64,000 bases of DNA from Vibrio marisflavi CECT 7928 (GTDB lineage Bacteria; Pseudomonadota; Gammaproteobacteria; Enterobacterales; Vibrionaceae). Each line of letters opens with the position of its first letter. Position 1 is the stretch's first letter. Position numbers and translations under genes: made by a program. The stretch spans positions 496,001-560,000 of the forward strand of contig NZ_CAKLDM010000002.1 in the NCBI RefSeq assembly GCF_921294215.1, given 5' to 3'. Of this stretch, positions 1 through 64,000 are shown piece by piece. The notes under the pieces were generated by a model. That model was given only the letters and a program-made list of their open reading frames with translations. It ran no database searches and was not told the DNA's origin.

Positions 1-350
1 ATGAAGCCCATAGCAACAAAGATGAAAGTAGATCCACCAATGTGAGACTTGGTAGTAGAGAGGCCTAGCATTAGGTAGCCAATCGTAAGAATGATGGCCC
101 CTAGAGTGATGGTTCGTTTCGTTCCGATTACCTTGTCACCAATCCAGCCACCTGCAGCTACGAAGCCGTAGACAAGCGCTGAGAAAGCACCAAACAAGAC
201 AAAAGAGGTCGATTCTTTCATACCCAGTATTTGCACTAGGTATACGGTAAGAATCGCTTGCATACCGTAAAAGCCGAAACGCTCCCAGAATTCTATAGAA
301 AATATTAAATAAAACGGCTTAGGTTGCTTGAATACATTCAAGTCGGACAT
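1..350 (-). CDS. Proton-dependent oligopeptide (POT family) transporter, N-terminal part
   Basis: This is the first ~116 codons of a leftward gene that runs off the window edge. The translation starts [20 protein letters not shown] and contains the WERFGFYG signature of the POT/PTR2 family in helix 1. It continues into a second hydrophobic stretch ([15 protein letters not shown]) and the [13 protein letters not shown] loop typical of the DtpA/DtpB di- and tripeptide permeases, which import peptides with protons across the inner membrane. The start is the ATG at 350. Substrate subtype cannot be judged from the fragment. Family call is confident, exact paralogue (dtpA or dtpB) is not. Confidence 0.85.
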
Positions 351-769
351 ATAGATTTCCTGTAAATACGTTGTGTTTAGTCAAATTAGCCTGACATAGT
401 TGTTATATTTTTATAAATAATTTGTTAACACAAAAGGTTAAGATCAAATTACCGAGGCAAATTATCACTGATGGCGATAACAATAAATGACAATAATGCA
501 ATGTTATTATTCAATAATGATCTTCAATTGATGGGTAGCATCTAATAACTGTCAGTTTTCTATTATATTTCTGTTAGTTACAAACTTGGGTTATTTATCT
601 GAGAAAAAAATGAAATGTAATGTTTTGTCTGGTTTATTTATAACCAAATAGATATTTAGACTATTTATGAGTCTATTAATAGTACTTTATTTAACCTGTT
701 CAATAGGTTAGCGTTTGGGGTGCGGTTTAGAAGGATAAGTAGCCTGCTCGCAGGCTACTGAATTTTTAG
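351..769. other. AT-rich intergenic region between the peptide transporter and bcp
   Basis: No convincing gene is seen in these ~420 bases. The stretch is very AT-rich and should hold the promoter of the leftward peptide transporter near its right-adjacent end. Small inverted repeats are visible (TAACCT/AGGTTA around 691-709 and the strong hairpin at 738-759, listed separately). Confidence 0.6.
738..768. terminator. Hairpin next to the bcp stop codon
   Basis: A 9-bp perfect stem (738-746 with 751-759, CTCG loop) lies just past the end of bcp. The T-run (ATTTTT, 761-767) is on the + strand side, so it looks like a terminator for rightward transcription. On the bcp strand the hairpin is followed only by a weak pyrimidine-rich stretch. 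It may be bidirectional. Confidence 0.55.
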
Positions 770-1234
770 CTATTTATTTAGGTAATCTAGCACCACTTGG
801 TGGTGATCTTTGGTTTTGAATTTATTGAAAACGTGCTCGATGTTACCTTGTTCATCAATAAGGAAGCTAATGCGATGAAGCCCATCATACACTTTACCCA
901 TAAATTTCTTTTCTCCCCAAACGCCATATGAATCGGCTACGGCATGGTCTTCATCAGAAAGAAGGGTAAAGTTAAGCTCATCTCTTTCAATAAACTTACC
1001 TAGTCGCTTTACAGGGTCAATGCTGACACCTAAGACGACAACGTTTAAATCATCAAGCTGTGACTTTATATCTCTTAGGCCTTGTGCTTGGACCGTACAC
1101 CCGGGAGTCATCGCTTTCGGATAAAAGTAGAGCAGCACCTTTTTGCCTTTGAGTTCGGCTAACGTGACGGCTTGGTCATCTTGGTTATGCAGGGAAAAAT
1201 CTGGAGCAACACTGCCTGCTGTTAACGTGTTCAT
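770..1234 (-). CDS. bcp: Thioredoxin-dependent peroxiredoxin Bcp (1-Cys variant)
   Basis: 154 residues, the normal length for Bcp/PrxQ peroxiredoxins, which reduce hydroperoxides in the cytoplasm using thioredoxin. The peroxidatic cysteine is C46 in KAMTPGCTVQAQGLRD. In E. coli Bcp the position five residues later is the resolving cysteine; here it is Q51, so this protein lacks the usual resolving residue. It lies 13 bp downstream of gcvR on the same strand and has an AAAAGGA ribosome binding site, so it is probably co-transcribed with gcvR. Family identity is secure. Confidence 0.95.
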   Translation of the reverse strand: MNTLTAGSVAPDFSLHNQDDQAVTLAELKGKKVLLYFYPKAMTPGCTVQAQGLRDIKSQLDDLNVVVLGVSIDPVKRLGKFIERDELNFTLLSDEDHAVADSYGVWGEKKFMGKVYDGLHRISFLIDEQGNIEHVFNKFKTKDHHQVVLDYLNK

Positions 1235-1247
1235 AGAAAGAATCCTT

Positions 1248-1790
1248 TTAAAGGTTATTTTTTGTAAAACTAATGCTGCCTTTGACTAGCAATTTCTCGC
1301 ATAAATGCTCGAACTCTGTCTCTAACATAGCAACATCTATATCAGAATCGAGCTTAGCAGTAATAGAGATATGGAACTGGTCTTGGCTAAGTTTGGAAGT
1401 TGACTTGTCAATGGTTTGGGCGCTCAGTGAGGCTAACCCTATACTTTTGTCTGCAAAAAACTGGGTGAATTGCTCAGTCAGGCCTAGCCTGTCCTCAGCT
1501 TCAACAGTTATTTCAATGTTATAGAAGTTATTCTGCTGCGGAGGTGGAGTGGTCCGTTTAGTCATTGTAATAATATCGTTGTCTTGACCTAGCAAAGGTA
1601 GCAAGGACTCAATACGTGTTATTGCACTCGATATACCAGAAATATGCATACTCAGCGTACACTCGCTGCCAAAGATAGCAATTCGGCTATCGAGGATATT
1701 GCACTCTGCACTGCTGACTAAGTGGACGATTTGATTGCACATACCAGGACGGTCTGTGCCTATTGCAGTAATCACTAAATGTTGACTCAT
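1248..1790 (-). CDS. gcvR: Glycine cleavage system transcriptional repressor GcvR
   Basis: 180 residues with two ACT-type regions: MSQHLVITAIGTDRPGMCNQ at the N-terminus and a second starting near residue 92 (IEITVEAEDRLGLTEQF). In E. coli GcvR binds GcvA and blocks activation of gcvTHP unless glycine is present. Placement upstream of bcp and divergent from dapA matches the common enterobacterial and Vibrio arrangement gcvR/dapA/bamC. The start is the ATG at 1790. No DNA-binding domain is seen, consistent with action through protein contact. Confidence 0.93.
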   Translation of the reverse strand: MSQHLVITAIGTDRPGMCNQIVHLVSSAECNILDSRIAIFGSECTLSMHISGISSAITRIESLLPLLGQDNDIITMTKRTTPPPQQNNFYNIEITVEAEDRLGLTEQFTQFFADKSIGLASLSAQTIDKSTSKLSQDQFHISITAKLDSDIDVAMLETEFEHLCEKLLVKGSISFTKNNL

Positions 1791-2098
1791 AGTAATCTTC
1801 TGTACGCTCCTTTATTAGGGAGTTAGCTTAGCATACGCAAAGAAATAATATATGTTGGAGACTGATTTATTCTCGGTAAGTTTTCCGCTGGAAATATCGG
1901 TTGAAATAGATATGAAGTTGAGTGGCTAGCAACACTTAAAGCCAAATTACCGAGCGTTGACAACGATACAACTCAGATAACGTATAAAAGAGAAATCGGG
2001 AGTGGGCTTAGGTCTTAAAGATCAAAGCTATTATTTCCTTGTGTTTAACAATCAGCATACAGTACCATTCAAACAGGTATTCAATATTGGAGAAAGAC
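1791..2098. promoter_or_regulatory. Divergent gcvR / dapA promoter region
   Basis: About 308 bases between the divergent starts of gcvR and dapA. A TTGACA hexamer lies at 1957-1962, but no well-spaced -10 follows it, so I do not assign a promoter position. An ORF reading extends dapA upstream to 2039, but the family start is at 2099. Confidence 0.4.
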
Positions 2099-2977
2099 AT
2101 GTTTTCGGGAAGTATAGTGGCGTTAATTACACCATTTAATCATGATGGTGAAGTGGATTTCGTTAGCCTGAAAAAGCTAGTAGACTTCCATGTCGATGCA
2201 GGGACAACAGGTATCGTTGCCGTGGGAACCACGGGTGAATCCGCTACACTGACTGTCGAAGAGCATGTAAAAGTTGTCAATAAGGTTGTTGAGTTTGCAA
2301 ATGGTCGTGTGCCAGTTATTGCAGGTACAGGTGCGAATGCAACCCACGAAGCTGTAACATTTAGCCGTTTACTTAATGACTCTGGCATTGCTGGATGCTT
2401 AAGCGTTACACCTTATTACAACAAGCCTACACAAGAAGGGCTTTACCAACACTACAAAGCGATTGCTGAAGTCAGTAGTGTTCCTCAGATTCTATATAAT
2501 GTACCGGGCCGAACAGCAGTAGATTTGCTGCCAGAGACTGTTGCCCGTTTATCTAAAATTGATAATATCGTTGCACTTAAAGATGCCACAGGTGATTTGA
2601 GCAGAATTCAAATTCATCGTGAACTTTGTGGTGAAGACTTTATCTTACTAAGTGGTGATGATTCGACTGGATTGGATTTCGTCAAACAAGGTGGTCAAGG
2701 TGTTATTTCGGTTACAAACAATATCGCAGCAGCCGATATGGCCAAGATGATGCAACTGGCGTTAGATGGCAACTTTGAAGATGCAGAAATCATCAATCAG
2801 CGTTTAATGGCACTACATAAAAACTTATTTATCGAATCTAGCCCAATTCCTGTAAAATGGGCGGCTCATCAAATGGGCTTGATTGCTGGTGGTGATTTGC
2901 GTTTACCGCTAACTCAGTTATCTGAGCAAGCTATACCTGTTGTGACCAAAGCGCTAAGTGAAGCAGGCATCAATTAA
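2099..2977 (+). CDS. dapA: 4-hydroxy-tetrahydrodipicolinate synthase DapA
   Basis: 292 residues, standard length. It condenses aspartate-semialdehyde with pyruvate, the first committed step of lysine and diaminopimelate synthesis. The sequence shows the N-terminal [13 protein letters not shown], the GTTGE phosphate/pyruvate motif (~44-48), the YNVPGRT motif with the catalytic tyrosine, and the Schiff-base lysine in VALKDATGD (~160). The frame is open upstream, but the ATG at 2099 matches the family N-terminus and follows TTGGAGAAAG. bamC follows after 45 bp with a small hairpin between. Confidence 0.97.
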
Positions 2978-3022
2978 TAGAGAAAAAGCCGGAGAACGAC
3001 CTCCGGTTCTTTAGGAGTTTCA

Positions 3023-4060
3023 ATGAAGTTTACTCATCAGCTAGTCGTTGGTTCGCTAGCTGTTTTAATGTTAGCTGGTTGCTCAGACAGCCCGGCTCAG
3101 CGTCGCGAAGCGAGAGGTGATTTCGATTACCTGTCCACAGCGCCTATGCAACAGTGGAAAGATCCTACCAATGTTCAACCACAGTTTTACACCAAGTATC
3201 AAATACCAAAAGGTGACTACAAAGGTGCGATAGGCAAACAGGTAGATATTCGTCCACCACAAGAAGTTCTAGACCTAATTTCGGGTACCCAAGTAGAGCA
3301 GAAAAATGGCGATGCCGTTCTTTGGTTCTACAACCCTGCCCAGCTTCCTAAGGTATGGCAAACCACTAAAAATGTTTTACAGAGCAGAAAAGTGGCCACA
3401 ACAGTTAACACTGACACTGAGATCAAAACGGATTGGGTGACGTGGAATTCTAAGGATGAAGACGGGCCTATCAGTGCGAAATATGATATTAAAGAGCTGA
3501 AAAATGCAGAACGCTCTGGTATCCAAGTGACATTGACGGATTGGAAAGAGGGTAGTAAAGAATCAGCACCTTCTGGTCTGGAAAAATCACGCTATGCTGC
3601 ACTAATGATGAACCTTATCACTAACCAGTATGCGGAAGATGTACGTGCTGAAGATGCTAAGAAAGCGCAAGAGCTTATTAAGCAAATACCTATCACCATG
3701 GGCACCGATCGCAGTGGCTTACCAGTGATTATTGCGCGTATTCAATACAACTTGGTTTGGTCTCGTTTGCCAAGCATCCTGTCTACAATGGGCTTTACTG
3801 TACAAGAACGTAACCAGTCACAAGGTACGATCAAAGCAGAGTACAAAGTGCCTGGCAGTGCATATTGGACAAGAGTTGGTGAAAAACCAATTGACCTGAA
3901 AAGTGGCAACAAGTACACATTCTTACTTGGAGACTTGGTGAACAGAACGTCGATTAATTTAACGAACTCGGCGGGTAAACCAGTGAGTGAAGATGTGTTG
4001 AAAGCACTTGTACCAATGCTAAAAGATGCTTCAGAACAGCATCAAGTTAACAATAAATAG
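3023..4060 (+). CDS. bamC: Outer membrane assembly lipoprotein BamC
   Basis: 345 residues. A lipoprotein signal peptide ends in LAVLMLAGCSD, with the acylated cysteine at residue 20. The rest matches the NlpB/BamC family: an extended N-terminal region (GDFDYLSTAPMQQW) and two helix-grip domains. BamC is an accessory part of the BAM complex that folds outer-membrane beta-barrels. It follows dapA, as in most gammaproteobacteria, with its own AGGAG site at 3013-3017. Confidence 0.94.
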   Translation: MKFTHQLVVGSLAVLMLAGCSDSPAQRREARGDFDYLSTAPMQQWKDPTNVQPQFYTKYQIPKGDYKGAIGKQVDIRPPQEVLDLISGTQVEQKNGDAVLWFYNPAQLPKVWQTTKNVLQSRKVATTVNTDTEIKTDWVTWNSKDEDGPISAKYDIKELKNAERSGIQVTLTDWKEGSKESAPSGLEKSRYAALMMNLITNQYAEDVRAEDAKKAQELIKQIPITMGTDRSGLPVIIARIQYNLVWSRLPSILSTMGFTVQERNQSQGTIKAEYKVPGSAYWTRVGEKPIDLKSGNKYTFLLGDLVNRTSINLTNSAGKPVSEDVLKALVPMLKDASEQHQVNNK

Positions 4061-4080
4061 AGTCATCTATTTAAGATTTG

Positions 4081-4108
4081 AAGGCAGACATTAGTCTGCC
4101 TTTGTTTT
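4081..4108. terminator. Bidirectional terminator between bamC and the DUF2897 gene
   Basis: Perfect 9-bp stem AAGGCAGAC (4081-4089) with GTCTGCCTT (4094-4102), ATTA loop, then TGTTTTAT. It serves bamC and overlaps the 3' end of the convergent DUF2897 gene. Confidence 0.8.
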
Positions 4109-4324
4109 ATCTGCTGTTTTTTGCTCCTGAGTATCCGTTGTGGCTTCATTTTTCGCTTTATCTCGACTTAACTCATTCAGTTTATCGAGATCAGACTTCC
4201 GTTTGTCTAAGTAATCGAGTTTGACCTTTGCAGAATATTTGAGAGCGGCAATATTGCCAGCAACAACGCTAACCACGACGAATATAATAACCCAAGGATT
4301 GAATAGCCATTCTATGATGTTCAT
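4091..4324 (-). CDS. Small membrane protein, DUF2897-like
   Basis: 77 residues. One N-terminal membrane span (WVIIFVVVSVVAGNIAALKY, ~11-30) is followed by a highly charged tail rich in K, D and E. The shape and the NPWVII start resemble the DUF2897 family found next to dapE in vibrios. Function is unknown. Its ATG overlaps the stop of the upstream M15 peptidase gene by four bases (ATGA), so the two are translationally coupled. Confidence 0.75.
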   Translation of the reverse strand: MNIIEWLFNPWVIIFVVVSVVAGNIAALKYSAKVKLDYLDKRKSDLDKLNELSRDKAKNEATTDTQEQKTADKTKAD

Positions 4325-5007
4325 GTGCGTCCTATTGGATTGATGTTAGTAATATATTGATTGTAGATCTCATCAAGTAGTGAGAATATGCTTTCACGCG
4401 CTAAGATCTCGGTTTTGTTTAGCTGTTGGTGAAGTACATCGAGAGAAAGTTGGCTTAGGCAATGCTTAGACGTTTCTAAGTGGCTAATATGCCATGGTTC
4501 GTAGGCTACGCCGCCTCGATTCTTATCATACGGAAAGAAAAAACCGTGTTTTTCTACATTCTCGGTTAACCATTGAGAAAAATCCGCCTGATGACCAGAT
4601 TTATACTCCCAAGGTTCAAGCAGGATCTGTGCGTCTTCAGGTAAAGCATCGGCATCATAAACATCAAAATCTGTGCCCCAATGATGCCGGCTAGTGCCCG
4701 GCAGCGCTGACCAATTTAGAATAGCTCGAACTATAGTGCTTTCAGTTAACCCGGAAATATCCACCACACAGTTATTGCTATCACGAACGGTTAGCTCGCC
4801 AGACACTTTCCGATTCCATATCGATAGTTGGTCATTGAAACTGCGAAAGCCACTTGCGATATGAAAACGAAAGCCAGCTTTTTCAGCAGTTAACATGAGG
4901 TGTCGTAAATCCTGCCCAGCTTTGGGGTCCACTAAAAAACTCTTGCTCCCAATGAGTATTGAAGTCAGATATGACGGGTCGTTTCCTGTTAGCTGCTCTG
5001 GAGTCAT
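4321..5007 (-). CDS. M15-family D-alanyl-D-alanine carboxypeptidase-like metallopeptidase
   Basis: 228 residues. The VanY/M15B zinc motifs are visible: SRHHWGTDFDVYD (SxHxxGxxxD) near residue 106 and EPWHISH near residue 169. Upstream is the GFRS motif (HIASGFRSFNDQ). Such enzymes trim the terminal D-Ala from peptidoglycan stem peptides. No signal peptide is seen, so it may be cytoplasmic or exported in a way I cannot see. It sits 2 bp behind dapE, linking DAP synthesis with peptidoglycan peptide processing. Confidence 0.85.
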   Translation of the reverse strand: MTPEQLTGNDPSYLTSILIGSKSFLVDPKAGQDLRHLMLTAEKAGFRFHIASGFRSFNDQLSIWNRKVSGELTVRDSNNCVVDISGLTESTIVRAILNWSALPGTSRHHWGTDFDVYDADALPEDAQILLEPWEYKSGHQADFSQWLTENVEKHGFFFPYDKNRGGVAYEPWHISHLETSKHCLSQLSLDVLHQQLNKTEILARESIFSLLDEIYNQYITNINPIGRT

Positions 5008-5009
5008 CG

Positions 5010-6143
5010 TTATCCTAATAGGTTTTCCAGTGTTTTCTCATACATGTCTGTCAGCTTTTCTAAATCCGGTATGCTGACGCACTCGTTGATTTTGTGAATG
5101 GTCGCGTTTACCGGTCCAAGTTCAACAACTTGAGAGCCCATTTTGGCAATGAATCTGCCATCGGATGTACCACCTGTTGTGAGTAGCTCTGGTGTCTTGT
5201 GATTGACTTCTTCAACTGCCTTTACGACGGACTTAAGTAGCTCGCCTGAACCAGTTAAAAATGGCTGACCGCTAAGAGTCCAGTTTAGTTCATACTCAAG
5301 ACCATGTGCATCTAGTATCGAGTGAACTTTTGACTTGATCTGATCACTGGTTATCTCAGTGCTAAACCTAAAGTTAAACTGAACACTGAATTCACCTGGA
5401 ATAACATTTGATGCCCCTGTTCCGGAGTGCAAATTCGGAATCTGGAAGCTAGTCGGAGGAAAGAACTCATTGCCGTTATCCCAAGTTGTTTCTACTAACT
5501 CAGATAAGGCAGGAAGCGCTTGATGCACAGGATTGTTGGCAAGGTGAGGGTAGGCTACGTGCCCTTGGGTACCTTTAATAACTAAATCCCCAGTAATTGA
5601 GCCACGTCGACCATTTTTAATGACGTCACCAACATGATGGGTACTCGATGGCTCACCAACAATACACATATCAATTAGCTCATCGCGAGCCATTAGCGTA
5701 TCAACGACTCGAGTCGTACCATTGATAAACGGCCCTTCTTCATCCGAAGTAATTAAAAAAGCAATAGAGCCTTGGTGGTTTGGATTGCTTTCGATGAAGC
5801 GTTCAACGGCCACAATCATACAAGCTAGAGAGCCTTTCATGTCAGCGGCACCGCGACCATGTAAGTACTCGTCGATGACAGTAGGCTCAAACGGTGGTGT
5901 ATGCCATTGTGATACATCGCCGGGAGGCACAACATCGGTGTGACCTGCAAAAGCAAATAGTGGCGCAGATGTTCCTCGTCGAGCCCAGAAGTTGGTAGTA
6001 TCTTCAAACACCATGACTTCTATTTCAAAACCGAGCTTTTTAAGGCGGTTAATCATGACTTCTTGGCAGCCAGCATCTTCTGGGGTGACTGATTCACGGC
6101 TAATCAGGTCTTTTGCGAGGGCTAAAGTTGAGCTATCAGACAT
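5010..6143 (-). CDS. dapE: Succinyl-diaminopimelate desuccinylase DapE
   Basis: 377 residues, standard length for this M20 zinc enzyme, which hydrolyses N-succinyl-LL-DAP to LL-DAP in lysine and peptidoglycan precursor synthesis. Visible motifs are [11 protein letters not shown] (first zinc ligand), [13 protein letters not shown] (bridging Asp), and [12 protein letters not shown] (catalytic Glu). The [10 protein letters not shown] motif near the C-terminus is also typical. It lies 9 bp downstream of the ArsC-like gene, forming a four-gene leftward operon with the M15 and DUF2897 genes. Confidence 0.96.
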
Positions 6144-6152
6144 TGTGGTTCC

Positions 6153-6500
6153 TTAAGAAAAAATATTGGCGTATTGATCTGGCTTGAAGCCAATGTGAAG
6201 ACTCTCGTCAATCAGTAGAATAGGGCGTTTAATCATCGCGGGCATTTCTGCCATCAACGCTACTGCGCTTTTTTCATCCAAGGATTTTTTTTGCTCATCA
6301 GACAGCTGTCTGTAGGTCGTTCCTCTTTTGTTGAGAACGCTCTCCCAGCCAAGTGACTGACAGAACTTGTTTACAAGGTCAGTATCTATGCCCTGTTTGC
6401 GGTAGTCGTGAAATTGGTAGTTTATATCTTGTGAATCGAGCCATTTTCTAGCTTTTTTTATCGTATCGCAGTTTGGGATACCGAACATGGTAATGTTCAT
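6153..6500 (-). CDS. ArsC-family reductase, YffB/Spx-like
   Basis: 115 residues. It is a thioredoxin-fold ArsC-family protein with a single N-terminal active-site cysteine (GIPNCDTIKKARKWL) and the conserved C-terminal RPILLID stretch. YffB-type proteins precede dapE in E. coli and many relatives. They are glutathione-dependent reductases in fold, but the physiological substrate is not established. It is distinct from the true arsenate-reductase-like ArsC at 33456-33800. Confidence 0.88.
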   Translation of the reverse strand: MNITMFGIPNCDTIKKARKWLDSQDINYQFHDYRKQGIDTDLVNKFCQSLGWESVLNKRGTTYRQLSDEQKKSLDEKSAVALMAEMPAMIKRPILLIDESLHIGFKPDQYANIFS

Positions 6501-6697
6501 TTACTTCCTTAAATTTTGAGGGCGAGCCAAGCTTTAAATCCTATCAGGAACTGGGTTGATACTCAAAACGTCACCAATTTATCCTAATTTTCAACACCAC
6601 ATATTTTATAGGGGATTGGTGTCTATTTGATCAGCCTCAATACCTTGATTGCGAATTTAGAAATAATGACGATTAAAGTTTTAACGAGGAGGTATCA

Positions 6698-6979
6698 ATG
6701 GACTTGAGCCCTGTATTCGCTAGGCGTCTTTATATCGCATTGTTGGTAGAGAGCTTAGAGAGGCCCAATGTGCCCAAATTAATTGCAAAGACTGGTTGGC
6801 CAAGGCGTACCATTCAAGATGTATTGAAAGCGTTACCTGGTTTAGGTATTGAATTGATGTTTGTTCAAGATGGCAGACGTCACAATGATGGCTATTATCA
6901 ATTGTCCGACTGGGGTCCATTTGACAGCCAGTGGGTGCTAGATCGTCGAGCAGATATTGTTGATAGTGTAAGAGCATAA
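6698..6979 (+). CDS. Small winged helix-turn-helix protein
   Basis: 93 residues, with a strong GAGGAGG ribosome site before the ATG. It contains a helix-turn-helix pattern (VPKLIAKTGWPRRTIQDVLKAL) and a wing-like segment ending in DGYYQLSDWG. It resembles the HTH_43-type winged-helix family of uncharacterised proteobacterial proteins. It is monocistronic between the divergent dapE operon and the convergent DUF2956 gene. Target and function are unknown. Confidence 0.8.
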   Translation: MDLSPVFARRLYIALLVESLERPNVPKLIAKTGWPRRTIQDVLKALPGLGIELMFVQDGRRHNDGYYQLSDWGPFDSQWVLDRRADIVDSVRA

Positions 6980-7017
6980 GCCAGACTAACTCCTGGCTTA
7001 TTAGCTCAACTTAGTAA

Positions 7018-7359
7018 TTATTTCATCGCTACGACATAAGCAGCAAATAATGTCCAGCTACACACGAGCAATATCCAAGGTAATTTTGATGGGCTCTGTG
7101 GTTTAGTTTCACGTACCTGCTCAACAGGTTCCATAGCAGGTTTTGTTGCAGCTGCTTTTTCTTTCTGCACTTTTTTCTTGGCTTTGTCTGCCTTGCGGTT
7201 CTTTTCTTTTTGCTGCTTTTTGTAAAGTGCGATCCCTTTTTCAATACCTTGCGCAACAAGGCGAGTTTGTTCTTTTGTTTGCCCCGGCTTCTGCGTCGCT
7301 TTAGCAATCTTCATTGCTTCTTGCTGCGTTTCTTCTGATGCTACAATTTTGCTTTTCAT
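7018..7359 (-). CDS. DUF2956 family protein with C-terminal membrane anchor
   Basis: 113 residues. The N-terminal half (SEETQQEAMKIAKATQKPGQ) matches the DUF2956 family. The middle is an extremely lysine-rich, probably helical segment (~48-75), followed by a proline-containing linker and a single C-terminal hydrophobic span (LPWILLVCSWTLFAAYVVAM). It is predicted to be tail-anchored in the inner membrane. Function is unknown. Confidence 0.8.
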   Translation of the reverse strand: MKSKIVASEETQQEAMKIAKATQKPGQTKEQTRLVAQGIEKGIALYKKQQKEKNRKADKAKKKVQKEKAAATKPAMEPVEQVRETKPQSPSKLPWILLVCSWTLFAAYVVAMK

Positions 7360-7469
7360 TTTTAGTCTTGCATGTGAATTTCGATAGTTAGGATATCATG
7401 AACACTTGCAGCTTTAGTGGAAATTAAATCGCAGATCCCGATTATATTTTTCTCTGCTTAAACCAGGCT

Positions 7470-7820
7470 TTATTGGGCGTAAACACTAAAGAGAAATTCA
7501 ATTGCCCCGTAAGCTAAAACCCCTGCGAGTACCGGCCAACCTAACGACTTTGTTCGATACCAAACAGCTAAAGTAATCACAACGCCCAACCCGGTGGCCA
7601 GCCAAGCATCTGAGGATAGCCTGCTTGGCACCAAAGAAGCTCCTAGCATGGCGGCAATCATAAGCGGCCCTAAAATACTTATCCACGTTGGCACACTCTC
7701 AACAGTTTTTTTGCCACTTTTGTTAGCAATGCGTTTCTGCATCCATAAGGTTGGAAGAAGTCTTAGACAATAAGTACCAACCGCTGAGATTAAAACTGCT
7801 AGCCAAAGTTCACTATTCAT
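7470..7820 (-). CDS. AzlD-family branched-chain amino acid exporter subunit
   Basis: 116 residues with three to four membrane spans (for example LWLAVLISAVGTYCLRLLP and ISILGPLMIAAMLGASLVP). It fits AzlD/YgaH, the small partner of AzlC. Together they export branched-chain amino acids or related compounds such as valine or azaleucine. Its start overlaps the end of the azlC gene by 8 bp, so the two are coupled. Confidence 0.88.
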   Translation of the reverse strand: MNSELWLAVLISAVGTYCLRLLPTLWMQKRIANKSGKKTVESVPTWISILGPLMIAAMLGASLVPSRLSSDAWLATGLGVVITLAVWYRTKSLGWPVLAGVLAYGAIEFLFSVYAQ

Positions 7821-8547
7821 TTGCTGATTTTCCTCTAGTGTTTGTCGTTTTTCCCATCACGTAGAAAACAATTGCTCCACAAATAGCAGCAAATGGAATC
7901 GACAGGTTGATTAAGCCAGCTAATTTCAAAGCGACGGATATCAGAATCACGCTAACCAAGGTGATAGACCATTGAGAAGTGTTAAATCTCGGAGCTAAAA
8001 GGACTAGAAATAGTGCTGGCAGTGCGAAGGGCATGACACTTACAACAAGTGGCCAACGAGCGATTAACTCTTCTCCTGCAAGTGCGCCAAGAGCAGTGCC
8101 TCCGATCCAGCTAAACCATGCCACTAGGCTTGCTCCTGTAAACCACCCCAGCCGTTCTTCAGCTTGCAATTGGGGAAAGCGAGTATGGGATAGCGCGAAT
8201 ACTTGGTCAGTAAGCCCATGCATTAAAAACGGCCACCAACGACTTTTTGTCAGCCACTGAGCTATATTGGGTCCATATACTACATGACGAGCATTGATTA
8301 GTAGGGTCATCACAACCACTAGCCATAGTGGAGAGCCTGCGGCGTACATTGCGACAAACAAAAATTGAGATGCTCCAGCGTAAACAAGAGTAGAAATCAA
8401 AATTGTATCTAATGGACTAAAGCCTGCTTGAACAGCTATCAGCCCAAACGAAATAGCGACTGGGACGTAACCCCCAAGTAAAGGAATGGCTTCTTTTGCG
8501 CCGATTAGCCAAGGAGCTTCTTTGAGTATAGAAAGTTGTGCTCTCAT
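7813..8547 (-). CDS. AzlC-family branched-chain amino acid exporter
   Basis: 244 residues, polytopic. The YVPVAISFGLIAVQAGFSPL and VYAGASQFLFVAM segments are characteristic of the AzlC/YgaZ family. It forms the larger subunit of a two-component amino acid exporter with the AzlD protein. The start codon overlaps the stop of the upstream XRE-cupin regulator (ATGA), so the three genes form a tight operon. Confidence 0.9.
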   Translation of the reverse strand: MRAQLSILKEAPWLIGAKEAIPLLGGYVPVAISFGLIAVQAGFSPLDTILISTLVYAGASQFLFVAMYAAGSPLWLVVVMTLLINARHVVYGPNIAQWLTKSRWWPFLMHGLTDQVFALSHTRFPQLQAEERLGWFTGASLVAWFSWIGGTALGALAGEELIARWPLVVSVMPFALPALFLVLLAPRFNTSQWSITLVSVILISVALKLAGLINLSIPFAAICGAIVFYVMGKTTNTRGKSANE

Positions 8548-9074
8548 TTTTTTTCTCCTTGTTTATGGTATTTGATGGTAACTAGCAGGGTGGCCCAAGA
8601 TTGACCAGTTCGGTAAATATGCGGTTGGTCGGCAGCAAAGGTGTGGCTTTGCCCAGCAGTCAATTCATGTCTATCATCAAGAGCGCCTACTTCTAGTTTT
8701 CCGCTGATGATGGTGATGGTTTCTGTGGTTCCGACAGAGTGCCCTTCTGCTTGTCGATGGGTGTTTGGTGCACAAGACATCCAGTAAGCATCCACTTCAA
8801 CTTCATCTTTGCCTTGATCGATGAGTCGAACTTGTACACCTTCGTCATACACAGGTTCACTTACCGGCGCGACCAAATTACCAAAAGGTACGTTAAGGCG
8901 TGCTGCAAGTCTCCAAATTGTGTCTAAAGTTGGGTTGCCGTTACCTTGCTCTAATCGTGAAAGGTTAGACTTCGCCATACCCGCATCTGCAGCCAGTTGA
9001 GATAAGGAAAGCCCTTTTGATAATCTCAAGCTTTGTATATGCCTTCCTAAAATATCTAGCGAAGGTTTTTCCAT
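8544..9074 (-). CDS. XRE-family regulator with C-terminal cupin sensor domain
   Basis: 176 residues from the ATG at 9074; a GTG at 9086 would add four residues. The N-terminal ~65 residues are a Cro/CI-type HTH (LSLSQLAADAGMAKSNLSRL) and the C-terminal ~100 residues a cupin barrel (GTTETITIISGKLEVG). Such regulators bind a small molecule in the cupin pocket and usually control the adjacent transporter, here azlCD. A perfect 32-bp palindrome sits 20 bp upstream of the start, suggesting autoregulation. Confidence 0.9.
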   Translation of the reverse strand: MEKPSLDILGRHIQSLRLSKGLSLSQLAADAGMAKSNLSRLEQGNGNPTLDTIWRLAARLNVPFGNLVAPVSEPVYDEGVQVRLIDQGKDEVEVDAYWMSCAPNTHRQAEGHSVGTTETITIISGKLEVGALDDRHELTAGQSHTFAADQPHIYRTGQSWATLLVTIKYHKQGEKK

Positions 9075-9093
9075 AACAAAATTCACTCACACC

Positions 9094-9125
9094 GTTCTTT
9101 ATATAGAACGTTCTATATAAAGAAC
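9094..9125. promoter_or_regulatory. Perfect 32-bp palindrome, likely operator of the XRE-azlCD operon
   Basis: The arm GTTCTTTATATAGAAC (9094-9109) is followed directly by its exact reverse complement, giving 32 bp of perfect symmetry. Each arm is itself close to a palindrome (GTTCTttatAtAGAAC), so two adjacent dimer sites are possible. It lies 20 bp from the XRE start, where an autoregulatory operator would be expected. The role is inferred. Confidence 0.75.
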
Positions 9126-9276
9126 GCTAGTGTGTCAATGTTTTTATCTTGTGGTATTTGCACTGTGATTGTTTTCTAACGCATCTATAACTTCTGTCTT
9201 TGCTATAAAAATAATAAAAAATCATATAGATAACTTGAGTGGGGAGCGATAGTGAACTTTTTATGTATGATATGGA

Positions 9277-11031
9277 TTAATGTTGGCGATTTAACAACAT
9301 TAGCAGTTCTATAAAAGCGAGTAGAGCGAGTAGAATGGCACTTCCCTTCCAAAAAAGGACAGGGTTCTTTTTAATGAGTGGCTTCGCTTTTTGAGCGTGC
9401 TGAAGTTGAGTATTTGGCTTATATAGATCGGTAATGAACTCACTCATTGCTTGATAGCGCTGGTTGAGTGAGGGATGACAGGACTTTTCGAATGTTAAGT
9501 CTACCCATTCGGGAAGATCTGGCCTAAGTGATGTCATGGATATGTAAACCCACTTGATATGCCTAGCGCTATTGATCGATTGAGTTGAGCGGGTTTTAAA
9601 CGGAAGCTCGCCAGTTAACATTTCATAGCCAATGACTGCAATCGAAAAAAGATCGGATAGCGTTGTTGCTTTACCAGTATGAATGTACTCAGGAGCGATA
9701 TAGTTGACGTCACCCAAAGGGATATTTGAAAGTGCTTCAGCACATGTTTCATCAAGTCCTTCAACTTGCGTTGAACCGAAATCGATTACTTTCACTTGTC
9801 CATCTTCCGTCAACATTATATTTTCCGGTTTCAGATCTCGATGAACCATTCCAGCCCTTTGAAAGGCTCGCGCAGCTTTGACAATTTCATCCAGTATGCT
9901 TCTGACTTTGGCAACTTCCGGTGTAGGGTTATCTATCATCCACTGACGCAGGGTGATGCCTTTAATCAACTCGCACAACTGATAGGAAAACTTTGATTCA
10001 TAGGGAGGAGAGAAAACCTTCATGGCATGTGGGCTATTCAACTGGTTTCCAACCCAATACTCGTTAGAAAAACCTGTTAAATATTCAGTATCATCACTTA
10101 CACACAACGATGGGATTTTCAGAACGTAAACCTTGTTCAGGTTATCTTTTACTTGGTAAACATGGCTACGGTTGCTTGTATGCAGTACTTTTTGAACGAC
10201 GAAAGTGTCGATTTTGTTGCCGACTTTTAGCGCGGGTGGAACAGCGCGCGTTTTCATAACTTGTTGGTGTTCTAGTAGAGTAGGCTTTGGTAGGTTAGTT
10301 ATTTCGACGATTAAACATGAAACGTTATCTTTGCTACCCCGCTGCATCGCTTTATTACAGATATCTTCACTAAGATCTTCCAAATTGCGAAACTGCTCTT
10401 GTGATAGTTCAGCTAGATCAGCATCAGGTAAGTGATCGTGAATACCGTCTGTGGTAAGAATAAACCGGTCGCCAGTTTTTAGCCCAGTTGTCGAGTAATC
10501 AATATCGATTTTCCTATCAATTCCGAAAGCGCGAGTTAAATACGAGCGAGAGCCAAGTGACTTACGCTTATGATCTCTAGTGAGTAGCTGTAGTTTGTTC
10601 TTTCGTAACAGATAAACTCGGCTATCTCCGACGTGAAAGATATGTGCTGTATTTGATTTAATGATGATAGAGCTTAGCGTCGTAACTAGGCTATTGTGAT
10701 TTAAGCTTTGTTTTTCGCCTTGGTAAAAAAGCCAAGAATTGAGAGCATTCAGCACTTTGCCAACTGAGCGTTTTACACCCCAACTTTCTGGTGTGGTGTA
10801 ATAGTCGAGTACAAATTGGGTGACGCTGGTATGGCTAGCTTGTTGACCTAAATCACTGCAACTTGCTCCATCAGCAATACAAGCTACAATGCCTTTTAGC
10901 TCTAATTCACTGCGAGCTTTAGGTGATTTTACAATAAGAGCGTCCTGATTGAATTCTCTAGAACCAGACAACGAACGCCCACCATATTTGACGGCTAATC
11001 GAGTTGGTTTGTCTATGGAGGTTACGATCAT
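9277..11031 (-). CDS. Fused PP2C phosphatase / Ser-Thr protein kinase, membrane-anchored
   Basis: 584 residues. The N-terminal ~245 residues form a PP2C-type phosphatase (FNQDALIV, ACIADGAS, VGDSRVYLL, LTTDGIHDHL, GSKDNVSCLIVE). A eukaryotic-type kinase domain follows at ~265-540, with the VLKIP lysine, HRDLKPENIM catalytic loop (~395), VIDFGS and an APEY activation segment. A single C-terminal span (AILLALLAFIELLMLL) precedes the basic tail. It is the last gene of the cobA-nirB-nirD-transporter unit. A kinase gene also lies in the Pseudomonas nas cluster, suggesting a conserved but unknown role in nitrate assimilation. Confidence 0.9.
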   Translation of the reverse strand: MIVTSIDKPTRLAVKYGGRSLSGSREFNQDALIVKSPKARSELELKGIVACIADGASCSDLGQQASHTSVTQFVLDYYTTPESWGVKRSVGKVLNALNSWLFYQGEKQSLNHNSLVTTLSSIIIKSNTAHIFHVGDSRVYLLRKNKLQLLTRDHKRKSLGSRSYLTRAFGIDRKIDIDYSTTGLKTGDRFILTTDGIHDHLPDADLAELSQEQFRNLEDLSEDICNKAMQRGSKDNVSCLIVEITNLPKPTLLEHQQVMKTRAVPPALKVGNKIDTFVVQKVLHTSNRSHVYQVKDNLNKVYVLKIPSLCVSDDTEYLTGFSNEYWVGNQLNSPHAMKVFSPPYESKFSYQLCELIKGITLRQWMIDNPTPEVAKVRSILDEIVKAARAFQRAGMVHRDLKPENIMLTEDGQVKVIDFGSTQVEGLDETCAEALSNIPLGDVNYIAPEYIHTGKATTLSDLFSIAVIGYEMLTGELPFKTRSTQSINSARHIKWVYISMTSLRPDLPEWVDLTFEKSCHPSLNQRYQAMSEFITDLYKPNTQLQHAQKAKPLIKKNPVLFWKGSAILLALLAFIELLMLLNRQH

Positions 11032-11136
11032 CTACATGGCCTATCTGCTTATTCTTATTGCAAAAACACTACAGTTGTTCAGCTTTTTTTCGTATAAAAA
11101 AGCCTCAAAACAATATAAAAAATTCTGCGTGTGTTA

Positions 11137-11170
11137 CCTGAACCAATGAAAGGTAAAAGTTTGGTTCAGG
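11137..11170. other. Inverted repeat between the nitrate transporter and kinase genes
   Basis: A 10-bp perfect stem CCTGAACCAA (11137-11146) with TTGGTTCAGG (11161-11170) and a 14-nt loop. On the operon strand the hairpin is followed ~15 nt later by a T-run. It could act as a partial terminator or an mRNA processing/stability element that lowers kinase expression relative to the upstream genes. Confidence 0.5.
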
Positions 11171-11182
11171 CTTACAGTGTAA

Positions 11183-12652
11183 TTAGCTGGAAACATCGAT
11201 TAATGTCACGCTTCCATCGTCATTGACTTCGGCAATCTGCCCTTTCGGCTCTTCCATTACAAGCAGGACCAAAAAGCCCAACACAGCGGTGCCCGCTATG
11301 ACAAAGAAGAAGGTTTGGTAGCTAACAAATGAAAGTACAGTTAAATAAACTACGGCACCTACATTGCCATATGCGCCCGTCATGCCAGCAATTTGTCCTG
11401 TCATTCGACGTTTAATTAAAGGCACAGTCGCGAAGACGGCACCTTCACCAGCTTGAACAAAGAAAGAACATGCCATAGCCGCCACGACAGCTAACCATAC
11501 TGGCCATTCAGAGCCTATTTGACCCATCAGGAAGTATCCAGCAGCCAACCCTGCCGTTAGAATTAGAAGAGTTGGTTTACGGCCAAATTTATCGGAAATC
11601 CAGCCGCCACCAGGGCGAGACATTAGGTTCATAAACGCATAAGCAGAAGCGACCATGCCAGCAACAACAGGCGATAAAGAAAATGTGTCTAAGAAAAATA
11701 GCGGCAGCATAGAGACAACAGCGAGCTCGGAGCCAAAAGTCGCGAAATAAAGAACATTTAGGATAGCCACTTGCTTAAATTTGTATTGATGAATAGGTGC
11801 AACATCATGTTCGAATACGGTTTTGTTAATCTTCCAAAGTTGTTTCACTTCATACAGATATAAAAGGACGAGGCCGATATAGACCGAGTACACTAGGTTG
11901 CTCGATAAAACGTTGACGCCATTTGGGGAGAGTTTCCATGCCAACAGCGCTAATGCGGCGTACATGGGCACTTTCATAAGGAGAAGTAAAAAGAAGTCGC
12001 TGACGCTGGTTACTTCTATTCCAGAGAGATGTTTAGGCTTAAAATAAGTTGAACCTTTTGGTGTATCAGAGACATTTCGATAGAAAACTACTGAAAAAAG
12101 CAGGCAAATAATCCCAGTTAGTCCTATCGCATAGCGCCAGCCATCTTCGCCACCAAACCAGAGTGCAACTGTGGGTAAACTGAACGCTGCTGCTGCCGAG
12201 CCAAAGTTGCCCCAACCACCGTATATGCCTTCGGCTGTACCCAACTCATTGTGCGGGAACCACTCGGAGACAAGGCGAATACCAATCACAAAGCCTGCAC
12301 CAATAAAGCCAAGCAGAAAGCGCGCAATGGCGGCTTGCAAGAAACTGTCAGCGAGCGCAAACATAAAGCAAGGTATAGAGCAGATAACCAGCAACAATGT
12401 GTAGACAATCCGCGGGCCATATTTATCGGTAAACATACCAATCAAAACCCGAGCAGGGATGGTAAGTGCCACGTTTAAAATTAATAACGTGGTAATTTGC
12501 TCTTTATTCAAACCAAGAGATGTTTTCACCATTTCTAGCAAGGGAGCGAAGTTAAACCAGACTAGAAACGTGATAAAAAAAGCCATCCAACTTAAGTGGA
12601 GCACTTTCATTTTGCCTGTAAAAGACAAGATAGAAAATGAGCGATTATTCAT
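11183..12652 (-). CDS. NarK/NasA-type nitrate/nitrite transporter (MFS)
   Basis: 489 residues from the ATG at 12652, which has a clear AAGGA site. The frame is open back to 12754, but that extension lies inside nirD and reads as a basic low-quality tail. About 12 membrane spans are visible. Nitrate-porter signatures include WMAFFITFLVWFNFAPL in helix 1, RVLIGMFTDKYGPR, and the glycine-rich GAGFVIGIRLVSEWF and AGEGAVFATVPLI helices. It imports nitrate (and possibly exchanges nitrite) across the inner membrane for the assimilatory enzymes encoded beside it. Confidence 0.93.
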   Translation of the reverse strand: MNNRSFSILSFTGKMKVLHLSWMAFFITFLVWFNFAPLLEMVKTSLGLNKEQITTLLILNVALTIPARVLIGMFTDKYGPRIVYTLLLVICSIPCFMFALADSFLQAAIARFLLGFIGAGFVIGIRLVSEWFPHNELGTAEGIYGGWGNFGSAAAAFSLPTVALWFGGEDGWRYAIGLTGIICLLFSVVFYRNVSDTPKGSTYFKPKHLSGIEVTSVSDFFLLLLMKVPMYAALALLAWKLSPNGVNVLSSNLVYSVYIGLVLLYLYEVKQLWKINKTVFEHDVAPIHQYKFKQVAILNVLYFATFGSELAVVSMLPLFFLDTFSLSPVVAGMVASAYAFMNLMSRPGGGWISDKFGRKPTLLILTAGLAAGYFLMGQIGSEWPVWLAVVAAMACSFFVQAGEGAVFATVPLIKRRMTGQIAGMTGAYGNVGAVVYLTVLSFVSYQTFFFVIAGTAVLGFLVLLVMEEPKGQIAEVNDDGSVTLIDVSS

Positions 12653-12669
12653 TTTAAAAGTCCTTTTTC

Positions 12670-13002
12670 TTAAGCCACTACAGCAACTTGTACGTCGCCT
12701 TCTACTGCTCGAATTTCGTAGGTTTTTACTTTCAATGAAGGATCTTCTAAGCACGATCCATCTTCCAAATGAAAGTGATGCTTGTAGAGAGGAGAGGCGA
12801 CATAAGGAGCGCCTTCGATTGAGCCAATTATTCCTCTAGACATGACATTTGCTTTGCCTGCCGGATCGAAGTTCGATAGAGCGTATATTTGTTGTGTTCT
12901 TTCACAGTAGAAAATAGCGACTTGATCGTCATAGACCTTGGCACATATCCCTGTTTGTGGGACTAAGTCAGCCATATTGCATACAGTTAACCAATCTTTC
13001 AT
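12670..13002 (-). CDS. nirD: Nitrite reductase (NADH) small subunit NirD
   Basis: 110 residues. Rieske-like fold protein of the NirD family, without the Cys/His iron ligands of true Rieske proteins, as is usual for NirD. Characteristic stretches are DQVAIFYCERTQQIYALSNF and GAPYVASPLYKHHF. It pairs with NirB in the cytoplasmic siroheme nitrite reductase. It lies 59 bp after nirB and 17 bp before the transporter gene. Confidence 0.94.
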   Translation of the reverse strand: MKDWLTVCNMADLVPQTGICAKVYDDQVAIFYCERTQQIYALSNFDPAGKANVMSRGIIGSIEGAPYVASPLYKHHFHLEDGSCLEDPSLKVKTYEIRAVEGDVQVAVVA

Positions 13003-13061
13003 AGTGTTTTCCTTTTGGCAGCATTAACTCGCTGCAAGACATTACAAAATTCAGCGGGCAC

Positions 13062-15629
13062 CTAACGTACTTCAACGATCTTGATGGTGTCAGATGATGG
13101 TGGGGTGATTGATTCAGTATCCTGAGTATCAGCAGGTATGCGTTGGCCTCTTATTCTTTGATATTGAAGAGTGTTATCACTCTCTTCACTGTTGGTGAAA
13201 TGCTTGAATCGCTTAAGCTTCTCGGGATCGTTGATGGTAGTTTTCCATTCACATTGGTAGTGACTGACACTATTGGCGAGCTCTTTTTCAAGCTCTTCAC
13301 CTAAGCCCAATTTGTCTTCGATGATCACTGATTTAAGGTAATCTACGCCGCCTTCCATGTTTTCTAGCCAAACAGAAGTGCGTTGCAATCGGTCTGCGGT
13401 GCGAACATAGAACATCAGGATTCGGTCGATATATTTAGTCAAAGTGGGGATATTGAGGTCGGTGGCAAACAAGGTTGCATGACGAGGGCGCATGCCGCCA
13501 TTGCCGCAAACGTATAAGTTCCATCCCTTGTCGGTCGCGATAACGCCAATGTCTTTCGACTGGGCTTCAGCGCATTCACGAGTGCAACCTGATACAGCAA
13601 ACTTCAATTTGTGTGGGGAGCGTAAGCCCTTGTATCGGTTCTCTATATCAAGAGCCAGTTGCACACTGTCACCCACACCATAGCGGCACCAAGATGTTCC
13701 AACGCAAGATTTCACTGTTCTGACAGATTTTCCGTACGCGTGCCCCGTTTCAAAGCCAGCTTCAATGAGCTTTTTCCAAATTGTTGGCAATTCGTGTAGC
13801 TGGGCACCAAACATATCGATACGTTGGCCCCCAGTGATTTTTGTGTACAGGTCGTACTCTTTGGCAATCTGACCAATAGCAATCAATTTGTCTGGAGTGA
13901 TTTCGCCAGCAGCAACACGTGGGACAACTGAATAGGTTCCGTCTTTTTGCATGTTGCCCAGATATATATCATTGGTATCTTGCAGCTCCATGTGCTCATT
14001 TTTAAGAATGTAGTCATTCCAATACGAGGCGAGAATTGATCCAACAGTTGGCTTACAAATATCACAACCTAACCCATGACCATAATTGGATAGGAGTTCA
14101 TCAAAGGTTTTGATTTTATTGATACGCATAATGTCGCCAATTTCTTGCCGAGAGTAGCTAAAGTGCTCACATAGGTGATTATTTACTTCGACGCCTAGTT
14201 GGCTTAGTTCACTGTCCAATACTTGCTTGGCTAATGCGCTACATCCACCACAGCCTGTCGAAGCATTAGTGGAAGATTTAAGCTCTGCCATAGAAGTGCA
14301 ACCACTAGCAATGGCTTGTTTGATAGCTGATTTCGTGACATCAAAACATGAACATATAACCGCTGTATCGGGTAGCGCATCCACACCTATCGCTGAAGAT
14401 TCATCTTCCACAGTGTTCGGCAGAATCAACACTGAAGGGTTTTCTGGCAATGGCATATCGTTGAGCTTCATTTGTAGTAGAGTGCCATATGCATCGGTAT
14501 CACCTACCAAAACAGCACCAACGATTGTTGTTCCATCAGCTGAGATGATTAACCTTTTATAAACTTGGTCTATCTCATCGCTATAGGTATAAGATTGGGC
14601 ACCTTCGGTTTGTCCATGAACCTCACCGATGCTCGCGACATCAACACCGAGCAACTTCAGCTTGGTGCTCATATCCGCACCGTTAAACTCTATGGCTTCG
14701 TTTTTGGTTGAAATAATATGTCTAACCGCGACCTTTGCCATCTGATAGCCGGGAGCGACCAAGCCAAATATTCGATTGTCCCAAAGCGCGCACTCGCCAA
14801 TAGCATACACATTTTCGACACTGGTTTGGCAATAGTTATTAATGGCAATACCACCTCTTTCTCCCAATGTTATATTGGCTTGTTGGGCGAGTTCATCTTG
14901 TGGGCGAATACCGGCAGAAAAAATTATCATGTCTGTTTCAAGGTGGCTTCCATCGGCGAAATTCATTTGATAACGGCACTTAGTTCCTTCGATAATTTCT
15001 GTGGTCGTTTTTTCTGTATGGACGGAAACACCCAGTGCTTCAATCTTTCGTTGCAGCAGGTTTCCGCCGCCTTCGTCTAATTGCGCCGCCATCAACCTTG
15101 GAGCGAACTCGACGACGTGAGTTTCTAGCCCGAGGCTTTTTAATGCATTTGCAGCTTCCAGCCCTAGCAATCCACCACCAATAACGACACCTGATTTACT
15201 CTCTAAGCTCGATTTTTCAATAGCATCAAGGTCTTCGATGGTGCGATAAACGTGGCAATGGCTTTGCTCTTTTCCCGGGATGTCTGGTACGAAAGGATAT
15301 GAACCAGTTGCCAATATAAGTTTGTCGTAGCTTTCTGTTAGGCCATGCTGAGTTTTGACGAACTTATTGTCAGTATCTATTTCTACCACTTTATCGTTGA
15401 CTACAAAGTCGACATTGTTGTCTTGGTAGTACTCGATGCTAGTTAACGCGAGGTCTTCTGCGGTGTTTCCAGCTAGGTAAGAGGTCAGTTGTACCCGGTC
15501 ATAGGCAAGGCGAGGCTCTTCTGTAAAGGTAACAATTTGAAAATCTTGATTGCCTTCCTTGAGTATCAGTTCAATAAACTTATGACCGACCATGCCATTA
15601 CCTACAACGACGATCTTCTGTTTTGTCAT
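13062..15629 (-). CDS. nirB: Nitrite reductase (NADH) large subunit NirB
   Basis: 855 residues, close to the usual ~850. It reduces nitrite to ammonium with NADH. Domains in order: FAD/NAD(P) oxidoreductase with VVVGNGMVGHKF at the N-terminus and a second nucleotide fold (VVIGGGLLGLEAA); a BFD-type [2Fe-2S] domain (CSCFDVTKSA, CGGCSALA) near 425-470; a second cysteine pair (CDICKP, ~525); and the siroheme/[4Fe-4S] domain with CVGTSWCRYG and CTRECAEAQSKD. It is the second gene of the cobA-nirBD operon. Confidence 0.97.
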   Translation of the reverse strand: MTKQKIVVVGNGMVGHKFIELILKEGNQDFQIVTFTEEPRLAYDRVQLTSYLAGNTAEDLALTSIEYYQDNNVDFVVNDKVVEIDTDNKFVKTQHGLTESYDKLILATGSYPFVPDIPGKEQSHCHVYRTIEDLDAIEKSSLESKSGVVIGGGLLGLEAANALKSLGLETHVVEFAPRLMAAQLDEGGGNLLQRKIEALGVSVHTEKTTTEIIEGTKCRYQMNFADGSHLETDMIIFSAGIRPQDELAQQANITLGERGGIAINNYCQTSVENVYAIGECALWDNRIFGLVAPGYQMAKVAVRHIISTKNEAIEFNGADMSTKLKLLGVDVASIGEVHGQTEGAQSYTYSDEIDQVYKRLIISADGTTIVGAVLVGDTDAYGTLLQMKLNDMPLPENPSVLILPNTVEDESSAIGVDALPDTAVICSCFDVTKSAIKQAIASGCTSMAELKSSTNASTGCGGCSALAKQVLDSELSQLGVEVNNHLCEHFSYSRQEIGDIMRINKIKTFDELLSNYGHGLGCDICKPTVGSILASYWNDYILKNEHMELQDTNDIYLGNMQKDGTYSVVPRVAAGEITPDKLIAIGQIAKEYDLYTKITGGQRIDMFGAQLHELPTIWKKLIEAGFETGHAYGKSVRTVKSCVGTSWCRYGVGDSVQLALDIENRYKGLRSPHKLKFAVSGCTRECAEAQSKDIGVIATDKGWNLYVCGNGGMRPRHATLFATDLNIPTLTKYIDRILMFYVRTADRLQRTSVWLENMEGGVDYLKSVIIEDKLGLGEELEKELANSVSHYQCEWKTTINDPEKLKRFKHFTNSEESDNTLQYQRIRGQRIPADTQDTESITPPSSDTIKIVEVR

Positions 15630-15658
15630 TATCGATTTCCTTTAAATAACGCTGGTGG

Positions 15659-16516
15659 CTAAGCCGACTTTGGCAGTGTGGTTACAGGAGCGCAGCAATT
15701 TATGTACGCTGGTGCTTTGTATTCTGAAAAACAGTGGCTTCCCGAGAGCCAGCTGAGCCAATTTAGTTCATCGTAAACATCGACCACCTGACCAATGACG
15801 ATGAGGGAAGGAGATAGGAGATCAAACTCTTCTTTCAAATCGGTGAGTTGGTATAGCTTGCCAACAATGTTCCTTTGTTTTGCTGTGCAGCCATTTTCGA
15901 TTATCGCCACCGGTGTCTCTCGGTTTAGCCCAGCACTGATAAGCTCTTCAGTGATAAGGCGAGTTTTACTTAGCCCCATGTATACGACTATGGTTTGATT
16001 GAGTTTTGCGAGAGACCGCCATTCAATCTCTAAATCGGTATTGGCGTGAGCGGTGATGAAAGTACAGCCTTGAGCGAGGCCACGGTGGGTCAACGGGATG
16101 CCCGCATATGCAGTACAGCCGGACGCAGCGGTGATCCCCGGAATAACTTGAACCTGAATGCCTTTTCTGCTCAAAAAAAGCATTTCTTCTCCGCCTCGAC
16201 CAAATATAAAGGCATCCCCACCTTTTACTCGGCAAACATTTCTACCGTCGGTGGCGAGATGAGCCATGAGTTCATTAATTTCATCTTGGGAGCGACTATG
16301 TTGTCCCTTCATTTTGCCAACGTATATTGCCTCTACTTGGCTGGGGAAGGTGTTGCGGATCTCTTTGCTCACTAAATTGTCATAGACAATGACGTCGGCA
16401 CTTTGTATCGCTTTTGCTGCTTTGACAGTAAGCAAATCAGGATCGCCCGGCCCTGCACCAACTAAGTAGGCTTTGCCATATATGGTTTTATCGACTCGTT
16501 TACTTGCTTCATTCAT
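15659..16516 (-). CDS. cobA: Uroporphyrinogen-III C-methyltransferase (siroheme synthesis)
   Basis: 285 residues from the ATG at 16516; an ATG directly upstream at 16519 is also possible. AGGAG at 16524-16528 is best spaced for 16516. It is a stand-alone SUMT domain: AYLVGAGPGDPDLLTVKAA (SAM-binding start), VCRVKGGDAFIFGRGGEE, VIPGITAASG and the GIPLTHRG motif. It makes precorrin-2 for siroheme, the cofactor of NirB. It lacks the CysG oxidase/ferrochelatase part, so those steps need another enzyme. It leads the leftward nitrate operon behind a sigma54-type promoter. Confidence 0.93.
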   Translation of the reverse strand: MNEASKRVDKTIYGKAYLVGAGPGDPDLLTVKAAKAIQSADVIVYDNLVSKEIRNTFPSQVEAIYVGKMKGQHSRSQDEINELMAHLATDGRNVCRVKGGDAFIFGRGGEEMLFLSRKGIQVQVIPGITAASGCTAYAGIPLTHRGLAQGCTFITAHANTDLEIEWRSLAKLNQTIVVYMGLSKTRLITEELISAGLNRETPVAIIENGCTAKQRNIVGKLYQLTDLKEEFDLLSPSLIVIGQVVDVYDELNWLSWLSGSHCFSEYKAPAYINCCAPVTTLPKSA

Positions 16517-16570
16517 CATTGAGCTCCTAAATTCGCACAACACATATAGAAAACGTTATAGGTCGAGTTG

Positions 16571-16587
16571 AGCAAAGACAGTGCCAT
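16571..16587 (-). promoter_or_regulatory. Sigma54 (RpoN) promoter for cobA-nirBD operon
   Basis: On the minus strand the sequence TGGCACTGTCTTTGC reads with GG and GC separated by exactly 10 bases, an almost ideal -24/-12 element. Transcription would begin near 16560, giving a leader of ~40 nt before cobA. Known consensus is TGGCAC-N5-TTGC. Confidence 0.82.
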
Positions 16588-16718
16588 CTTATTGGTTTAT
16601 CTAGTTGGAAATTAGATAATATTTTTAAAAAACAAAAGGATAGATACTATGAACGAGTGCGGATTTTTCATTTTCTTATCGAGGTAAGATAAGACTTGTG
16701 TATAAAAAATGAGCTTGC

Positions 16719-16746
16719 TTGGTGCAAAGTGAATTAAGTTGGTGCA
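16719..16746. promoter_or_regulatory. Two tandem NtrC-like half-sites (TTGGTGCA)
   Basis: TTGGTGCA occurs at 16719-16726 and again at 16739-16746, 20 bp apart, so on the same helix face. TGGTGCA is the right half of the enteric NtrC site; the left halves are poorly conserved (TGAGCT and TGAATT). They lie about 130 bp from each of the two divergent sigma54 promoters, a normal enhancer distance. Confidence 0.6.
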
Positions 16747-16870
16747 AATGTTTATCTTTTTGGGCTCACCGCTTGAAGAATGCCATTTACCACTTTAGTG
16801 GTACTATATTTAAATTCTTTAAATTCAAATGGTTAACATGGTTTATTTTAACTTTCTCACATCACTTTCT

Positions 16871-16887
16871 CTGGCTTGTAATTTGCA
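16871..16887 (+). promoter_or_regulatory. Sigma54 (RpoN) promoter for nitrate reductase
   Basis: CTGGCTTGTAATTTGCA has GG and GC separated by exactly 10 bases (16873-16874 and 16885-16886). It departs from consensus at the AC of TGGCAC. Transcription would start near 16898, ~70 nt before the gene. The spacing and the mirror-image promoter on the other strand support it. Confidence 0.72.
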
Positions 16888-16968
16888 GAAATAATCTCAT
16901 CTTTTCATCGGGGCTGTGGGCTTGAAAAGCTTAAATGGCTTTGAGTTACTCTGTGAGAGAATGAATAA

Positions 16969-19476
16969 ATGGAAGATTCAGAAACAGGATGGATTAAGAC
17001 AACTTGCGCATATTGTGGTGTTGGCTGTGGAGTAGAGGCGCGCCCTTTATCGTCTGGAAAGTTGGATATACGTGGGGATAAATCTCACCCAGCAAATTAC
17101 GGAAAGTTGTGTACAAAAGGCATAGCTTTGGGCGAAACCGTGGTTACTGAAGGTCGTTTGTTGTCTCCAACGCTTCGGTCTGGAAGCTCAGAGGAGGAAG
17201 TGGATTGGAAAACGGCCACTGACCTAGTTGCTAAAAAGTTCTCCGGCACTATAGAGCAATTTGGACCAGAGTCCGTTGCTTTCTATGTGTCCGGCCAGCT
17301 ACTCACAGAAGATTATTATGTGGCGAATAAACTAATGAAAGGGTTTATTGGGGCGAGCAACATAGACAGTAACTCTCGACTTTGTATGGCCTCTGCAGTT
17401 GCAGGGCATAAACGAGCTTTTGGTGCCGATATTGTTCCTGTCTGCTACGAAGATATCGAGTGCAGCGATATGGTTGTGATCGTCGGTTCTAACCTTGCTT
17501 GGTGTCATCCAGTGCTATTTCAAAGGCTACGCGCGGCCAAGCAATCTAACCCCAAGCTAAAAGTCGTAGTGGTCGATCCGAGAAAAACTGACACCAATGA
17601 AATTGCTGATACTCATCTAACTATCAACTCAGGCTCTGATGTTGTCCTGTTTAACGGCTTGTTTTGTTACCTATTTGACAGCAAAGTAATCAACAGTGAG
17701 TTTGTTGATAACCACACTCAGGGGCTAGAGGAAGCTTTGCTTGCGGCTAGGCAGGACGTTCAATTGTCGACAATAACAGGGTTACAGAGTCAGGAAATTC
17801 AATCGTTTTTTTATGATTTTGCTCAGACAGAAAAGGTTGTGACAATCTACTCTCAGGGAGTGAATCAATCGATTCAGGGAACAGATAAAGTCAACAGTAT
17901 TATCAATTGTCATTTAGCTACAGGGAAAATAGGCAAAGAGGGATGTGGTCCTTTTTCCGTGACAGGGCAGCCAAATGCGATGGGTGGTAGGGAGGTTGGT
18001 GCACTAGCCAATATGCTTACTGCTCATATGGAGTTCGATAACGAGCAACATAAAAAAGTTGTGAGTGAGTATTGGGATACGGACAATTTATCCAATGGAC
18101 CTGGGCTAAAAGCCGTGGACATGTTTCAGGCCATCAATGATGGCAAGATAAAAGCAATTTGGATAATGGCTACCAATCCAGCAGTCAGTTTGCCAAGCAA
18201 CGATATGGTAATTGAGGCTTTGAAAAAGTGCCCATTTGTTGTTGTCTCTGACTGTATAAAGCAGACCGATACAACCCAGCTTGCGGACGTGTTGCTGCCA
18301 GCTCAAGGGTGGAGTGAAAAGTCTGGTACCGTCACCAACTCTGAGAGACGAATGTCAAGGCAAAGGCGTTTGTTGCCTTCTCCGGGCATGGCGAAACCCG
18401 ATTGGTGGATTGTCTCGAAAGTTGCTCAGAAAATGGGGTTTCTTGACGCATTTGATTACTTGCACGAAGGCGAGATCTTTCAGGAGTACGTTGGTCTCAC
18501 AACTATCGATCAAGACCAATCACCGAGAGCTTTTAATCTTAGTGGGTTAGTGTCTATGGATGAAGTGCAGTACGCAAAAATGACTCCTCAACAATGGCCC
18601 GTTGCAAAGTACCAATTTGAAGCAACACAAAATCGTTTCTTTGCCGATAATCAGTTTTTTACGCCAACTAAAAAAGCGCAGTTTGTTGCTGTTCGTCATT
18701 GCAAGCAAATAGTTGAGACTAATACAGATTTTCCCTTAGAGCTCAATACAGGTCGAGCAAGAGATCAATGGCATACCATGACACGCACTGGACTTTCTGC
18801 AAGCTTAGCTGGGCATACGCCAGAGCCATTTGTACTGGTTCATCCGTCAACCGCTAAGCACAACAATCTTACTTCTAACAGTTTGGCGGAAGTCTCTAGT
18901 TGCAGAGGGAGCATCATTGCTCGCGTTACTCTCACCAATACAATCTCTAAAAACCAAGTATTTATGCCGATTCACTGGAGCGACACCAATACCAATGCTG
19001 GTAAACCATGTGAGCTTATTGACTCAAACATTGACCCTATTTCTGGTCAGCCAGAATTCAAATCAACACCAGTAACAATTAAGGCTAAAGACTATAATAC
19101 AATCGCTATTGTTGTTTGTCGTAACAAGTTAGTTGGTTTACAAGCGAGCTATTGGTGTCTGCAAAAAGTGAAGAGTGGCTACCTTTATCGAATTGCTAGT
19201 AATCAAACGAGTGAACGATTAGTGGCTCAGCTTACGTTGCTGGTTGAGCGAACAACGAATAGCCGCATGAGGAGTTTCGAAAAACAAAAGCGAAATGAAT
19301 GTGTGCGCATCAATGTTCTGGATCGACGTTGTGATTCGTTGATTACGGTTAAACAAGAGACAACACACTTTGCGCAAGCAGAAATTGATTCCATAGTTGA
19401 GCTATGTGAGAGACAAACAGCGTTTGAACAAGAGGGTGAGCTCTTTAGCTACCTTGAACCGCAGATAGAAGTCTAG
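16969..19476 (+). CDS. nasA: Assimilatory nitrate reductase catalytic subunit
   Basis: 835 residues. It reduces nitrate to nitrite with a bis-MGD molybdenum cofactor and one [4Fe-4S] cluster. Cluster ligands are C13, C16, C20 and C48 (CAYCGVGCG, KLCTKG). The molybdenum ligand is probably C139 in SNSRLCMASAV. Further motifs are MGGREVGALANML and TGRARDQWHTMTRTGLS, with the molybdopterin-dinucleotide-binding domain near 605-705. The C-terminal ~120 residues do not show the CxC...CxxC pattern of the BFD [2Fe-2S] domain of enteric NasA, so electron entry may differ. It is expressed divergently from cobA-nirBD. Confidence 0.94.
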   Translation: MEDSETGWIKTTCAYCGVGCGVEARPLSSGKLDIRGDKSHPANYGKLCTKGIALGETVVTEGRLLSPTLRSGSSEEEVDWKTATDLVAKKFSGTIEQFGPESVAFYVSGQLLTEDYYVANKLMKGFIGASNIDSNSRLCMASAVAGHKRAFGADIVPVCYEDIECSDMVVIVGSNLAWCHPVLFQRLRAAKQSNPKLKVVVVDPRKTDTNEIADTHLTINSGSDVVLFNGLFCYLFDSKVINSEFVDNHTQGLEEALLAARQDVQLSTITGLQSQEIQSFFYDFAQTEKVVTIYSQGVNQSIQGTDKVNSIINCHLATGKIGKEGCGPFSVTGQPNAMGGREVGALANMLTAHMEFDNEQHKKVVSEYWDTDNLSNGPGLKAVDMFQAINDGKIKAIWIMATNPAVSLPSNDMVIEALKKCPFVVVSDCIKQTDTTQLADVLLPAQGWSEKSGTVTNSERRMSRQRRLLPSPGMAKPDWWIVSKVAQKMGFLDAFDYLHEGEIFQEYVGLTTIDQDQSPRAFNLSGLVSMDEVQYAKMTPQQWPVAKYQFEATQNRFFADNQFFTPTKKAQFVAVRHCKQIVETNTDFPLELNTGRARDQWHTMTRTGLSASLAGHTPEPFVLVHPSTAKHNNLTSNSLAEVSSCRGSIIARVTLTNTISKNQVFMPIHWSDTNTNAGKPCELIDSNIDPISGQPEFKSTPVTIKAKDYNTIAIVVCRNKLVGLQASYWCLQKVKSGYLYRIASNQTSERLVAQLTLLVERTTNSRMRSFEKQKRNECVRINVLDRRCDSLITVKQETTHFAQAEIDSIVELCERQTAFEQEGELFSYLEPQIEV

Positions 19477-19494
19477 TGGATGATTAAAGAAATC

Positions 19495-19529
19495 AAATGC
19501 AGGGGTGAGATATTTCATTCCCTGCATTT
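19495..19529. terminator. Bidirectional terminator between nasA and a binding-protein gene
   Basis: 10-bp stem AAATGCAGGG (19495-19504) with CCCTGCATTT (19520-19529) in the gap between two convergent genes. A-rich and T-rich flanks suit both directions. Confidence 0.75.
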
Positions 19530-19554
19530 AGAGCTTATAAAGTGAAGCCCTGAC

Positions 19555-20358
19555 TTAGTGAATGATGTTGTATTGTTTTAGAACTTCATCGTTCATAGGT
19601 GGCGCTGAAATGTCCCATTTAGAAAGCTTACTTTCCAAGTAGCCTTTTTTAGCAAACACTTTTAATGCTGCTTGGTTGAATTTTTTAACCAATGCTTCAT
19701 CGGTTGTTGCTTTTGGAAATGCGACAAAGTAGAGAAGCTGCTTTGCCTCCCAGGCATATTTCACACCAGTCACATTAAATTGTTTGGCTCTAAACTCTCC
19801 GAGCGCTCGATTGCTGTAATACGCATCAATTCTGTTAGATGCGAGCATTCTGATTAGGTTTCCATCTTCATCACGCTTCATTATTATTTTAATTGGTTTC
19901 AAGCCAGCATCGACCATCTTTTTCTTTAAATTTTCCAAAGAGTTTGATGTATTTGAGGGGCCGAAAACGCCTACTTGCATAGACTGTAAGTCTTCCATGC
20001 CGCTTATTTTGTCTTGGTGGCTACTGGAAACGAATATCCCATACTCAGTGAGCATAAAGGGAATGGAGAAATAGAATTTCTCAGCACGTTTAGGAAACCA
20101 CCCAAATGGGAAAATACCAGTGGCTTGCCCTTTTGCGATTTGGTCTTTTGCTCGGCGAGTTGGTAGAGTGTCGAACGTACATGAATCGCCCATTTCCTTG
20201 CAGACATCACTAATAAGTTCTACAAAAGGCCCTTTTGCTTGTCCGTCTATGTTTTGCGAAAACGGAGGGAATTTAAAAGTAAGAAACTTCAATTCAGAAG
20301 CCTGGGCTTGAATCGAAAGTAAGGTAGATATTAATAGCAGGTAGACTATCTTGGGCAT
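19555..20358 (-). CDS. Periplasmic solute-binding protein (SBP_bac_3 type)
   Basis: 267 residues from the ATG at 20358, chosen for its AAGGAG site and because it begins a signal peptide (MPKIVYLLLISTLLSIQAQA). The body resembles amino-acid-type binding proteins (PPFSQNIDGQAKGPFVELI, TRRAKDQIAKGQATGIFPFG). There is no neighbouring ABC permease or ATPase, so it is an orphan. Vibrio genomes carry many such orphans. The ligand is unknown. Confidence 0.82.
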   Translation of the reverse strand: MPKIVYLLLISTLLSIQAQASELKFLTFKFPPFSQNIDGQAKGPFVELISDVCKEMGDSCTFDTLPTRRAKDQIAKGQATGIFPFGWFPKRAEKFYFSIPFMLTEYGIFVSSSHQDKISGMEDLQSMQVGVFGPSNTSNSLENLKKKMVDAGLKPIKIIMKRDEDGNLIRMLASNRIDAYYSNRALGEFRAKQFNVTGVKYAWEAKQLLYFVAFPKATTDEALVKKFNQAALKVFAKKGYLESKLSKWDISAPPMNDEVLKQYNIIH

Positions 20359-20627
20359 AAGCACTCCTTGCTGCAAATAAACCATAGAAATATTGTTGTT
20401 ATTCTTACTAGTTATAGCACTTGTCAGAAGAGTTGCTGATAATTTTGTTATTTTCAGGTAATGGTGCTGATTAACACAGTTTGGGCGACTTCAGCCTTTT
20501 AGCGTCTTTGCTCACTTTTCAACTATTTTGCTACAGAAACTTGATGTAGTTCGATACGTTTGCTGTTATACAGAATTAATATCGCTCACTGTCAATTTCC
20601 ATTAGCAAAAAATAAAGGGATCAAGTT

Positions 20628-21530
20628 ATGTCACAACCCCAAAGTGCTATTCTTCCTGAAGCAGGGCCTTTTGCTCAATACACATTACTCAAAATAAATA
20701 GCAATCATGACTTAGTCCTGGAGCAGTTGAAAAAACTGCCTGCGATTGTCGATGAAGTAAACCAAAGTCAAAGCGACGCCAATGTTAATCTTGCTATCGC
20801 ATTTACTAAGCAGTTCTGGCAAAAGCTTAATGCGCCACTGCCAAGTGAATTGATTGAATTTCCGCAATTGGGTAAAGGTGATGTTGTAGCTCCAAGTAGT
20901 GAAGTGGACGTTTTGATTCATTGCCATTCTTCTCGTCACGATCTGCACTTCTATTTGCTTAACACACTTATGGCTAGTATTGCGCAGTACGTTGAAGTAG
21001 TTGATGAAACTAACGGTTATCGCTACTTGGATTCAAGAGATATGACCGGCTTTGTAGACGGCACAGAAAACCCGAAACATGCTCAGAGAGCTGAAGTCGC
21101 GATTATTCCTGAAGGGGATCATGCTGGCGGAAGTTATGTCATGGTGCAGCGTTTCATTCATAACTTGCCCTCATGGAATGAGTTATCCATGACTCAACAA
21201 GAAAAGGTTGTTGGACGTACCAAGCCTGACTCAATTGAGCTGGATGATGTTCCGGCTACTTCCCATGTTGGCAGAGTCGATTTAAAAGAAAATGGCAAGG
21301 GATTAAAGATTGTTCGCCACAGCTTGCCATACGGCAGCGTTAGTGGAGAACATGGCTTGCTATTTATTGCGTACTGCAATACTTTACATAATTTTAAGGC
21401 CATGCTTGAAAGCATGTATGGTGAAACAGATGGAACAACCGACCAGCTGTTGAAGTACACAAAGGCGGTAACGGGAGCCTATTTCTTTGCTCCTTCTAGC
21501 GAGCTTCTAGCAAAATTGCAGGCCAAGTAA
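20628..21530 (+). CDS. DyP-type heme peroxidase (YfeX-like)
   Basis: 300 residues. The hallmark GxxDG motif is in MTGFVDGTENPKH (~144-155). The GGSYVMVQRFIHNLPSW segment holds a heme-pocket region, and the proximal histidine is probably in KIVRHSLPYGS. No signal peptide, so cytoplasmic, as for YfeX/DyP class B enzymes that oxidise porphyrinogens or dyes with H2O2. It is monocistronic and ends at a terminator at 21568-21593. Confidence 0.93.
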   Translation: MSQPQSAILPEAGPFAQYTLLKINSNHDLVLEQLKKLPAIVDEVNQSQSDANVNLAIAFTKQFWQKLNAPLPSELIEFPQLGKGDVVAPSSEVDVLIHCHSSRHDLHFYLLNTLMASIAQYVEVVDETNGYRYLDSRDMTGFVDGTENPKHAQRAEVAIIPEGDHAGGSYVMVQRFIHNLPSWNELSMTQQEKVVGRTKPDSIELDDVPATSHVGRVDLKENGKGLKIVRHSLPYGSVSGEHGLLFIAYCNTLHNFKAMLESMYGETDGTTDQLLKYTKAVTGAYFFAPSSELLAKLQAK

Positions 21531-21567
21531 AGTTTCGTATAAAGGCCACTTTTCGAGTCAAATCATG

Positions 21568-21593
21568 AAACCGAGCGTTATTGCTCGGTTTTT
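21568..21593 (+). terminator. Rho-independent terminator of the DyP peroxidase gene
   Basis: 9-bp stem AAACCGAGC (21568-21576) with GCTCGGTTT (21583-21591), GTTATT loop, and T-run to 21593. The inverted-repeat element at 21595 begins directly after it. Confidence 0.88.
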
Positions 21594-21594
21594 G

Positions 21595-21861
21595 TAGGGC
21601 GTGTTGAACTTTTTCGATGACTTTTGCAGCAGTTTGTCGTTTTATTTCCACAAGGAAGTGCTGGTGCCTGTAGTCATCTACACAAGTCAGCTCTGACGCC
21701 GTAGAAAGGAACGACAAACGCTGCCCGAAGGGTTCGATTCCAAGGCTTTTACTCTTTGTTGCAGGCTAATCACTTAGAATGACTAAGCTTCATAGCCTGC
21801 GTCGCGATTAAAAGCCTTGGAGTTCGAACAAAAATTAAACTAAAAAGTTCAACACGCCCTA
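21595..21861. mobile_element. MITE-like element with 20-bp terminal inverted repeats
   Basis: The left end TAGGGCGTGTTGAACTTTTT (21595-21614) and right end (21842-21861) are exact reverse complements over 20 bp. The outer TA may be a target-site duplication, leaving 18-bp repeats that begin GGGCGTGTTGAAC. The 267-bp interior has no credible ORF. It folds into two hairpins: GCAGCAGTTTGTCG (from 21626) with its partner ending at 21724, and a long one from 21731-21751 with 21809-21829. The layout fits a non-autonomous transposable element mobilised in trans. No transposase is in this window. Confidence 0.8.
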
Positions 21862-21886
21862 AAGTATTCACTTCAACCGCCGATAC
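21860..21886 (+). promoter_or_regulatory. Sigma28 (FliA) promoter of flagellin 1
   Basis: TAAA (21860-21863), 15-base spacer, GCCGATAC (21879-21886): almost the exact flagellar consensus TAAA-N15-GCCGATAA. The first two bases of the -35 are the terminal TA of the inserted element. Confidence 0.88.
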
Positions 21887-21921
21887 GAAAATTAGGAAAC
21901 TTTAAACAAGGCACTCGTATC

Positions 21922-23055
21922 ATGCCCATCAACGTTAATACAAATGTTGCGGCAATGGTTGCTCAGAAGAACTTAGGCAAAGCAACCGACTTGCTCAATC
22001 AATCCTTGGAGAGGCTCTCTTCAGGGTATCGTATTAACAGTGCTAAAGATGATGCTGCTGGGTTGCAAATCTCCAATCGACTAGAAGCGCAAATGCGTGG
22101 TTTGGATGTCGCAGTACGAAATGCCAATGATGGCATCTCTATTCTGCAAACCGCTGAAGGGGCGATGGGAGAGTCAACTGCTTTACTACAACGGATGAGA
22201 GATCTTTCATTACAGTCAGCAAATGGTTCAAATAGTCGCTCAGAACGAGTTGCTCTCCAGCAAGAAATATCAGCTTTAAATGACGAGCTAACACGCATCG
22301 CTGAAACCACATCATTTGGCGGAAGAAAACTTCTCAATGGTTCTTTTGCGAACTCAGCATTTCAGATAGGTGCAAGTTCAGGTGAAGCTGTGCAGTTTTC
22401 GCTTAGGAATATGCGCCCAGATGGTATTGAAATGGGAGGCTTTAGCTATCAAGCACAAACAATGGCCCCTCCAGACTGGCAAGTCACTAAAGGCAATCAA
22501 ATGCTCATCATGAAATATGTCGATGCGTTTGGTGAACAGCAAAGTGTCGAGATCAAAGCTAAGCATGGCGATGATATTGAAGAGTTGGCTACCTATATTA
22601 ATGGCCAAACTAACAAAGTGTCAGCATCGGTCAATGAAAGTGGTCAGTTGCAGATCTTTATGGCAGGCAGTGAAACGGCAGGGACCGTCTCTTTTTCTGG
22701 TAGCCTCGCCGATTCACTAAATATGTCAGTGAAGGGGTACGAAACCGTCGACAATATTAATGTCACCGACGTGGGTGGTGCCCAGCGAGCCGTTTCAATT
22801 CTCGATACTGCTTTGCAATATGTTGATAGTCACCGAGCAGAGCTTGGCGCAATGCAAAATAGGTTTAGCCACGCGATATCTAATCTAGACAATATCCACG
22901 AAAACCTAGCCGCGTCGAATAGCCGAATAAAAGATGCTGACTATGCCAAAGAAACAGTACAAATGCTGAAACAACAGATTCTACAGCAAGTTAGTACTAG
23001 TGTATTAGCTCAAGCAAAAAAACAGCCTAACCTCGCACTACAACTACTAAAATAG
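21922..23055 (+). CDS. Polar flagellin, first of three paralogues
   Basis: 377 residues. The D0/D1 termini are typical: [20 protein letters not shown] and [19 protein letters not shown] at the N-terminus, and [13 protein letters not shown] plus a [20 protein letters not shown]-terminus. The middle ~100 residues are variable. It builds the filament after export by the flagellar secretion system. By position it corresponds to FlaF of V. parahaemolyticus or FlaE of V. cholerae (from memory of gene order). Its [17 protein letters not shown] segment differs most from the other two copies. Confidence 0.95.
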
Positions 23056-23181
23056 GCCAGAGTTTTCGGCAGAAAAACTTAAAGCTTTAGAAAAAATTTT
23101 CAGTTAATTTCTACTTTCTCTCACTTCATCACACAAACACTCACACTAGCGATTTTTCGATAAAAAACATCATAAAAAATC

Positions 23182-23208
23182 TAAAGAAAACCCCATCAAA
23201 GTCGTTAA
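23182..23208 (+). promoter_or_regulatory. Sigma28 promoter of flagellin 2
   Basis: TAAA (23182-23185), 15-base spacer, GTCGTTAA (23201-23208); 6 of 8 match GCCGATAA. The 5' leader would run ~75 nt to the start at 23290 and contains a hairpin and several GGA motifs. Confidence 0.7.
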
Positions 23209-23236
23209 TAAAAGTAACTCAAACAGAACAACTTGG

Positions 23237-23281
23237 TTTTCCGAGACGTCGGAAACCGGAAACTCGGAAAATCAATTGGAG
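23237..23281 (+). promoter_or_regulatory. Structured 5' leader of flagellin 2 with clustered GGA motifs
   Basis: TTTTCCGAG (23237-23245) pairs with CTCGGAAAA (23263-23271), and GGA occurs at 23251, 23258, 23266 and 23278, the last within the ribosome binding site. Two of these GGAs fall in the loop. This is the pattern of CsrA-bound leaders, but binding is only inferred. Confidence 0.4.
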
Positions 23282-23289
23282 AAATTATC

Positions 23290-24423
23290 ATGGCAGTTAA
23301 TGTAAACACTAATGTCCCAGCAATGACCGCTCAACGTTACCTAAACATCGCTAACCATAAGCAAGAAACAGCGATGGAGCGTTTGTCCTCTGGCTTTAGA
23401 ATTAACAGCGCAAAAGATGATGCTGCAGGTTTACAAATTTCCAACCGACTAACGTCTCAAAGCCAAGGTTTAGGTACGGCTGTACGAAATGCAAACGACG
23501 GTATTTCTATCGCTCAAACAGCTGAAGGTGCAATGGCGGAAAGCACTACCATTTTACAGCGCATGAGAGACCTTTCCCTACAATCAGCGAACGGTTCTAA
23601 CTCCAAATCTGAGCGTGTCGCGATTCAACAAGAAGTAACAGCGTTAAACAAAGAACTTAACCGAATTGCAGAAACAACCTCGTTTGGCGGTCTACGTCTT
23701 CTAAATGGTCGATATGGTACAGAATCTTTCCAAATCGGTTCTAACAGCGGTGAAGCAGTGATGCTCTCTCTAATGAGCATGCGTAGTGATGATTCTACGA
23801 TGGGTGGTGTATCTTATGTTGCAGCAAATAGCAAAGATGCAAGCTGGGGTGTGCCTCAAGGCGCTAGCAGTATGACAATTAGCTTTACCGATGACGAAGG
23901 ACAGCAGCAAGACATTTTAATTGAAGCGCACCCTGGTGATGATATTGAAGAGCTAGCGACATTTATTAATGGTCAAAATGAGTATATTGACGCGTCAGTC
24001 AATGAGGACGGCCAGCTACAACTTTTTGCTGGTAATAATAAAGTAAGTAGCCCGGTAAGTGTCTCGGGGCCGTTAGCGGGTGAGTTTGGTTTCCAAGAAG
24101 GAAAAGCAGTGACAGTCGATACTATCGACGTAACCACCATCGGTGGTGCTCAAGAAGCCGTGGGGATTATTGACTCAGCACTAGTTCATGTAGACAGCAA
24201 CCGTGCACAGTTAGGTGCATTCCAAAACAGAATGTCTCATGCAATTAGTAACCTAGACAATATTCACGAAAATGTGAACGCATCAAGAAGCCGCATCCGT
24301 GATACTGATTTTGCCAAAGAAACAACGGCACTAACTAAGTCGCAGATTCTTACTCAAGCTTCAAGTACGGTTTTGGCACAAGCGAAACAAGCACCGAACG
24401 CAGCACTAAGTTTGTTGCAATAG
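23290..24423 (+). CDS. Polar flagellin, second paralogue
   Basis: 377 residues from the ATG at 23290, which has GGAG upstream and the family N-terminus [18 protein letters not shown]. The frame is open to 23233, but that extension is not flagellin-like. D0/D1 helices are conserved ([36 protein letters not shown]) and it ends in [16 protein letters not shown]. It matches FlaB of V. parahaemolyticus by position. Own sigma28-type promoter and a strong terminator downstream. Confidence 0.95.
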
Positions 24424-24436
24424 TCAAAAACATAAT

Positions 24437-24484
24437 CTCCATAAAAGACAAAAGGGCCATTTGGCCCTTTTGTCTTTTATGGAG
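24437..24484 (+). terminator. Long terminator hairpin after flagellin 2
   Basis: A perfect 22-bp stem (24437-24458 with 24463-24484) closed by an ATTT loop. The inner part is GGGCC/GGCCC followed by TTTTGTCTTTT in the 3' arm. It is unusually long for a terminator and symmetrical enough to work in both directions. Confidence 0.85.
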
Positions 24485-24646
24485 TATTAGTCTTTCGATT
24501 CTTTTCTTCATATAGGTAAAGCGAAATAGCCTCTCTCTTCATTATTAAATCGAGTAATTCACCTAAAATATGCATATTCATACATATCATAAGATATTGA
24601 TATTGAATTATATTTTTAATTTCTAAAAAATAATTTAATTTTTTCC
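24485..24646. other. AT-rich spacer upstream of flagellin 3
   Basis: No ORF or hairpin of note is seen. The stretch is strongly AT-rich, as often found upstream of highly expressed flagellin genes, and may include UP-like or curved DNA. Confidence 0.5.
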
Positions 24647-24673
24647 TAAAGGTTATTTTCTGTTCGCCGTTAA
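24647..24673 (+). promoter_or_regulatory. Sigma28 promoter of flagellin 3
   Basis: TAAA (24647-24650), 15-base spacer, GCCGTTAA (24666-24673); 7 of 8 match the -10 consensus. The leader to the ATG at 24756 is ~75 nt. Confidence 0.82.
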
Positions 24674-24755
24674 AGGACTGAGAGAAATGAGATATGCCAA
24701 AGTGAGGTGAGAGACACTGCGGTATGTCATTCTTAAGCCAAAGGAGATCAACAAT

Positions 24756-25886
24756 ATGTCGATTAACGTAAACACAAACGTACCGGCTATGACGGCGGAG
24801 CGCTTTTTAAATAAAGCGACCGAAGGCGTCGATCGAGCCATGGAACGTCTCTCATCCGGGTACCGGATTAACAGTGCTCGAGATGATGCGGCAGGCCTAC
24901 AAATTGCCAACCGTTTGACAGCTCAAAGCCAAGGTCTAAATATGGCGGTGCGAAATGCCAATGATGGTATTTCTATTGCTCAGACTGCAGAAGGTGCAAT
25001 GGGCGAGTCAACCAACGTTTTACAACGTATGCGTGACCTCGCGCTGCAATCCTCAAACGGTTCCAACTCTCGCTCAGAGCGGGTTGCGATTCAACAAGAA
25101 GTGTCAGCTTTGAATAAAGAATTGAATCGTATCGCTGAAACTACCTCTTTTGGTGGTAACAGGCTGCTCAATGGTACATACGGGAACCAATCCTTTCAAA
25201 TAGGTGCGGCTGCTGGTGAGGCGGTCATGCTTTCTATGGGTAACATGCGATCCGATACAATGGAGATGGGTGGTACCAAATATGTTGCAACGGACGGCAA
25301 AAGTGACAGCTGGACGGTGACATCTGCAACTGATTTAACACTGAACTATAATGATAAGAATGGTGATGCGAAAGAAATCACGATTAATGCTAAGCAGGGA
25401 GAGGATATCGAAGAGCTAGCGACTTACATTAATGGTCAGACTGCAGATGTTCAAGCATCCGTCGGCGAAGACGGTAAATTGCAATTGTTCACATCTTCTC
25501 AAAAAGTAAGCAGTGATCTGACCATCAGTGGTGGATTGGCGAGTGAAATTGGTTTTGGCGCTGGTCAAGATGTTACGGTAGCAGATATTGATGTCACAAC
25601 AGTTGCCGGTTCACAGCTTGCTGTTTCGATAATTGATGGTGCTTTGACTACGGTAGATGAACAACGTGCTTCGTTAGGTGCATTCCAAAACCGTTTTAGC
25701 CATGCAATCAGTAACCTTGAGAACATTGATGAGAACGTTAATGCCTCTCGAAGTCGTATTCAAGATACTGACTATGCGAAGGAAACGACGGAAATGACGA
25801 AGCAGCAAATATTGCAGCAAGCCAGTACCTCCGTTTTGGCGCAAGCGAAGCAAACACCATCAGCAGCTCTTAGCTTATTAGGTTAA
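24756..25886 (+). CDS. Polar flagellin, third paralogue
   Basis: 376 residues, AAGGAG site at 24740-24745. N-terminus [19 protein letters not shown]1 helix [19 protein letters not shown], and C-terminus [16 protein letters not shown]. It is closer to flagellin 2 than to flagellin 1 in the termini. By position before flaG it corresponds to FlaA of V. parahaemolyticus or FlaB of V. cholerae. Filament subunit, exported by the flagellar type III apparatus. Confidence 0.95.
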
Positions 25887-25962
25887 TCGATAGGTTCTAA
25901 CCGAGCTTATTGGGAAGGGTAATATGATGATTACCAACCTATAAGGTGGAAGGGAGATTGTT

Positions 25963-26394
25963 ATGGAGATACCATCCAACACATCGAACATCCAGCCTTA
26001 CGGCTCACAAAGTGGCATTAAATTTGCTTCGGAAAACGATAATGCTCAACGTACTTCTTCGCAAAAAGAGGGTGTTGAAGTCGCTTCAGAGGTAAATCAA
26101 AGGCACACGAAGTCGGTTGAAGCCGCTATTGATCTCGCCCAACAGCGAGAGAGGCTCAATAAAGCAGAGCGTGCCAAGATGATGGAGCAGATGAATGACT
26201 TCCTCTCTTCAATCAACACTGGCTTGTCATTCCGAGTGGATGAAGAATCCGGCAGGGATGTAGTGACAATCTATGATGAGAGTACTGGTGATGTTATTCG
26301 CCAGATACCGGAAGAGGAAATACTAGAGGTGTTACGACGCCTTAAAACTCAGTCAGGCCGTTTTTCATCGGGTTTGCTGAATGATAAGGTCTAA
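25963..26394 (+). CDS. flaG: Flagellar protein FlaG
   Basis: 143 residues. The C-terminal half carries the FlaG signature: LSFRVDEESGRDVVTIYDES and DVIRQIPEEEILEVLRRL. FlaG affects filament length in Pseudomonas and Vibrio. The N-terminal half is polar and low-complexity. It lies 77 bp after flagellin 3 with GGAAGGGAG upstream, and is followed by fliD after 23 bp. Confidence 0.93.
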   Translation: MEIPSNTSNIQPYGSQSGIKFASENDNAQRTSSQKEGVEVASEVNQRHTKSVEAAIDLAQQRERLNKAERAKMMEQMNDFLSSINTGLSFRVDEESGRDVVTIYDESTGDVIRQIPEEEILEVLRRLKTQSGRFSSGLLNDKV

Positions 26395-26417
26395 TCGTAG
26401 TTTTTTGAGGTGATTTG

Positions 26418-28415
26418 ATGAGCTTAGGCCCAATGGGTATGAACTCTGGCATGGATATTAATTCTATGGTCAGTAAGATTGTTAATGCGGAGCGTGTTCC
26501 TAAACAGCAACGCATTGATGATCAGCAGACTAAGAATGATGCCAGTATTAGTGCTTATGGCCGGCTCAGAGAGTCGCTGGATACGATGAAAAATCTCATG
26601 ATGAAGTTTCGTCAGGAGAAGGCGTTTGCCGCAAGAAAAGTAGAAACCACGAATGAAAACGTGGTTTCTGCTACGGCAACCACTGAAGCAATCGCTGGTA
26701 GATATGCTATCGATGTGTTGCAGCTTGCCCAGAGTCACAAAGTCGCGTCTGACGTGTTACCAGAAAACGCGAAGTTTGGCCCGGGTAAGCTGCAGATTTC
26801 TATGGGTGATCAGCAGTTTACTATTGATGTAAAAGCAAAATCCAAGCTTGTTGATGTCGTTCGTGACATAAACAACTCCAAATCTAATCCCGGTGTTCGT
26901 GCCTCCGTCATCAATGATGTGGATGGCCCACGGCTAATTGTTGCCTCTACGACATCCGGTCAAGAAAACAGGATCAAAATTAGTGCTGAAGCCGAACGTG
27001 GTGATCCACTTAAAAAGCTTGAGTACAAAACGCTTGAAGAACGAGTTAAAGACCTTGAGAAAGCTCGCGCGAATGCTCAGGAGTTGATTAGTCCTTTAAG
27101 TGAGAAAGAAAAAGAATTTGCAAAGCAAATTGCCGACAAGATTAGTGATGCGGCAAAACAAGTCGATGAAGAGATAGCACAAGAAGTGCAGCAAGTGGCT
27201 CAGACAGTTCAAGCTGAAAGTGGTGCAGGGGAAGCTGCTGGTGAGCTTTCGAATGCAGCGGTGACAGCAGCTGCTGCGGCCGCAGAGGCAGCAAAAAGCC
27301 TCAAGCCAGAAGATAGAATTCCGGGCTGGTCAGAAACAGCATCAGGAACATTACTTGATTCCTACTGGGAACCAGAAGTAGAGCTCGACGACAAAGCGAT
27401 TGAAAAGTCGCCGGATGTGCCAGGTTGGTCGAACACTGCTTCAGGCACGTTGACAGATTCTTACGTGACGCCGAAAGAGGCTCAAGTCATCCTCGACAAC
27501 AAGCTTGCACAAGAACAGGCTGAAATACAGCGTGCTGTTGTTGCTGGTGAGATAACTCCAGAAGAAGCCAAGCAAAAAGAAAGAGCGCGACTGACTCCTG
27601 AAGAGCGCGCGTATCTGGAAAAAGTGGATAAGGCAGATGCAGATTTAAAAGCGGCGCAAGAATCATTCGATACTTATCAAGGCATGACCGAAGTACAGGC
27701 AGCACAAGATTCTAAAGTTGTGTTGGATGGTGTGGCGCATCTATCTAGTGAAAATAACATTATTGAAAATGCTATTGAAGGTGTCGATTTAACTCTTAAA
27801 GGAAAATCCGAACCGAATAAGGCGCCCTCAGAAATAGATATTGAATACGATAGGCAAGGTGTTCGAGATGATATCGAACAATTTGTCGCAGCATACAATC
27901 AATTTTATCAACTCTCTCAGCAGCTTGGTAGTGTAGATCCTAGAACGGGGCAGGCTGGGCCACTTTCTGGTGACAGTGTGGTTCGTAGTTCTGATGCTAA
28001 ACTAAAAAGACTGTTTTCTACAGATATTGAACCAGCACCTGAAAATCTAAAAACCTTAACGGAGTTTGGTATTACCACCACTAGGCAGGGCACATTAGAA
28101 ATTAATTACAAATTGCTGGATAAACAAGTTAACAATAATTTTAATAAGTTATCTGAATTCTTTGGTGGAAATAAAGGATTTGCTAAGCGAGTTGAAGATA
28201 CAATTCAACAAATGACTGGGGTAACTGGTGCTATTCGTACCCGCGAAAAAAGCTTAACAGAAAGCAATCGCCGACTAGGTGATGATCAGGCGGCACTTGA
28301 TAGAAGAATGGACAGTTTAGAAAAGCGTACCCATGCAAAATTTGTCGCTATGCAGGACGCTACGGGCAAAATGCAGTCTCAACTTGCTGGAATGATGAAT
28401 GCGTTAGGTGGCTAA
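26418..28415 (+). CDS. fliD: Flagellar filament cap protein FliD (long Vibrio form)
   Basis: 665 residues from the ATG at 26418 (GAGG site seven bases upstream; a TTG one codon earlier is unlikely). The N-terminal region (GMDINSMVSKIVNAERVP) and C-terminal region (RREKSL-type coiled coil, TGKMQSQLAGMMNALGG) match FliD/HAP2, which caps the filament and folds incoming flagellin. It is ~200 residues longer than E. coli FliD (468). The extra central part is an Ala/Glu/Lys-rich predicted coiled coil with PGWSETASGTLLDSY at ~302 repeated as PGWSNTASGTLTDSY at ~335. Confidence 0.94.
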   Translation: MSLGPMGMNSGMDINSMVSKIVNAERVPKQQRIDDQQTKNDASISAYGRLRESLDTMKNLMMKFRQEKAFAARKVETTNENVVSATATTEAIAGRYAIDVLQLAQSHKVASDVLPENAKFGPGKLQISMGDQQFTIDVKAKSKLVDVVRDINNSKSNPGVRASVINDVDGPRLIVASTTSGQENRIKISAEAERGDPLKKLEYKTLEERVKDLEKARANAQELISPLSEKEKEFAKQIADKISDAAKQVDEEIAQEVQQVAQTVQAESGAGEAAGELSNAAVTAAAAAAEAAKSLKPEDRIPGWSETASGTLLDSYWEPEVELDDKAIEKSPDVPGWSNTASGTLTDSYVTPKEAQVILDNKLAQEQAEIQRAVVAGEITPEEAKQKERARLTPEERAYLEKVDKADADLKAAQESFDTYQGMTEVQAAQDSKVVLDGVAHLSSENNIIENAIEGVDLTLKGKSEPNKAPSEIDIEYDRQGVRDDIEQFVAAYNQFYQLSQQLGSVDPRTGQAGPLSGDSVVRSSDAKLKRLFSTDIEPAPENLKTLTEFGITTTRQGTLEINYKLLDKQVNNNFNKLSEFFGGNKGFAKRVEDTIQQMTGVTGAIRTREKSLTESNRRLGDDQAALDRRMDSLEKRTHAKFVAMQDATGKMQSQLAGMMNALGG

Positions 28416-28418
28416 TAA

Positions 28419-28724
28419 ATGAAGCCTGAACTTGAGCAAATATGTGATATCAATAAAAAAATTAGATTGTGTATTACAAAAAATGAAATTAACACTGAAG
28501 AACTTGCCGAATTTGTCGATATAAGGGAACAGATACTGCATACAGTTATTACAGGGATTAAAGCGGATCCGAACTGTGTAGATAAACAAGAGTGGCAATC
28601 GGTCATTCTTGAGACACAATTAGTAGTAGAACTGATGCAATCTAAAACTGCTGAACTTGGGCAAGCTTTAAAGAAGTATCGACACGGTAGTAAATCGGTA
28701 CAGCAATATAAGAAGTTTTTATAG
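28419..28724 (+). CDS. flaI: FlaI, small flagellar protein (FliT-like position)
   Basis: 101 residues, highly charged and predicted all-helical, with no membrane span. It starts three bases after the fliD stop, so translation is probably coupled. In Vibrio the gene between fliD and fliS is called flaI. It occupies the slot of the FliD chaperone FliT in enterics, and its size fits that role, but this is inferred from position rather than sequence. Confidence 0.75.
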   Translation: MKPELEQICDINKKIRLCITKNEINTEELAEFVDIREQILHTVITGIKADPNCVDKQEWQSVILETQLVVELMQSKTAELGQALKKYRHGSKSVQQYKKFL

Positions 28725-28737
28725 GAAGAGGGAAATT

Positions 28738-29148
28738 ATGCGTGGTTCTTTACAGGCATACAAAAAGGTATCCGTTGACAGCCAGCTAAGTGCGGCCTCC
28801 CCGCATAAAATCGTACAGATGCTAATGGCTGGGGCTATCGAGAGGTTGATTCAAGGCAAGGCTGCAATGATACAAGGGAATATACCTTCAAAAGGCGAGC
28901 GTTTAGGTAAGGCACTCGACATCATTATTAGTCTGAGAAGTTGCTTATCTATGGATGACGGTGGAGACGTGGCAAAAAATCTCGATCAACTGTATGAGTT
29001 TATGATTACCCAGATTGCCGATGCCAATCATAGAAACGATCCCCAACCGTTAGACGACGTTATCGACATTATTCGCGAAATAAAGTCAGCTTGGGACACA
29101 ATCCCAGCGGAATTTCATAATTTGACGGCTTCAGATGTTAACGCTTAA
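28738..29148 (+). CDS. fliS: Flagellin export chaperone FliS
   Basis: 136 residues. The family opening is clear: SLQAYKKVSVDSQLSAASPH, followed by KIVQMLMAGAIERL. FliS binds the C-terminal disordered part of flagellin in the cytoplasm and prevents early polymerisation. It sits 13 bp after flaI with a GGAAGAGGG site. It equals FlaJ in V. parahaemolyticus naming. Confidence 0.94.
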   Translation: MRGSLQAYKKVSVDSQLSAASPHKIVQMLMAGAIERLIQGKAAMIQGNIPSKGERLGKALDIIISLRSCLSMDDGGDVAKNLDQLYEFMITQIADANHRNDPQPLDDVIDIIREIKSAWDTIPAEFHNLTASDVNA

Positions 29149-29361
29149 GTAGCTATGATAGTTTTAACAAATGTCACATAGCATAATTGCTTGGTTGCCT
29201 TATTTTTTTTATCAAATAGAATATTAGTAACTAACAGGACTAGTGGTCATTTTGGGCTAATATAAAAAGCTGCCTTTTTAGGGGGTGATTCTATTTTTCG
29301 TTGAATCAATAAAGCATTTTTGCAGCCACAGAATTTCAGATGAAGGCAGTCATTCTTCCGT

Positions 29362-30834
29362 ATGCAAGGTTTAGCAAAACTACTCGTGGTTGAAGATAAC
29401 GCTCAAGAGCGTATCAATCTGGGTAACATATTAGAATTTGTTGGAGAGCAGTGTGAGATAATCTCATCCAACCAACTGAACGATTTAGATTGGTCCAAAA
29501 TCTGGTCCGGTTGTATCATTGGTTCTTTAGATGGAGGCAAGCTTACTCCAGAATTGAAGGAAAAACTCTCGGCTTCAAATCACATTCCATTGTTAAGTGC
29601 AGGAAAACATTCTTACTCTTTCGATAACTTTCCACACTTCGTCGGAGAGTTAGAATACCCCCTTAATTACCCGCAACTTAGTGAAGCACTACGTTACTGT
29701 AAAGACTTCCTTGGTCGCAAGGGTGTTAACGTCGAATCATCTCGTCGTGACAGTTCACTATTTAGAAGCCTTGTCGGGCAAAGCCCGGATATTCGAGAAG
29801 TCCGTCACCTCATTGAACAAGTCGCGTCAACAGACGCAAATGTACTTATCCTTGGTGAGTCTGGTACAGGCAAAGAAGTCGTTGCGAGAAACATTCACTA
29901 CCACTCAACCCGTAATAAGGGCCCATTTGTACCAATAAATTGCGGTGCAATTCCTCCAGAACTTCTAGAAAGTGAATTGTTTGGTCATGAAAAAGGAGCC
30001 TTCACAGGTGCAATAACAGCCCGTAAAGGCCGCTTTGAGCTAGCTCAAGGAGGTACAATTTTCCTTGATGAGATTGGTGATATGCCAATGCCAATGCAAG
30101 TTAAACTACTACGGGTATTGCAAGAACGAAGCTTTGAACGAGTTGGTGGCAACACAACGATTCAAGTGGATGTGCGGGTTGTGGCCGCAACGCATCGTGA
30201 TTTAGAAAAAATGATTAGTGAAGGTGATTTTCGCGAGGATCTTTACTATCGCCTGAATGTTTTCCCTATCGAAATGCCAGCACTTAGAGATCGTAAAGAA
30301 GATATCCCGTTGCTGCTTAGAGAGCTGATGGTCAGGTTGGAGTCCGAAGGAGGTAGGCCGATATGCTTTAGTCCACGAGCAGTCAACTCACTGATGGAAC
30401 ACAGTTGGCCAGGTAATGTTCGTGAGCTTGCAAACTTAATCGAGAGAATGATCATCTTATATCCAGATAAGTTGGTTGATGTGAATCATCTTCCATCCAA
30501 ATATCGATATAGTGACATACCAGAGTTTCAGCCTGAATATCACTCTCAGCAATCGATAGAAGAGCTTGAACGCGAGACACTAGCGGAAGTCTTTTCCGAA
30601 AACTTTCAATTTGAAGCAGAGGAAGAGCCAGCTCCAATTAATGGCTCACACCTCCCTCAAGCACTTCCTCCAGAAGGAATTAACCTAAAAGAAACATTGG
30701 CTGATTTAGAGATCAACCTCATCAATCAAGCTCTTGATTTGCAAAGTGGAGTTGTTGCCAGAGCGGCAGATATGTTGGGTATGCGCAGGACGACCCTAGT
30801 AGAGAAGATGCGTAAATACAACCTACAGCGCTAG
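29362..30834 (+). CDS. flrA: Flagellar master regulator FlrA (sigma54 activator)
   Basis: 490 residues (V. cholerae FlrA is ~488). The N-terminal ~120 residues form a FleQ/REC-like domain. The AAA+ domain shows GESGTGKE (Walker A, ~164), GAFTGA (~212, sigma54 contact) and [11 protein letters not shown] (Walker B). The C-terminal Fis-type HTH ends in [20 protein letters not shown]. FlrA switches on class II flagellar genes with RpoN and is inhibited by c-di-GMP in V. cholerae. The expected partners flrB and flrC do not follow. Confidence 0.95.
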
Positions 30835-30897
30835 TTTCTTGAGGCGAATATCGCAGATAGGCTCAGTTTATCCTATGCTGATATAAACAACAGCAAT

Positions 30898-30950
30898 CAT
30901 ATACCTAAGCGAGTGGAGCTGCAGCTCTTCACTTGTTTAGATATATGAGT
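30898..30950. repeat. Long imperfect inverted repeat downstream of flrA
   Basis: ATATACCTAAGCGAGTG pairs with CACTTGTTTAGATATAT with three non-Watson-Crick positions, and the loop contains the self-complementary GAGCTGCAGCTC. There is no T-run directly after it, so it is a poor terminator. It sits at the point where flrB is expected in other vibrios. Confidence 0.55.
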
Positions 30951-31115
30951 AATTGATCTAGCAGTGGGACTTCAGCCTCTTTTACACGTTAATTAGAGTA
31001 GAGTTAATTTTTCATAACTTACTGTTAATTCTAACCGTATCATGAAGTGCTTGTCTTGCCCGGCTCTAGATAGTTGCTTATTATCACAACTCGCAATGAA
31101 CTATATAGGATAAAC

Positions 31116-32372
31116 ATGCGTAATTTAGTTTTATTGGTGATGATGTTACTAGCGCTACCCGCCTACGCGCTAACCAAAGTAGACTTGTACAGCTCTCAGG
31201 TTTTGTTGGGTAAAGATGCGAAGGATGCCAAAGTCGCTGATTCCAATGCCCGTGTGCAAGGAATGAAAAATGTCATAATTAGGGCGTCAGGCGATCCAAA
31301 TGCGGCTAGCAACGAAATTATTGCCAAGGCTCTGAATAATAGCTCAAGGTATATCACGCAAATCAGTTATTCGACAGAAGACCAAAATACTTATCTTGAT
31401 ATGATGTTTGGTGCTCCTCAAATTCGCTCATTGCTGACTCAAGCTCAGTTACCATTCTGGCCTTCTATGCGGCCCAATATTTTGTTGTGGGTTATTGAAG
31501 ATAATGGTTATGAACGTCAAATTGATTGGGAACATTCGAACTCACCAGTACTGAAAGAAATTCGTGAAACAGCGCAGCAAAGAGGCTTACCGTTAACCGT
31601 TCCAGTCGGTGACTTTGACGATATAACTGGAACGTCAGCTTCGGACTTTTGGGGTGGATTTGTTATCCCTATGAGCAAGGCAAGTCAACGTTACCCAGCA
31701 GATGCCGTTCTTGTCGTTAAAGTTGAACAAGGTGGTCGATTATCTTGGACGCTGTATGACCAAAAACCTGCATCAATGATTGATACCACAGCAGTGCCAG
31801 TGACTGGTAGTGACTCGGGTGATGACGCTGGTACACAGATGGTGAACGAGATAAGCAATTATTACGCGAAGAAAAGCGGCGTAGTTATCGCGAGCGAATC
31901 TTCTGAATCAGTTAAAACGCAGTTTACCAATATCAATACAGCGCAAGACTTCTTTAAGTTAGAAGAAAAACTGAAAGGTCTAACCTCAGTGGCATCGTTG
32001 GATGTATTGAGCATTCAAGGTACTACAGTGATGTTTAGAGTTCATTTGTTAGCACCTGTCGACAGTTTTGAGCAAGAAGTATCTCGAATGGGTGGGGTAA
32101 CAAAAATTGACGCTGACGACTTACAGCAGCCAGCCGATGGCTCTCTAGATCCAAACAGCCCAGTATCGGTAGATCCTGCTTCACCGGCATCAACAGGTGG
32201 AGAAAGTAGCTCCCAAATTGATACTCAGAATTCATCATCTAGCGAATTGTCCGACAATCAGTACGTTGTAGATACGACGGCAGACTCAACAGAAAAAGCC
32301 CTAAGCAATGACGGCTCCGTTGTGCCTGTTCAGCCAGTTAACCGAGTGTTAGCGTATAAATGGCAAAATTAA
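31116..32372 (+). CDS. DUF2066 family exported protein
   Basis: 418 residues from the ATG at 31116 (AGGA site; signal peptide MRNLVLLVMMLLALPAYA). The frame is open to 31074 but the signal peptide argues for the later start. The body matches the DUF2066 family of Vibrio and relatives (QVLLGKDAKDAKVADSNARV, RPNILLWVIEDNGYERQ). The C-terminal ~80 residues are Ser/Asp/Pro-rich and probably disordered. Function unknown; periplasmic. Confidence 0.85.
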   Translation: MRNLVLLVMMLLALPAYALTKVDLYSSQVLLGKDAKDAKVADSNARVQGMKNVIIRASGDPNAASNEIIAKALNNSSRYITQISYSTEDQNTYLDMMFGAPQIRSLLTQAQLPFWPSMRPNILLWVIEDNGYERQIDWEHSNSPVLKEIRETAQQRGLPLTVPVGDFDDITGTSASDFWGGFVIPMSKASQRYPADAVLVVKVEQGGRLSWTLYDQKPASMIDTTAVPVTGSDSGDDAGTQMVNEISNYYAKKSGVVIASESSESVKTQFTNINTAQDFFKLEEKLKGLTSVASLDVLSIQGTTVMFRVHLLAPVDSFEQEVSRMGGVTKIDADDLQQPADGSLDPNSPVSVDPASPASTGGESSSQIDTQNSSSSELSDNQYVVDTTADSTEKALSNDGSVVPVQPVNRVLAYKWQN

Positions 32373-32390
32373 AATTAGCAAGATAAAATA

Positions 32391-32433
32391 AAAACAGTCA
32401 GCAGATAAGGTTATTTGCTGACTGTTTTTTTAT
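32391..32433 (+). terminator. Terminator after the DUF2066 gene
   Basis: A 16-bp stem with one mismatch (AACAGTCAGCAGATAA from 32393 with its partner ending at 32426) followed by seven Ts. A-rich sequence on the left flank makes it usable by the convergent DUF2069 gene too. Confidence 0.85.
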
Positions 32434-32461
32434 GATGCTCTCTAATCGTTGGGGCAAAGGT

Positions 32462-32881
32462 TTAATTGCCGAACTGTTTCTTTTCTATTTTTTCCACTTC
32501 AGAAAGCTTTTTTAGTTTCAAACCTAGTTCCTTACCTCTTGAGCGGGCATATAGCGTATTGCCCACGAAAGCCATTAAGGTAAACAGTAACTCAACAGCT
32601 GCTAGCCAGCGTTCCCCTTGATCGATGTATAGAATAGTAAGTGAGTGCAAAAAATACAGCATCAAAATGAAGTTGGCCCAAGCATGAGTGTAGGGCTTAC
32701 CCATCACGATTCCATGAAGTGGCAATAAAAGTGGTAAGCACCAAGCTATTGCAACGCTGATACTATTTACGTGAACATGAGGTGATAAATAGATTTGCCA
32801 CAATGCCACCCATACCAATAAAAGCACGTTGCCACATAGAGCCAATACTCGGTACTGTTTTGTTTTTGGAGCCATATCCAT
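32462..32881 (-). CDS. DUF2069 family membrane protein
   Basis: 139 residues with about four membrane spans (VLALCGNVLLLVWVALWQIY, SISVAIAWCLPLLLPLHG, ANFILMLYFLHSLTILYI and a fourth near 95-115) and a basic C-terminus. It fits DUF2069, a family found next to wrbA in vibrios. Function unknown. Last gene of the leftward bepA-arsC-wrbA unit, 2 bp from wrbA. Confidence 0.82.
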   Translation of the reverse strand: MDMAPKTKQYRVLALCGNVLLLVWVALWQIYLSPHVHVNSISVAIAWCLPLLLPLHGIVMGKPYTHAWANFILMLYFLHSLTILYIDQGERWLAAVELLFTLMAFVGNTLYARSRGKELGLKLKKLSEVEKIEKKQFGN

Positions 32882-32883
32882 GC

Positions 32884-33459
32884 TTAATGTTTTTCCTTAA
32901 GTTTTAAAGCGGTCTCGGCCAACCTTTTCCCTAGCTCGATGGCTAGTGTGCTTTCTTCTTTGGTTAAGCTGTTTTTTCCCTGCGAAGAGCTCGTGGCACC
33001 GTAAGGTGTTCCGCCACTATTAGTCGTGTGAAGAGCTGATTCAGAATAGGGGATCCCCATGATGAGCATTCCGTGATGCAAAAGCGGCAGCATCATGGAT
33101 TGTAAGATAGTCTCTTGTCCGCCATGTAAGCTTGAAGAAGAAGAAAATAAACAGGCCGGTTTACCTATTAGATCACCACTAACCCAGAGCGTGGTTGTTT
33201 GATCCCAAAAGTGTTTGAGTGGCCCTGCCATGTTGCCAAACCAAACAGGACTTCCCATCGCCAATCCATCAAACTTGCCCAACTCTTGTACTGACAAGAT
33301 AGGATCGCTGGATTGACTTACACTGTCTTCGATTTCTGCCACGGTTCTTAGGGTTGCTTCGCAGCCTTCTATTGACTCTATCCCCCTCGCGATATGGCGA
33401 GCTAAAGTCTTAGTACTACCATGTCGGCTGTAGTACAACACTAAGACGTTGCAACTCAT
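32884..33459 (-). CDS. wrbA: NAD(P)H:quinone oxidoreductase WrbA
   Basis: 191 residues. Flavodoxin-like fold with the FMN phosphate loop YYSRHGSTKTLARHIARGIE and the WrbA signature GSPVWFGNMAGPLKHFWDQT. It carries out two-electron reduction of quinones using bound FMN. The ATG overlaps the arsC stop (ATGA), so expression is coupled. Confidence 0.93.
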   Translation of the reverse strand: MSCNVLVLYYSRHGSTKTLARHIARGIESIEGCEATLRTVAEIEDSVSQSSDPILSVQELGKFDGLAMGSPVWFGNMAGPLKHFWDQTTTLWVSGDLIGKPACLFSSSSSLHGGQETILQSMMLPLLHHGMLIMGIPYSESALHTTNSGGTPYGATSSSQGKNSLTKEESTLAIELGKRLAETALKLKEKH

Positions 33460-33800
33460 AGGATGTCTAACACTTGCTCTGGAGGGCGACCGTGTTTGGC
33501 TTTACCGTTAGCAACAACAATAGGGCGCTCAATTAACTTTGGATTGTCAGACATCGCCTTAAATAGCTCCTCATCGTTAGCTTCATTAAGCTTTAGCTCT
33601 TTATAGATATCCTCTTTCACTCGAATCATATCTCTAACAGATGAAGCCCCAAGTTGTGTATAAAGCGTTTTTAGTTGTTCTACAGAAGGTGGTGTATCTA
33701 GATACTTAACAACTTCTGGTTCAATACCTTTTTCTTCAAGCAATGCGAGAGTTTGACGGCTTTTTGAACAGCGAGGGTTATGATAAATGACGACGGACAT
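33456..33800 (-). CDS. arsC: Arsenate reductase (glutaredoxin-type) ArsC
   Basis: 114 residues, matching the E. coli YfgD group: NPRCSKSRQTLALLEEKG with the catalytic cysteine at 11, and RPIVVANGKAKHGRPPEQVL at the C-terminus. Reduces arsenate with glutathione/glutaredoxin, though no arsenite exporter is adjacent. In E. coli the same gene neighbours bepA, as here. Confidence 0.92.
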   Translation of the reverse strand: MSVVIYHNPRCSKSRQTLALLEEKGIEPEVVKYLDTPPSVEQLKTLYTQLGASSVRDMIRVKEDIYKELKLNEANDEELFKAMSDNPKLIERPIVVANGKAKHGRPPEQVLDIL

Positions 33801-33816
33801 TGAGTTCTCCTAATAG

Positions 33817-35271
33817 TTATTTTAATGCGTTGAATTTATTTCTTTGTACGATGAGTTGATCGATTCGAGCATCGTATCGAGCTTGAGCGAGACTGCCCAG
33901 TTTAGCGAGTTTACTCGCGTCAGTATAACGCTGAATAGCTTTATCCCAATTTGCACGCAGAGCCAACAGCTCTCCTTGAGCTGCGAGTTCTTCTGCTCGT
34001 TTGCCAGACTTGGCACTCGCCTCAATTAACAATTGCCATCCAACGGTATCTTCGGGGTTGTCATGGGTATAGCGTTGCAACAAACGAATGGCAGTTTCAA
34101 ACTTGTTCTCTTTTATATAGACATTCGCAAGGTTAACGGTCAAAACTTTGTTATTAGACTTTATCTGTAGCGCTTTCTCTAGCATCACTTGCGCTTTTTC
34201 TGGTGTTTTTAAAGCAATGTAAGCATCGGAAAGAGCATCTAAATAAAAGTCATTTGTTGGAGATTGCTCATAAAGCCTATGTAGGATCTTTTCAGCTTCT
34301 TGTGGCTTTTTGTTGTCTAGGTAAACCAGAGCGCGGCCATATTGAAATGCTGGAACAAGAACTCTTGGAGCTTTTGGTTCGTTGCGATCTATCCAGCCTT
34401 TCGCTGTCTCTGCGTCCATGTTTACATAACGGACAATCACCCGCATTCTTGCTAAATAATAACTTAGTGAAGGCTTCACTTTATTTTTAGGGTACTGGAG
34501 TGCTCTTTCTCGCGTATCGGTAAGTCGTTCATCTGGTAGAGGGTGGGTCAATAGCATTGGAGGAGGAGTGCTTGCATAGCGATACTCATCAGCTAAACGA
34601 CCAAAGAAAGTCGGCATGGCAAGGACATTGAAGCCTGCCCTTTCAAGTGTTGCTAACCCAAAACGATCCGCCTCTATTTCGTTGCTACGAGTGTAGTTGA
34701 TTTGGCTTTGTATATTTCCTGCTGTAGTTGCTGTTATAGCAGCGATTCCGGCTTGGGGCGCTGCGATGGCAAGAAGTATGGAGCCAGCTAATGCTGCAAC
34801 AGTTGCTGGAGTTCTTTTCGCCTGCTCTTCCATACTGCGAGCTAGGTGTCTCTGAGTAACGTGAGCAATTTCATGAGCCATGACTGAAGCGAGTTCACTT
34901 TCTGTGGTCGCTTGGAGGAAAAGGCCAGTGTGCAGAGCAACGTGTCCGCCAAAAAATGCAAATGCGTTAATACTTTTATTTTGGATCAGAAAAAAGGTAA
35001 AGGGTGTTTTGACGTCGTTTGCGCTTGCTACAAGGCGGTGACCCAAATTATTAATGAACTCGTTCAGAACAGGGTCATTAACTATAGGTTTCGTCGCACG
35101 TAGCAGTCTCATATAGGCATCACCGTATATTTTCTCTTGATCAATGGTGAGTGTGCCTGCTGCAGCCGTACCAATATCAGGTAGCTGCTGATCTTGAGCG
35201 ATTGATATGCGTGGAATGCCAACGGCGGTAACAACACTTAGATAGACTAGATAACGCCAGCGTTTGAACAT
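33817..35271 (-). CDS. bepA: Beta-barrel assembly-enhancing protease BepA
   Basis: 484 residues, the usual length. Signal peptide (MFKRWRYLVYLSVVTAVGIP...), M48 zinc peptidase motif VMAHEIAHVTQRHLARSMEE near 130-150, third ligand in the NEIEADRFGL segment (~206), then TPR repeats in the C-terminal half (~300-450). BepA (YfgC) is a periplasmic chaperone/protease that assists LptD assembly and degrades stalled barrels. First gene of its leftward operon. Confidence 0.94.
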   Translation of the reverse strand: MFKRWRYLVYLSVVTAVGIPRISIAQDQQLPDIGTAAAGTLTIDQEKIYGDAYMRLLRATKPIVNDPVLNEFINNLGHRLVASANDVKTPFTFFLIQNKSINAFAFFGGHVALHTGLFLQATTESELASVMAHEIAHVTQRHLARSMEEQAKRTPATVAALAGSILLAIAAPQAGIAAITATTAGNIQSQINYTRSNEIEADRFGLATLERAGFNVLAMPTFFGRLADEYRYASTPPPMLLTHPLPDERLTDTRERALQYPKNKVKPSLSYYLARMRVIVRYVNMDAETAKGWIDRNEPKAPRVLVPAFQYGRALVYLDNKKPQEAEKILHRLYEQSPTNDFYLDALSDAYIALKTPEKAQVMLEKALQIKSNNKVLTVNLANVYIKENKFETAIRLLQRYTHDNPEDTVGWQLLIEASAKSGKRAEELAAQGELLALRANWDKAIQRYTDASKLAKLGSLAQARYDARIDQLIVQRNKFNALK

Positions 35272-35469
35272 ATTGCTTGATTCTACTCCATGTAATCATA
35301 TTGGTATTGACAGCGATAACAGTTAGAGGTTCTGTTATAAACTTAGAAAATCGATCGAGACCAAAGCGGTGGAAAGACACAGTTTTACACAACAAATGAA
35401 GCATGCACACTGGTCAGTAGCCGAAAAGCCGATACAATACTCCCACTATAATAAACGTCGAATTAAAGA

Positions 35470-35703
35470 ATGAAACCCCAATTACTCGATTTGAGAGAGG
35501 AGCGTTGCCCAAGGGCTTTGTTACTTGCAAAGCGCCACCTTGTCTCATTGCGAGCGAATGAAATTGCTACAATATATGTTATCGAAATGGGCTCTATAAA
35601 AGACATAGAGCGATATTTAATCAATAACGATTACAGCTATCAAACTATTGAGCGTGATGGTTATTGGCGCATTGAAGATATAAAGCGCGATTTCACTGGG
35701 TAA
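35470..35703 (+). CDS. TusA-family sulfurtransferase-like protein
   Basis: 77 residues with the TusA/SirA fold pattern: a beta strand LLDLREERCPRALLLAKRHL with a single conserved cysteine, and a charged C-terminus. The canonical motif is CPxP; here it reads CPRA, so the last proline is absent. The cysteine required for persulfide relay is present. It probably forms a unit with the downstream PerM-like gene (25 bp gap). Confidence 0.82.
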   Translation: MKPQLLDLREERCPRALLLAKRHLVSLRANEIATIYVIEMGSIKDIERYLINNDYSYQTIERDGYWRIEDIKRDFTG

Positions 35704-35728
35704 AGTGAATTAAAGGGAATTCTATTAA

Positions 35729-36793
35729 ATGTTTGAAATGGTTGTTCGTTGGTATAAACGGCGCTTCTCTGACCCGCATGCCGTAAGTCTTGTAGCCATA
35801 CTTTTGTTTGGCTTTATCACTATTTATTTTTTCGGCAATTTGATTGCTCCACTGTTAGTAGCGATTGTTTTGGCTTACTTGTTAGAGTGGCCAGTTGCAA
35901 AGCTATCTAATTGCGGTATTAATCGTACCATAGCCGTTGTTCTTGTTATTTTGGCGTTTACCGGACTAATGTTGTTAGCGGTACTCATCTTAGTTCCGAC
36001 CATCTGGCAGCAGGTAGGCAACTTAGTCAATGATGTGCCAAATATGTATAGTGCGACTCAGCATTTTATCGCAGCACTACCGGAAAAGTACCCTGATTTA
36101 GCGGACTTAAAGATAGTTGAATCAGTGATGACTAATATCAAGTCTCAAGTAATTGGCGCTGGGGAAAGTGTTGTTAAAGGCTCGCTAGCATCGTTGGTGA
36201 GTATTGCGACACTCGCTATCTATCTCATATTGGTTCCGCTATTAGTGTTCTTCTTACTTAAAGACAAGCAAGAGATGATATCTATGGCTAGTGGTTTATT
36301 GCCTAGAAATAGAGAACTCGCGACTAAAGTTTGGATAGAAATGAATGAGCAAATTACCAACTACATTCGCGGTAAGGTACTTGAAATCTTGATAGTTGGC
36401 TGTGTCAGCTATGTGACCTTTATATTCCTAGACTTGCGTTATTCAGCCTTGCTAGCGGTAGCCGTTGGGGTATCTGTGCTCATTCCGTATATCGGCGCTG
36501 CTGCGGTGACTCTACCTGTAGCCATAGTGGGCCTTTCTCAATGGGGCCTTACGCCACCGTTTTATTGGTTGCTAGTTGCATACGGTATCGTCCAGGCATT
36601 AGATGGCAATGTTCTTGTCCCTATTTTATTTTCTGAAGCTGTAAACCTACATCCTGTAGCGATTATTGTTGCAGTACTGGTATTTGGCGGGTTATGGGGT
36701 TTCTGGGGCGTATTTTTTGCGATTCCACTGGCAACGTTAGTCAAAGCTGTCTGGAATGCTTTACCTAGCAACGAAGAAGAAATCGCGGAATAA
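35729..36793 (+). CDS. AI-2E / PerM family membrane transporter
   Basis: 354 residues with six to eight membrane spans (VSLVAILLFGFITIYFFG, FTGLMLLAVLILVPTIW, LAIYLILVPLLVFFLLKDKQ). Family landmarks are LLPRNRELATKVWIEMNEQI and the PYIGAAAVTLPVAIVG helix. Members are assigned to AI-2 export or Na+/H+ antiport; the substrate here is not determinable. Located beside bepA, as is perM in E. coli. Confidence 0.87.
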   Translation: MFEMVVRWYKRRFSDPHAVSLVAILLFGFITIYFFGNLIAPLLVAIVLAYLLEWPVAKLSNCGINRTIAVVLVILAFTGLMLLAVLILVPTIWQQVGNLVNDVPNMYSATQHFIAALPEKYPDLADLKIVESVMTNIKSQVIGAGESVVKGSLASLVSIATLAIYLILVPLLVFFLLKDKQEMISMASGLLPRNRELATKVWIEMNEQITNYIRGKVLEILIVGCVSYVTFIFLDLRYSALLAVAVGVSVLIPYIGAAAVTLPVAIVGLSQWGLTPPFYWLLVAYGIVQALDGNVLVPILFSEAVNLHPVAIIVAVLVFGGLWGFWGVFFAIPLATLVKAVWNALPSNEEEIAE

Positions 36794-36834
36794 CTGGCTG
36801 GGGTATTTATAGAGTTAGCGGTCAAACTTTCAAC

Positions 36835-36869
36835 AAAAGGCTCTTTCGTAAGAAAGAGCCTTTTTAATT
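36835..36869 (+). terminator. Terminator after the AI-2E family gene
   Basis: 13-bp perfect stem AAAAGGCTCTTTC (36835-36847) with GAAAGAGCCTTTT (36852-36864), GTAA loop, T-run. Confidence 0.9.
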
Positions 36870-36981
36870 TCCGCACTATACTGAACGTTAGGTTATACGT
36901 ATATAAATGATGACATTTGGTTACAGGAGAACTGCACTAACCAGTTTTTGTATTTTGTCGCGGTTAATAGGAAGAAAAGCC

Positions 36982-37008
36982 TCAACTTTTTTCTTTTTGT
37001 GACGATAA
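36982..37008 (+). promoter_or_regulatory. Candidate sigma28 promoter of the chemoreceptor gene
   Basis: TCAA (36982-36985), 15-base spacer, GACGATAA (37001-37008). Matches 3 of 4 and 7 of 8 positions of TAAA-N15-GCCGATAA. Start would be ~45 nt before the ATG, consistent with late flagellar-class chemoreceptor control. Confidence 0.6.
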
Positions 37009-37059
37009 CTTAGTAGTTCTATATCAATCGCATCAGTTATTGAGTCGAAGGAAAGACAT

Positions 37060-38931
37060 ATGAAATTTAGTCAGAAAATCGTTGCAGCGTCAGCATTACT
37101 TCTCTTCGTAACGATATCTTTATTATCCTTACAGCAGCAAAGCACAGTACGCTCTGAGGTTGAATCCATCGTGGGTAGTAGCCTATTGGAGATGATTAAG
37201 GGCGTACGAAACACCATTACGGCTGATATGAAAGACAAGACAGGTTTAGCTCAATCCGTCACTCAAATCATTGAGCTTAACCCTGATAATCAGCAATATG
37301 TCAAAAACGTTTTGGAAACCTCTCAGCTCAAAAGTAGCTATATTACTACCGGGATAGGCTACCAAAGTGACGGGAAACTGCTTGAAAATGACGATACTTG
37401 GACCCCTGGCTCTGATTATGATCCCCGTTCACGCCCTTGGTACAAGGATGCTCAATCTGCCGATAAATTGATTGTTACCGCCCCTTATGTTGATGTGGCG
37501 ACTAAGAAAGTTATTATTTCCATTGCAGCTCCAGTTAAAAAGTCGGGCAGCTTTATTGGCAGTATGTTCTTTGACGTTGACCTTTCTGGTTTAGCCGAGC
37601 TAGTTAATAGCATTAACCTTTTTGACGCCGGTTACCTGTTTATTATTACTGCAGATGGGACCACCATTGCTCATCCAGATGCTAAGTTTAACGGCGAGAA
37701 TATGTCTAAATACTTGCCGGATGTGTCGATACAAGAGGGAGTTCAGCACATACATGTAGACGGTCAAGAGCTTATGGTTGAGTTTATCAAAGTACCTTCT
37801 CAAAACTGGTATGTTGGAGCCTCTGTTGATGAATCGATAGCGTTCGCCGCGATTCGAGATCTAAGAAATAGCTCAATATTTTACTTAGTCATTGGTGTTG
37901 TTCTGAGTATCGCTATTCTTACCTATTTGATTAAGTACCTGATGAGACCACTTGGTGCACTAAATGAAGCGATAAAAGGTGTAGCTTCTGGGCATGGTGA
38001 TTTAACCCAACGCTTGGATACCAATACAGACCCAGAGTTCGCTGAACTGGCGAGAGGCTTCAATACCTTCACCGAAACACTTCAACAGCAAATTACGCAA
38101 TGTAAAGCGATCGGCTCTGAGATAATGCATAGCGCGGATACTACAGTTCGTGGCGCTGAAGAATCAGCCGAGGCAATGAGAAGTCAGTTGTATGAGCTAG
38201 AGCAGTTGGCTACAGCGATGAATGAGATGGCAGCCACAGCTACAGAAGTTGCAAATAATGCGCAAGGTGCGGCAAGCGCGGCGCAAAATGCTGATAATGC
38301 AACAGAAGACGGTTCGAGAGTTGTAGAAGAAACGACGACTTCGATTGATAACTTGTCAGCGAGAATAGATCAAGCAGTAGAAGAGGTTCAAGGCTTAGAA
38401 ACAGCGACAGCAAACATTGAAACCATATTGAAAGTTATCAATGATATTGCCGATCAAACAAACCTATTAGCACTGAACGCTGCGATAGAAGCAGCAAGGG
38501 CTGGGGAGTCGGGTCGAGGATTTGCAGTAGTTGCTGATGAAGTTCGAACGCTTGCACAACGCACGCAAGAATCTACCACAGAGATCCGCAGTATGATTGA
38601 GCAGCTTCAAGCGGGTGCCAGCGCAGTATCTTCTGCAATGGATGAGAGTAAAAATACTGCGATTGAGGCAGTCGATAGAGCCCAATCTGCAAATACAGCG
38701 TTAAGCCAAATTCGTGATGCGATTCAGCAAATTACTGATATGAATCTACAAATTGCTTCTGCAGCGGAAGAGCAAAGTCTCGTTGCCGAAGAAATTAATA
38801 GCAATACGGTGAAAATTAAAGACCTTTCCACCCAAGTTGCTGACTCTGCAGATGGTTCTAACATGGCAATGCAAGCCCAGCGAGAAAATGTAAAGGAACA
38901 AGAAGCGATATTGAATCAATTTACAGTTTAG
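37060..38931 (+). CDS. Methyl-accepting chemotaxis protein with amino-acid-type dCache sensor
   Basis: 623 residues. TM1 at ~8-26, periplasmic double-Cache domain (~27-270), TM2 near 273-293, HAMP, then a long signalling coiled coil with the invariant hairpin ([20 protein letters not shown], ~466-485). The sensor contains [12 protein letters not shown] and a downstream YVD, the pattern of amino-acid-binding dCache domains. In V. cholerae the amino acid receptor Mlp24 (VC2161) lies next to bcp; this is probably its orthologue. It senses ligand in the periplasm and controls CheA/CheW. Confidence 0.92.
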
Positions 38932-38940
38932 ATGGCTTAA

Positions 38941-38985
38941 AAAGGGCAAGTTACATTATTTACAAACTTGCCCTTTGAGATTTTG
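38941..38985 (+). terminator. Terminator after the chemoreceptor gene
   Basis: 12-bp perfect stem AAAGGGCAAGTT (38941-38952) with AACTTGCCCTTT (38965-38976), then GAGATTTTG. Confidence 0.8.
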
Positions 38986-39026
38986 TGCCGCTGTAATAGA
39001 CTTACGTTGCTAATAAATTACTGGTT

Positions 39027-39130
39027 AGGAGGATATTGATGATTGTAGTAAACCTAGCCGGGCATCTAATCTAAGCATTAGACCACACCGCCCGGATTCA
39101 AACCGGGGCAAAAGCCCCCTTAATTTTAAT
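39027..39130 (+). ncRNA. Leader-peptide/attenuator-like RNA upstream of the RsgA paralogue
   Basis: A perfect AGGAGG (39027-39032) six bases before ATG (39039) opens an 11-codon ORF, MIVVNLAGHLI, ending at 39074. Its 3' half overlaps the first arm of hairpin 1 (CCGGGC 39058-39063 with GCCCGG 39090-39095; inner stem TCTAAT/ATTAGA). The second arm can instead form hairpin 2 (CCCGG 39091-39095 with CCGGG 39103-39107), which excludes hairpin 3 (GGGGC 39105-39109 with GCCCC 39114-39118), followed by CTTAATTTT. This is the 1:2, 2:3, 3:4 logic of attenuators. Function is inferred. Confidence 0.5.
39039..39074 (+). CDS. Possible 11-residue leader peptide
   Basis: MIVVNLAGHLI, with an ideal Shine-Dalgarno sequence at optimal spacing. 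Six of eleven residues are Ile, Val or Leu. It is too short for a stable protein; if translated, its likely role is ribosome positioning over the RNA hairpins that precede the RsgA-like gene. Confidence 0.45.
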   Translation: MIVVNLAGHLI

Positions 39131-39155
39131 TAACGTTATATGTTAAGGGTTTGCG

Positions 39156-40196
39156 ATGAGCAATGCTTATTCTCTTGCCAATTTGGGTTGGCATCCTTTT
39201 TTTCAACAACAGTTATCTCTAGAAGAGTGGGAAACGGTTATACCCGCGCGAGTTATCGAACAGCAAAAATCGATGATTACTGTTGCATCAGACAATTCAG
39301 TTCACTATTTGCAACTGCAACATTCTATGCCAGAGATGGTGGTAGGTGATTGGGTTTTACTTGAACAAAACCGCACGTTTTTGCGTCTATTAGAGCGCAA
39401 ATCTTGCTTTAAGCGAAAAGCGGCTGGAAGCAAAGTCGACCGACAACTGATCTCTGCCAATGTGGATACGGCGTTTATTGTTTGTTCAATGAATGAAGAC
39501 TTTAACCTTAACCGTATTGAAAGGTATTTGGCTTTGGTCAATGAGGCGAATGTTGAACCTGTCGTTATTTTAACTAAATCCGATTTAGTTGAAAGCCCTG
39601 AAAGCTATCGCGCTGAAGTACAAGGCATCGATAACCTACTTTGTATTGAGGTGGTTAACGGCTTAGATAGTGACAGCTTGGAAGATCTCCGCTGCTGGAC
39701 GAAATCTGGCAATACCATTGCGGTATTGGGTTCTTCTGGTGTTGGTAAATCAACACTAGTGAATACGTTGCTAGGTGATGAAGTGCAAGAAACAGGGGCA
39801 ATCCGAACTGATGATGCGAAAGGTCGTCATACCACAACCAGCCGATCGCTTATCTCTATTCCATCTGGCGGTATGATATTAGATACCCCAGGAATGAGAG
39901 AGCTTCAGCTTGTAGATTGCAAAGAGGGATTATCAGCCACTTTTCACGATATCGAAGAGCGTGCGACAAGCTGCCGTTTCGCTAACTGCCAGCATCAATC
40001 CGAGCCGCACTGTGCGGTAAGGCATGCAGTGAGCTCCGGGGAGTTGGATCAACGTCGATTAGACAGCTACTTAAAGCTCTTACGAGAAGAAGAAGTGAAT
40101 TCTGCGAGTCTTGCTGAAAAGCGTGCAAAAAGTAAGGCGTTAGGTAAGTACTATAAACGTACCTTGAGTGAGTCACATAAACTTAAGGGGCGTTAA
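39156..40196 (+). CDS. rsgA: Ribosome small subunit-dependent GTPase A, second-type paralogue
   Basis: 346 residues. Circularly permuted GTPase order is seen: TKSDLV (G4, ~143), GSSGVGKSTLV (G1, ~195), DTPGMREL (G3, ~245). A zinc knuckle CRFANCQHQSEPHCAV follows near 275. RsgA checks late 30S assembly. The N-terminus (LANLGWHPFFQQQL) is of the second RsgA type; the canonical Vibrio gene lies by psd/orn and has a basic MAKKKK-like start. So this may be the additional copy. It is monocistronic behind a structured leader. Confidence 0.88.
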   Translation: MSNAYSLANLGWHPFFQQQLSLEEWETVIPARVIEQQKSMITVASDNSVHYLQLQHSMPEMVVGDWVLLEQNRTFLRLLERKSCFKRKAAGSKVDRQLISANVDTAFIVCSMNEDFNLNRIERYLALVNEANVEPVVILTKSDLVESPESYRAEVQGIDNLLCIEVVNGLDSDSLEDLRCWTKSGNTIAVLGSSGVGKSTLVNTLLGDEVQETGAIRTDDAKGRHTTTSRSLISIPSGGMILDTPGMRELQLVDCKEGLSATFHDIEERATSCRFANCQHQSEPHCAVRHAVSSGELDQRRLDSYLKLLREEEVNSASLAEKRAKSKALGKYYKRTLSESHKLKGR

Positions 40197-40212
40197 TCTA
40201 GCAGGTAATATA

Positions 40213-40256
40213 TGGCGGTCTAGGTTCGAGTGACTTAGGCCGCCAAATCATTTTTT
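40213..40256. terminator. Bidirectional terminator after the RsgA-like gene
   Basis: 12-bp stem (40213-40224 with 40234-40245; TGGCGG/CCGCCA outer part with two G-T pairs inside) then CAAATCATTTTTT. It separates two convergent genes. Confidence 0.75.
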
Positions 40257-40268
40257 GATTCAGGTGTT

Positions 40269-40439
40269 TTATTTGCCCCACCACTGGACGAAAAACGTTA
40301 AAGGTAAAATTGAGCTGGCGAAGAGCAATCGGTAAAATTGGTTAGTATATTGATTTAGCTCTTCTACCACATACTGGTCATCAGATTCACCTAGTTTTCG
40401 CAGAGCATTAATGGTGAGTTTTCCTTGGTCGCCAGACAT
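40269..40439 (-). CDS. 56-residue membrane protein downstream of the yegD-like gene
   Basis: Small ORF with a good start: GAGGATGAAGGT directly before ATG at 40439. The translation begins MSGDQGKLTINALRKLGE and ends FVQWWGK. The N-terminal half is polar and helical; the C-terminal half has one hydrophobic span (FYRLLFASSILPLTFFVQWW). It lies 88 bp behind the Hsp70-like gene on the same strand. No family is recognised. Coding is supported by ribosome site, frame and a convergent terminator immediately after its stop. Confidence 0.65.
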   Translation of the reverse strand: MSGDQGKLTINALRKLGESDDQYVVEELNQYTNQFYRLLFASSILPLTFFVQWWGK

Positions 40440-40526
40440 ACCTTCATCCTCATATATCGTAGTATCTCTACACTACAACTTAATGGTGAGAATTTCTATT
40501 TCATCCACATATAATGTAAAGGTTTT

Positions 40527-41879
40527 TTAGGAAAAAACTTGCTGAGCGTAGCGGGCAAGTCCGGCGGTTACCGAGCCAAAAAAGTCGCCTGAGACAATAG
40601 GTACTCCCGGTAACTCTTTTTCAATTTGTGAGCGTAAAATAGGTGAGCGCGCGCTACCACCTGTAACATAAATAACATCAGGCTTTTCACTTGCTTGCTC
40701 TAACGTACTTCTGATTAATTCGACAATCTTTGCAACCGGATTGCTGATAGCGGCTTCAAGCTGGCTTTGGTCTATTTTGGTTTCTAAAGTCTGTCCACCT
40801 AGATTCAATATCGAGCTGAACTTTTCTTGATTAGACATGGCTATTTTTGTTTCTTCTGCATGTCTGACGATTTGATAACCTAATGTCTGCTCATGGACAG
40901 TAAGTAAGCGGTCAATTAGCTCTGGATTTTCAGCCTCGCTTTTTAGTTGCTCTAGCACTTTCAGATTGCTAGCCATATAAAAATCGGTCTGGGCAGCAAC
41001 GTTATTGATGGCAATCGGATTCCAAAACTGCACTTGTGGCATGTAAATACCGTTTAGCATTTTTGAGCCTCTGCCTAGAGATGGCATCACCCTTTCAAAT
41101 GCAAGGTAAATATCCAGGTCATTTCCACCCACACGATAACCACTATGAGAAAGCAGACTATCTTTTCGATTGGTCTGAGTACGGTAGCTTGGTCCCATTC
41201 TCATTAATGAGCAGTCGGTTGTTCCGCCGCCAATATCCACAACCAAAACCGTTTTGTCTTCGGTGAGTTGACTCTCATAATCAAGACCTGCTGCAACGGG
41301 CTCAAATTGAAAAGCAATGTCCACAAACCCGGCTCTTTTCGCGGCGTTTTTAAGAATAGATTCTGCTTGTTGGTTCGCTTGTTCTCCTCCTAAGCCTTGA
41401 AAGTTAACCGGACGACCAATTACGGTTTGAGTAACTTGCTGCTCTAGGTGAGATTCGGCTTTTTGTTTTATATTGACCATCATCGAGCAGACCAAGTCTT
41501 CAAAAAAACGGATCTGCAAATCTCTTAGCCCATTGGCTCCAAGAAAAGACTTGGGCGATTTGATGTAGTACACGTATTCGGGATCGTCGAGGTATCGCTC
41601 GAGCGCTGCCTGGCCAAAGATAAGATCGTCATGTTCAAGTTCCATGCCTTCGTGACGATTGGCAGCAATTGCACTACGCAATAACTGCTCACCCAGCTTG
41701 TCTGTGGGTGATACATTAAAAAAACGATAAAGGTATTCGCTGACCGACTCTCTTGTAGGTGCACATAATGTCGAAGGAATGAAGTAGTTATCGCCTTCAA
41801 GCGGCACCATTTGAGGTGTATTGCCTTGCATCGTAGCCACTGAACAGCTTGCAGTACCATAGTCGAACCCAATAAACAT
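40527..41879 (-). CDS. yegD: Hsp70-family chaperone, YegD-like
   Basis: 450 residues from the ATG at 41879 (AGGTGAG upstream; a GTG one codon earlier is too close). It has the actin-fold ATPase of Hsp70: phosphate loop GFDYGTASCSVA at the N-terminus, VLVVDIGGGTTDCSLM (~215), and VTGGSARSPILRSQIE (~405). It lacks the ~200-residue substrate-binding region of DnaK, as is normal for YegD. The in vivo role is unknown. Confidence 0.9.
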   Translation of the reverse strand: MFIGFDYGTASCSVATMQGNTPQMVPLEGDNYFIPSTLCAPTRESVSEYLYRFFNVSPTDKLGEQLLRSAIAANRHEGMELEHDDLIFGQAALERYLDDPEYVYYIKSPKSFLGANGLRDLQIRFFEDLVCSMMVNIKQKAESHLEQQVTQTVIGRPVNFQGLGGEQANQQAESILKNAAKRAGFVDIAFQFEPVAAGLDYESQLTEDKTVLVVDIGGGTTDCSLMRMGPSYRTQTNRKDSLLSHSGYRVGGNDLDIYLAFERVMPSLGRGSKMLNGIYMPQVQFWNPIAINNVAAQTDFYMASNLKVLEQLKSEAENPELIDRLLTVHEQTLGYQIVRHAEETKIAMSNQEKFSSILNLGGQTLETKIDQSQLEAAISNPVAKIVELIRSTLEQASEKPDVIYVTGGSARSPILRSQIEKELPGVPIVSGDFFGSVTAGLARYAQQVFS

Positions 41880-42081
41880 CACTCACCTATCTCACTGAAA
41901 AACGGGCGGAGTATTCTAATGAAATTGAAGTGAATGGCAAGAGGGAGAGCTCGAAGGAGGAGCCATCGCTGTGCAAACCTAGCGGGCTTAACAAAATAGA
42001 TTTATTCAGAGTATTACTATCTATTTAGTGCTTTATGATAGTTAGCTGTATTTCAGGTTTAGGATAAATGGATAAGAAGAA

Positions 42082-42593
42082 ATGGATCATTTAGTACAAG
42101 TCACATCGTTAATCCTCAATGTTGTAATTGTCGCTTTTATTGGTTGGGGGGCTTGGCGAAAAAAAGTATAGAGGAGCCAGCTGACAAGTTGATCAAATTG
42201 CTTACCCAGATATCTGATTTGTGGGACAAACAAAACTGGGAAAAAATGTCTAAAGAGATTAGTAGTCTTGAAGAAGTATATAAGAGTAAAGCAACTGCAG
42301 AAATAGAACTCTACAAGCAAGAATCCGTGCGCTCAGTCCAGAATATAAAAAAGGATGAGCTGACCGCTAGGTATGAACTAGAGGCTTTAGTTGGAGTTAT
42401 TCAGAAAATGATATGCGAAGAGCAACGTTCATACATTTACGCGTTGCTATTGCATATGGGGACAGCATCGGATCAAAGGTATATGAAAGCGTTTTATACT
42501 TCTGATGAGCAAATTGGAGCAGCCATGTGCAAAGTTGGTGAAACACTTAAAGGTCATAGCATTGTTAGAAGCAATGATAGAGGAGCCAGTTAG
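42082..42593 (+). CDS. Single-span membrane protein read through an A7 slippery run (frameshift)
   Basis: ATG at 42082 opens MDHLVQVTSLILNVVIVAFI, continuing to WGAWRKKV and a stop at 42169-42171. That is a membrane span followed by a basic stop-transfer. A second frame (-1) continues from SIEEPADKLIKLLTQISDL to 42593 as a charged, helical domain with no proper start of its own (only TTG at 42144). A -1 slip on A_AAA_AAA (42159-42165) joins them into a 170-residue protein: N-terminal anchor plus cytoplasmic helical domain. It could be programmed slippage, a frameshift mutation or a homopolymer error. No family is recognised. Confidence 0.6.
42159..42165 (+). other. A_AAA_AAA slippery heptamer
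   Basis: Seven As in the X_XXY_YYZ register of the upstream frame (CGA AAA AAA), followed by GTA and a stop two codons later in that frame. The -1 frame is open for 142 further codons. Confidence 0.6.
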
Positions 42594-42629
42594 AGATATA
42601 TTCTTTAAGAACTTAGAATTGTGGGAGAG

Positions 42630-43595
42630 TCAATTCACTACATTTTGTAGATTCCCAGAAATAAACGATTGAATATTCTTAGCCACCATTTGAGTTATCC
42701 GCTTGCGAGCATCCAGAGTTGCCCATGCAAGATGCGGAGTAATTACACAGTTTTTGGCGGTGAGTAGTGGGTTGTTGGTTTCTGGTGGTTCTTGCCATAA
42801 AACATCTAATGCAGCGCCCGCGATAACTTGGTTATTGAGTGCATTGGCAAGGTCTTGCTCATCAATTAACTGGCCACGAGACGTGTTAATCAATAAAGCG
42901 CTACGCTTCATTTTAGCCAGTGTTTGTTGGCGAATCAGGTTTTCTGTTGTGGGTAGAGCAGGGCAATGAAGCGAAACAAAATCAGATTGTGATAGTAAAG
43001 TATCTAAGTCAGTCGTGTGATGTGGGTAGTTCGGTGGCGTGTGTGAAAAGTGCTCATGAGCAAGCACATTCATTTTAAATGCATGAGCAAGCTCGCCGAC
43101 TCGCTGACCTATTTTGCCAAATCCAACAATGCCGATAGTTTTTCCAGCAAGCTCTAGTTGTGGGTTTAGCCAATAGCTCCAGTCATTGCTATTTGTCCAA
43201 CCGTGTTTGTCTCGTACATCTTGGCTGTTTAGCGCGACATTTCTAGCAAATTGAAAAATATGCGCGAAGACCATTTCTGCGACTGTATCGGTGCCATAAC
43301 TTGGCACGTTTAGCACAGGGATGTTTTTTTCTTTCGCATATTCGATATCTACTACGTTGTATCCAGTGGCTAACACTACGATGCACTCTAAGTTTGGACA
43401 AGCATCAATGACTTCTTTACTGATTGGCGCTTTATTGGTGAGCAATATGTGGGCAGGCTTTGCTCTGCTGATCACTTGGCTGGTTCCAGCAGTAGAACGG
43501 TCGTAGCAGATAAAGTTGCCAAGGCTTTCTATTGGCTGCCAAGGGTTGTCACCGGGATTTAAGGTGTAACCATCCAAACAGACTATGGTTTTCAT
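42630..43595 (-). CDS. D-2-hydroxyacid dehydrogenase (HprA-like)
   Basis: 321 residues. NAD-binding fold GIVGFGKIGQRVGELAHAF near 155-175; catalytic arginine in LINTSRGQLIDE, catalytic glutamate near EPPETNNPL, and catalytic histidine in VITPHLAWAT. Best fits the glycerate/hydroxypyruvate reductase-like branch, cytoplasmic. The substrate cannot be fixed from sequence alone. It lies downstream of asnB but is separated by a strong hairpin at 43631-43663. Confidence 0.9.
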   Translation of the reverse strand: MKTIVCLDGYTLNPGDNPWQPIESLGNFICYDRSTAGTSQVISRAKPAHILLTNKAPISKEVIDACPNLECIVVLATGYNVVDIEYAKEKNIPVLNVPSYGTDTVAEMVFAHIFQFARNVALNSQDVRDKHGWTNSNDWSYWLNPQLELAGKTIGIVGFGKIGQRVGELAHAFKMNVLAHEHFSHTPPNYPHHTTDLDTLLSQSDFVSLHCPALPTTENLIRQQTLAKMKRSALLINTSRGQLIDEQDLANALNNQVIAGAALDVLWQEPPETNNPLLTAKNCVITPHLAWATLDARKRITQMVAKNIQSFISGNLQNVVN

Positions 43596-43630
43596 AGGCT
43601 TCCTTACTAACTAGCGAGCAAGTGACATAA

Positions 43631-43663
43631 AAGTGAAGCCAGAAGATAATTCTGGCTTCACTT
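43631..43663. terminator. Hairpin terminator after asnB
   Basis: 14-bp perfect stem AAGTGAAGCCAGAA (43631-43644) with TTCTGGCTTCACTT (43650-43663), GATAA loop. On the asnB strand it is followed by TTTATG. Confidence 0.8.
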
Positions 43664-43683
43664 ATTACTAGGGTACTAAGATA

Positions 43684-45348
43684 TTAATATGCGTCGTTAT
43701 GGACGGTTTGTACAGCGCGTCCAGATGGGTCAACGCAATTCTTAAACGCGTCGTCCCATTCAATCGCTTTGGCAGAAGAGCAAGCAACAGAAGGGCCGCC
43801 AGGGACACATTGTGCAGCAGATTCTAATGGGAACAGCTCTTCAAATATCTCACGATACACGTAGCCTTCTTTAGTCGTCGGCGTGTTGTATGGGAAGCGG
43901 TATTTGGCTGAGCTCATTTGCTGATCCGTCACTTTTTCTTCTGCGACTTCTTTTAGTGTATCAATCCAGCTGTAACCTACACCATCAGAGAACTGCTCTT
44001 TCTGTCTCCATGCAATTGCATCTGGGAGGTAGTCTTCAAAACACTCGCGAAGAATGTGCTTTTCCATTTTTCCGTTACCGCACATTTTGTCTTTCGGGTT
44101 TAAACGCATTGCGACATCGATAAACTCTTTATCTAAGAAAGGTACTCGGCCTTCAACACCCCATGCAGCTAAAGATTTATTGGCGCGGGCGCAGTCGAAC
44201 ATGTTCAGAGCCAGAAGTTTACGTACCGTTTCTTCATGGAACTCTTGTGCGTTTGGCGCTTTGTGGAAATATAGGTAACCACCAAAGATCTCGTCTGCCC
44301 CTTCACCAGATAGCACCATTTTGATGCCCATCGCTTTGATCTTACGGCCCATTAAGAACATGGGAGTTGAAGCACGTATGGTAGTGACATCGTAAGTTTC
44401 GATGTGATAGATCACGTCACGAATAGCATCTAAACCTTCTTGGATGGTGTAGGTCATTTCGTGGTGCACAGTGCCAATTTTATCTGCGACTTCACGAGCC
44501 GCTTTTAAATCTGGAGCGCCTTCAAGGCCTACGGCGAAGGAGTGAAGTTGAGGCCACCACGCTTCAGATTGCTCGTTGTCTTCGATACGCATAGCGGCAA
44601 ATTTTTTCGCGACAGCGGAGGTGATTGAAGAGTCCAGTCCACCAGAAAGCAACACGCCATATGGAACGTCGGTCATCAATTGACGCTTCACCGCAGCTTC
44701 TAGCGCTTCAGTAAGCTCTTCTTTGCTGGTTGTATTGCCTTCGACTTCGGCATAGCTGTTCCAATCACGAATGTAATAGCGTTGAGGCTCTGAATCTGAT
44801 GAAGAGTAGTGGCATCCTGGTGGAAACTCGCTAATGGTTTTGCAAACAGGTACTAAGGCTTTCATCTCTGAAGCAACATAGTAGTTGCCGTGTTCGTCGT
44901 AGCCTTGATAAAGAGGAATAATACCAATGTGGTCACGGCCAACTAAGTATTGATCTTTTTCTTCGTCATAGAGAACAAAGGCAAAAATACCGTTGAGCTC
45001 TTCAAGAAGATCAGCACCTAAATCTTGGTATAAAGCTAGAATGACTTCACAATCTGAATCGGTTTGAAAGTCGTATTTATCTTGGTACTTGGCGCGAATT
45101 TCTTTGTGGTTATAGATCTCACCATTGACGGCAAGAATCAGGCTTTTATCTGAGTTATAAAGAGGTTGTGCGCCACTGTTTAAGCCAACAATAGCCAGCC
45201 TCTCGTGAGCAAGAATTGCTTTATCTGATGCATAAATCCCTGACCAGTCCGGCCCACGATGACGAAGCTTTTTAGACATTTCTAACGCGATTGGTCTAAG
45301 TGCTGACGCGTCACTTTTTATGTCTAGAATCCCAAATACTGAACACAT
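43684..45348 (-). CDS. asnB: Asparagine synthase B (glutamine-hydrolysing)
   Basis: 554 residues from the ATG at 45348, chosen because the mature protein needs Cys at position 2 (MCSVFGILD). The frame is open to 45414 without meaning. N-terminal glutaminase domain (RHRGPDWSGIY, NGEIYNHKE) and C-terminal ATP-pyrophosphatase domain with LLSGGLDSSITSAVA (~232) and SGEGADEIFGGYLYF. Converts aspartate, ATP and glutamine to asparagine. Confidence 0.97.
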   Translation of the reverse strand: MCSVFGILDIKSDASALRPIALEMSKKLRHRGPDWSGIYASDKAILAHERLAIVGLNSGAQPLYNSDKSLILAVNGEIYNHKEIRAKYQDKYDFQTDSDCEVILALYQDLGADLLEELNGIFAFVLYDEEKDQYLVGRDHIGIIPLYQGYDEHGNYYVASEMKALVPVCKTISEFPPGCHYSSSDSEPQRYYIRDWNSYAEVEGNTTSKEELTEALEAAVKRQLMTDVPYGVLLSGGLDSSITSAVAKKFAAMRIEDNEQSEAWWPQLHSFAVGLEGAPDLKAAREVADKIGTVHHEMTYTIQEGLDAIRDVIYHIETYDVTTIRASTPMFLMGRKIKAMGIKMVLSGEGADEIFGGYLYFHKAPNAQEFHEETVRKLLALNMFDCARANKSLAAWGVEGRVPFLDKEFIDVAMRLNPKDKMCGNGKMEKHILRECFEDYLPDAIAWRQKEQFSDGVGYSWIDTLKEVAEEKVTDQQMSSAKYRFPYNTPTTKEGYVYREIFEELFPLESAAQCVPGGPSVACSSAKAIEWDDAFKNCVDPSGRAVQTVHNDAY

Positions 45349-45504
45349 GTTACATCCTCTTAATCTGAACTCAATATCATACAATTTGCCATTGGGTTTA
45401 AAAAAAGCAAGCAATAATGCAATAAAAGAAAAATCAAATATGCTTTTGTTAAATATTTTCTATAATATTTGATATTTATTAGAAAATATCCACCAAATGG
45501 TGAT

Positions 45505-47136
45505 TTACTGCTCTCTATTTCTATTTTTTGGCGAGTAAATTGGCTTTTGCGATAGCTGTTTAAAGTCTGGTTTTAACTGTTCGCAAACGTGTCGGGCAAA
45601 GCCGCTACCTGCTTCGTGGTATATGTTAAAAGCTGCATCCACTCCACTTTCAACCAGAGAGCTAAGTTGGTCTGGGTATTCTGCAATAGCAGCAATCTGC
45701 CCGTTAAAGCCAATTTTTTGCAATTGCTCTAGCGCAGTTTGGTTACCTTTATGGTGAGGCATAGCAAGCAGAACAAGCTTTACTTTTGATGTGTCGACTA
45801 TTCTTGCCCAGAAGTCAGGGTCGGTTGCATCTCCGGAGATAACATTGCGTCCTTCATCTTTGTGTTGGGCTGCGGTGCTTTCTTTTATATCAACGCCTAG
45901 AGTGATACTTCCGAAGCGTAATTTTAAGTCGTCGTAAGCACCTGTCCCGATTCGACCCATACCAAAGATGAGGATCTGTGCTTCTCCCGGGTATATTAGC
46001 TGATCTTTTTTGTTTAACGAGTCGGCAGCATGCTCTTTGAAGCGTCTAGAAATGCCGCGATATAGTTTGTGAGCTTTGCTGTTAAGTGGTGCCGCTAATA
46101 CAAAGGAGATAGAGACTGCAATGGCGATAGAAGCCATGACGTCTCCGCCAATCCAACCTAATTTATACGCTAGCGCGCCAACAATTAAACCAAACTCACT
46201 GAAGTTAAAAAGAGTAAGCGTTGTGAGCAGTGAAGTACGCATCCTAAATTTGAATTTGTGCAGTACCGCGAAGTACACCAAACCCTTAATAGGCAAAAGC
46301 AAAACAAATAGAACGCCCAGAGAGATAGCGACTAATGTGGGTTGAGCTTGCAAGCCAATATTGAGGAAAAAGCAGACTAAGAACAGCTCTTTGAGGTTAA
46401 ACAAAGACTTGGATAGCTCAGATGCTTTTTTGTGGCTAGCTAATAGCATTCCTAAGATCAAAGCACCTAAATCTGGTTTTACACCAACCAAATGGAACAG
46501 GCCTGCACCCATTACCAAAGCGAAGAATATACCAAACAGAACCAGCATCTCTCCATGGCCAACCTTGTCCAAAATTCTGAAAAAGATTGGTCTAAGCAAG
46601 GGAAGAGCAAACAGTGCTATCGCATACCAGTGAGGTATTTTGCCTGTCGATGCAGTCAAGAATATGACCGCGAAGATGTCCTGCATGACTAGAATACCGA
46701 TGGCAATCATGCCGTAGGTGGCGTTCATGTCACCTTTTTCTTGTATCGACTTAACTGCAAATACAGTACTGGAAAAAGACAGGGCAAACCCCATCAGAAT
46801 CAATTGTGGTGTAGCTAGGGAAGCAAGAAAAGAAACACCAATAAATTTGAGGAGAACTAAAAAGGCGCTAAAAATTGCGGTGGTTAGCAGGTTATGAACC
46901 GTTGCTCCTGCCCATATCTCTTTTGAGAGCAGTACCTTTATGTCTAGCTTTAGACCGATGGTAAACAGGAGTAACGTTACACCAAGCTCGGAAAGTGTTG
47001 TTATGGTCTCATTGGTTTGAAAACCATAGTAATGCAATATAAAGCCTGCAAATAAAAAACCGACAAGGGGAGGGAGCTGGCACCTCAATGCGATAAAGCC
47101 TGCAACAAAAGCAGACGAGATAAGAACTAATTCCAT
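45505..47136 (-). CDS. Kef/YbaL-type monovalent cation:proton antiporter
   Basis: 543 residues from the ATG at 47136, where the first membrane span begins (MELVLISSAFVAGFIALRCQ). The open frame to 47214 is not part of the family pattern. About 12 spans of the CPA2 fold, with LSELGVTLLLFTIGLKLD and the FSSTVFAVKSIQEKG motif. The C-terminal ~150 residues form an RCK/TrkA-N NAD-binding domain (ILIFGMGRIGTGAYDDL). It probably moves K+ or Na+ against H+. Ion specificity is unresolved. Confidence 0.88.
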   Translation of the reverse strand: MELVLISSAFVAGFIALRCQLPPLVGFLFAGFILHYYGFQTNETITTLSELGVTLLLFTIGLKLDIKVLLSKEIWAGATVHNLLTTAIFSAFLVLLKFIGVSFLASLATPQLILMGFALSFSSTVFAVKSIQEKGDMNATYGMIAIGILVMQDIFAVIFLTASTGKIPHWYAIALFALPLLRPIFFRILDKVGHGEMLVLFGIFFALVMGAGLFHLVGVKPDLGALILGMLLASHKKASELSKSLFNLKELFLVCFFLNIGLQAQPTLVAISLGVLFVLLLPIKGLVYFAVLHKFKFRMRTSLLTTLTLFNFSEFGLIVGALAYKLGWIGGDVMASIAIAVSISFVLAAPLNSKAHKLYRGISRRFKEHAADSLNKKDQLIYPGEAQILIFGMGRIGTGAYDDLKLRFGSITLGVDIKESTAAQHKDEGRNVISGDATDPDFWARIVDTSKVKLVLLAMPHHKGNQTALEQLQKIGFNGQIAAIAEYPDQLSSLVESGVDAAFNIYHEAGSGFARHVCEQLKPDFKQLSQKPIYSPKNRNREQ

Positions 47137-47297
47137 AGAGTGATAATATCCCTTAGGCCAACATGAATATTGTTTATTTATAATTTGAATAAGCTCTATA
47201 TAACCCTTGCACAAATATATCTAGTACGAGGGTAAATAGAGCTTCAATAAAACATCAATGGGCTAACGGATAAAGTGTTGCAAAGCCGTTAGTTAGG

Positions 47298-48512
47298 CTA
47301 TTCTTCCAGAAGTTTTTGCAATAGTACACCGTTTAACATCGCACGTTTGACCATTGCAAATGCACCCATTGACGGTTGATCGTTGAGTTGTGATTCAACA
47401 ATGGGTAAGTCGCTATGGAAGGTCTTGAGTGATTGGTTCTCAACGTTCCTTCTAATAGCTGGGAATAGAATATCTTTGCTTTGTGTAATATCCCCTGCAA
47501 TGATAATTTTTTGTGGATTGAAGAGGTTGACTGTGATTGCGATGGCTTTGCCAAGTTGGTTGCCGACACGGATTAAGCTTTGTTGTGCAAGCTCGTCTCC
47601 ATTGTTGGCGTGAATGCATACATCTCTGATTGTGATCTGAGGAAGATCCGATAAGCTTGACTCGTAACCTTGAGCAACGAGTTGTCTGACACGCTTAACG
47701 ATAGCAGGGTTGGCAGCGATGGTTTCTAAACAGCCGAAGTTTCCACACTGGCACTGCTCGCCAAGTGGATCGATTTGAATGTGTCCAATTTCACCGACAT
47801 TTCGGTTGAACCCAAGAAATACTTGCCCATTAACAATAATGCCTGAGCCTGTTCCTCGGTGGACACTGACTAGAATAGAATCCTGACAATCTTGGCTCGC
47901 ACCGAAGTAATGTTCGGCAAGCGCCATTCCTCTAACATCGTTTCCAACAAAGCACTGAACGTTAAATTGACTCTTTAGTATCTTGCCAAGCTCTAGGCGC
48001 TCAACTTTGATACCCGGAACGTATTCAACGCTACCTGTCTCTGGGTTAACCAGACCAGGCAAAACGATCCCGATAGCGATTAGCTGCTTTATGGTGTACT
48101 GGTGGTTTTTCAGGAAGTATGAGATTTGGTGAACAACACCCTCGGTGAGTTCTTCTTGGGTGGTGTAGAAAAACTCGTTGTTTGTAGAAGCGAGTTCGTT
48201 GCCCGCTAAGTCATAGAGACTAAAATGAATATAATCACGACCAAGTCGAACCGCAAGGGAGTGAAAGGGCTCGACTTCGGTTTGGAGAGATATAGCTCGT
48301 CGCCCGCCAGTGGATGCCTGTTGAGCGACTTCTTTTATTAGACCACGTTCGAGTAGTTGGCGGGTGATCTTGGTAACACTTGCTGGTGCGAGTTGACTAA
48401 CATCGGCAACCTGAATTCTAGATATTGGCCCATGTTGATCGATAAGTCGATAAACTGCCGCACTATTGAGTTGCTTTACTAAATCTACATTACCAATCTG
48501 TCCGCCATTCAT
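47298..48512 (-). CDS. nagC: N-acetylglucosamine repressor NagC (ROK family)
   Basis: 404 residues. N-terminal winged HTH (GPISRIQVADVSQLAPASVT) and a C-terminal ROK fold with the zinc cysteines in CQCGNFGCLE and sugar motif GEIGHIQIDP. NagC represses nag genes until GlcNAc-6-phosphate binds. It follows nagA by 2 bp on the same strand, so nagA-nagC is an operon, divergent from nagE as in vibrios. Confidence 0.94.
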   Translation of the reverse strand: MNGGQIGNVDLVKQLNSAAVYRLIDQHGPISRIQVADVSQLAPASVTKITRQLLERGLIKEVAQQASTGGRRAISLQTEVEPFHSLAVRLGRDYIHFSLYDLAGNELASTNNEFFYTTQEELTEGVVHQISYFLKNHQYTIKQLIAIGIVLPGLVNPETGSVEYVPGIKVERLELGKILKSQFNVQCFVGNDVRGMALAEHYFGASQDCQDSILVSVHRGTGSGIIVNGQVFLGFNRNVGEIGHIQIDPLGEQCQCGNFGCLETIAANPAIVKRVRQLVAQGYESSLSDLPQITIRDVCIHANNGDELAQQSLIRVGNQLGKAIAITVNLFNPQKIIIAGDITQSKDILFPAIRRNVENQSLKTFHSDLPIVESQLNDQPSMGAFAMVKRAMLNGVLLQKLLEE

Positions 48513-48514
48513 TC

Positions 48515-49651
48515 TTATATTTGCTCGTATTTGCCATTCACTATTGCCGCTTGGACATTATAGTTACTGTCGAATGCTGTTAAATTTGCCACCATGCCTT
48601 TTTGGATACGTCCTAGCTTATCTTGAACGCCAATAGCGGTTGCAGGGTATAACGTTGCCATTCGAAGTGCTTCATCCAAAGCGATCCCAACATACTCTAC
48701 GGTATTTCTAACGGCTTCAATCATTGTTAATGCTGATCCGCCTAGTGTGCCATTTTCATCAATGCACTTACCATCACGGTAATATACTTTCTTGCCGACA
48801 AAAATAAAGTGATCCATTTCCGCACCTGCTGGTGCTGTGGCGTCGGTCACTAATACTAATTTATCTGCTTTCTGTTTATGCGCGATTCGAATATTGGCGT
48901 AATCTACATGAAATCCGTCTGCAATGACACCGGCATATACTTCAGGTGTATCGTAAATAGCTCCTACAACACCCGGTTCACGACCTGCGATAGAAGTCAT
49001 TGCATTGAATAGGTGCGTTGCGAAAGTTATGCCTGACTCAAAGCCTTCTCTTGCTTCTGCATAGGTAGCGTTAGTATGGCCAATCGACACAACGATTCCA
49101 GCATCTTTAAGTCGCTTGATGTGGTTGTGATCATTTTGCTCAGGAGCAAGCGTGACCTTAGTGATGACATCAGCATTGTCACAAAGGTAATCAACCATGC
49201 TATCAGCAGGTTGGCGGATATAGTCGATGCTGTGAATGCCCTTTTTTTCAGGGTTTAAATAAGGTCCTTCTAGGTGTAAACCTAGAGATTGGTTCTTGTA
49301 CGTCTTTTGGTATTCCTTCGTTACCTCAATTGCTTTCTTCATGTCTTCATCGCTTGAGGTAATCAGGGTAGGTAAGTAGCTAGTACACCCAGAGCGTATG
49401 TTAGCCTGGTGCATAGTTTGCAGCGTGTCGATTGAGATGTCATCGTTAAACATCACACCGCCACAGCCGTTTAGCTGTAGGTCGATAAAGCCCGGACTTA
49501 GATTGGCGCCACCCAGATCAATAGTTTTAATATTAGCTGGTACTTCGTCTAAAGCACAGATATCAGCGATTAGGTCATTTTCGATAATAACAGCGTGTTC
49601 TCTAAGAACGTCTCTACCAGTATAAATATTGCAGTTTGTTAGCGCGTACAT
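48515..49651 (-). CDS. nagA: N-acetylglucosamine-6-phosphate deacetylase NagA
   Basis: 378 residues. Amidohydrolase fold with [43 protein letters not shown] and [11 protein letters not shown]. Removes acetate from GlcNAc-6-P made by NagE. It heads the nagAC operon. NagB is not in this window, so the deaminase must be encoded elsewhere. Confidence 0.95.
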
Positions 49652-50022
49652 TGCTAGCTAATCCTTATTAATCTGTTCGTTTGCAAAAGTTAATTAGTTT
49701 GATAAATTATGTAACCAACTCATTAATGACGTAGGCTAAAGAATAACGATATTAACGAATGTAAATTTAACAACTAGCCTATCCCTATTGCCACTCCTGC
49801 TTTTGTAGGCTTGGTGGCTTGATATTTTTTATTGTAAAATAAGTTTTGTGTTTCATCCAGTAGAAATCCCCTTTTTGATCGATTCTTAGTGATATTTGTC
49901 ACACATGTAAGGGTTTTAATTTGCGATACGAATTTATTCCCATAAACTTATTGGGACTAAATTGAGGCCTCGAAAAAAGTGCCTCGACCAAATATTCGAA
50001 AATCCTATAGGGGGAACTTGAG
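49652..50022. promoter_or_regulatory. Divergent nagA / nagE control region
   Basis: 371 bases with an AT-rich imperfect palindrome near nagA (TTAATTAGTTTGATAAATTA, 49690-49709) that resembles the NagC box pattern TTAATT...AATTAA, and a second A/T-rich repeat around 49831-49850 (TTTTTTATTGTAAAATAAG). A CRP-like site is listed separately. NagC looping between two such operators is known in E. coli; here it is inferred. Confidence 0.5.
49887..49904. promoter_or_regulatory. Candidate CRP site upstream of nagE
   Basis: GTGATATTTGTCAC (49889-49902) matches the GTGA-N6-TCAC core of the CRP consensus, with a further A on the right side. It is ~120 bp before the nagE start. PTS genes are commonly CRP-activated. 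Confidence 0.6.
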
Positions 50023-51585
50023 GTGAATATTCTTGGGTACGCGCAAAAACTAGGTAAAGCTTTAATGCTACCTATCGCAACGTTACCAGTTGCAGCGCTT
50101 CTATTGCGTCTTGGACAACCTGACTTGCTCAATATTGCCTTTATGGCTGATGCAGGTGGTGCGATATTTACGAACCTTCCATTGTTATTTGGACTCGGTA
50201 TTGCAATCGGTTTATCTAAAGATGGTGCTGGTGCTGCTGGTCTAGCAGGTGCTGTTGCATACTTTGTACTTGTTGCTACAACGAAATCAATAAACAAAGA
50301 CATCGATATGTCATTCTTCGGCGGTATCATCGCCGGTGTTATAGCTGGACACTCTTACAATGCTTTCCATAAAACTCGTCTTCCAGAGTGGCTAGCTTTC
50401 TTCGCAGGTAAACGACTTGTTCCAATCATGTCTGGCTTGTTTGCACTTATCGCAGGTGCGGTTGCAGGTCTTATCTGGCCAACTATCCAACATGGCTTGG
50501 ATTCAGCGGCACACGGTATCGTTCACGCAGGTTACATCGGTGAGTTTATCTATGGTGTTCTAAACCGCGCATTGATTCCTGTTGGTTTGCACTACGTACT
50601 CAACGCTTATATGTGGTTCGGTCAAGGTACATGTCAAGAAATTATCACTGCGCCTATCGGTGTTCTTCACAACGTGACTCAGTTATGTGTTGACCCAGCA
50701 GTCGCGAAAGAATTAGTTGTTGGTCAAGCTCATACTTTCCACTTTGCAAACTCTGTAACACCAGAAATCACAGCTGTTGTTGAAAAAGTTACCGATATTA
50801 TGAAAACAGGTGACTTAAACCGTTTCTTCGCAGGTGATAAGAGTGCTGGTGTGTTCATGACTGGCTTCTTCCCAATCATGATGTTTGGTCTACCAGGTGC
50901 TGTACTTGCTATGTACCTAGCGGCGCCTAAACATAGACGTCCTCATGTTGCTGGCCTATTTATCTCTGTTGCATTGACTGCTTTCGTAACAGGTATCACA
51001 GAGCCAACTGAGTTCATGTTCATGTTCCTAGCACCAGGCTTGTATGTCATCCATGCAATCTTGACGGGCTTGTCACTTGCTGTGACCAACTACTTGGGTA
51101 TTCTTGATGGCTTTGGTTTCTCTGCAGGTTTAATTGACTTTGTACTTAACTGGGGTCTAGCGACTAAACCATTGGAGCTGCTGTTTGTCGGTATAGGATT
51201 TGGTGCTATTTACTTTGTTATCTTCTACTTTGCAATTCGCTTCTGGAACCTTAAAACACCAGGTCGTGAAGATGAAGACGAAGGGCAAGCTGAAGAGCAA
51301 GCAGGTTCTGAGAGTGAGTTAGCACGTAAATATCTTAAAGCCCTAGGTGGAAAAGATAACCTTACAGCAATTGACGCTTGTATTACTCGTCTACGTCTAA
51401 CGTTGAAAGATCGTTCAGTAGCAGATGAAGTTATCTTGAAAAAGCTTGGAGCGAAAGGTGTTGTTAAACTAGGTGAGAGCAACTTACAAGTTATCCTAGG
51501 CCCACTAGCAGAAATCATCGCTGGCGAAATGAAGGCGATTGGTTCAGGTGATGACTTATCGGACGTCGAACTTCCGAAGAAATAA
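50023..51585 (+). CDS. nagE: PTS N-acetylglucosamine transporter subunit IICB (NagE)
   Basis: 520 residues, GTG start at 50023 behind a purine-rich GGGGGAAC site; the protein begins MNILGYAQKLGKALMLPIAT as in the family. The first ~390 residues are the membrane IIC channel. The C-terminal ~85 residues are the IIB domain with the phosphorylated cysteine in TAIDACITRLRLTL. The IIA domain of E. coli NagE is absent, so the phosphate must come from a separate IIA such as Crr. It imports and phosphorylates GlcNAc. Confidence 0.94.
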   Translation: MNILGYAQKLGKALMLPIATLPVAALLLRLGQPDLLNIAFMADAGGAIFTNLPLLFGLGIAIGLSKDGAGAAGLAGAVAYFVLVATTKSINKDIDMSFFGGIIAGVIAGHSYNAFHKTRLPEWLAFFAGKRLVPIMSGLFALIAGAVAGLIWPTIQHGLDSAAHGIVHAGYIGEFIYGVLNRALIPVGLHYVLNAYMWFGQGTCQEIITAPIGVLHNVTQLCVDPAVAKELVVGQAHTFHFANSVTPEITAVVEKVTDIMKTGDLNRFFAGDKSAGVFMTGFFPIMMFGLPGAVLAMYLAAPKHRRPHVAGLFISVALTAFVTGITEPTEFMFMFLAPGLYVIHAILTGLSLAVTNYLGILDGFGFSAGLIDFVLNWGLATKPLELLFVGIGFGAIYFVIFYFAIRFWNLKTPGREDEDEGQAEEQAGSESELARKYLKALGGKDNLTAIDACITRLRLTLKDRSVADEVILKKLGAKGVVKLGESNLQVILGPLAEIIAGEMKAIGSGDDLSDVELPKK

Positions 51586-51605
51586 ACATCTTAACTATTT
51601 GATTA

Positions 51606-51632
51606 AAGCCTCCGATTGGAGGCTTTTTTTAT
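51606..51632 (+). terminator. Terminator after nagE
   Basis: 8-bp stem AAGCCTCC (51606-51613) with GGAGGCTT (51618-51625), GATT loop, then a run of Ts. Confidence 0.9.
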
Positions 51633-51813
51633 GCGGTTAGATGGATTATTGAGCAGCCTAATTACTGTTTAGCTAATTAATTTTATAAATTCGTCAGATT
51701 GTGTTGTGTAACGTCCTAGAATCATGGATCATGGGCTCGATAATTGTCTCTATGTGGCGGTGCCACGAGAGATTAGGGTTTTGAAAATACTGAATACAAT
51801 TGAGGTGCAATAG

Positions 51814-53484
51814 ATGAGTGAAATTGAGGCTCGTCCATCGAATTTCATTCGCCAAATAATCGATAAAGATTTAGCGAATGGTAAACATACTAGCGTGCAT
51901 ACCCGCTTTCCCCCGGAGCCAAACGGCTATCTACATATCGGGCATGCGAAATCCATTTGTTTAAATTTCGGTATTGCACAGGATTATCAAGGGCAATGTA
52001 ATTTGCGCTTTGATGATACGAACCCTGAAAAAGAAGAAGTTGAATACGTAGAGTCGATCAAAAACGATGTTCAATGGCTTGGCTTCGAATGGGCTGGTGA
52101 TGTCTGCTACTCCTCAAATTACTTCGATAAGCTATACGATTATGCGATTGAACTCATCAATAAAGGCTTAGCTTATGTTGATGAACTAACGCCTGATGAG
52201 ATCCGTGAATATCGCGGCACTCTAAAAGCGCCGGGTAAACCAAGCCCATATCGCGATCGTAGTGTGGAAGAAAACCTAGCACTGTTTGAAAAAATGCGTG
52301 CAGGTGAGTTTGAAGAGGGAAAAGCTTGCCTACGAGCTAAAATCGATATGGCTTCTTCATTTATGGTGATGCGCGATCCGGTTTTATATCGCGTTAGATT
52401 TGCTCACCACCACCAAACAGGGGACAAATGGTGCATTTATCCAATGTACGATTTTACCCACTGTATTTCTGATGCGCTTGAGAACATTACTCACTCGCTA
52501 TGTACTTTAGAGTTTCAAGATAACCGTCGTTTGTACGATTGGGTTTTAGACAATATCTCTATCGAGAGTCAGCCTCATCAATACGAGTTTAGTCGCTTAA
52601 ATCTTGAATATACGGTGATGTCAAAGCGTAAACTCAACCAACTAGTGACCGAAAATCTAGTGGAAGGTTGGGATGACCCTCGCATGCCAACTATTTCTGG
52701 TTTGCGTCGTCGTGGCTTTACTCCTGGCTCAATCCGTGAGTTTTGTAAGCGAATCGGTGTAACCAAGCAAGAGAATATGATTGAGTTTGGTTCATTGGAG
52801 TCGTGCATTCGAGATGACTTAAATGAAAATGCGCCTCGTGCAATGGCTGTACTTGATCCAGTCAAAGTAGTGATTGAAAACTTTGATGCTGAAAATGTAG
52901 AAACACTGACGATTGCGAATCACCCAAACAAGCCGGAAATGGGAACAAGAGAAGTTCCATTTTCTCGCGAGCTTTGGATTGAGCGTGATGATTTTCGCGA
53001 AGAAGCGAACAAGAAATACAAACGCCTTGTGCTAGGTAAAGAAGTTCGCTTACGTGGCGCGTATGTCATCAAAGCAGAGCGTATCGAGAAAGATGATAAT
53101 GGTGAAATAACGACCATTTACTGTAGCTACGATGCTGAGACACTCGGTAAAAACCCTGCTGATGGCCGTAAGGTAAAAGGTGTTATCCACTGGGTATCTG
53201 CTGATAAGGGTCTAAGTGCTGAGATTCGTTTGTACGATAGGTTATTCACCGTACCAAACCCAGCGGCAGCCGATGACTTCGCGAGCACATTGAACCCGTC
53301 GTCTCTTGTGAAAGTGAACGGGTACGTAGAACCTAGCTTAGCTAGCGCAGAGGCTGAAAAAGGTATTCAGTTTGAAAGAACAGGATACTTCTGTCTAGAT
53401 AACAAAGATTCTTCAGCGAATGCGTTAGTGTTCAACAGAACTGTTGGATTGAGAGATTCTTGGGCTAAAATCGAAAGCAACTGA
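51814..53484 (+). CDS. glnS: Glutaminyl-tRNA synthetase
   Basis: 556 residues, standard length. Class I HIGH motif in [16 protein letters not shown] (~36) and the KMSKS-like VMSKRKL (~268), tRNA acceptor-binding [12 protein letters not shown], and the beta-barrel anticodon domains in the C-terminal third. GAGGTG site before the ATG. It charges tRNA-Gln in the cytoplasm. Placement by fur and fldA resembles other gammaproteobacteria. Confidence 0.97.
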
Positions 53485-53506
53485 TAAGATTTTCGTCTTG
53501 AATATG

Positions 53507-53541
53507 CAAAAAAACCAGCTTAGATAAAGCTGGTTTTTTTA
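53507..53541. terminator. Bidirectional terminator between glnS and fur
   Basis: AACCAGCTT pairs with AAGCTGGTT, flanked by seven As on the left and seven Ts on the right, so it serves both converging genes. Confidence 0.88.
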
Positions 53542-53561
53542 TGTCCGGAGTAGTGTGAAAG

Positions 53562-54011
53562 CTACTTTTTCAATTTGTGGGCATCTGGGTTTTCTTTGCA
53601 AGTACCATCGCCACATTTGCCATATAAATATAGGCTGTGGTTTGTTAGTGTCACGTTGTAAAGAGAAGCGATCTCTTTCTGACGTTCTTCAATGATGTCG
53701 TCGGAAAACTCGATAACTTCGCCGCAGTCCAAGCAAACCAAGTGGTCATGATGGTGCTGCGTAGAAAGTTCAAATACGGATTTACCACCTTCGAAGTGGT
53801 GTCTAGTTACGATACCTGCATCATCAAATTGGTTAAGCACTCGATATACAGTGGCAAGACCGATTTCTTCACCAATATCAATAAGTTTCTTATAAAGATC
53901 TTCAGCGCTGATGTGTTGGCACTCTGGTTGCTGAAGAACTTCCAAAATCTTTAACCTAGGTAAGGTGACTTTAAGACCAGCATCTTTTAACGCCTGGTTG
54001 TTGTCTGACAT
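53562..54011 (-). CDS. fur: Ferric uptake regulator Fur
   Basis: 149 residues from the ATG at 54011 (MSDNNQALKDAGLKVTLPRL); the open frame to 54053 is ignored. HTH in the first ~80 residues, then the metal-binding motif HHHDHLVCLDCGEVIEFSD (~88-106) and the second cysteine pair CGDGTCKENPDAH. Represses iron-uptake genes when bound to Fe2+. The neighbour fldA (flavodoxin) is linked with fur in many relatives. Confidence 0.97.
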   Translation of the reverse strand: MSDNNQALKDAGLKVTLPRLKILEVLQQPECQHISAEDLYKKLIDIGEEIGLATVYRVLNQFDDAGIVTRHHFEGGKSVFELSTQHHHDHLVCLDCGEVIEFSDDIIEERQKEIASLYNVTLTNHSLYLYGKCGDGTCKENPDAHKLKK

Positions 54012-54215
54012 ATGTATTCCTGTTGACGATCTGTTTACTTTAACAGAATTCAAGTATCCCGATTATTATATTGTAGTAGTTAAGAACAATAAACCACGAA
54101 GTTCAAAGGGTTACTAAGAAATATACAGAATAAGGCTAATTTTTGCTGAAAATGGTGGTAAGACCAGTTATGATTTATCCATGTTCAGGTGGTATTTTAG
54201 TCGAAGAGGAAGGAT

Positions 54216-54710
54216 ATGGGTAAACTTCTAGCCAGAATGTATAAGCCGAATATAGTGAGGAGAGCGTTGAATTTGTGGCCACCATTTTGGGGCTCTGGCA
54301 TAAAAATAGAATCGATTAGCCAAGACTTTCGTCAAGTGAGAGTGAGGTTAAAGCTGCGTTGGTGGAATAAAAATGCTAATCGAGCTCAATATGGAGGCAG
54401 TATTTTTTCACTTACCGATCCTGTCTATGCGTTGATGTTAATGGGTATCTTGGGTGATGAATACTATGTGTGGGATAAAGAAGCGAGTATTAACTTTATT
54501 AAACCGGGATACAGTGATTTATACGCGGACTTTATAATTTCTGAGGAACAAATTGAAACGATCGTTTCTGGGACTCACAACGGAGAGAAGTGTTTTCCAG
54601 AATTTGTCATCAGAGTTAAGAATAGAAGCGGTGAGGTGGTTTCAGAAGTACAACGAAAGTTATATGTGAGAAAGAAACCTGCTTTTAGAGAGTTAAGTAA
54701 CCAAGAGTAA
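54216..54710 (+). CDS. DUF4442 hotdog-fold protein, possible acyl-CoA thioesterase
   Basis: 164 residues. The layout WPPFWGSGIKIESISQDF, RWWNKNANRAQYGGSIFSLTD and DKEASINFIKPGYSDL is typical of DUF4442 proteins, a hotdog family close to YiiD-type thioesterases. The NxN...GGS region aligns with the active-site helix of such enzymes. Substrate unknown. Strong GAGGAAGGA site before the ATG; monocistronic. Confidence 0.82.
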   Translation: MGKLLARMYKPNIVRRALNLWPPFWGSGIKIESISQDFRQVRVRLKLRWWNKNANRAQYGGSIFSLTDPVYALMLMGILGDEYYVWDKEASINFIKPGYSDLYADFIISEEQIETIVSGTHNGEKCFPEFVIRVKNRSGEVVSEVQRKLYVRKKPAFRELSNQE

Positions 54711-54747
54711 GATCGATGTGGTCGGTCTCACTCTTGGTATAAAAATC

Positions 54748-55281
54748 TTAGTCTTCTAGCTCAGATAAGCACATTTCTTCGTGGATTTGTTTAACCCAAT
54801 TAGAAACACGTTCATCAGTTAGCTCAGGTTGACGATCTTCGTCGATACATAGGCCTACAAACTGGCTATCATCATCTTCAAGTACTGCTTTCGATGCTTC
54901 AAACTCATAGCCTTCAGTTGAAGTGTTGCCAAGGATAGTCGCGCCTTTCGCTTCAACGATATCACGTACAGTGCCCATAGCATCACAGAAGTATTCAGCA
55001 TAGTCTTCTTGGTCGCCGCAACCAAAAATAGCGACTAACTTTCCAGAAAAATCGATGCTCTCTAATTCAGGGAAGAAATCGTCCCAATCGCATTGTGCTT
55101 CACCGTAATACCATGTCGGGATACCAAGAAGTAGCAGGTCAAAGTTATCAATATCTTCTTTACTGCTTTTTGCGATATCTTGAACATGAACGAGTTTTTT
55201 GCCTAACTGCTTTTGAATCATCTTTGCGATAGCTTCGGTGTTACCTGTATCGCTACCAAAGAAGATACCTACACTTGCCAT
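54748..55281 (-). CDS. fldA: Flavodoxin FldA
   Basis: 177 residues from the ATG at 55281 (MASVGIFFGSDTGNTEAIAK), the family start; the open frame to 55320 is not used. FMN phosphate loop GSDTGNTE, aromatic flavin-stacking residues in LLLGIPTWYYGEAQCDWDDF and the 90s loop GCGDQEDYAEYFCDAMG. Long-chain flavodoxin, a low-potential electron carrier. Leftward, 51 bp downstream of the DUF2788 gene. Confidence 0.96.
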   Translation of the reverse strand: MASVGIFFGSDTGNTEAIAKMIQKQLGKKLVHVQDIAKSSKEDIDNFDLLLLGIPTWYYGEAQCDWDDFFPELESIDFSGKLVAIFGCGDQEDYAEYFCDAMGTVRDIVEAKGATILGNTSTEGYEFEASKAVLEDDDSQFVGLCIDEDRQPELTDERVSNWVKQIHEEMCLSELED

Positions 55282-55332
55282 AGAGTTTTTACCTTTGATT
55301 TGTCTATTTCTGGCGAACAAAAAGTTGCAGGA

Positions 55333-55551
55333 TTAAAGTCCAGAACCTTCCCAAGTGAGCTGTATGACACCTTTAATGATGAAGCCGGTACAGCCTAAGA
55401 AAAGTACTAGCCAAACTATACGACGCCCAAAAGGCGGAACATTTCCCTGTTTTAATACGTCTTTAATTGCCATTCCGATCAGAAAGAAAATAGACGCAAA
55501 CAGCAGGTCAAGTCCAATTGACTCGATGATGTTCATGTAGTCGTATAGCAT
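55333..55551 (-). CDS. DUF2788 family small membrane protein
   Basis: 72 residues with two membrane spans (IGLDLLFASIFFLIGMAIKD and RIVWLVLFLGCTGFIIKG) separated by a short loop. Matches DUF2788, found upstream of fldA in vibrios and shewanellae. Function unknown. Probably co-transcribed with ybfF and fldA. Confidence 0.82.
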   Translation of the reverse strand: MLYDYMNIIESIGLDLLFASIFFLIGMAIKDVLKQGNVPPFGRRIVWLVLFLGCTGFIIKGVIQLTWEGSGL

Positions 55552-55632
55552 GGTATCCCTTTATGCCAATTTAATTGGCCGCACTATAACATTGTTGCTG
55601 AGTAAAGTTAATTCGTGCTTTGCTTAATATTG

Positions 55633-56403
55633 CTACTTCGATTGAATAAACTTGGTGACAGCACGCAGTACTTCGTTGGGTTTCTCAGCGTGCAGCCAAT
55701 GACCAGCATTGGCGATGACATGAGCCTTTACATTGCTAAACTGCTTTTGAATATGTGTTTGGTGCTCTGCGAGAAGATAATCTGACTCGCCACCCTTAAC
55801 AAACAGAGTAGGAGTTGAAAGAGTCTCGATGTCTTGCCAACCAAGAATATTCCAGTAATTTTCTTCCACTGCCAGTACGTTGAAGCGCCAGCTAAACACA
55901 CCATCATTATTATAAAGAGATTTACTTAAAAACTGTCTTACGCCATCCATTTCAATGTGCCTAGCCATTGCTTGTAAAGCGCTTGATCGAGATGTCGGTT
56001 TGCCTTCCATTACGGCGTGTAGCCCAGCCAGTACGTTATCGTGTTTACGACTGGTGTAGGCAACGGGAGACATGTCTAAAACAATCAGGTTTTGTGTACG
56101 TTCTCTTTCGATATCTGCCAGTTTAATTGCGACTTTTCCACCCATTGAGTGACCAATTAATGTGAAAGCGTTAATTTGCAAATGTTCGAGGACTAATCTG
56201 ACATCTTCCGCCATTGAAGAGTAGTTTATTTCATCACTGTGAAAAGAGCGCCCATGATTACGTAAATCGACGCTGAGGACTTGATATTCTTTCTTTAACT
56301 CACGCGCCAGCACGCCCAAGTTGTCTAAGTTTCCGAATAGTCCGTGGATCAAAACGATGGTGTGACCCTCACCTTCTAATTTGTAGTTGAGCAATTGTGA
56401 CAT
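55633..56403 (-). CDS. ybfF: Alpha/beta hydrolase, YbfF-type esterase
   Basis: 256 residues. Oxyanion-hole motif IHGLFGNLDNLG, nucleophile elbow LIGHSMGGKVA with the catalytic serine (~86), and catalytic histidine in NAGHWLHAEKPNEV. YbfF hydrolyses short acyl-CoA or palmitoyl esters in vitro. It is divergent from seqA and adjacent to fldA, the same neighbourhood as in E. coli (ybfF-seqA-pgm). Confidence 0.93.
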   Translation of the reverse strand: MSQLLNYKLEGEGHTIVLIHGLFGNLDNLGVLARELKKEYQVLSVDLRNHGRSFHSDEINYSSMAEDVRLVLEHLQINAFTLIGHSMGGKVAIKLADIERERTQNLIVLDMSPVAYTSRKHDNVLAGLHAVMEGKPTSRSSALQAMARHIEMDGVRQFLSKSLYNNDGVFSWRFNVLAVEENYWNILGWQDIETLSTPTLFVKGGESDYLLAEHQTHIQKQFSNVKAHVIANAGHWLHAEKPNEVLRAVTKFIQSK

Positions 56404-56495
56404 TTTATTTTATTCGTGACTGGTTTAACGTGGAGTATCTGACAAGATCTCGTTATAATCTTACAGAGTTTAAACATTGAGATTGTGAAAAGCGA

Positions 56496-57044
56496 ATGAA
56501 AACAATTGAGGTTGATGAAGATCTATACCGCTACATCGCTAGCCAGACACAGCACATTGGCGAGAGCGCATCTGATATTTTGCGCAGGCTGTTAAAAGTT
56601 GAATCAAATGGCAATAGTGGCGCTGGCTCTTTTATCAAAGCGGGTATGGCTGAGCAAGGAATTGTCGTTAGCAAAGATATCGTGAAGGAAAGCAGTATAG
56701 ATGGCGTAAAAGAAATGCGATCTTTACTCATTTCCGATGAGTTTGCCGGATTAAAGAAAGCAATAGATAGATTCATGCTTGTTCTCTCAACTCTTTATCG
56801 CATCGATTCAAGAAGCTTTTCAGAAGCAAGCCAAGTAAAAGGTAGAAAAAGAGTGTATTTTGCTGACAACGAGAAAACTCTGTTAGCAAATGGCAATACA
56901 ACGAAACCTAAGGCGATTCCAAATACACCTTTTTGGGTTATTACCAACAATAACACCAGCCGAAAGAGGCAAATGGTTGAGCAACTGATGGTGAGAATGA
57001 ACTTTTCGACGGAACTAATAGAAAAAGTCACCAACTCAATCTAA
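56496..57044 (+). CDS. seqA: Replication initiation negative regulator SeqA
   Basis: 182 residues. N-terminal multimerisation domain [20 protein letters not shown] and C-terminal hemimethylated-GATC binding domain ([20 protein letters not shown], then [13 protein letters not shown]). Sequesters newly replicated oriC and organises replicated DNA. pgm follows after 84 bp, as in E. coli, with a hairpin between. Confidence 0.96.
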
Positions 57045-57057
57045 AGCAAAGTATTCT

Positions 57058-57103
57058 AAGGCCTCATATCACTCCACTATCGAGTTATGAGGCCTTTATT
57101 TTT
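57058..57103 (+). terminator. Hairpin between seqA and pgm
   Basis: 10-bp stem AAGGCCTCAT (57058-57067) with ATGAGGCCTT (57087-57096), 19-nt loop, then TATTTTT. It probably reduces read-through into pgm. Confidence 0.75.
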
Positions 57104-57127
57104 CTCTATAATTTAAAGGACTTCAGA

Positions 57128-58774
57128 ATGGCTATTCACCCACGAGCTGGCCAAAAAGCTCAGCAGCAAGATCTCTACAATATCCCATCCCTAGTTTCGA
57201 ATTACTATCTGCTTCAGCCTTCAGCCGGCGCGGTAGAGCAACGTGTACAATTTGGTACCTCTGGCCATAGAGGAAGTTCTGACAAAGTTACTTTTAACGA
57301 AAATCATATTTTAGCTATAGCTCAAGCGGTAGTAGAAATTCGTGCCGAGCTAGGTACGACAGGGCCAATGTTTGTTGGTAAGGATACGCACGCTTTATCT
57401 GAGCCTGCTTTTAAAAGCGTTGTTCAGGTTCTAATTGCTAATGGTATAAAAGTCTGCGCTCAAGAAGATAATGGCTACACACCTACACCGGGTATTTCTC
57501 ATGCGATCCTAACATACAACAAAAAGCATGATGAGAAGGCGGATGGTTTAGTGATCACTCCATCTCATAACCCACCTCAAGATGGTGGTATCAAATATAA
57601 CCCGACACACGGCGGTCCTGCAGAAGGTGAGTTAACCAAACGCATAGAAGACCGAGCGAACGCATTGATTGCCGAAGAGCTACAAGGTGTTAAGCAAATT
57701 GATATCGAACAAGCTAAATCTTCTGAGCTATTTGATGAGCAAGATTTAGTCGCAGTTTATGTTGATGACCTTGTAAACGTTGTTGACATGGAAGCCATTC
57801 AAAAAGCGAAGCTAAATATTGGTGTAGATCCTCTGGGTGGCAGTGGTATCGAATATTGGAAGAGAATCGCGGAAGTTTACAAACTAGACCTGACATTAGT
57901 TAACGATGCAGTAGATCCATCGTTCCAATTTATGTCTTTGGACAAAGATGGTGTTATTCGTATGGATTGCTCTTCTCCATATGCTATGGCAGGTTTATTA
58001 GCACTGAAAGATGAATACGACTTGGCGTTTGGTAATGATCCTGATTACGATCGTCATGGCATTGTGACACCAAAAGGTTTGATGAACCCAAATCACTTCT
58101 TGGCTGTATGTATTGACTATTTGTATCGCCATCGTGAAGGTTGGGCAAAAGATGTTGCTGTGGGTAAGACACTGGTATCAAGTGCTTTGATTGACCGTGT
58201 TGTTGCTGCTCTGGGCAGAGAGCTTTGTGAAGTCCCTGTAGGCTTCAAATGGTTTGTTGACGGCTTATACAATGGTAGCTTTGGCTTCGGTGGCGAAGAA
58301 AGTGCAGGGGCTTCTTTCTTACGTAAAGATGGCACGCCTTGGGCTACAGATAAAGATGGCATTATATTGTGTTTACTTGCAGCTGAAATCACGGCTGTTA
58401 CGGGCAAAAACCCTCAGCAATATTATGAAGAGCTTGCTGCTAAGCACGGCGAATCTCAATACAATCGTATTCAAGCGGTAGCAAATGGTGCGCAGAAGAA
58501 AGTACTTTCTAACTTAAGTCCAGAAATGGTATCTGCTGCGACATTAGCAGGAGATCCTATTACTGCAAGATTGACTCATGCTCCGGGCAACGGAGCAGCA
58601 ATTGGTGGATTAAAAGTAACTACTGACTTTGGTTGGTTTGCTGCTCGTCCATCAGGTACAGAGGAGATCTACAAAATCTATTGTGAAAGCTTTAAAGGTG
58701 AAGAGCACCTCAAGCAAATCGAATCTGAAGCTCAAGATATAGTGAACCAAGTGTTTAAAGAAGCTGGACTATAA
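57128..58774 (+). CDS. pgm: Phosphoglucomutase (alpha-D-glucose phosphate-specific)
   Basis: 548 residues. Catalytic phosphoserine loop [11 protein letters not shown] (~146), metal loop DPDYDRHG (~304), sugar loop GEESAG, and phosphate-binding [12 protein letters not shown] near the C-terminus. Interconverts glucose-1-P and glucose-6-P, feeding UDP-glucose and glycogen synthesis. It follows seqA as in E. coli. Confidence 0.97.
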
Positions 58775-58796
58775 GCTTTAACTTATCTTTCTCAAT

Positions 58797-58827
58797 GAAG
58801 CAGCGCAATGTCGCTGCTTCTCTTTTC
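58797..58827 (+). terminator. Terminator after pgm
   Basis: 9-bp stem GAAGCAGCG (58797-58805) with CGCTGCTTC (58812-58820), then TCTTTTC. Confidence 0.82.
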
Positions 58828-59120
58828 TATATCAGCAAAGGCATTTGACTTGTCTGTTTTGTATCTTTGCGCATCAACGTCTAAATACTTTTGCTTCTGC
58901 TAGCACCTTTCCAGTTTTATTGTTTGTCTGATGTTGTTCTGTGAGATTAAAAAAATCACTCTCAGAGTAGAACGATTTGCTATGTATCGTTACACAACGA
59001 AGCTGGATATTCTTTGTTATGTGGACTATTTTCTACAATTTATCTGTTGTATAGCGATTCTGAACCCAAAGCTTGAGTGTGCAATACTTATAAATAGAAT
59101 GATGAGATAGGAAACTCGAT
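58828..59120. other. Intergenic region before the first TetR gene
   Basis: About 290 AT-rich bases without a supported ORF. It should contain the promoter of the TetR gene at 59121, but I cannot place one. No clear palindromic TetR operator is visible. Confidence 0.4.
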
Positions 59121-59747
59121 ATGAAAGCTCAGCCGAAAAAAAAGGAACGAGATAGTAAGACGCATAGAGACAATATATTGAGAGCTGCTCAGGAGCTTTT
59201 TACTGCATTGGACTATGACAGGGTTTCGATGCGAATGATAGCGAAGCAATCTGGAGCAAGCAGTTCGGTAATCTATCATTACTTTGGAAATAAAGAGGGG
59301 CTATTTGAGTCTGTTGTTCGCGAAACTGTTCTCCCAATTCAAGAGCATTTGAAAGTAATTGTGCATAAAAATGCTGACCAAGATCTGATTAGTCTAATTA
59401 AGGCTCTATTTCGCGCTATTAGTGAAGTGCCAAACTTTCCTAAACTCGTTATTCAAGTAATGAAAATGCCCTCGACGAACTTTCAACGGAAGATCGTGCA
59501 AGATATGTTTGAAGAGTTTAGTCGCCCTATGCAAAATATTATATTTGACAAGCTGCAGCGTGAAGGGGCAATTCGATCTGACATGGATCCTAAATGGTGC
59601 CGATTGTCTTGGATGAGCCTATTGATTTTTCCATTGATGTTACCGAAATCGATTTACGACTTACATGGGTTTGAAGATGAAAATTTTCTAGAATATTTGC
59701 TGGAGCACAACTTAAAGGTCATGCGCCATGGATTTATTTGCAAATGA
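59121..59747 (+). CDS. TetR/AcrR-family regulator, first of a tandem pair
   Basis: 208 residues. N-terminal TetR HTH with the signature ASSSVIYHYFGNKEGLFESV (~47-66); C-terminal ligand domain with LVIQVMKMPSTNFQRKIV and CRLSWMSLLIFPLMLPKSI. The C-terminal half closely parallels the next TetR gene, so the two are ancient duplicates. No transporter or enzyme adjoins either one, so the ligand and targets are unknown. Confidence 0.9.
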   Translation: MKAQPKKKERDSKTHRDNILRAAQELFTALDYDRVSMRMIAKQSGASSSVIYHYFGNKEGLFESVVRETVLPIQEHLKVIVHKNADQDLISLIKALFRAISEVPNFPKLVIQVMKMPSTNFQRKIVQDMFEEFSRPMQNIIFDKLQREGAIRSDMDPKWCRLSWMSLLIFPLMLPKSIYDLHGFEDENFLEYLLEHNLKVMRHGFICK

Positions 59748-60163
59748 CACTTTAAACTAAATGGTATTATAATTAATTACCTAGGCATATTTTCTAACGC
59801 GTTACGCCATAGTTAGAACAAAAACCAGCTTTTTGTTCCACGGAATAACTTTTAAAGTTCGGCGTGCTAATTTAAATTCCCACCTACTGCTTGGCTATTA
59901 CTTTATACTTTTAACTTTTCGATATTATAAATACGTGTTGTCAGTATCATTGAACAACGAACTTAGAAGTTCGGTAATAGTGTTAAGGAAAAAAACAAGT
60001 ATTAGTATCTTCAAATGGAATAAATAGACCAGTGATATTTATAATTAGTATGTGGGTTAAATACAGGGAATAAAGTCGAAGTTACTATATTTATTGGATT
60101 TGTGTCATTAAAAGCTAGGCCATACTAATTTTATTCATTAATAAGTTTATTTGGTTTATTTAC
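59748..60163. other. Intergenic region between the two TetR genes with two overlapping hairpins
   Basis: 416 bases of AT-rich DNA. TTCTAAC (59792-59798) pairs with GTTAGAA (59812-59818), overlapping the stem GAACAAAAA (59816-59824) with TTTTTGTTC (59830-59838, CCAGC loop). The second is a plausible terminator for the first TetR gene. The rest shows no supported gene; an ORF of 64 codons at 59833-60027 has no ribosome site or recognisable content. Confidence 0.5.
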
Positions 60164-60835
60164 ATGTCTTTAGAGAAAAGAAGAGTTGGTCGCCCGAGCG
60201 CGAAAGATAATAATATTGATATAAAAGCGAAACTATTGGAGTGCGCTTGTCACTTGTTTGCAACCATGCCTTACGAAAAGGTATCGATTCGCTTAGTCTC
60301 CCTTAAAGCAGGAGTGAGCAGTTCTTTGATCCGGTACTATTTCGGAGATAAAGAAGGGTTACTTGAGGAAGTGGTACAAAGTGTAGTATTTCCCATATAT
60401 AGCCGTGTTCATTCATTAGCTGAAAATACTACTTATGACTCGTTTATAGAGCTCTTTGAGGGATTGTATGCTGAGCTGACAAAAGGCTCATACCTGCCAA
60501 AGATTGTATTTCAGTTTATGGTGATGCCTCCTTCGGATTCAAAGCGACAGCTAGTTGAGAGAATTATTGCTGAGTGCAGCAAGCCGCTGCAAGATGTCAT
60601 CTTTGAGCAACTGGTAGAAAATAAAATATTGAGGCCGGATGTGGATCCTTCTTTGTGCCGTTTATCTTGGCTTAGCTTGATGATGTTTCCCTTTATTGTT
60701 CCTCCAGCGTTAATGAAGCTTCACGACATGGAGTTAACTGACGAGTTTCTTGATCGATTCTTCCGTCACAACATGAATCTAATGATGCATGGATTCATTC
60801 AAGCTCCAGTTCATATCGATAATGAATGCGAGTAA
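60164..60835 (+). CDS. TetR/AcrR-family regulator, second of a tandem pair
   Basis: 223 residues. HTH with VSSSLIRYYFGDKEGLLEEV, N-terminal basic tail RVGRPSAKDNN. The ligand domain shows IVFQFMVMPPSDSKRQLV and CRLSWLSLMMFPFIVPPAL, aligned with the same places in the first TetR protein. It ends two bases before the convergent DUF1853 gene. The ribosome site is weak. Function unknown. Confidence 0.9.
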   Translation: MSLEKRRVGRPSAKDNNIDIKAKLLECACHLFATMPYEKVSIRLVSLKAGVSSSLIRYYFGDKEGLLEEVVQSVVFPIYSRVHSLAENTTYDSFIELFEGLYAELTKGSYLPKIVFQFMVMPPSDSKRQLVERIIAECSKPLQDVIFEQLVENKILRPDVDPSLCRLSWLSLMMFPFIVPPALMKLHDMELTDEFLDRFFRHNMNLMMHGFIQAPVHIDNECE

Positions 60836-60837
60836 AC

Positions 60838-61593
60838 TTACCCTTCAGGCCAGCTTTCGGGAACAATGAACCAGAACTGGCCTGACTCAGACTGATAGTG
60901 CCTAGAGAAGTCAACCGCGGGTGGCTCTATGGCGTTTTCAAACCTTTCTAGGCCTGTAATCCATTGATGCTTTTTCATTTCATAAAGAGGTTCAGTGATC
61001 ATGTGCTGTTGATTTTGGAAGCACCAGTAACCTTTGATACGTGAATGATTGATTGTTTTTGATAAACAAGTCTTAGGTATGGTGTTGTTTTCAAATGGAT
61101 TAATATATAGCCGCCCCTGCATCAATAGGTTTTTTGTGGCATTTGACCATTCAGGGAATTTACTGTGGAAGGCCTTAGATGATGACATTGCAAGTTGGTG
61201 GTCTAGCATTCTAGAGAGTTTTAAGTCCAATCTGTCTTTGGCGTTTGGCCCATACCAAAGTTCCCCATGCAACAGATAAAACTTTATAGCGACTTCCCAG
61301 TGTTCAATTTGTTTTTCCGCTAAGTCTTCTACGATAAAATCTACAGCACCTAACGTTCTGCCGTTTTCACTAAGTTGAATTTCTTCTGCCAACAGGTTGT
61401 ATTGATTAGAGTTAGAAAAAAGTTCGCTAACTACATGTTGATAAAGAAAGCCTAGTCTAGGGTTCCCGCTATATTCTTCAGGCCATTTCAAATTTAGCTT
61501 TGCAATGGGACAGGCGTTGCGAACTTGCGAGCTTTCTTCAAACAGACTTGGCGTTTGTTGTATCCATTGAGCGGTTCGAGCTAACTGATTCAT
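60838..61593 (-). CDS. DUF1853 family protein
   Basis: 251 residues from the ATG at 61593; the frame extends to a TTG at 61668 but that part overlaps the start region of the divergent Nif3 gene. Characteristic stretches are NPRLGFLYQHVVSELFSNS, LGAVDFIVED and HWEVAIKFYLLHGELWYGPN. These acidic/lysine positions resemble a PD-(D/E)XK-like nuclease core (D, ExxxK) but activity is not known. Matches the DUF1853 family. Confidence 0.82.
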   Translation of the reverse strand: MNQLARTAQWIQQTPSLFEESSQVRNACPIAKLNLKWPEEYSGNPRLGFLYQHVVSELFSNSNQYNLLAEEIQLSENGRTLGAVDFIVEDLAEKQIEHWEVAIKFYLLHGELWYGPNAKDRLDLKLSRMLDHQLAMSSSKAFHSKFPEWSNATKNLLMQGRLYINPFENNTIPKTCLSKTINHSRIKGYWCFQNQQHMITEPLYEMKKHQWITGLERFENAIEPPAVDFSRHYQSESGQFWFIVPESWPEG

Positions 61594-61694
61594 AGGGTTT
61601 AATTTCTGTTTTGTATTTCGACATTTTAGCCGCAAATTGCTATAAACAGCTAAATCGACGTTTCCCAAGTATTTCGGTGAGAATGGTTACTGCA

Positions 61695-62453
61695 ATGGAT
61701 AATATACAACTAGAAAAACTACTAAATGAAAAGCTTTCTCCTCAATTAATTAAAGACTATGCTCCAAATGGCCTACAAGTAGAGGGAAAAAAAGGCATAC
61801 AAAAGATCGTAACGGGAGTGACTGCATCGCAGGCTCTTATCAATGCTGCAATAGAAAAAAATGCAGACGCCATACTTGTTCACCACGGGTACTTTTGGAA
61901 AGGTGAACCAGAGCCTATCCGCGGAATGAAAGGGCAGAGGATTCGCAGTCTAATAAAAAATGATATCAACCTATTTGGTTATCACCTTCCTTTAGACATT
62001 CATCCTGAGCTTGGCAACAATGCCCAATTAGCTGATAGGTTAGGTATTGAGGTTGTTGGTGGGCTTGAAGGACACCCTCAATCTGTTGCTATGTATGGCA
62101 AGCTCCATGAGCCTTTGACTGGAGAAGAATTTGCAAAATTAATTGCAAAAAGCTTAGGGCGAACGCCTTTGCATATTGACCCACACGATGCCAAAGAAAA
62201 GATATCAACAGTGGGCTGGTGTACTGGTGGTGGGCAGGATTTTATCGACTTAGCTGCTAAGTTCGGTCTAGATGCATTTATCTCTGGCGAGATCTCTGAG
62301 CGCACTACACACTCAGCACGTGAGCAGAACATTCACTACTACGCAGCAGGGCACCATGCAACGGAAAGGTACGGTATCAAAGCGTTAGGAGAGTGGCTTG
62401 CGCAAGAACATGGCTTTGATGTTGAGTTTGTAGATATTGATAACCCGGTTTAA
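61695..62453 (+). CDS. ybgI: Nif3-like dinuclear metal-centre protein, YbgI
   Basis: 252 residues from the ATG at 61695, which gives the family start (MDNIQLEKLLNEKLSPQLIK); an ATG at 61683 has a slightly better ribosome site. Motifs DYAPNGLQVEG, VTGVTASQALI, VHHGYFWKGEPEPIRGMKG and the C-terminal HHATERYG provide the di-metal ligands. It forms hexameric toroids; a GTP cyclohydrolase-like or DNA-repair role has been proposed but is unsettled. Confidence 0.92.
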   Translation: MDNIQLEKLLNEKLSPQLIKDYAPNGLQVEGKKGIQKIVTGVTASQALINAAIEKNADAILVHHGYFWKGEPEPIRGMKGQRIRSLIKNDINLFGYHLPLDIHPELGNNAQLADRLGIEVVGGLEGHPQSVAMYGKLHEPLTGEEFAKLIAKSLGRTPLHIDPHDAKEKISTVGWCTGGGQDFIDLAAKFGLDAFISGEISERTTHSAREQNIHYYAAGHHATERYGIKALGEWLAQEHGFDVEFVDIDNPV

Positions 62454-62480
62454 TAGATAGCGAAATAGGTTAAAAAATGA

Positions 62481-62508
62481 AAGGGCTGCATTTCTGCAGC
62501 CCTTTTTA
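62481..62508. terminator. Bidirectional terminator between ybgI and gltA
   Basis: 10-bp stem AAGGGCTGCA (62481-62490) with TGCAGCCCTT (62495-62504), TTTC loop, T-run right and A-run left. Confidence 0.9.
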
Positions 62509-62524
62509 GTCACGTATAGATATA

Positions 62525-63814
62525 TTATTCACGTTCGTGAATTGGCTTGAAGTCGCGCTTTTTAAGGCCAGTGTATAGCTGGCGTGGGCGTCCAATACGG
62601 TTTTCTGGGTCGCTGTGCATTTCATTCCAGTGAGCAATCCAACCGATAGTACGAGACATTGCGAAGATAACCGTAAACATAGATACAGGAATACCAATAG
62701 CTTTCAGGATAATGCCTGAGTAGAAATCTACGTTTGGATACAATTTCTTATCTACGAAATACTCATCAGATAGAGCGATACGTTCAAGTTCCATGGCTAC
62801 ATCTAGTAGTGGATCTTTAATGTTTAGCTCTTTTAGTACTTCGTGGCATGCTTCGCGCATGACTGTAGCTCGAGGGTCGTAGTTCTTGTATACACGGTGG
62901 CCAAAGCCCATTAGACGGAATGGGTCATCTTTGTCTTTAGCTTTGTCGATATACTCAGGAATACTCTCTACAGAACCAATTTCTTCAAGCATCTTCAAAC
63001 ATGCTTCATTAGCACCGCCGTGAGCAGGTCCCCAAAGAGATGCAATACCTGCAGCGATACAAGCGAATGGGTTTGCACCAGACGAGCCAGCTAAACGAAC
63101 AGTAGATGTTGAAGCATTTTGCTCGTGGTCAGCGTGTAGTGTGAAGATTTTATCCATTGCACGTGCAACCACTGGGTTCACTTCATATTCTTCACATGGG
63201 TTAGCGAACATCATGTGTAGGAAGTTCTCAGCGTAGCTTAGGTCGTTACGTGGATAGATGAATGGCTGACCAATAGAGTACTTGTAACACATTGCAGCCA
63301 GTGTTGGCATTTTTGAAATTAGACGGTAAGCCGCGATCTCACGGTGCTCATCATTGTGAACATCCAATGAGTCATGATAGAAGGCAGCAAGAGCACCAAC
63401 CACACCACACATGACAGCCATCGGGTGAGCATCACGACGGAAACCATGGAAAAAGCTCGCGATTTGCTCGTGAACCATTGTGTGGCGAGAAATTGTCTTT
63501 TTAAACTCTTCGTACTCTTCACGATCAGGCGCTTCGCCATAGAGCAAGATATAACATACTTCCAAATAGTCGGCGTTGTTTGCCAACTGATCGATAGCGT
63601 AGCCGCGGTGTAAAAGAACACCCGCACCACCGTCGATATAAGTGATTTGAGATTCACAAGATGCAGTGGCAAGAAATCCTGGGTCAAATGTAAAGTAGCC
63701 ATTTGCTCCCAGCTTTCGAACGTCAATTACCTCTGGGCCTAGCGTCCCACCCATAATTGCTAGCTCGATTGGCGCTTTACCTTCGATTTGAAGGGTCGCT
63801 TTCTTATCTGCCAT
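62525..63814 (-). CDS. gltA: Citrate synthase GltA
   Basis: 429 residues from the ATG at 63814 ([12 protein letters not shown]), which has AAAGGAG upstream; the open frame to 63841 is ignored. Type II hexameric citrate synthase. Catalytic histidines lie in the [15 protein letters not shown] region (~260) and [13 protein letters not shown] (~302), with the catalytic Asp near 360. It condenses oxaloacetate and acetyl-CoA. In gammaproteobacteria it is usually divergent from sdhCDAB, so the sdh operon probably begins just beyond the window. Confidence 0.97.
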
Positions 63815-64000
63815 AACCAATCTCCTTTGTTTATATTTCATCCAGTCAGGATAGTTTATGTGCCAATTTTTTACGATTGTTCGTTAGGAAAGTCAATTAT
63901 TGTCGTCTTTTGTGTGCACTTGTAGGGGTTTTTTGTTGATGTATAGTTAAAAACCTGCCCTGTGTAGCAAAAACTGTTGCACGTATTGTATTAGAATGTT

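Follow-up and report, generated by a model that had tools for sequence, protein, structure and literature searches.

A MITE-like element beside a flagellin promoter of Vibrio marisflavi with an interior of nearly constant length that stays base-paired

MITEs are mostly viewed as passive relics left when insertion sequences undergo deletion. Among the insertion sequences with which they can be compared, those of the IS5 family prefer the target YTAR. ERIC elements, which we take to be the 127-bp element RU-1, are short, palindromic, intergenic and spread over families. PMC2759123 describes RU-1 as 127 bp long. Bacterial MITEs derived from insertion sequences are described in the review PMC10969869 as elements shorter than 500 bp with inverted ends and a target duplication, which are present in many, mostly intergenic copies and share their ends with an insertion sequence; the review also places ERIC elements in the Enterobacteriaceae and Vibrionaceae. 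The V. marisflavi element described here has those same features of IS-derived MITEs, it resembles ERIC elements in the four traits named above, and its outer ends, like the YTAR-like target of its family, are those of IS5-family insertion sequences. It differs from the IS-derived MITEs in that its match to the insertion sequence found is confined to the outer 18-20 bp and in that its interior is a length-conserved covarying fold, present in 23 of the 99 sampled genera of the order. ERIC elements are set apart by their length (127 bp versus 267 bp) and by the matching transposase family identified here, a separation made on descriptions, while IS5-family insertion sequences carry the transposase gene that is missing from the element.

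The window, a 64-kb stretch of the genome of Vibrio marisflavi CECT 7928, contains the element at positions 21595..21861 of the plus strand (267 bp, counting the TA on both flanks), as defined from the sequence and by repeat and copy searches. Repeat search and end pairing bore out the initial annotation of a 267-bp element with exact 20-bp terminal inverted repeats. The left repeat (21595..21614, plus strand) starts with the duplicated TA and matches exactly the right repeat (21842..21861, minus strand), which ends in the duplicated TA; the inverted-repeat arms reported by the repeat search are 31 nt long and 87% complementary, and their outermost 20 bp pair exactly. Between the ends lie a left internal arm (21627..21723, no strand assigned; columns 33-133 of alignment A2), which is a long imperfect hairpin covarying across copies, a central mini-hairpin CCCGAAGGG (21724..21732, no strand assigned; A2 columns 134-142), the stem of which covaries in other copies, and a right internal arm with apical hairpins (21733..21828, minus strand; A2 columns 143-241), in which minus-strand G.T is dominant among the wobble-type mismatches. 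Folding of the element as DNA gave a z-score of -10.5, with none of 200 shuffles folding as well, and folding as RNA gave a z-score of -11.7. The longest open reading frame fully within the element encodes 31 amino acids, two others (73 and 33 amino acids) extend in from outside, and no transposase gene is present in the 267 bp according to this check. A scan of the element region returned no promoter-like site. Rfam covariance models had no match up to an E value of 1 between 21500 and 21960, which rules out a known RNA family as the identity of the element.

The element had been placed between the terminator of the DyP gene and flagellin 1. Both neighbours were confirmed by Pfam: the DyP-type peroxidase gene, a conserved neighbour (20628..21530, plus strand; Dyp_perox_N and Dyp_perox_C), and the flagellin 1 gene (21922..23055, plus strand; Flagellin_N and Flagellin_C). 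The terminator part was seen by eye only, as a terminator-like hairpin with a T run immediately 5′ of the insertion (21568..21593, plus strand); a scan of 21450-22000 reported no intrinsic terminator, this hairpin included, probably because its stem runs into the T run. The element starts 64 bases past the DyP stop codon and ends 2 bases into the -35 box TAAA. Three consecutive flagellin genes are located downstream of DyP in the window (21922-25886), and three flagellin matches were likewise found in 24 of 26 Vibrio loci within the stretch examined.

Copies of the element, for which the initial annotation had proposed a search, were found in the V. marisflavi genome, in the genus and in the order, which makes the element one of a large family in marine bacteria. 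The V. marisflavi genome gave four matches: the copy described here, one full-span relative (85%) and two truncated ones. Matches were present in 77 of 148 genomes of the genus sample, its own included (E ≤ 1e-3); five candidates were scored per genome, which makes the copy numbers minimum values. With copy L192 from another genome as query, 78 of 295 genomes in the order sample matched (E ≤ 1e-6), and these belong to the 23 genera mentioned above. A class-wide draw of 369 genomes yielded three, V. marisflavi and two of the same order. Thirteen plasmid records matched; the named hits lie on large replicons, seven of Pseudoalteromonas, four of Vibrio and two of Catenovulum. No phage record matched the V. 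marisflavi copy, and a scan of viral contigs for the element ends gave 49 stretches. The 111 copies of the first set occupy 84 independent sites, a number obtained by a crude de-duplication in which L183 fell together with L030 by chance and was lost. Long flanks are available for 67 copies: in 65 no open reading frame of 150 codons crosses the element and in one such a frame does; one copy joins such a frame across the empty site (coarse counts). The directions of the neighbouring reading frames relative to the element are ++ in 24 cases, -- in 15, -+ in 11 and +- in six, with a neighbour on one side only in nine.

An insertion sequence with the same ends was found in other genomes of the genus, as had been suggested for a search: it is 887 bp long and belongs to the IS5 family. 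Six genomes were searched with the ends TAGGGNNTGTTGANC, and paired ends 887 bp apart were found in at least G109 and G087; the same spacing occurs in G079 and G011 (L246, L247). The outer 18-20 bp are common to this unit and the element. It encodes a 253-amino-acid IS5-family transposase (NF033580, 261.5 bits at a cut-off of 110) with the domains DUF4096 and DDE_Tnp_1. This transposase was detected in 13 of the 148 genus genomes (E ≤ 1e-60), seven of which have a full-span copy without stops, and it was not found in the V. marisflavi genome (E ≤ 1e-10). Relatives are encoded by Pseudoalteromonas sp. HL-AS2 (65% protein identity, similar ends) and Alteromonas mediterranea (76%; the exact end pattern was not seen). 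Since the transposase was detected in 13 genomes and the element in 77 of the 148, most copies are now without such a helper or use other transposases. We propose that the element is a non-autonomous MITE that would be mobilised in trans by IS5-family transposases recognising ends like TAGGGNNTGTTGAYCTTT; the V. marisflavi copy is probably stranded, because no such transposase was found in its genome. The interior of the element shows no similarity to the helper insertion sequence found: comparison with copy L203 detected none past the first 20 bp (p 0.10-0.93), which rules out that the element is an internal deletion product of that insertion sequence. One internally deleted helper insertion sequence of 666 bp was observed (L201). 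The two bases following TAGGG (A2 columns 6 and 7) are CG, TC, GC, CC and others, and are complementary between the two ends in 30 and 29 of 32 copies, respectively, which hints at several transposase specificities.

TA is present at both ends in 75 of the 84 independent sites. With the outer bases included, the target in these 75 sites is TTAG (23), CTAA (19), CTAG (17), TTAA (4) or another sequence (12), so that 63 conform to YTAR; the V. marisflavi target, GTAA, does not and occurs in two of the 75. That TA is the target duplication, as had been supposed, was borne out at another site, where 14 of 148 genus genomes have a single TA and eight fetched copies from eight genomes (L008, L009, L010, L012, L014, L024, L172, L173) have TA-element-TA. 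A 4-bp duplication is ruled out, since the outer bases differ between the two sides. Insertion into the loop of a hairpin (stem of at least 7 bp) was seen in six of the 75 sites (L029, L006, L213, L214, L188, L202) versus 16 of 1,167 control TA sites, an enriched but weak signal; some of these hairpins are followed by T runs and are terminator-like. L183, lost in the de-duplication, is a further hairpin-loop copy outside this count.

At the flagellin locus, the right-hand TA is the first half of the TAAA -35 box of a sigma28-type promoter, as the initial annotation had stated. The flagellin 1 site TAAA-N15-GCCGATAC (21860..21886, plus strand), the TA of which is the right-hand target copy, is of sigma28 type by the usual consensus. 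Its part TAAA-N15-GCCGATA occupies 21860-21885 and is the single occurrence of TAAA-N14/15-GCCGATA in the window (0.07 expected). The history of the site was followed in 63 DyP loci (33 of 80 from a DyP search and 30 from genus genomes, some genomes being in both); DyP itself is present in 145 of the 148 genus genomes. A flagellin gene follows DyP within the stretch examined in 53 of these loci (40 distinct spacers) and was not seen there in 10. Only the locus of Vibrio marisflavi CECT 7928 carries the element; the 52 other DyP-flagellin loci (39 distinct spacers) lack it, so that it is not fixed at this locus in relatives. A sigma28-like site starting with TAAA is found in 49 of the 53 loci, V. 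marisflavi included, and four are outside the pattern. The Vibrio sinus locus, which has the most similar flagellin, lacks the element and shows TAAAG at an identical spacing of 15 bases. Because TAAA is already present in 48 of the 52 element-free loci, the -35 box is older than the insertion and was kept by the TA duplication, so the earlier idea that the end of the element supplies part of the flagellin promoter does not hold. Judged from these sequences, the promoter is retained as a by-product of the target duplication, with TAAAG ancestral and the TA a copy of the host target. The element would have inserted at the TA within the ancestral TAAAG, and since the duplication leaves TAAA-N15-GCCGATA intact, transcription of the flagellin gene could continue; the locus is a clear case of an element landing at the edge of a promoter that would stay usable. 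A host regulatory element kept to control flagellin 1 would also adjoin a promoter that is intact in V. marisflavi, but its absence from the 52 other loci and the unrelated genes beside annotated copies elsewhere make this very improbable. The element is short, lacks a transposase gene, has exact inverted ends and a TA duplication, occurs at many unrelated sites and shares its ends with an insertion sequence; we are highly confident of its identity as a MITE and of this insertion history, a confidence that does not extend to any role of RNA.

The interior of this MITE folds into a core that hardly varies in length and remains base-paired while its sequence changes. In the first set, 105 of 111 copies are 266-269 bp long and the others 280, 281, 282, 283, 297 and 318 bp, two truncated copies having been excluded beforehand; a further set gave 45 of 53, and both sets together 150 of 164. 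These lengths hold for full-span copies, as most copies had been selected among full-span matches, with extension used to place ends that did not align. Thirty-two copies that are under 90% alike supplied the structure, and in these same copies 95.0% of the cells are paired, versus 36.9-45.8% when the pairing is slid by 1-3 columns. Changes on both sides were found in 54 of 88 pairs, and the ends as well as the two internal arms covary; there are 288 cells changed on both sides versus 70.7 in shuffles, a value reached by none of 500. In 32 fresh copies, 88.8% of the cells are paired over 78 pairs. Such pairing could also be kept by repair between the inverted-repeat arms (template switching) without selection on structure: in every identity bin there are more paired changes than independence predicts, and covariation extends over both arms and the ends. 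However, copies at least 95% alike show 1408 single changes versus 77 paired Watson-Crick changes and 16 other doubles (copy pairs overlap in this count, and some of the single changes come from old dead copies), double Watson-Crick changes grow with the distance between copies, and the strand bias of the right arm described below is not expected if repair is symmetric. We consider repair an unlikely explanation.

The mismatches bear on which strand, if either, is selected. Over the 78 pairs predicted from both strands, the first 32 copies contain 37 G.T, 39 A.C and 70 other mismatches. This was first read as symmetric pairing and hence as DNA-level, a reading given up after the counts were split by arm: post hoc, these copies have 19 G.T and 7 A.C events in the left arm and 7 G.T and 24 A.C in the right. 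The arm prediction was fixed before it was tested on 53 fresh copies, 32 of which are less than 90% like all others. In these 32, the right-arm half of the prediction held (16 G.T, 62 A.C), and the left-arm half was not confirmed (19 G.T versus 17 A.C; 6 versus 6 in embedded cells, i.e., mismatches flanked by two intact Watson-Crick neighbours). Embedded cells of all 64 copies comprise 11 G.T, 48 A.C and 46 other mismatches in the right arm (A.C 17, G.T 5 and other 10 in the first 32; 31, 6 and 36 in the fresh 32), where other mismatches are about as many as A.C and related copies do not give independent cells; in the left arm, 13 G.T, 7 A.C and 16 others show no clear bias (p 0.26). As a control, 21 V. 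marisflavi tRNAs analysed with the same alignment method gave 17 G.T and 5 A.C; a count from ARAGORN brackets (24 tRNAs, 22 G.T, no A.C) was discarded, since mismatches do not appear in these brackets. A.C on the plus strand corresponds to G.U on the minus strand, and the right arm thus looks like a minus-strand RNA hairpin. This bias suggests that one strand, perhaps as RNA, is under selection.

Selection of the fold as double-stranded DNA, as a cruciform or as transposase-binding hairpins, would agree with the equal numbers of G.T and A.C over all 78 pairs in the first copies, with the lack of a clear bias in the left arm and with the fact that both ends must match for one transposase. It is rather unlikely in our view, as the right arm favours the minus-strand wobble in two sets of copies and the tRNA ratio resembles the one obtained for the right arm when its minus strand is read. 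We tentatively favour single-strand selection of the right arm, acting on the minus strand and most likely on RNA from transcripts running into the element. A broader reading seems possible though doubtful: the element may belong to an order-wide, length-locked MITE family with its own selected RNA-like fold, in which each arm hairpin is read on the strand that enters from the end closer to it, clearly so in the right arm and no more than a tendency in the left. The element would then have a function beyond its ends, for example making insertions harmless by handling incoming transcripts.

A search of the PMC literature returned no description of the element, and a prior registration in ISfinder is possible. 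New here are the constant full-span length, the covarying ends and arms and the strand bias of the right arm, which may point to a function. Unlike what the relic view implies, the interior shows no similarity to the helper found, keeps its length nearly constant over many genera and is held in its fold by compensatory change, and it becomes testable whether MITE interiors are selected, at the level of DNA or RNA.

Some copies depart from the common form. L202 and L203, both from G109, have an extra GC-rich stretch of approximately 13-14 bp at the base of the right arm, resulting in 282 and 281 bp. At the right TA of L015, another end-like sequence starts. L239 (G723:C11:98518-99062) consists of two direct tandem copies that overlap by two bases, apparently one common TA. 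L207 and L208 are short derivatives of 55 and 92 bp, in which both element ends are kept.
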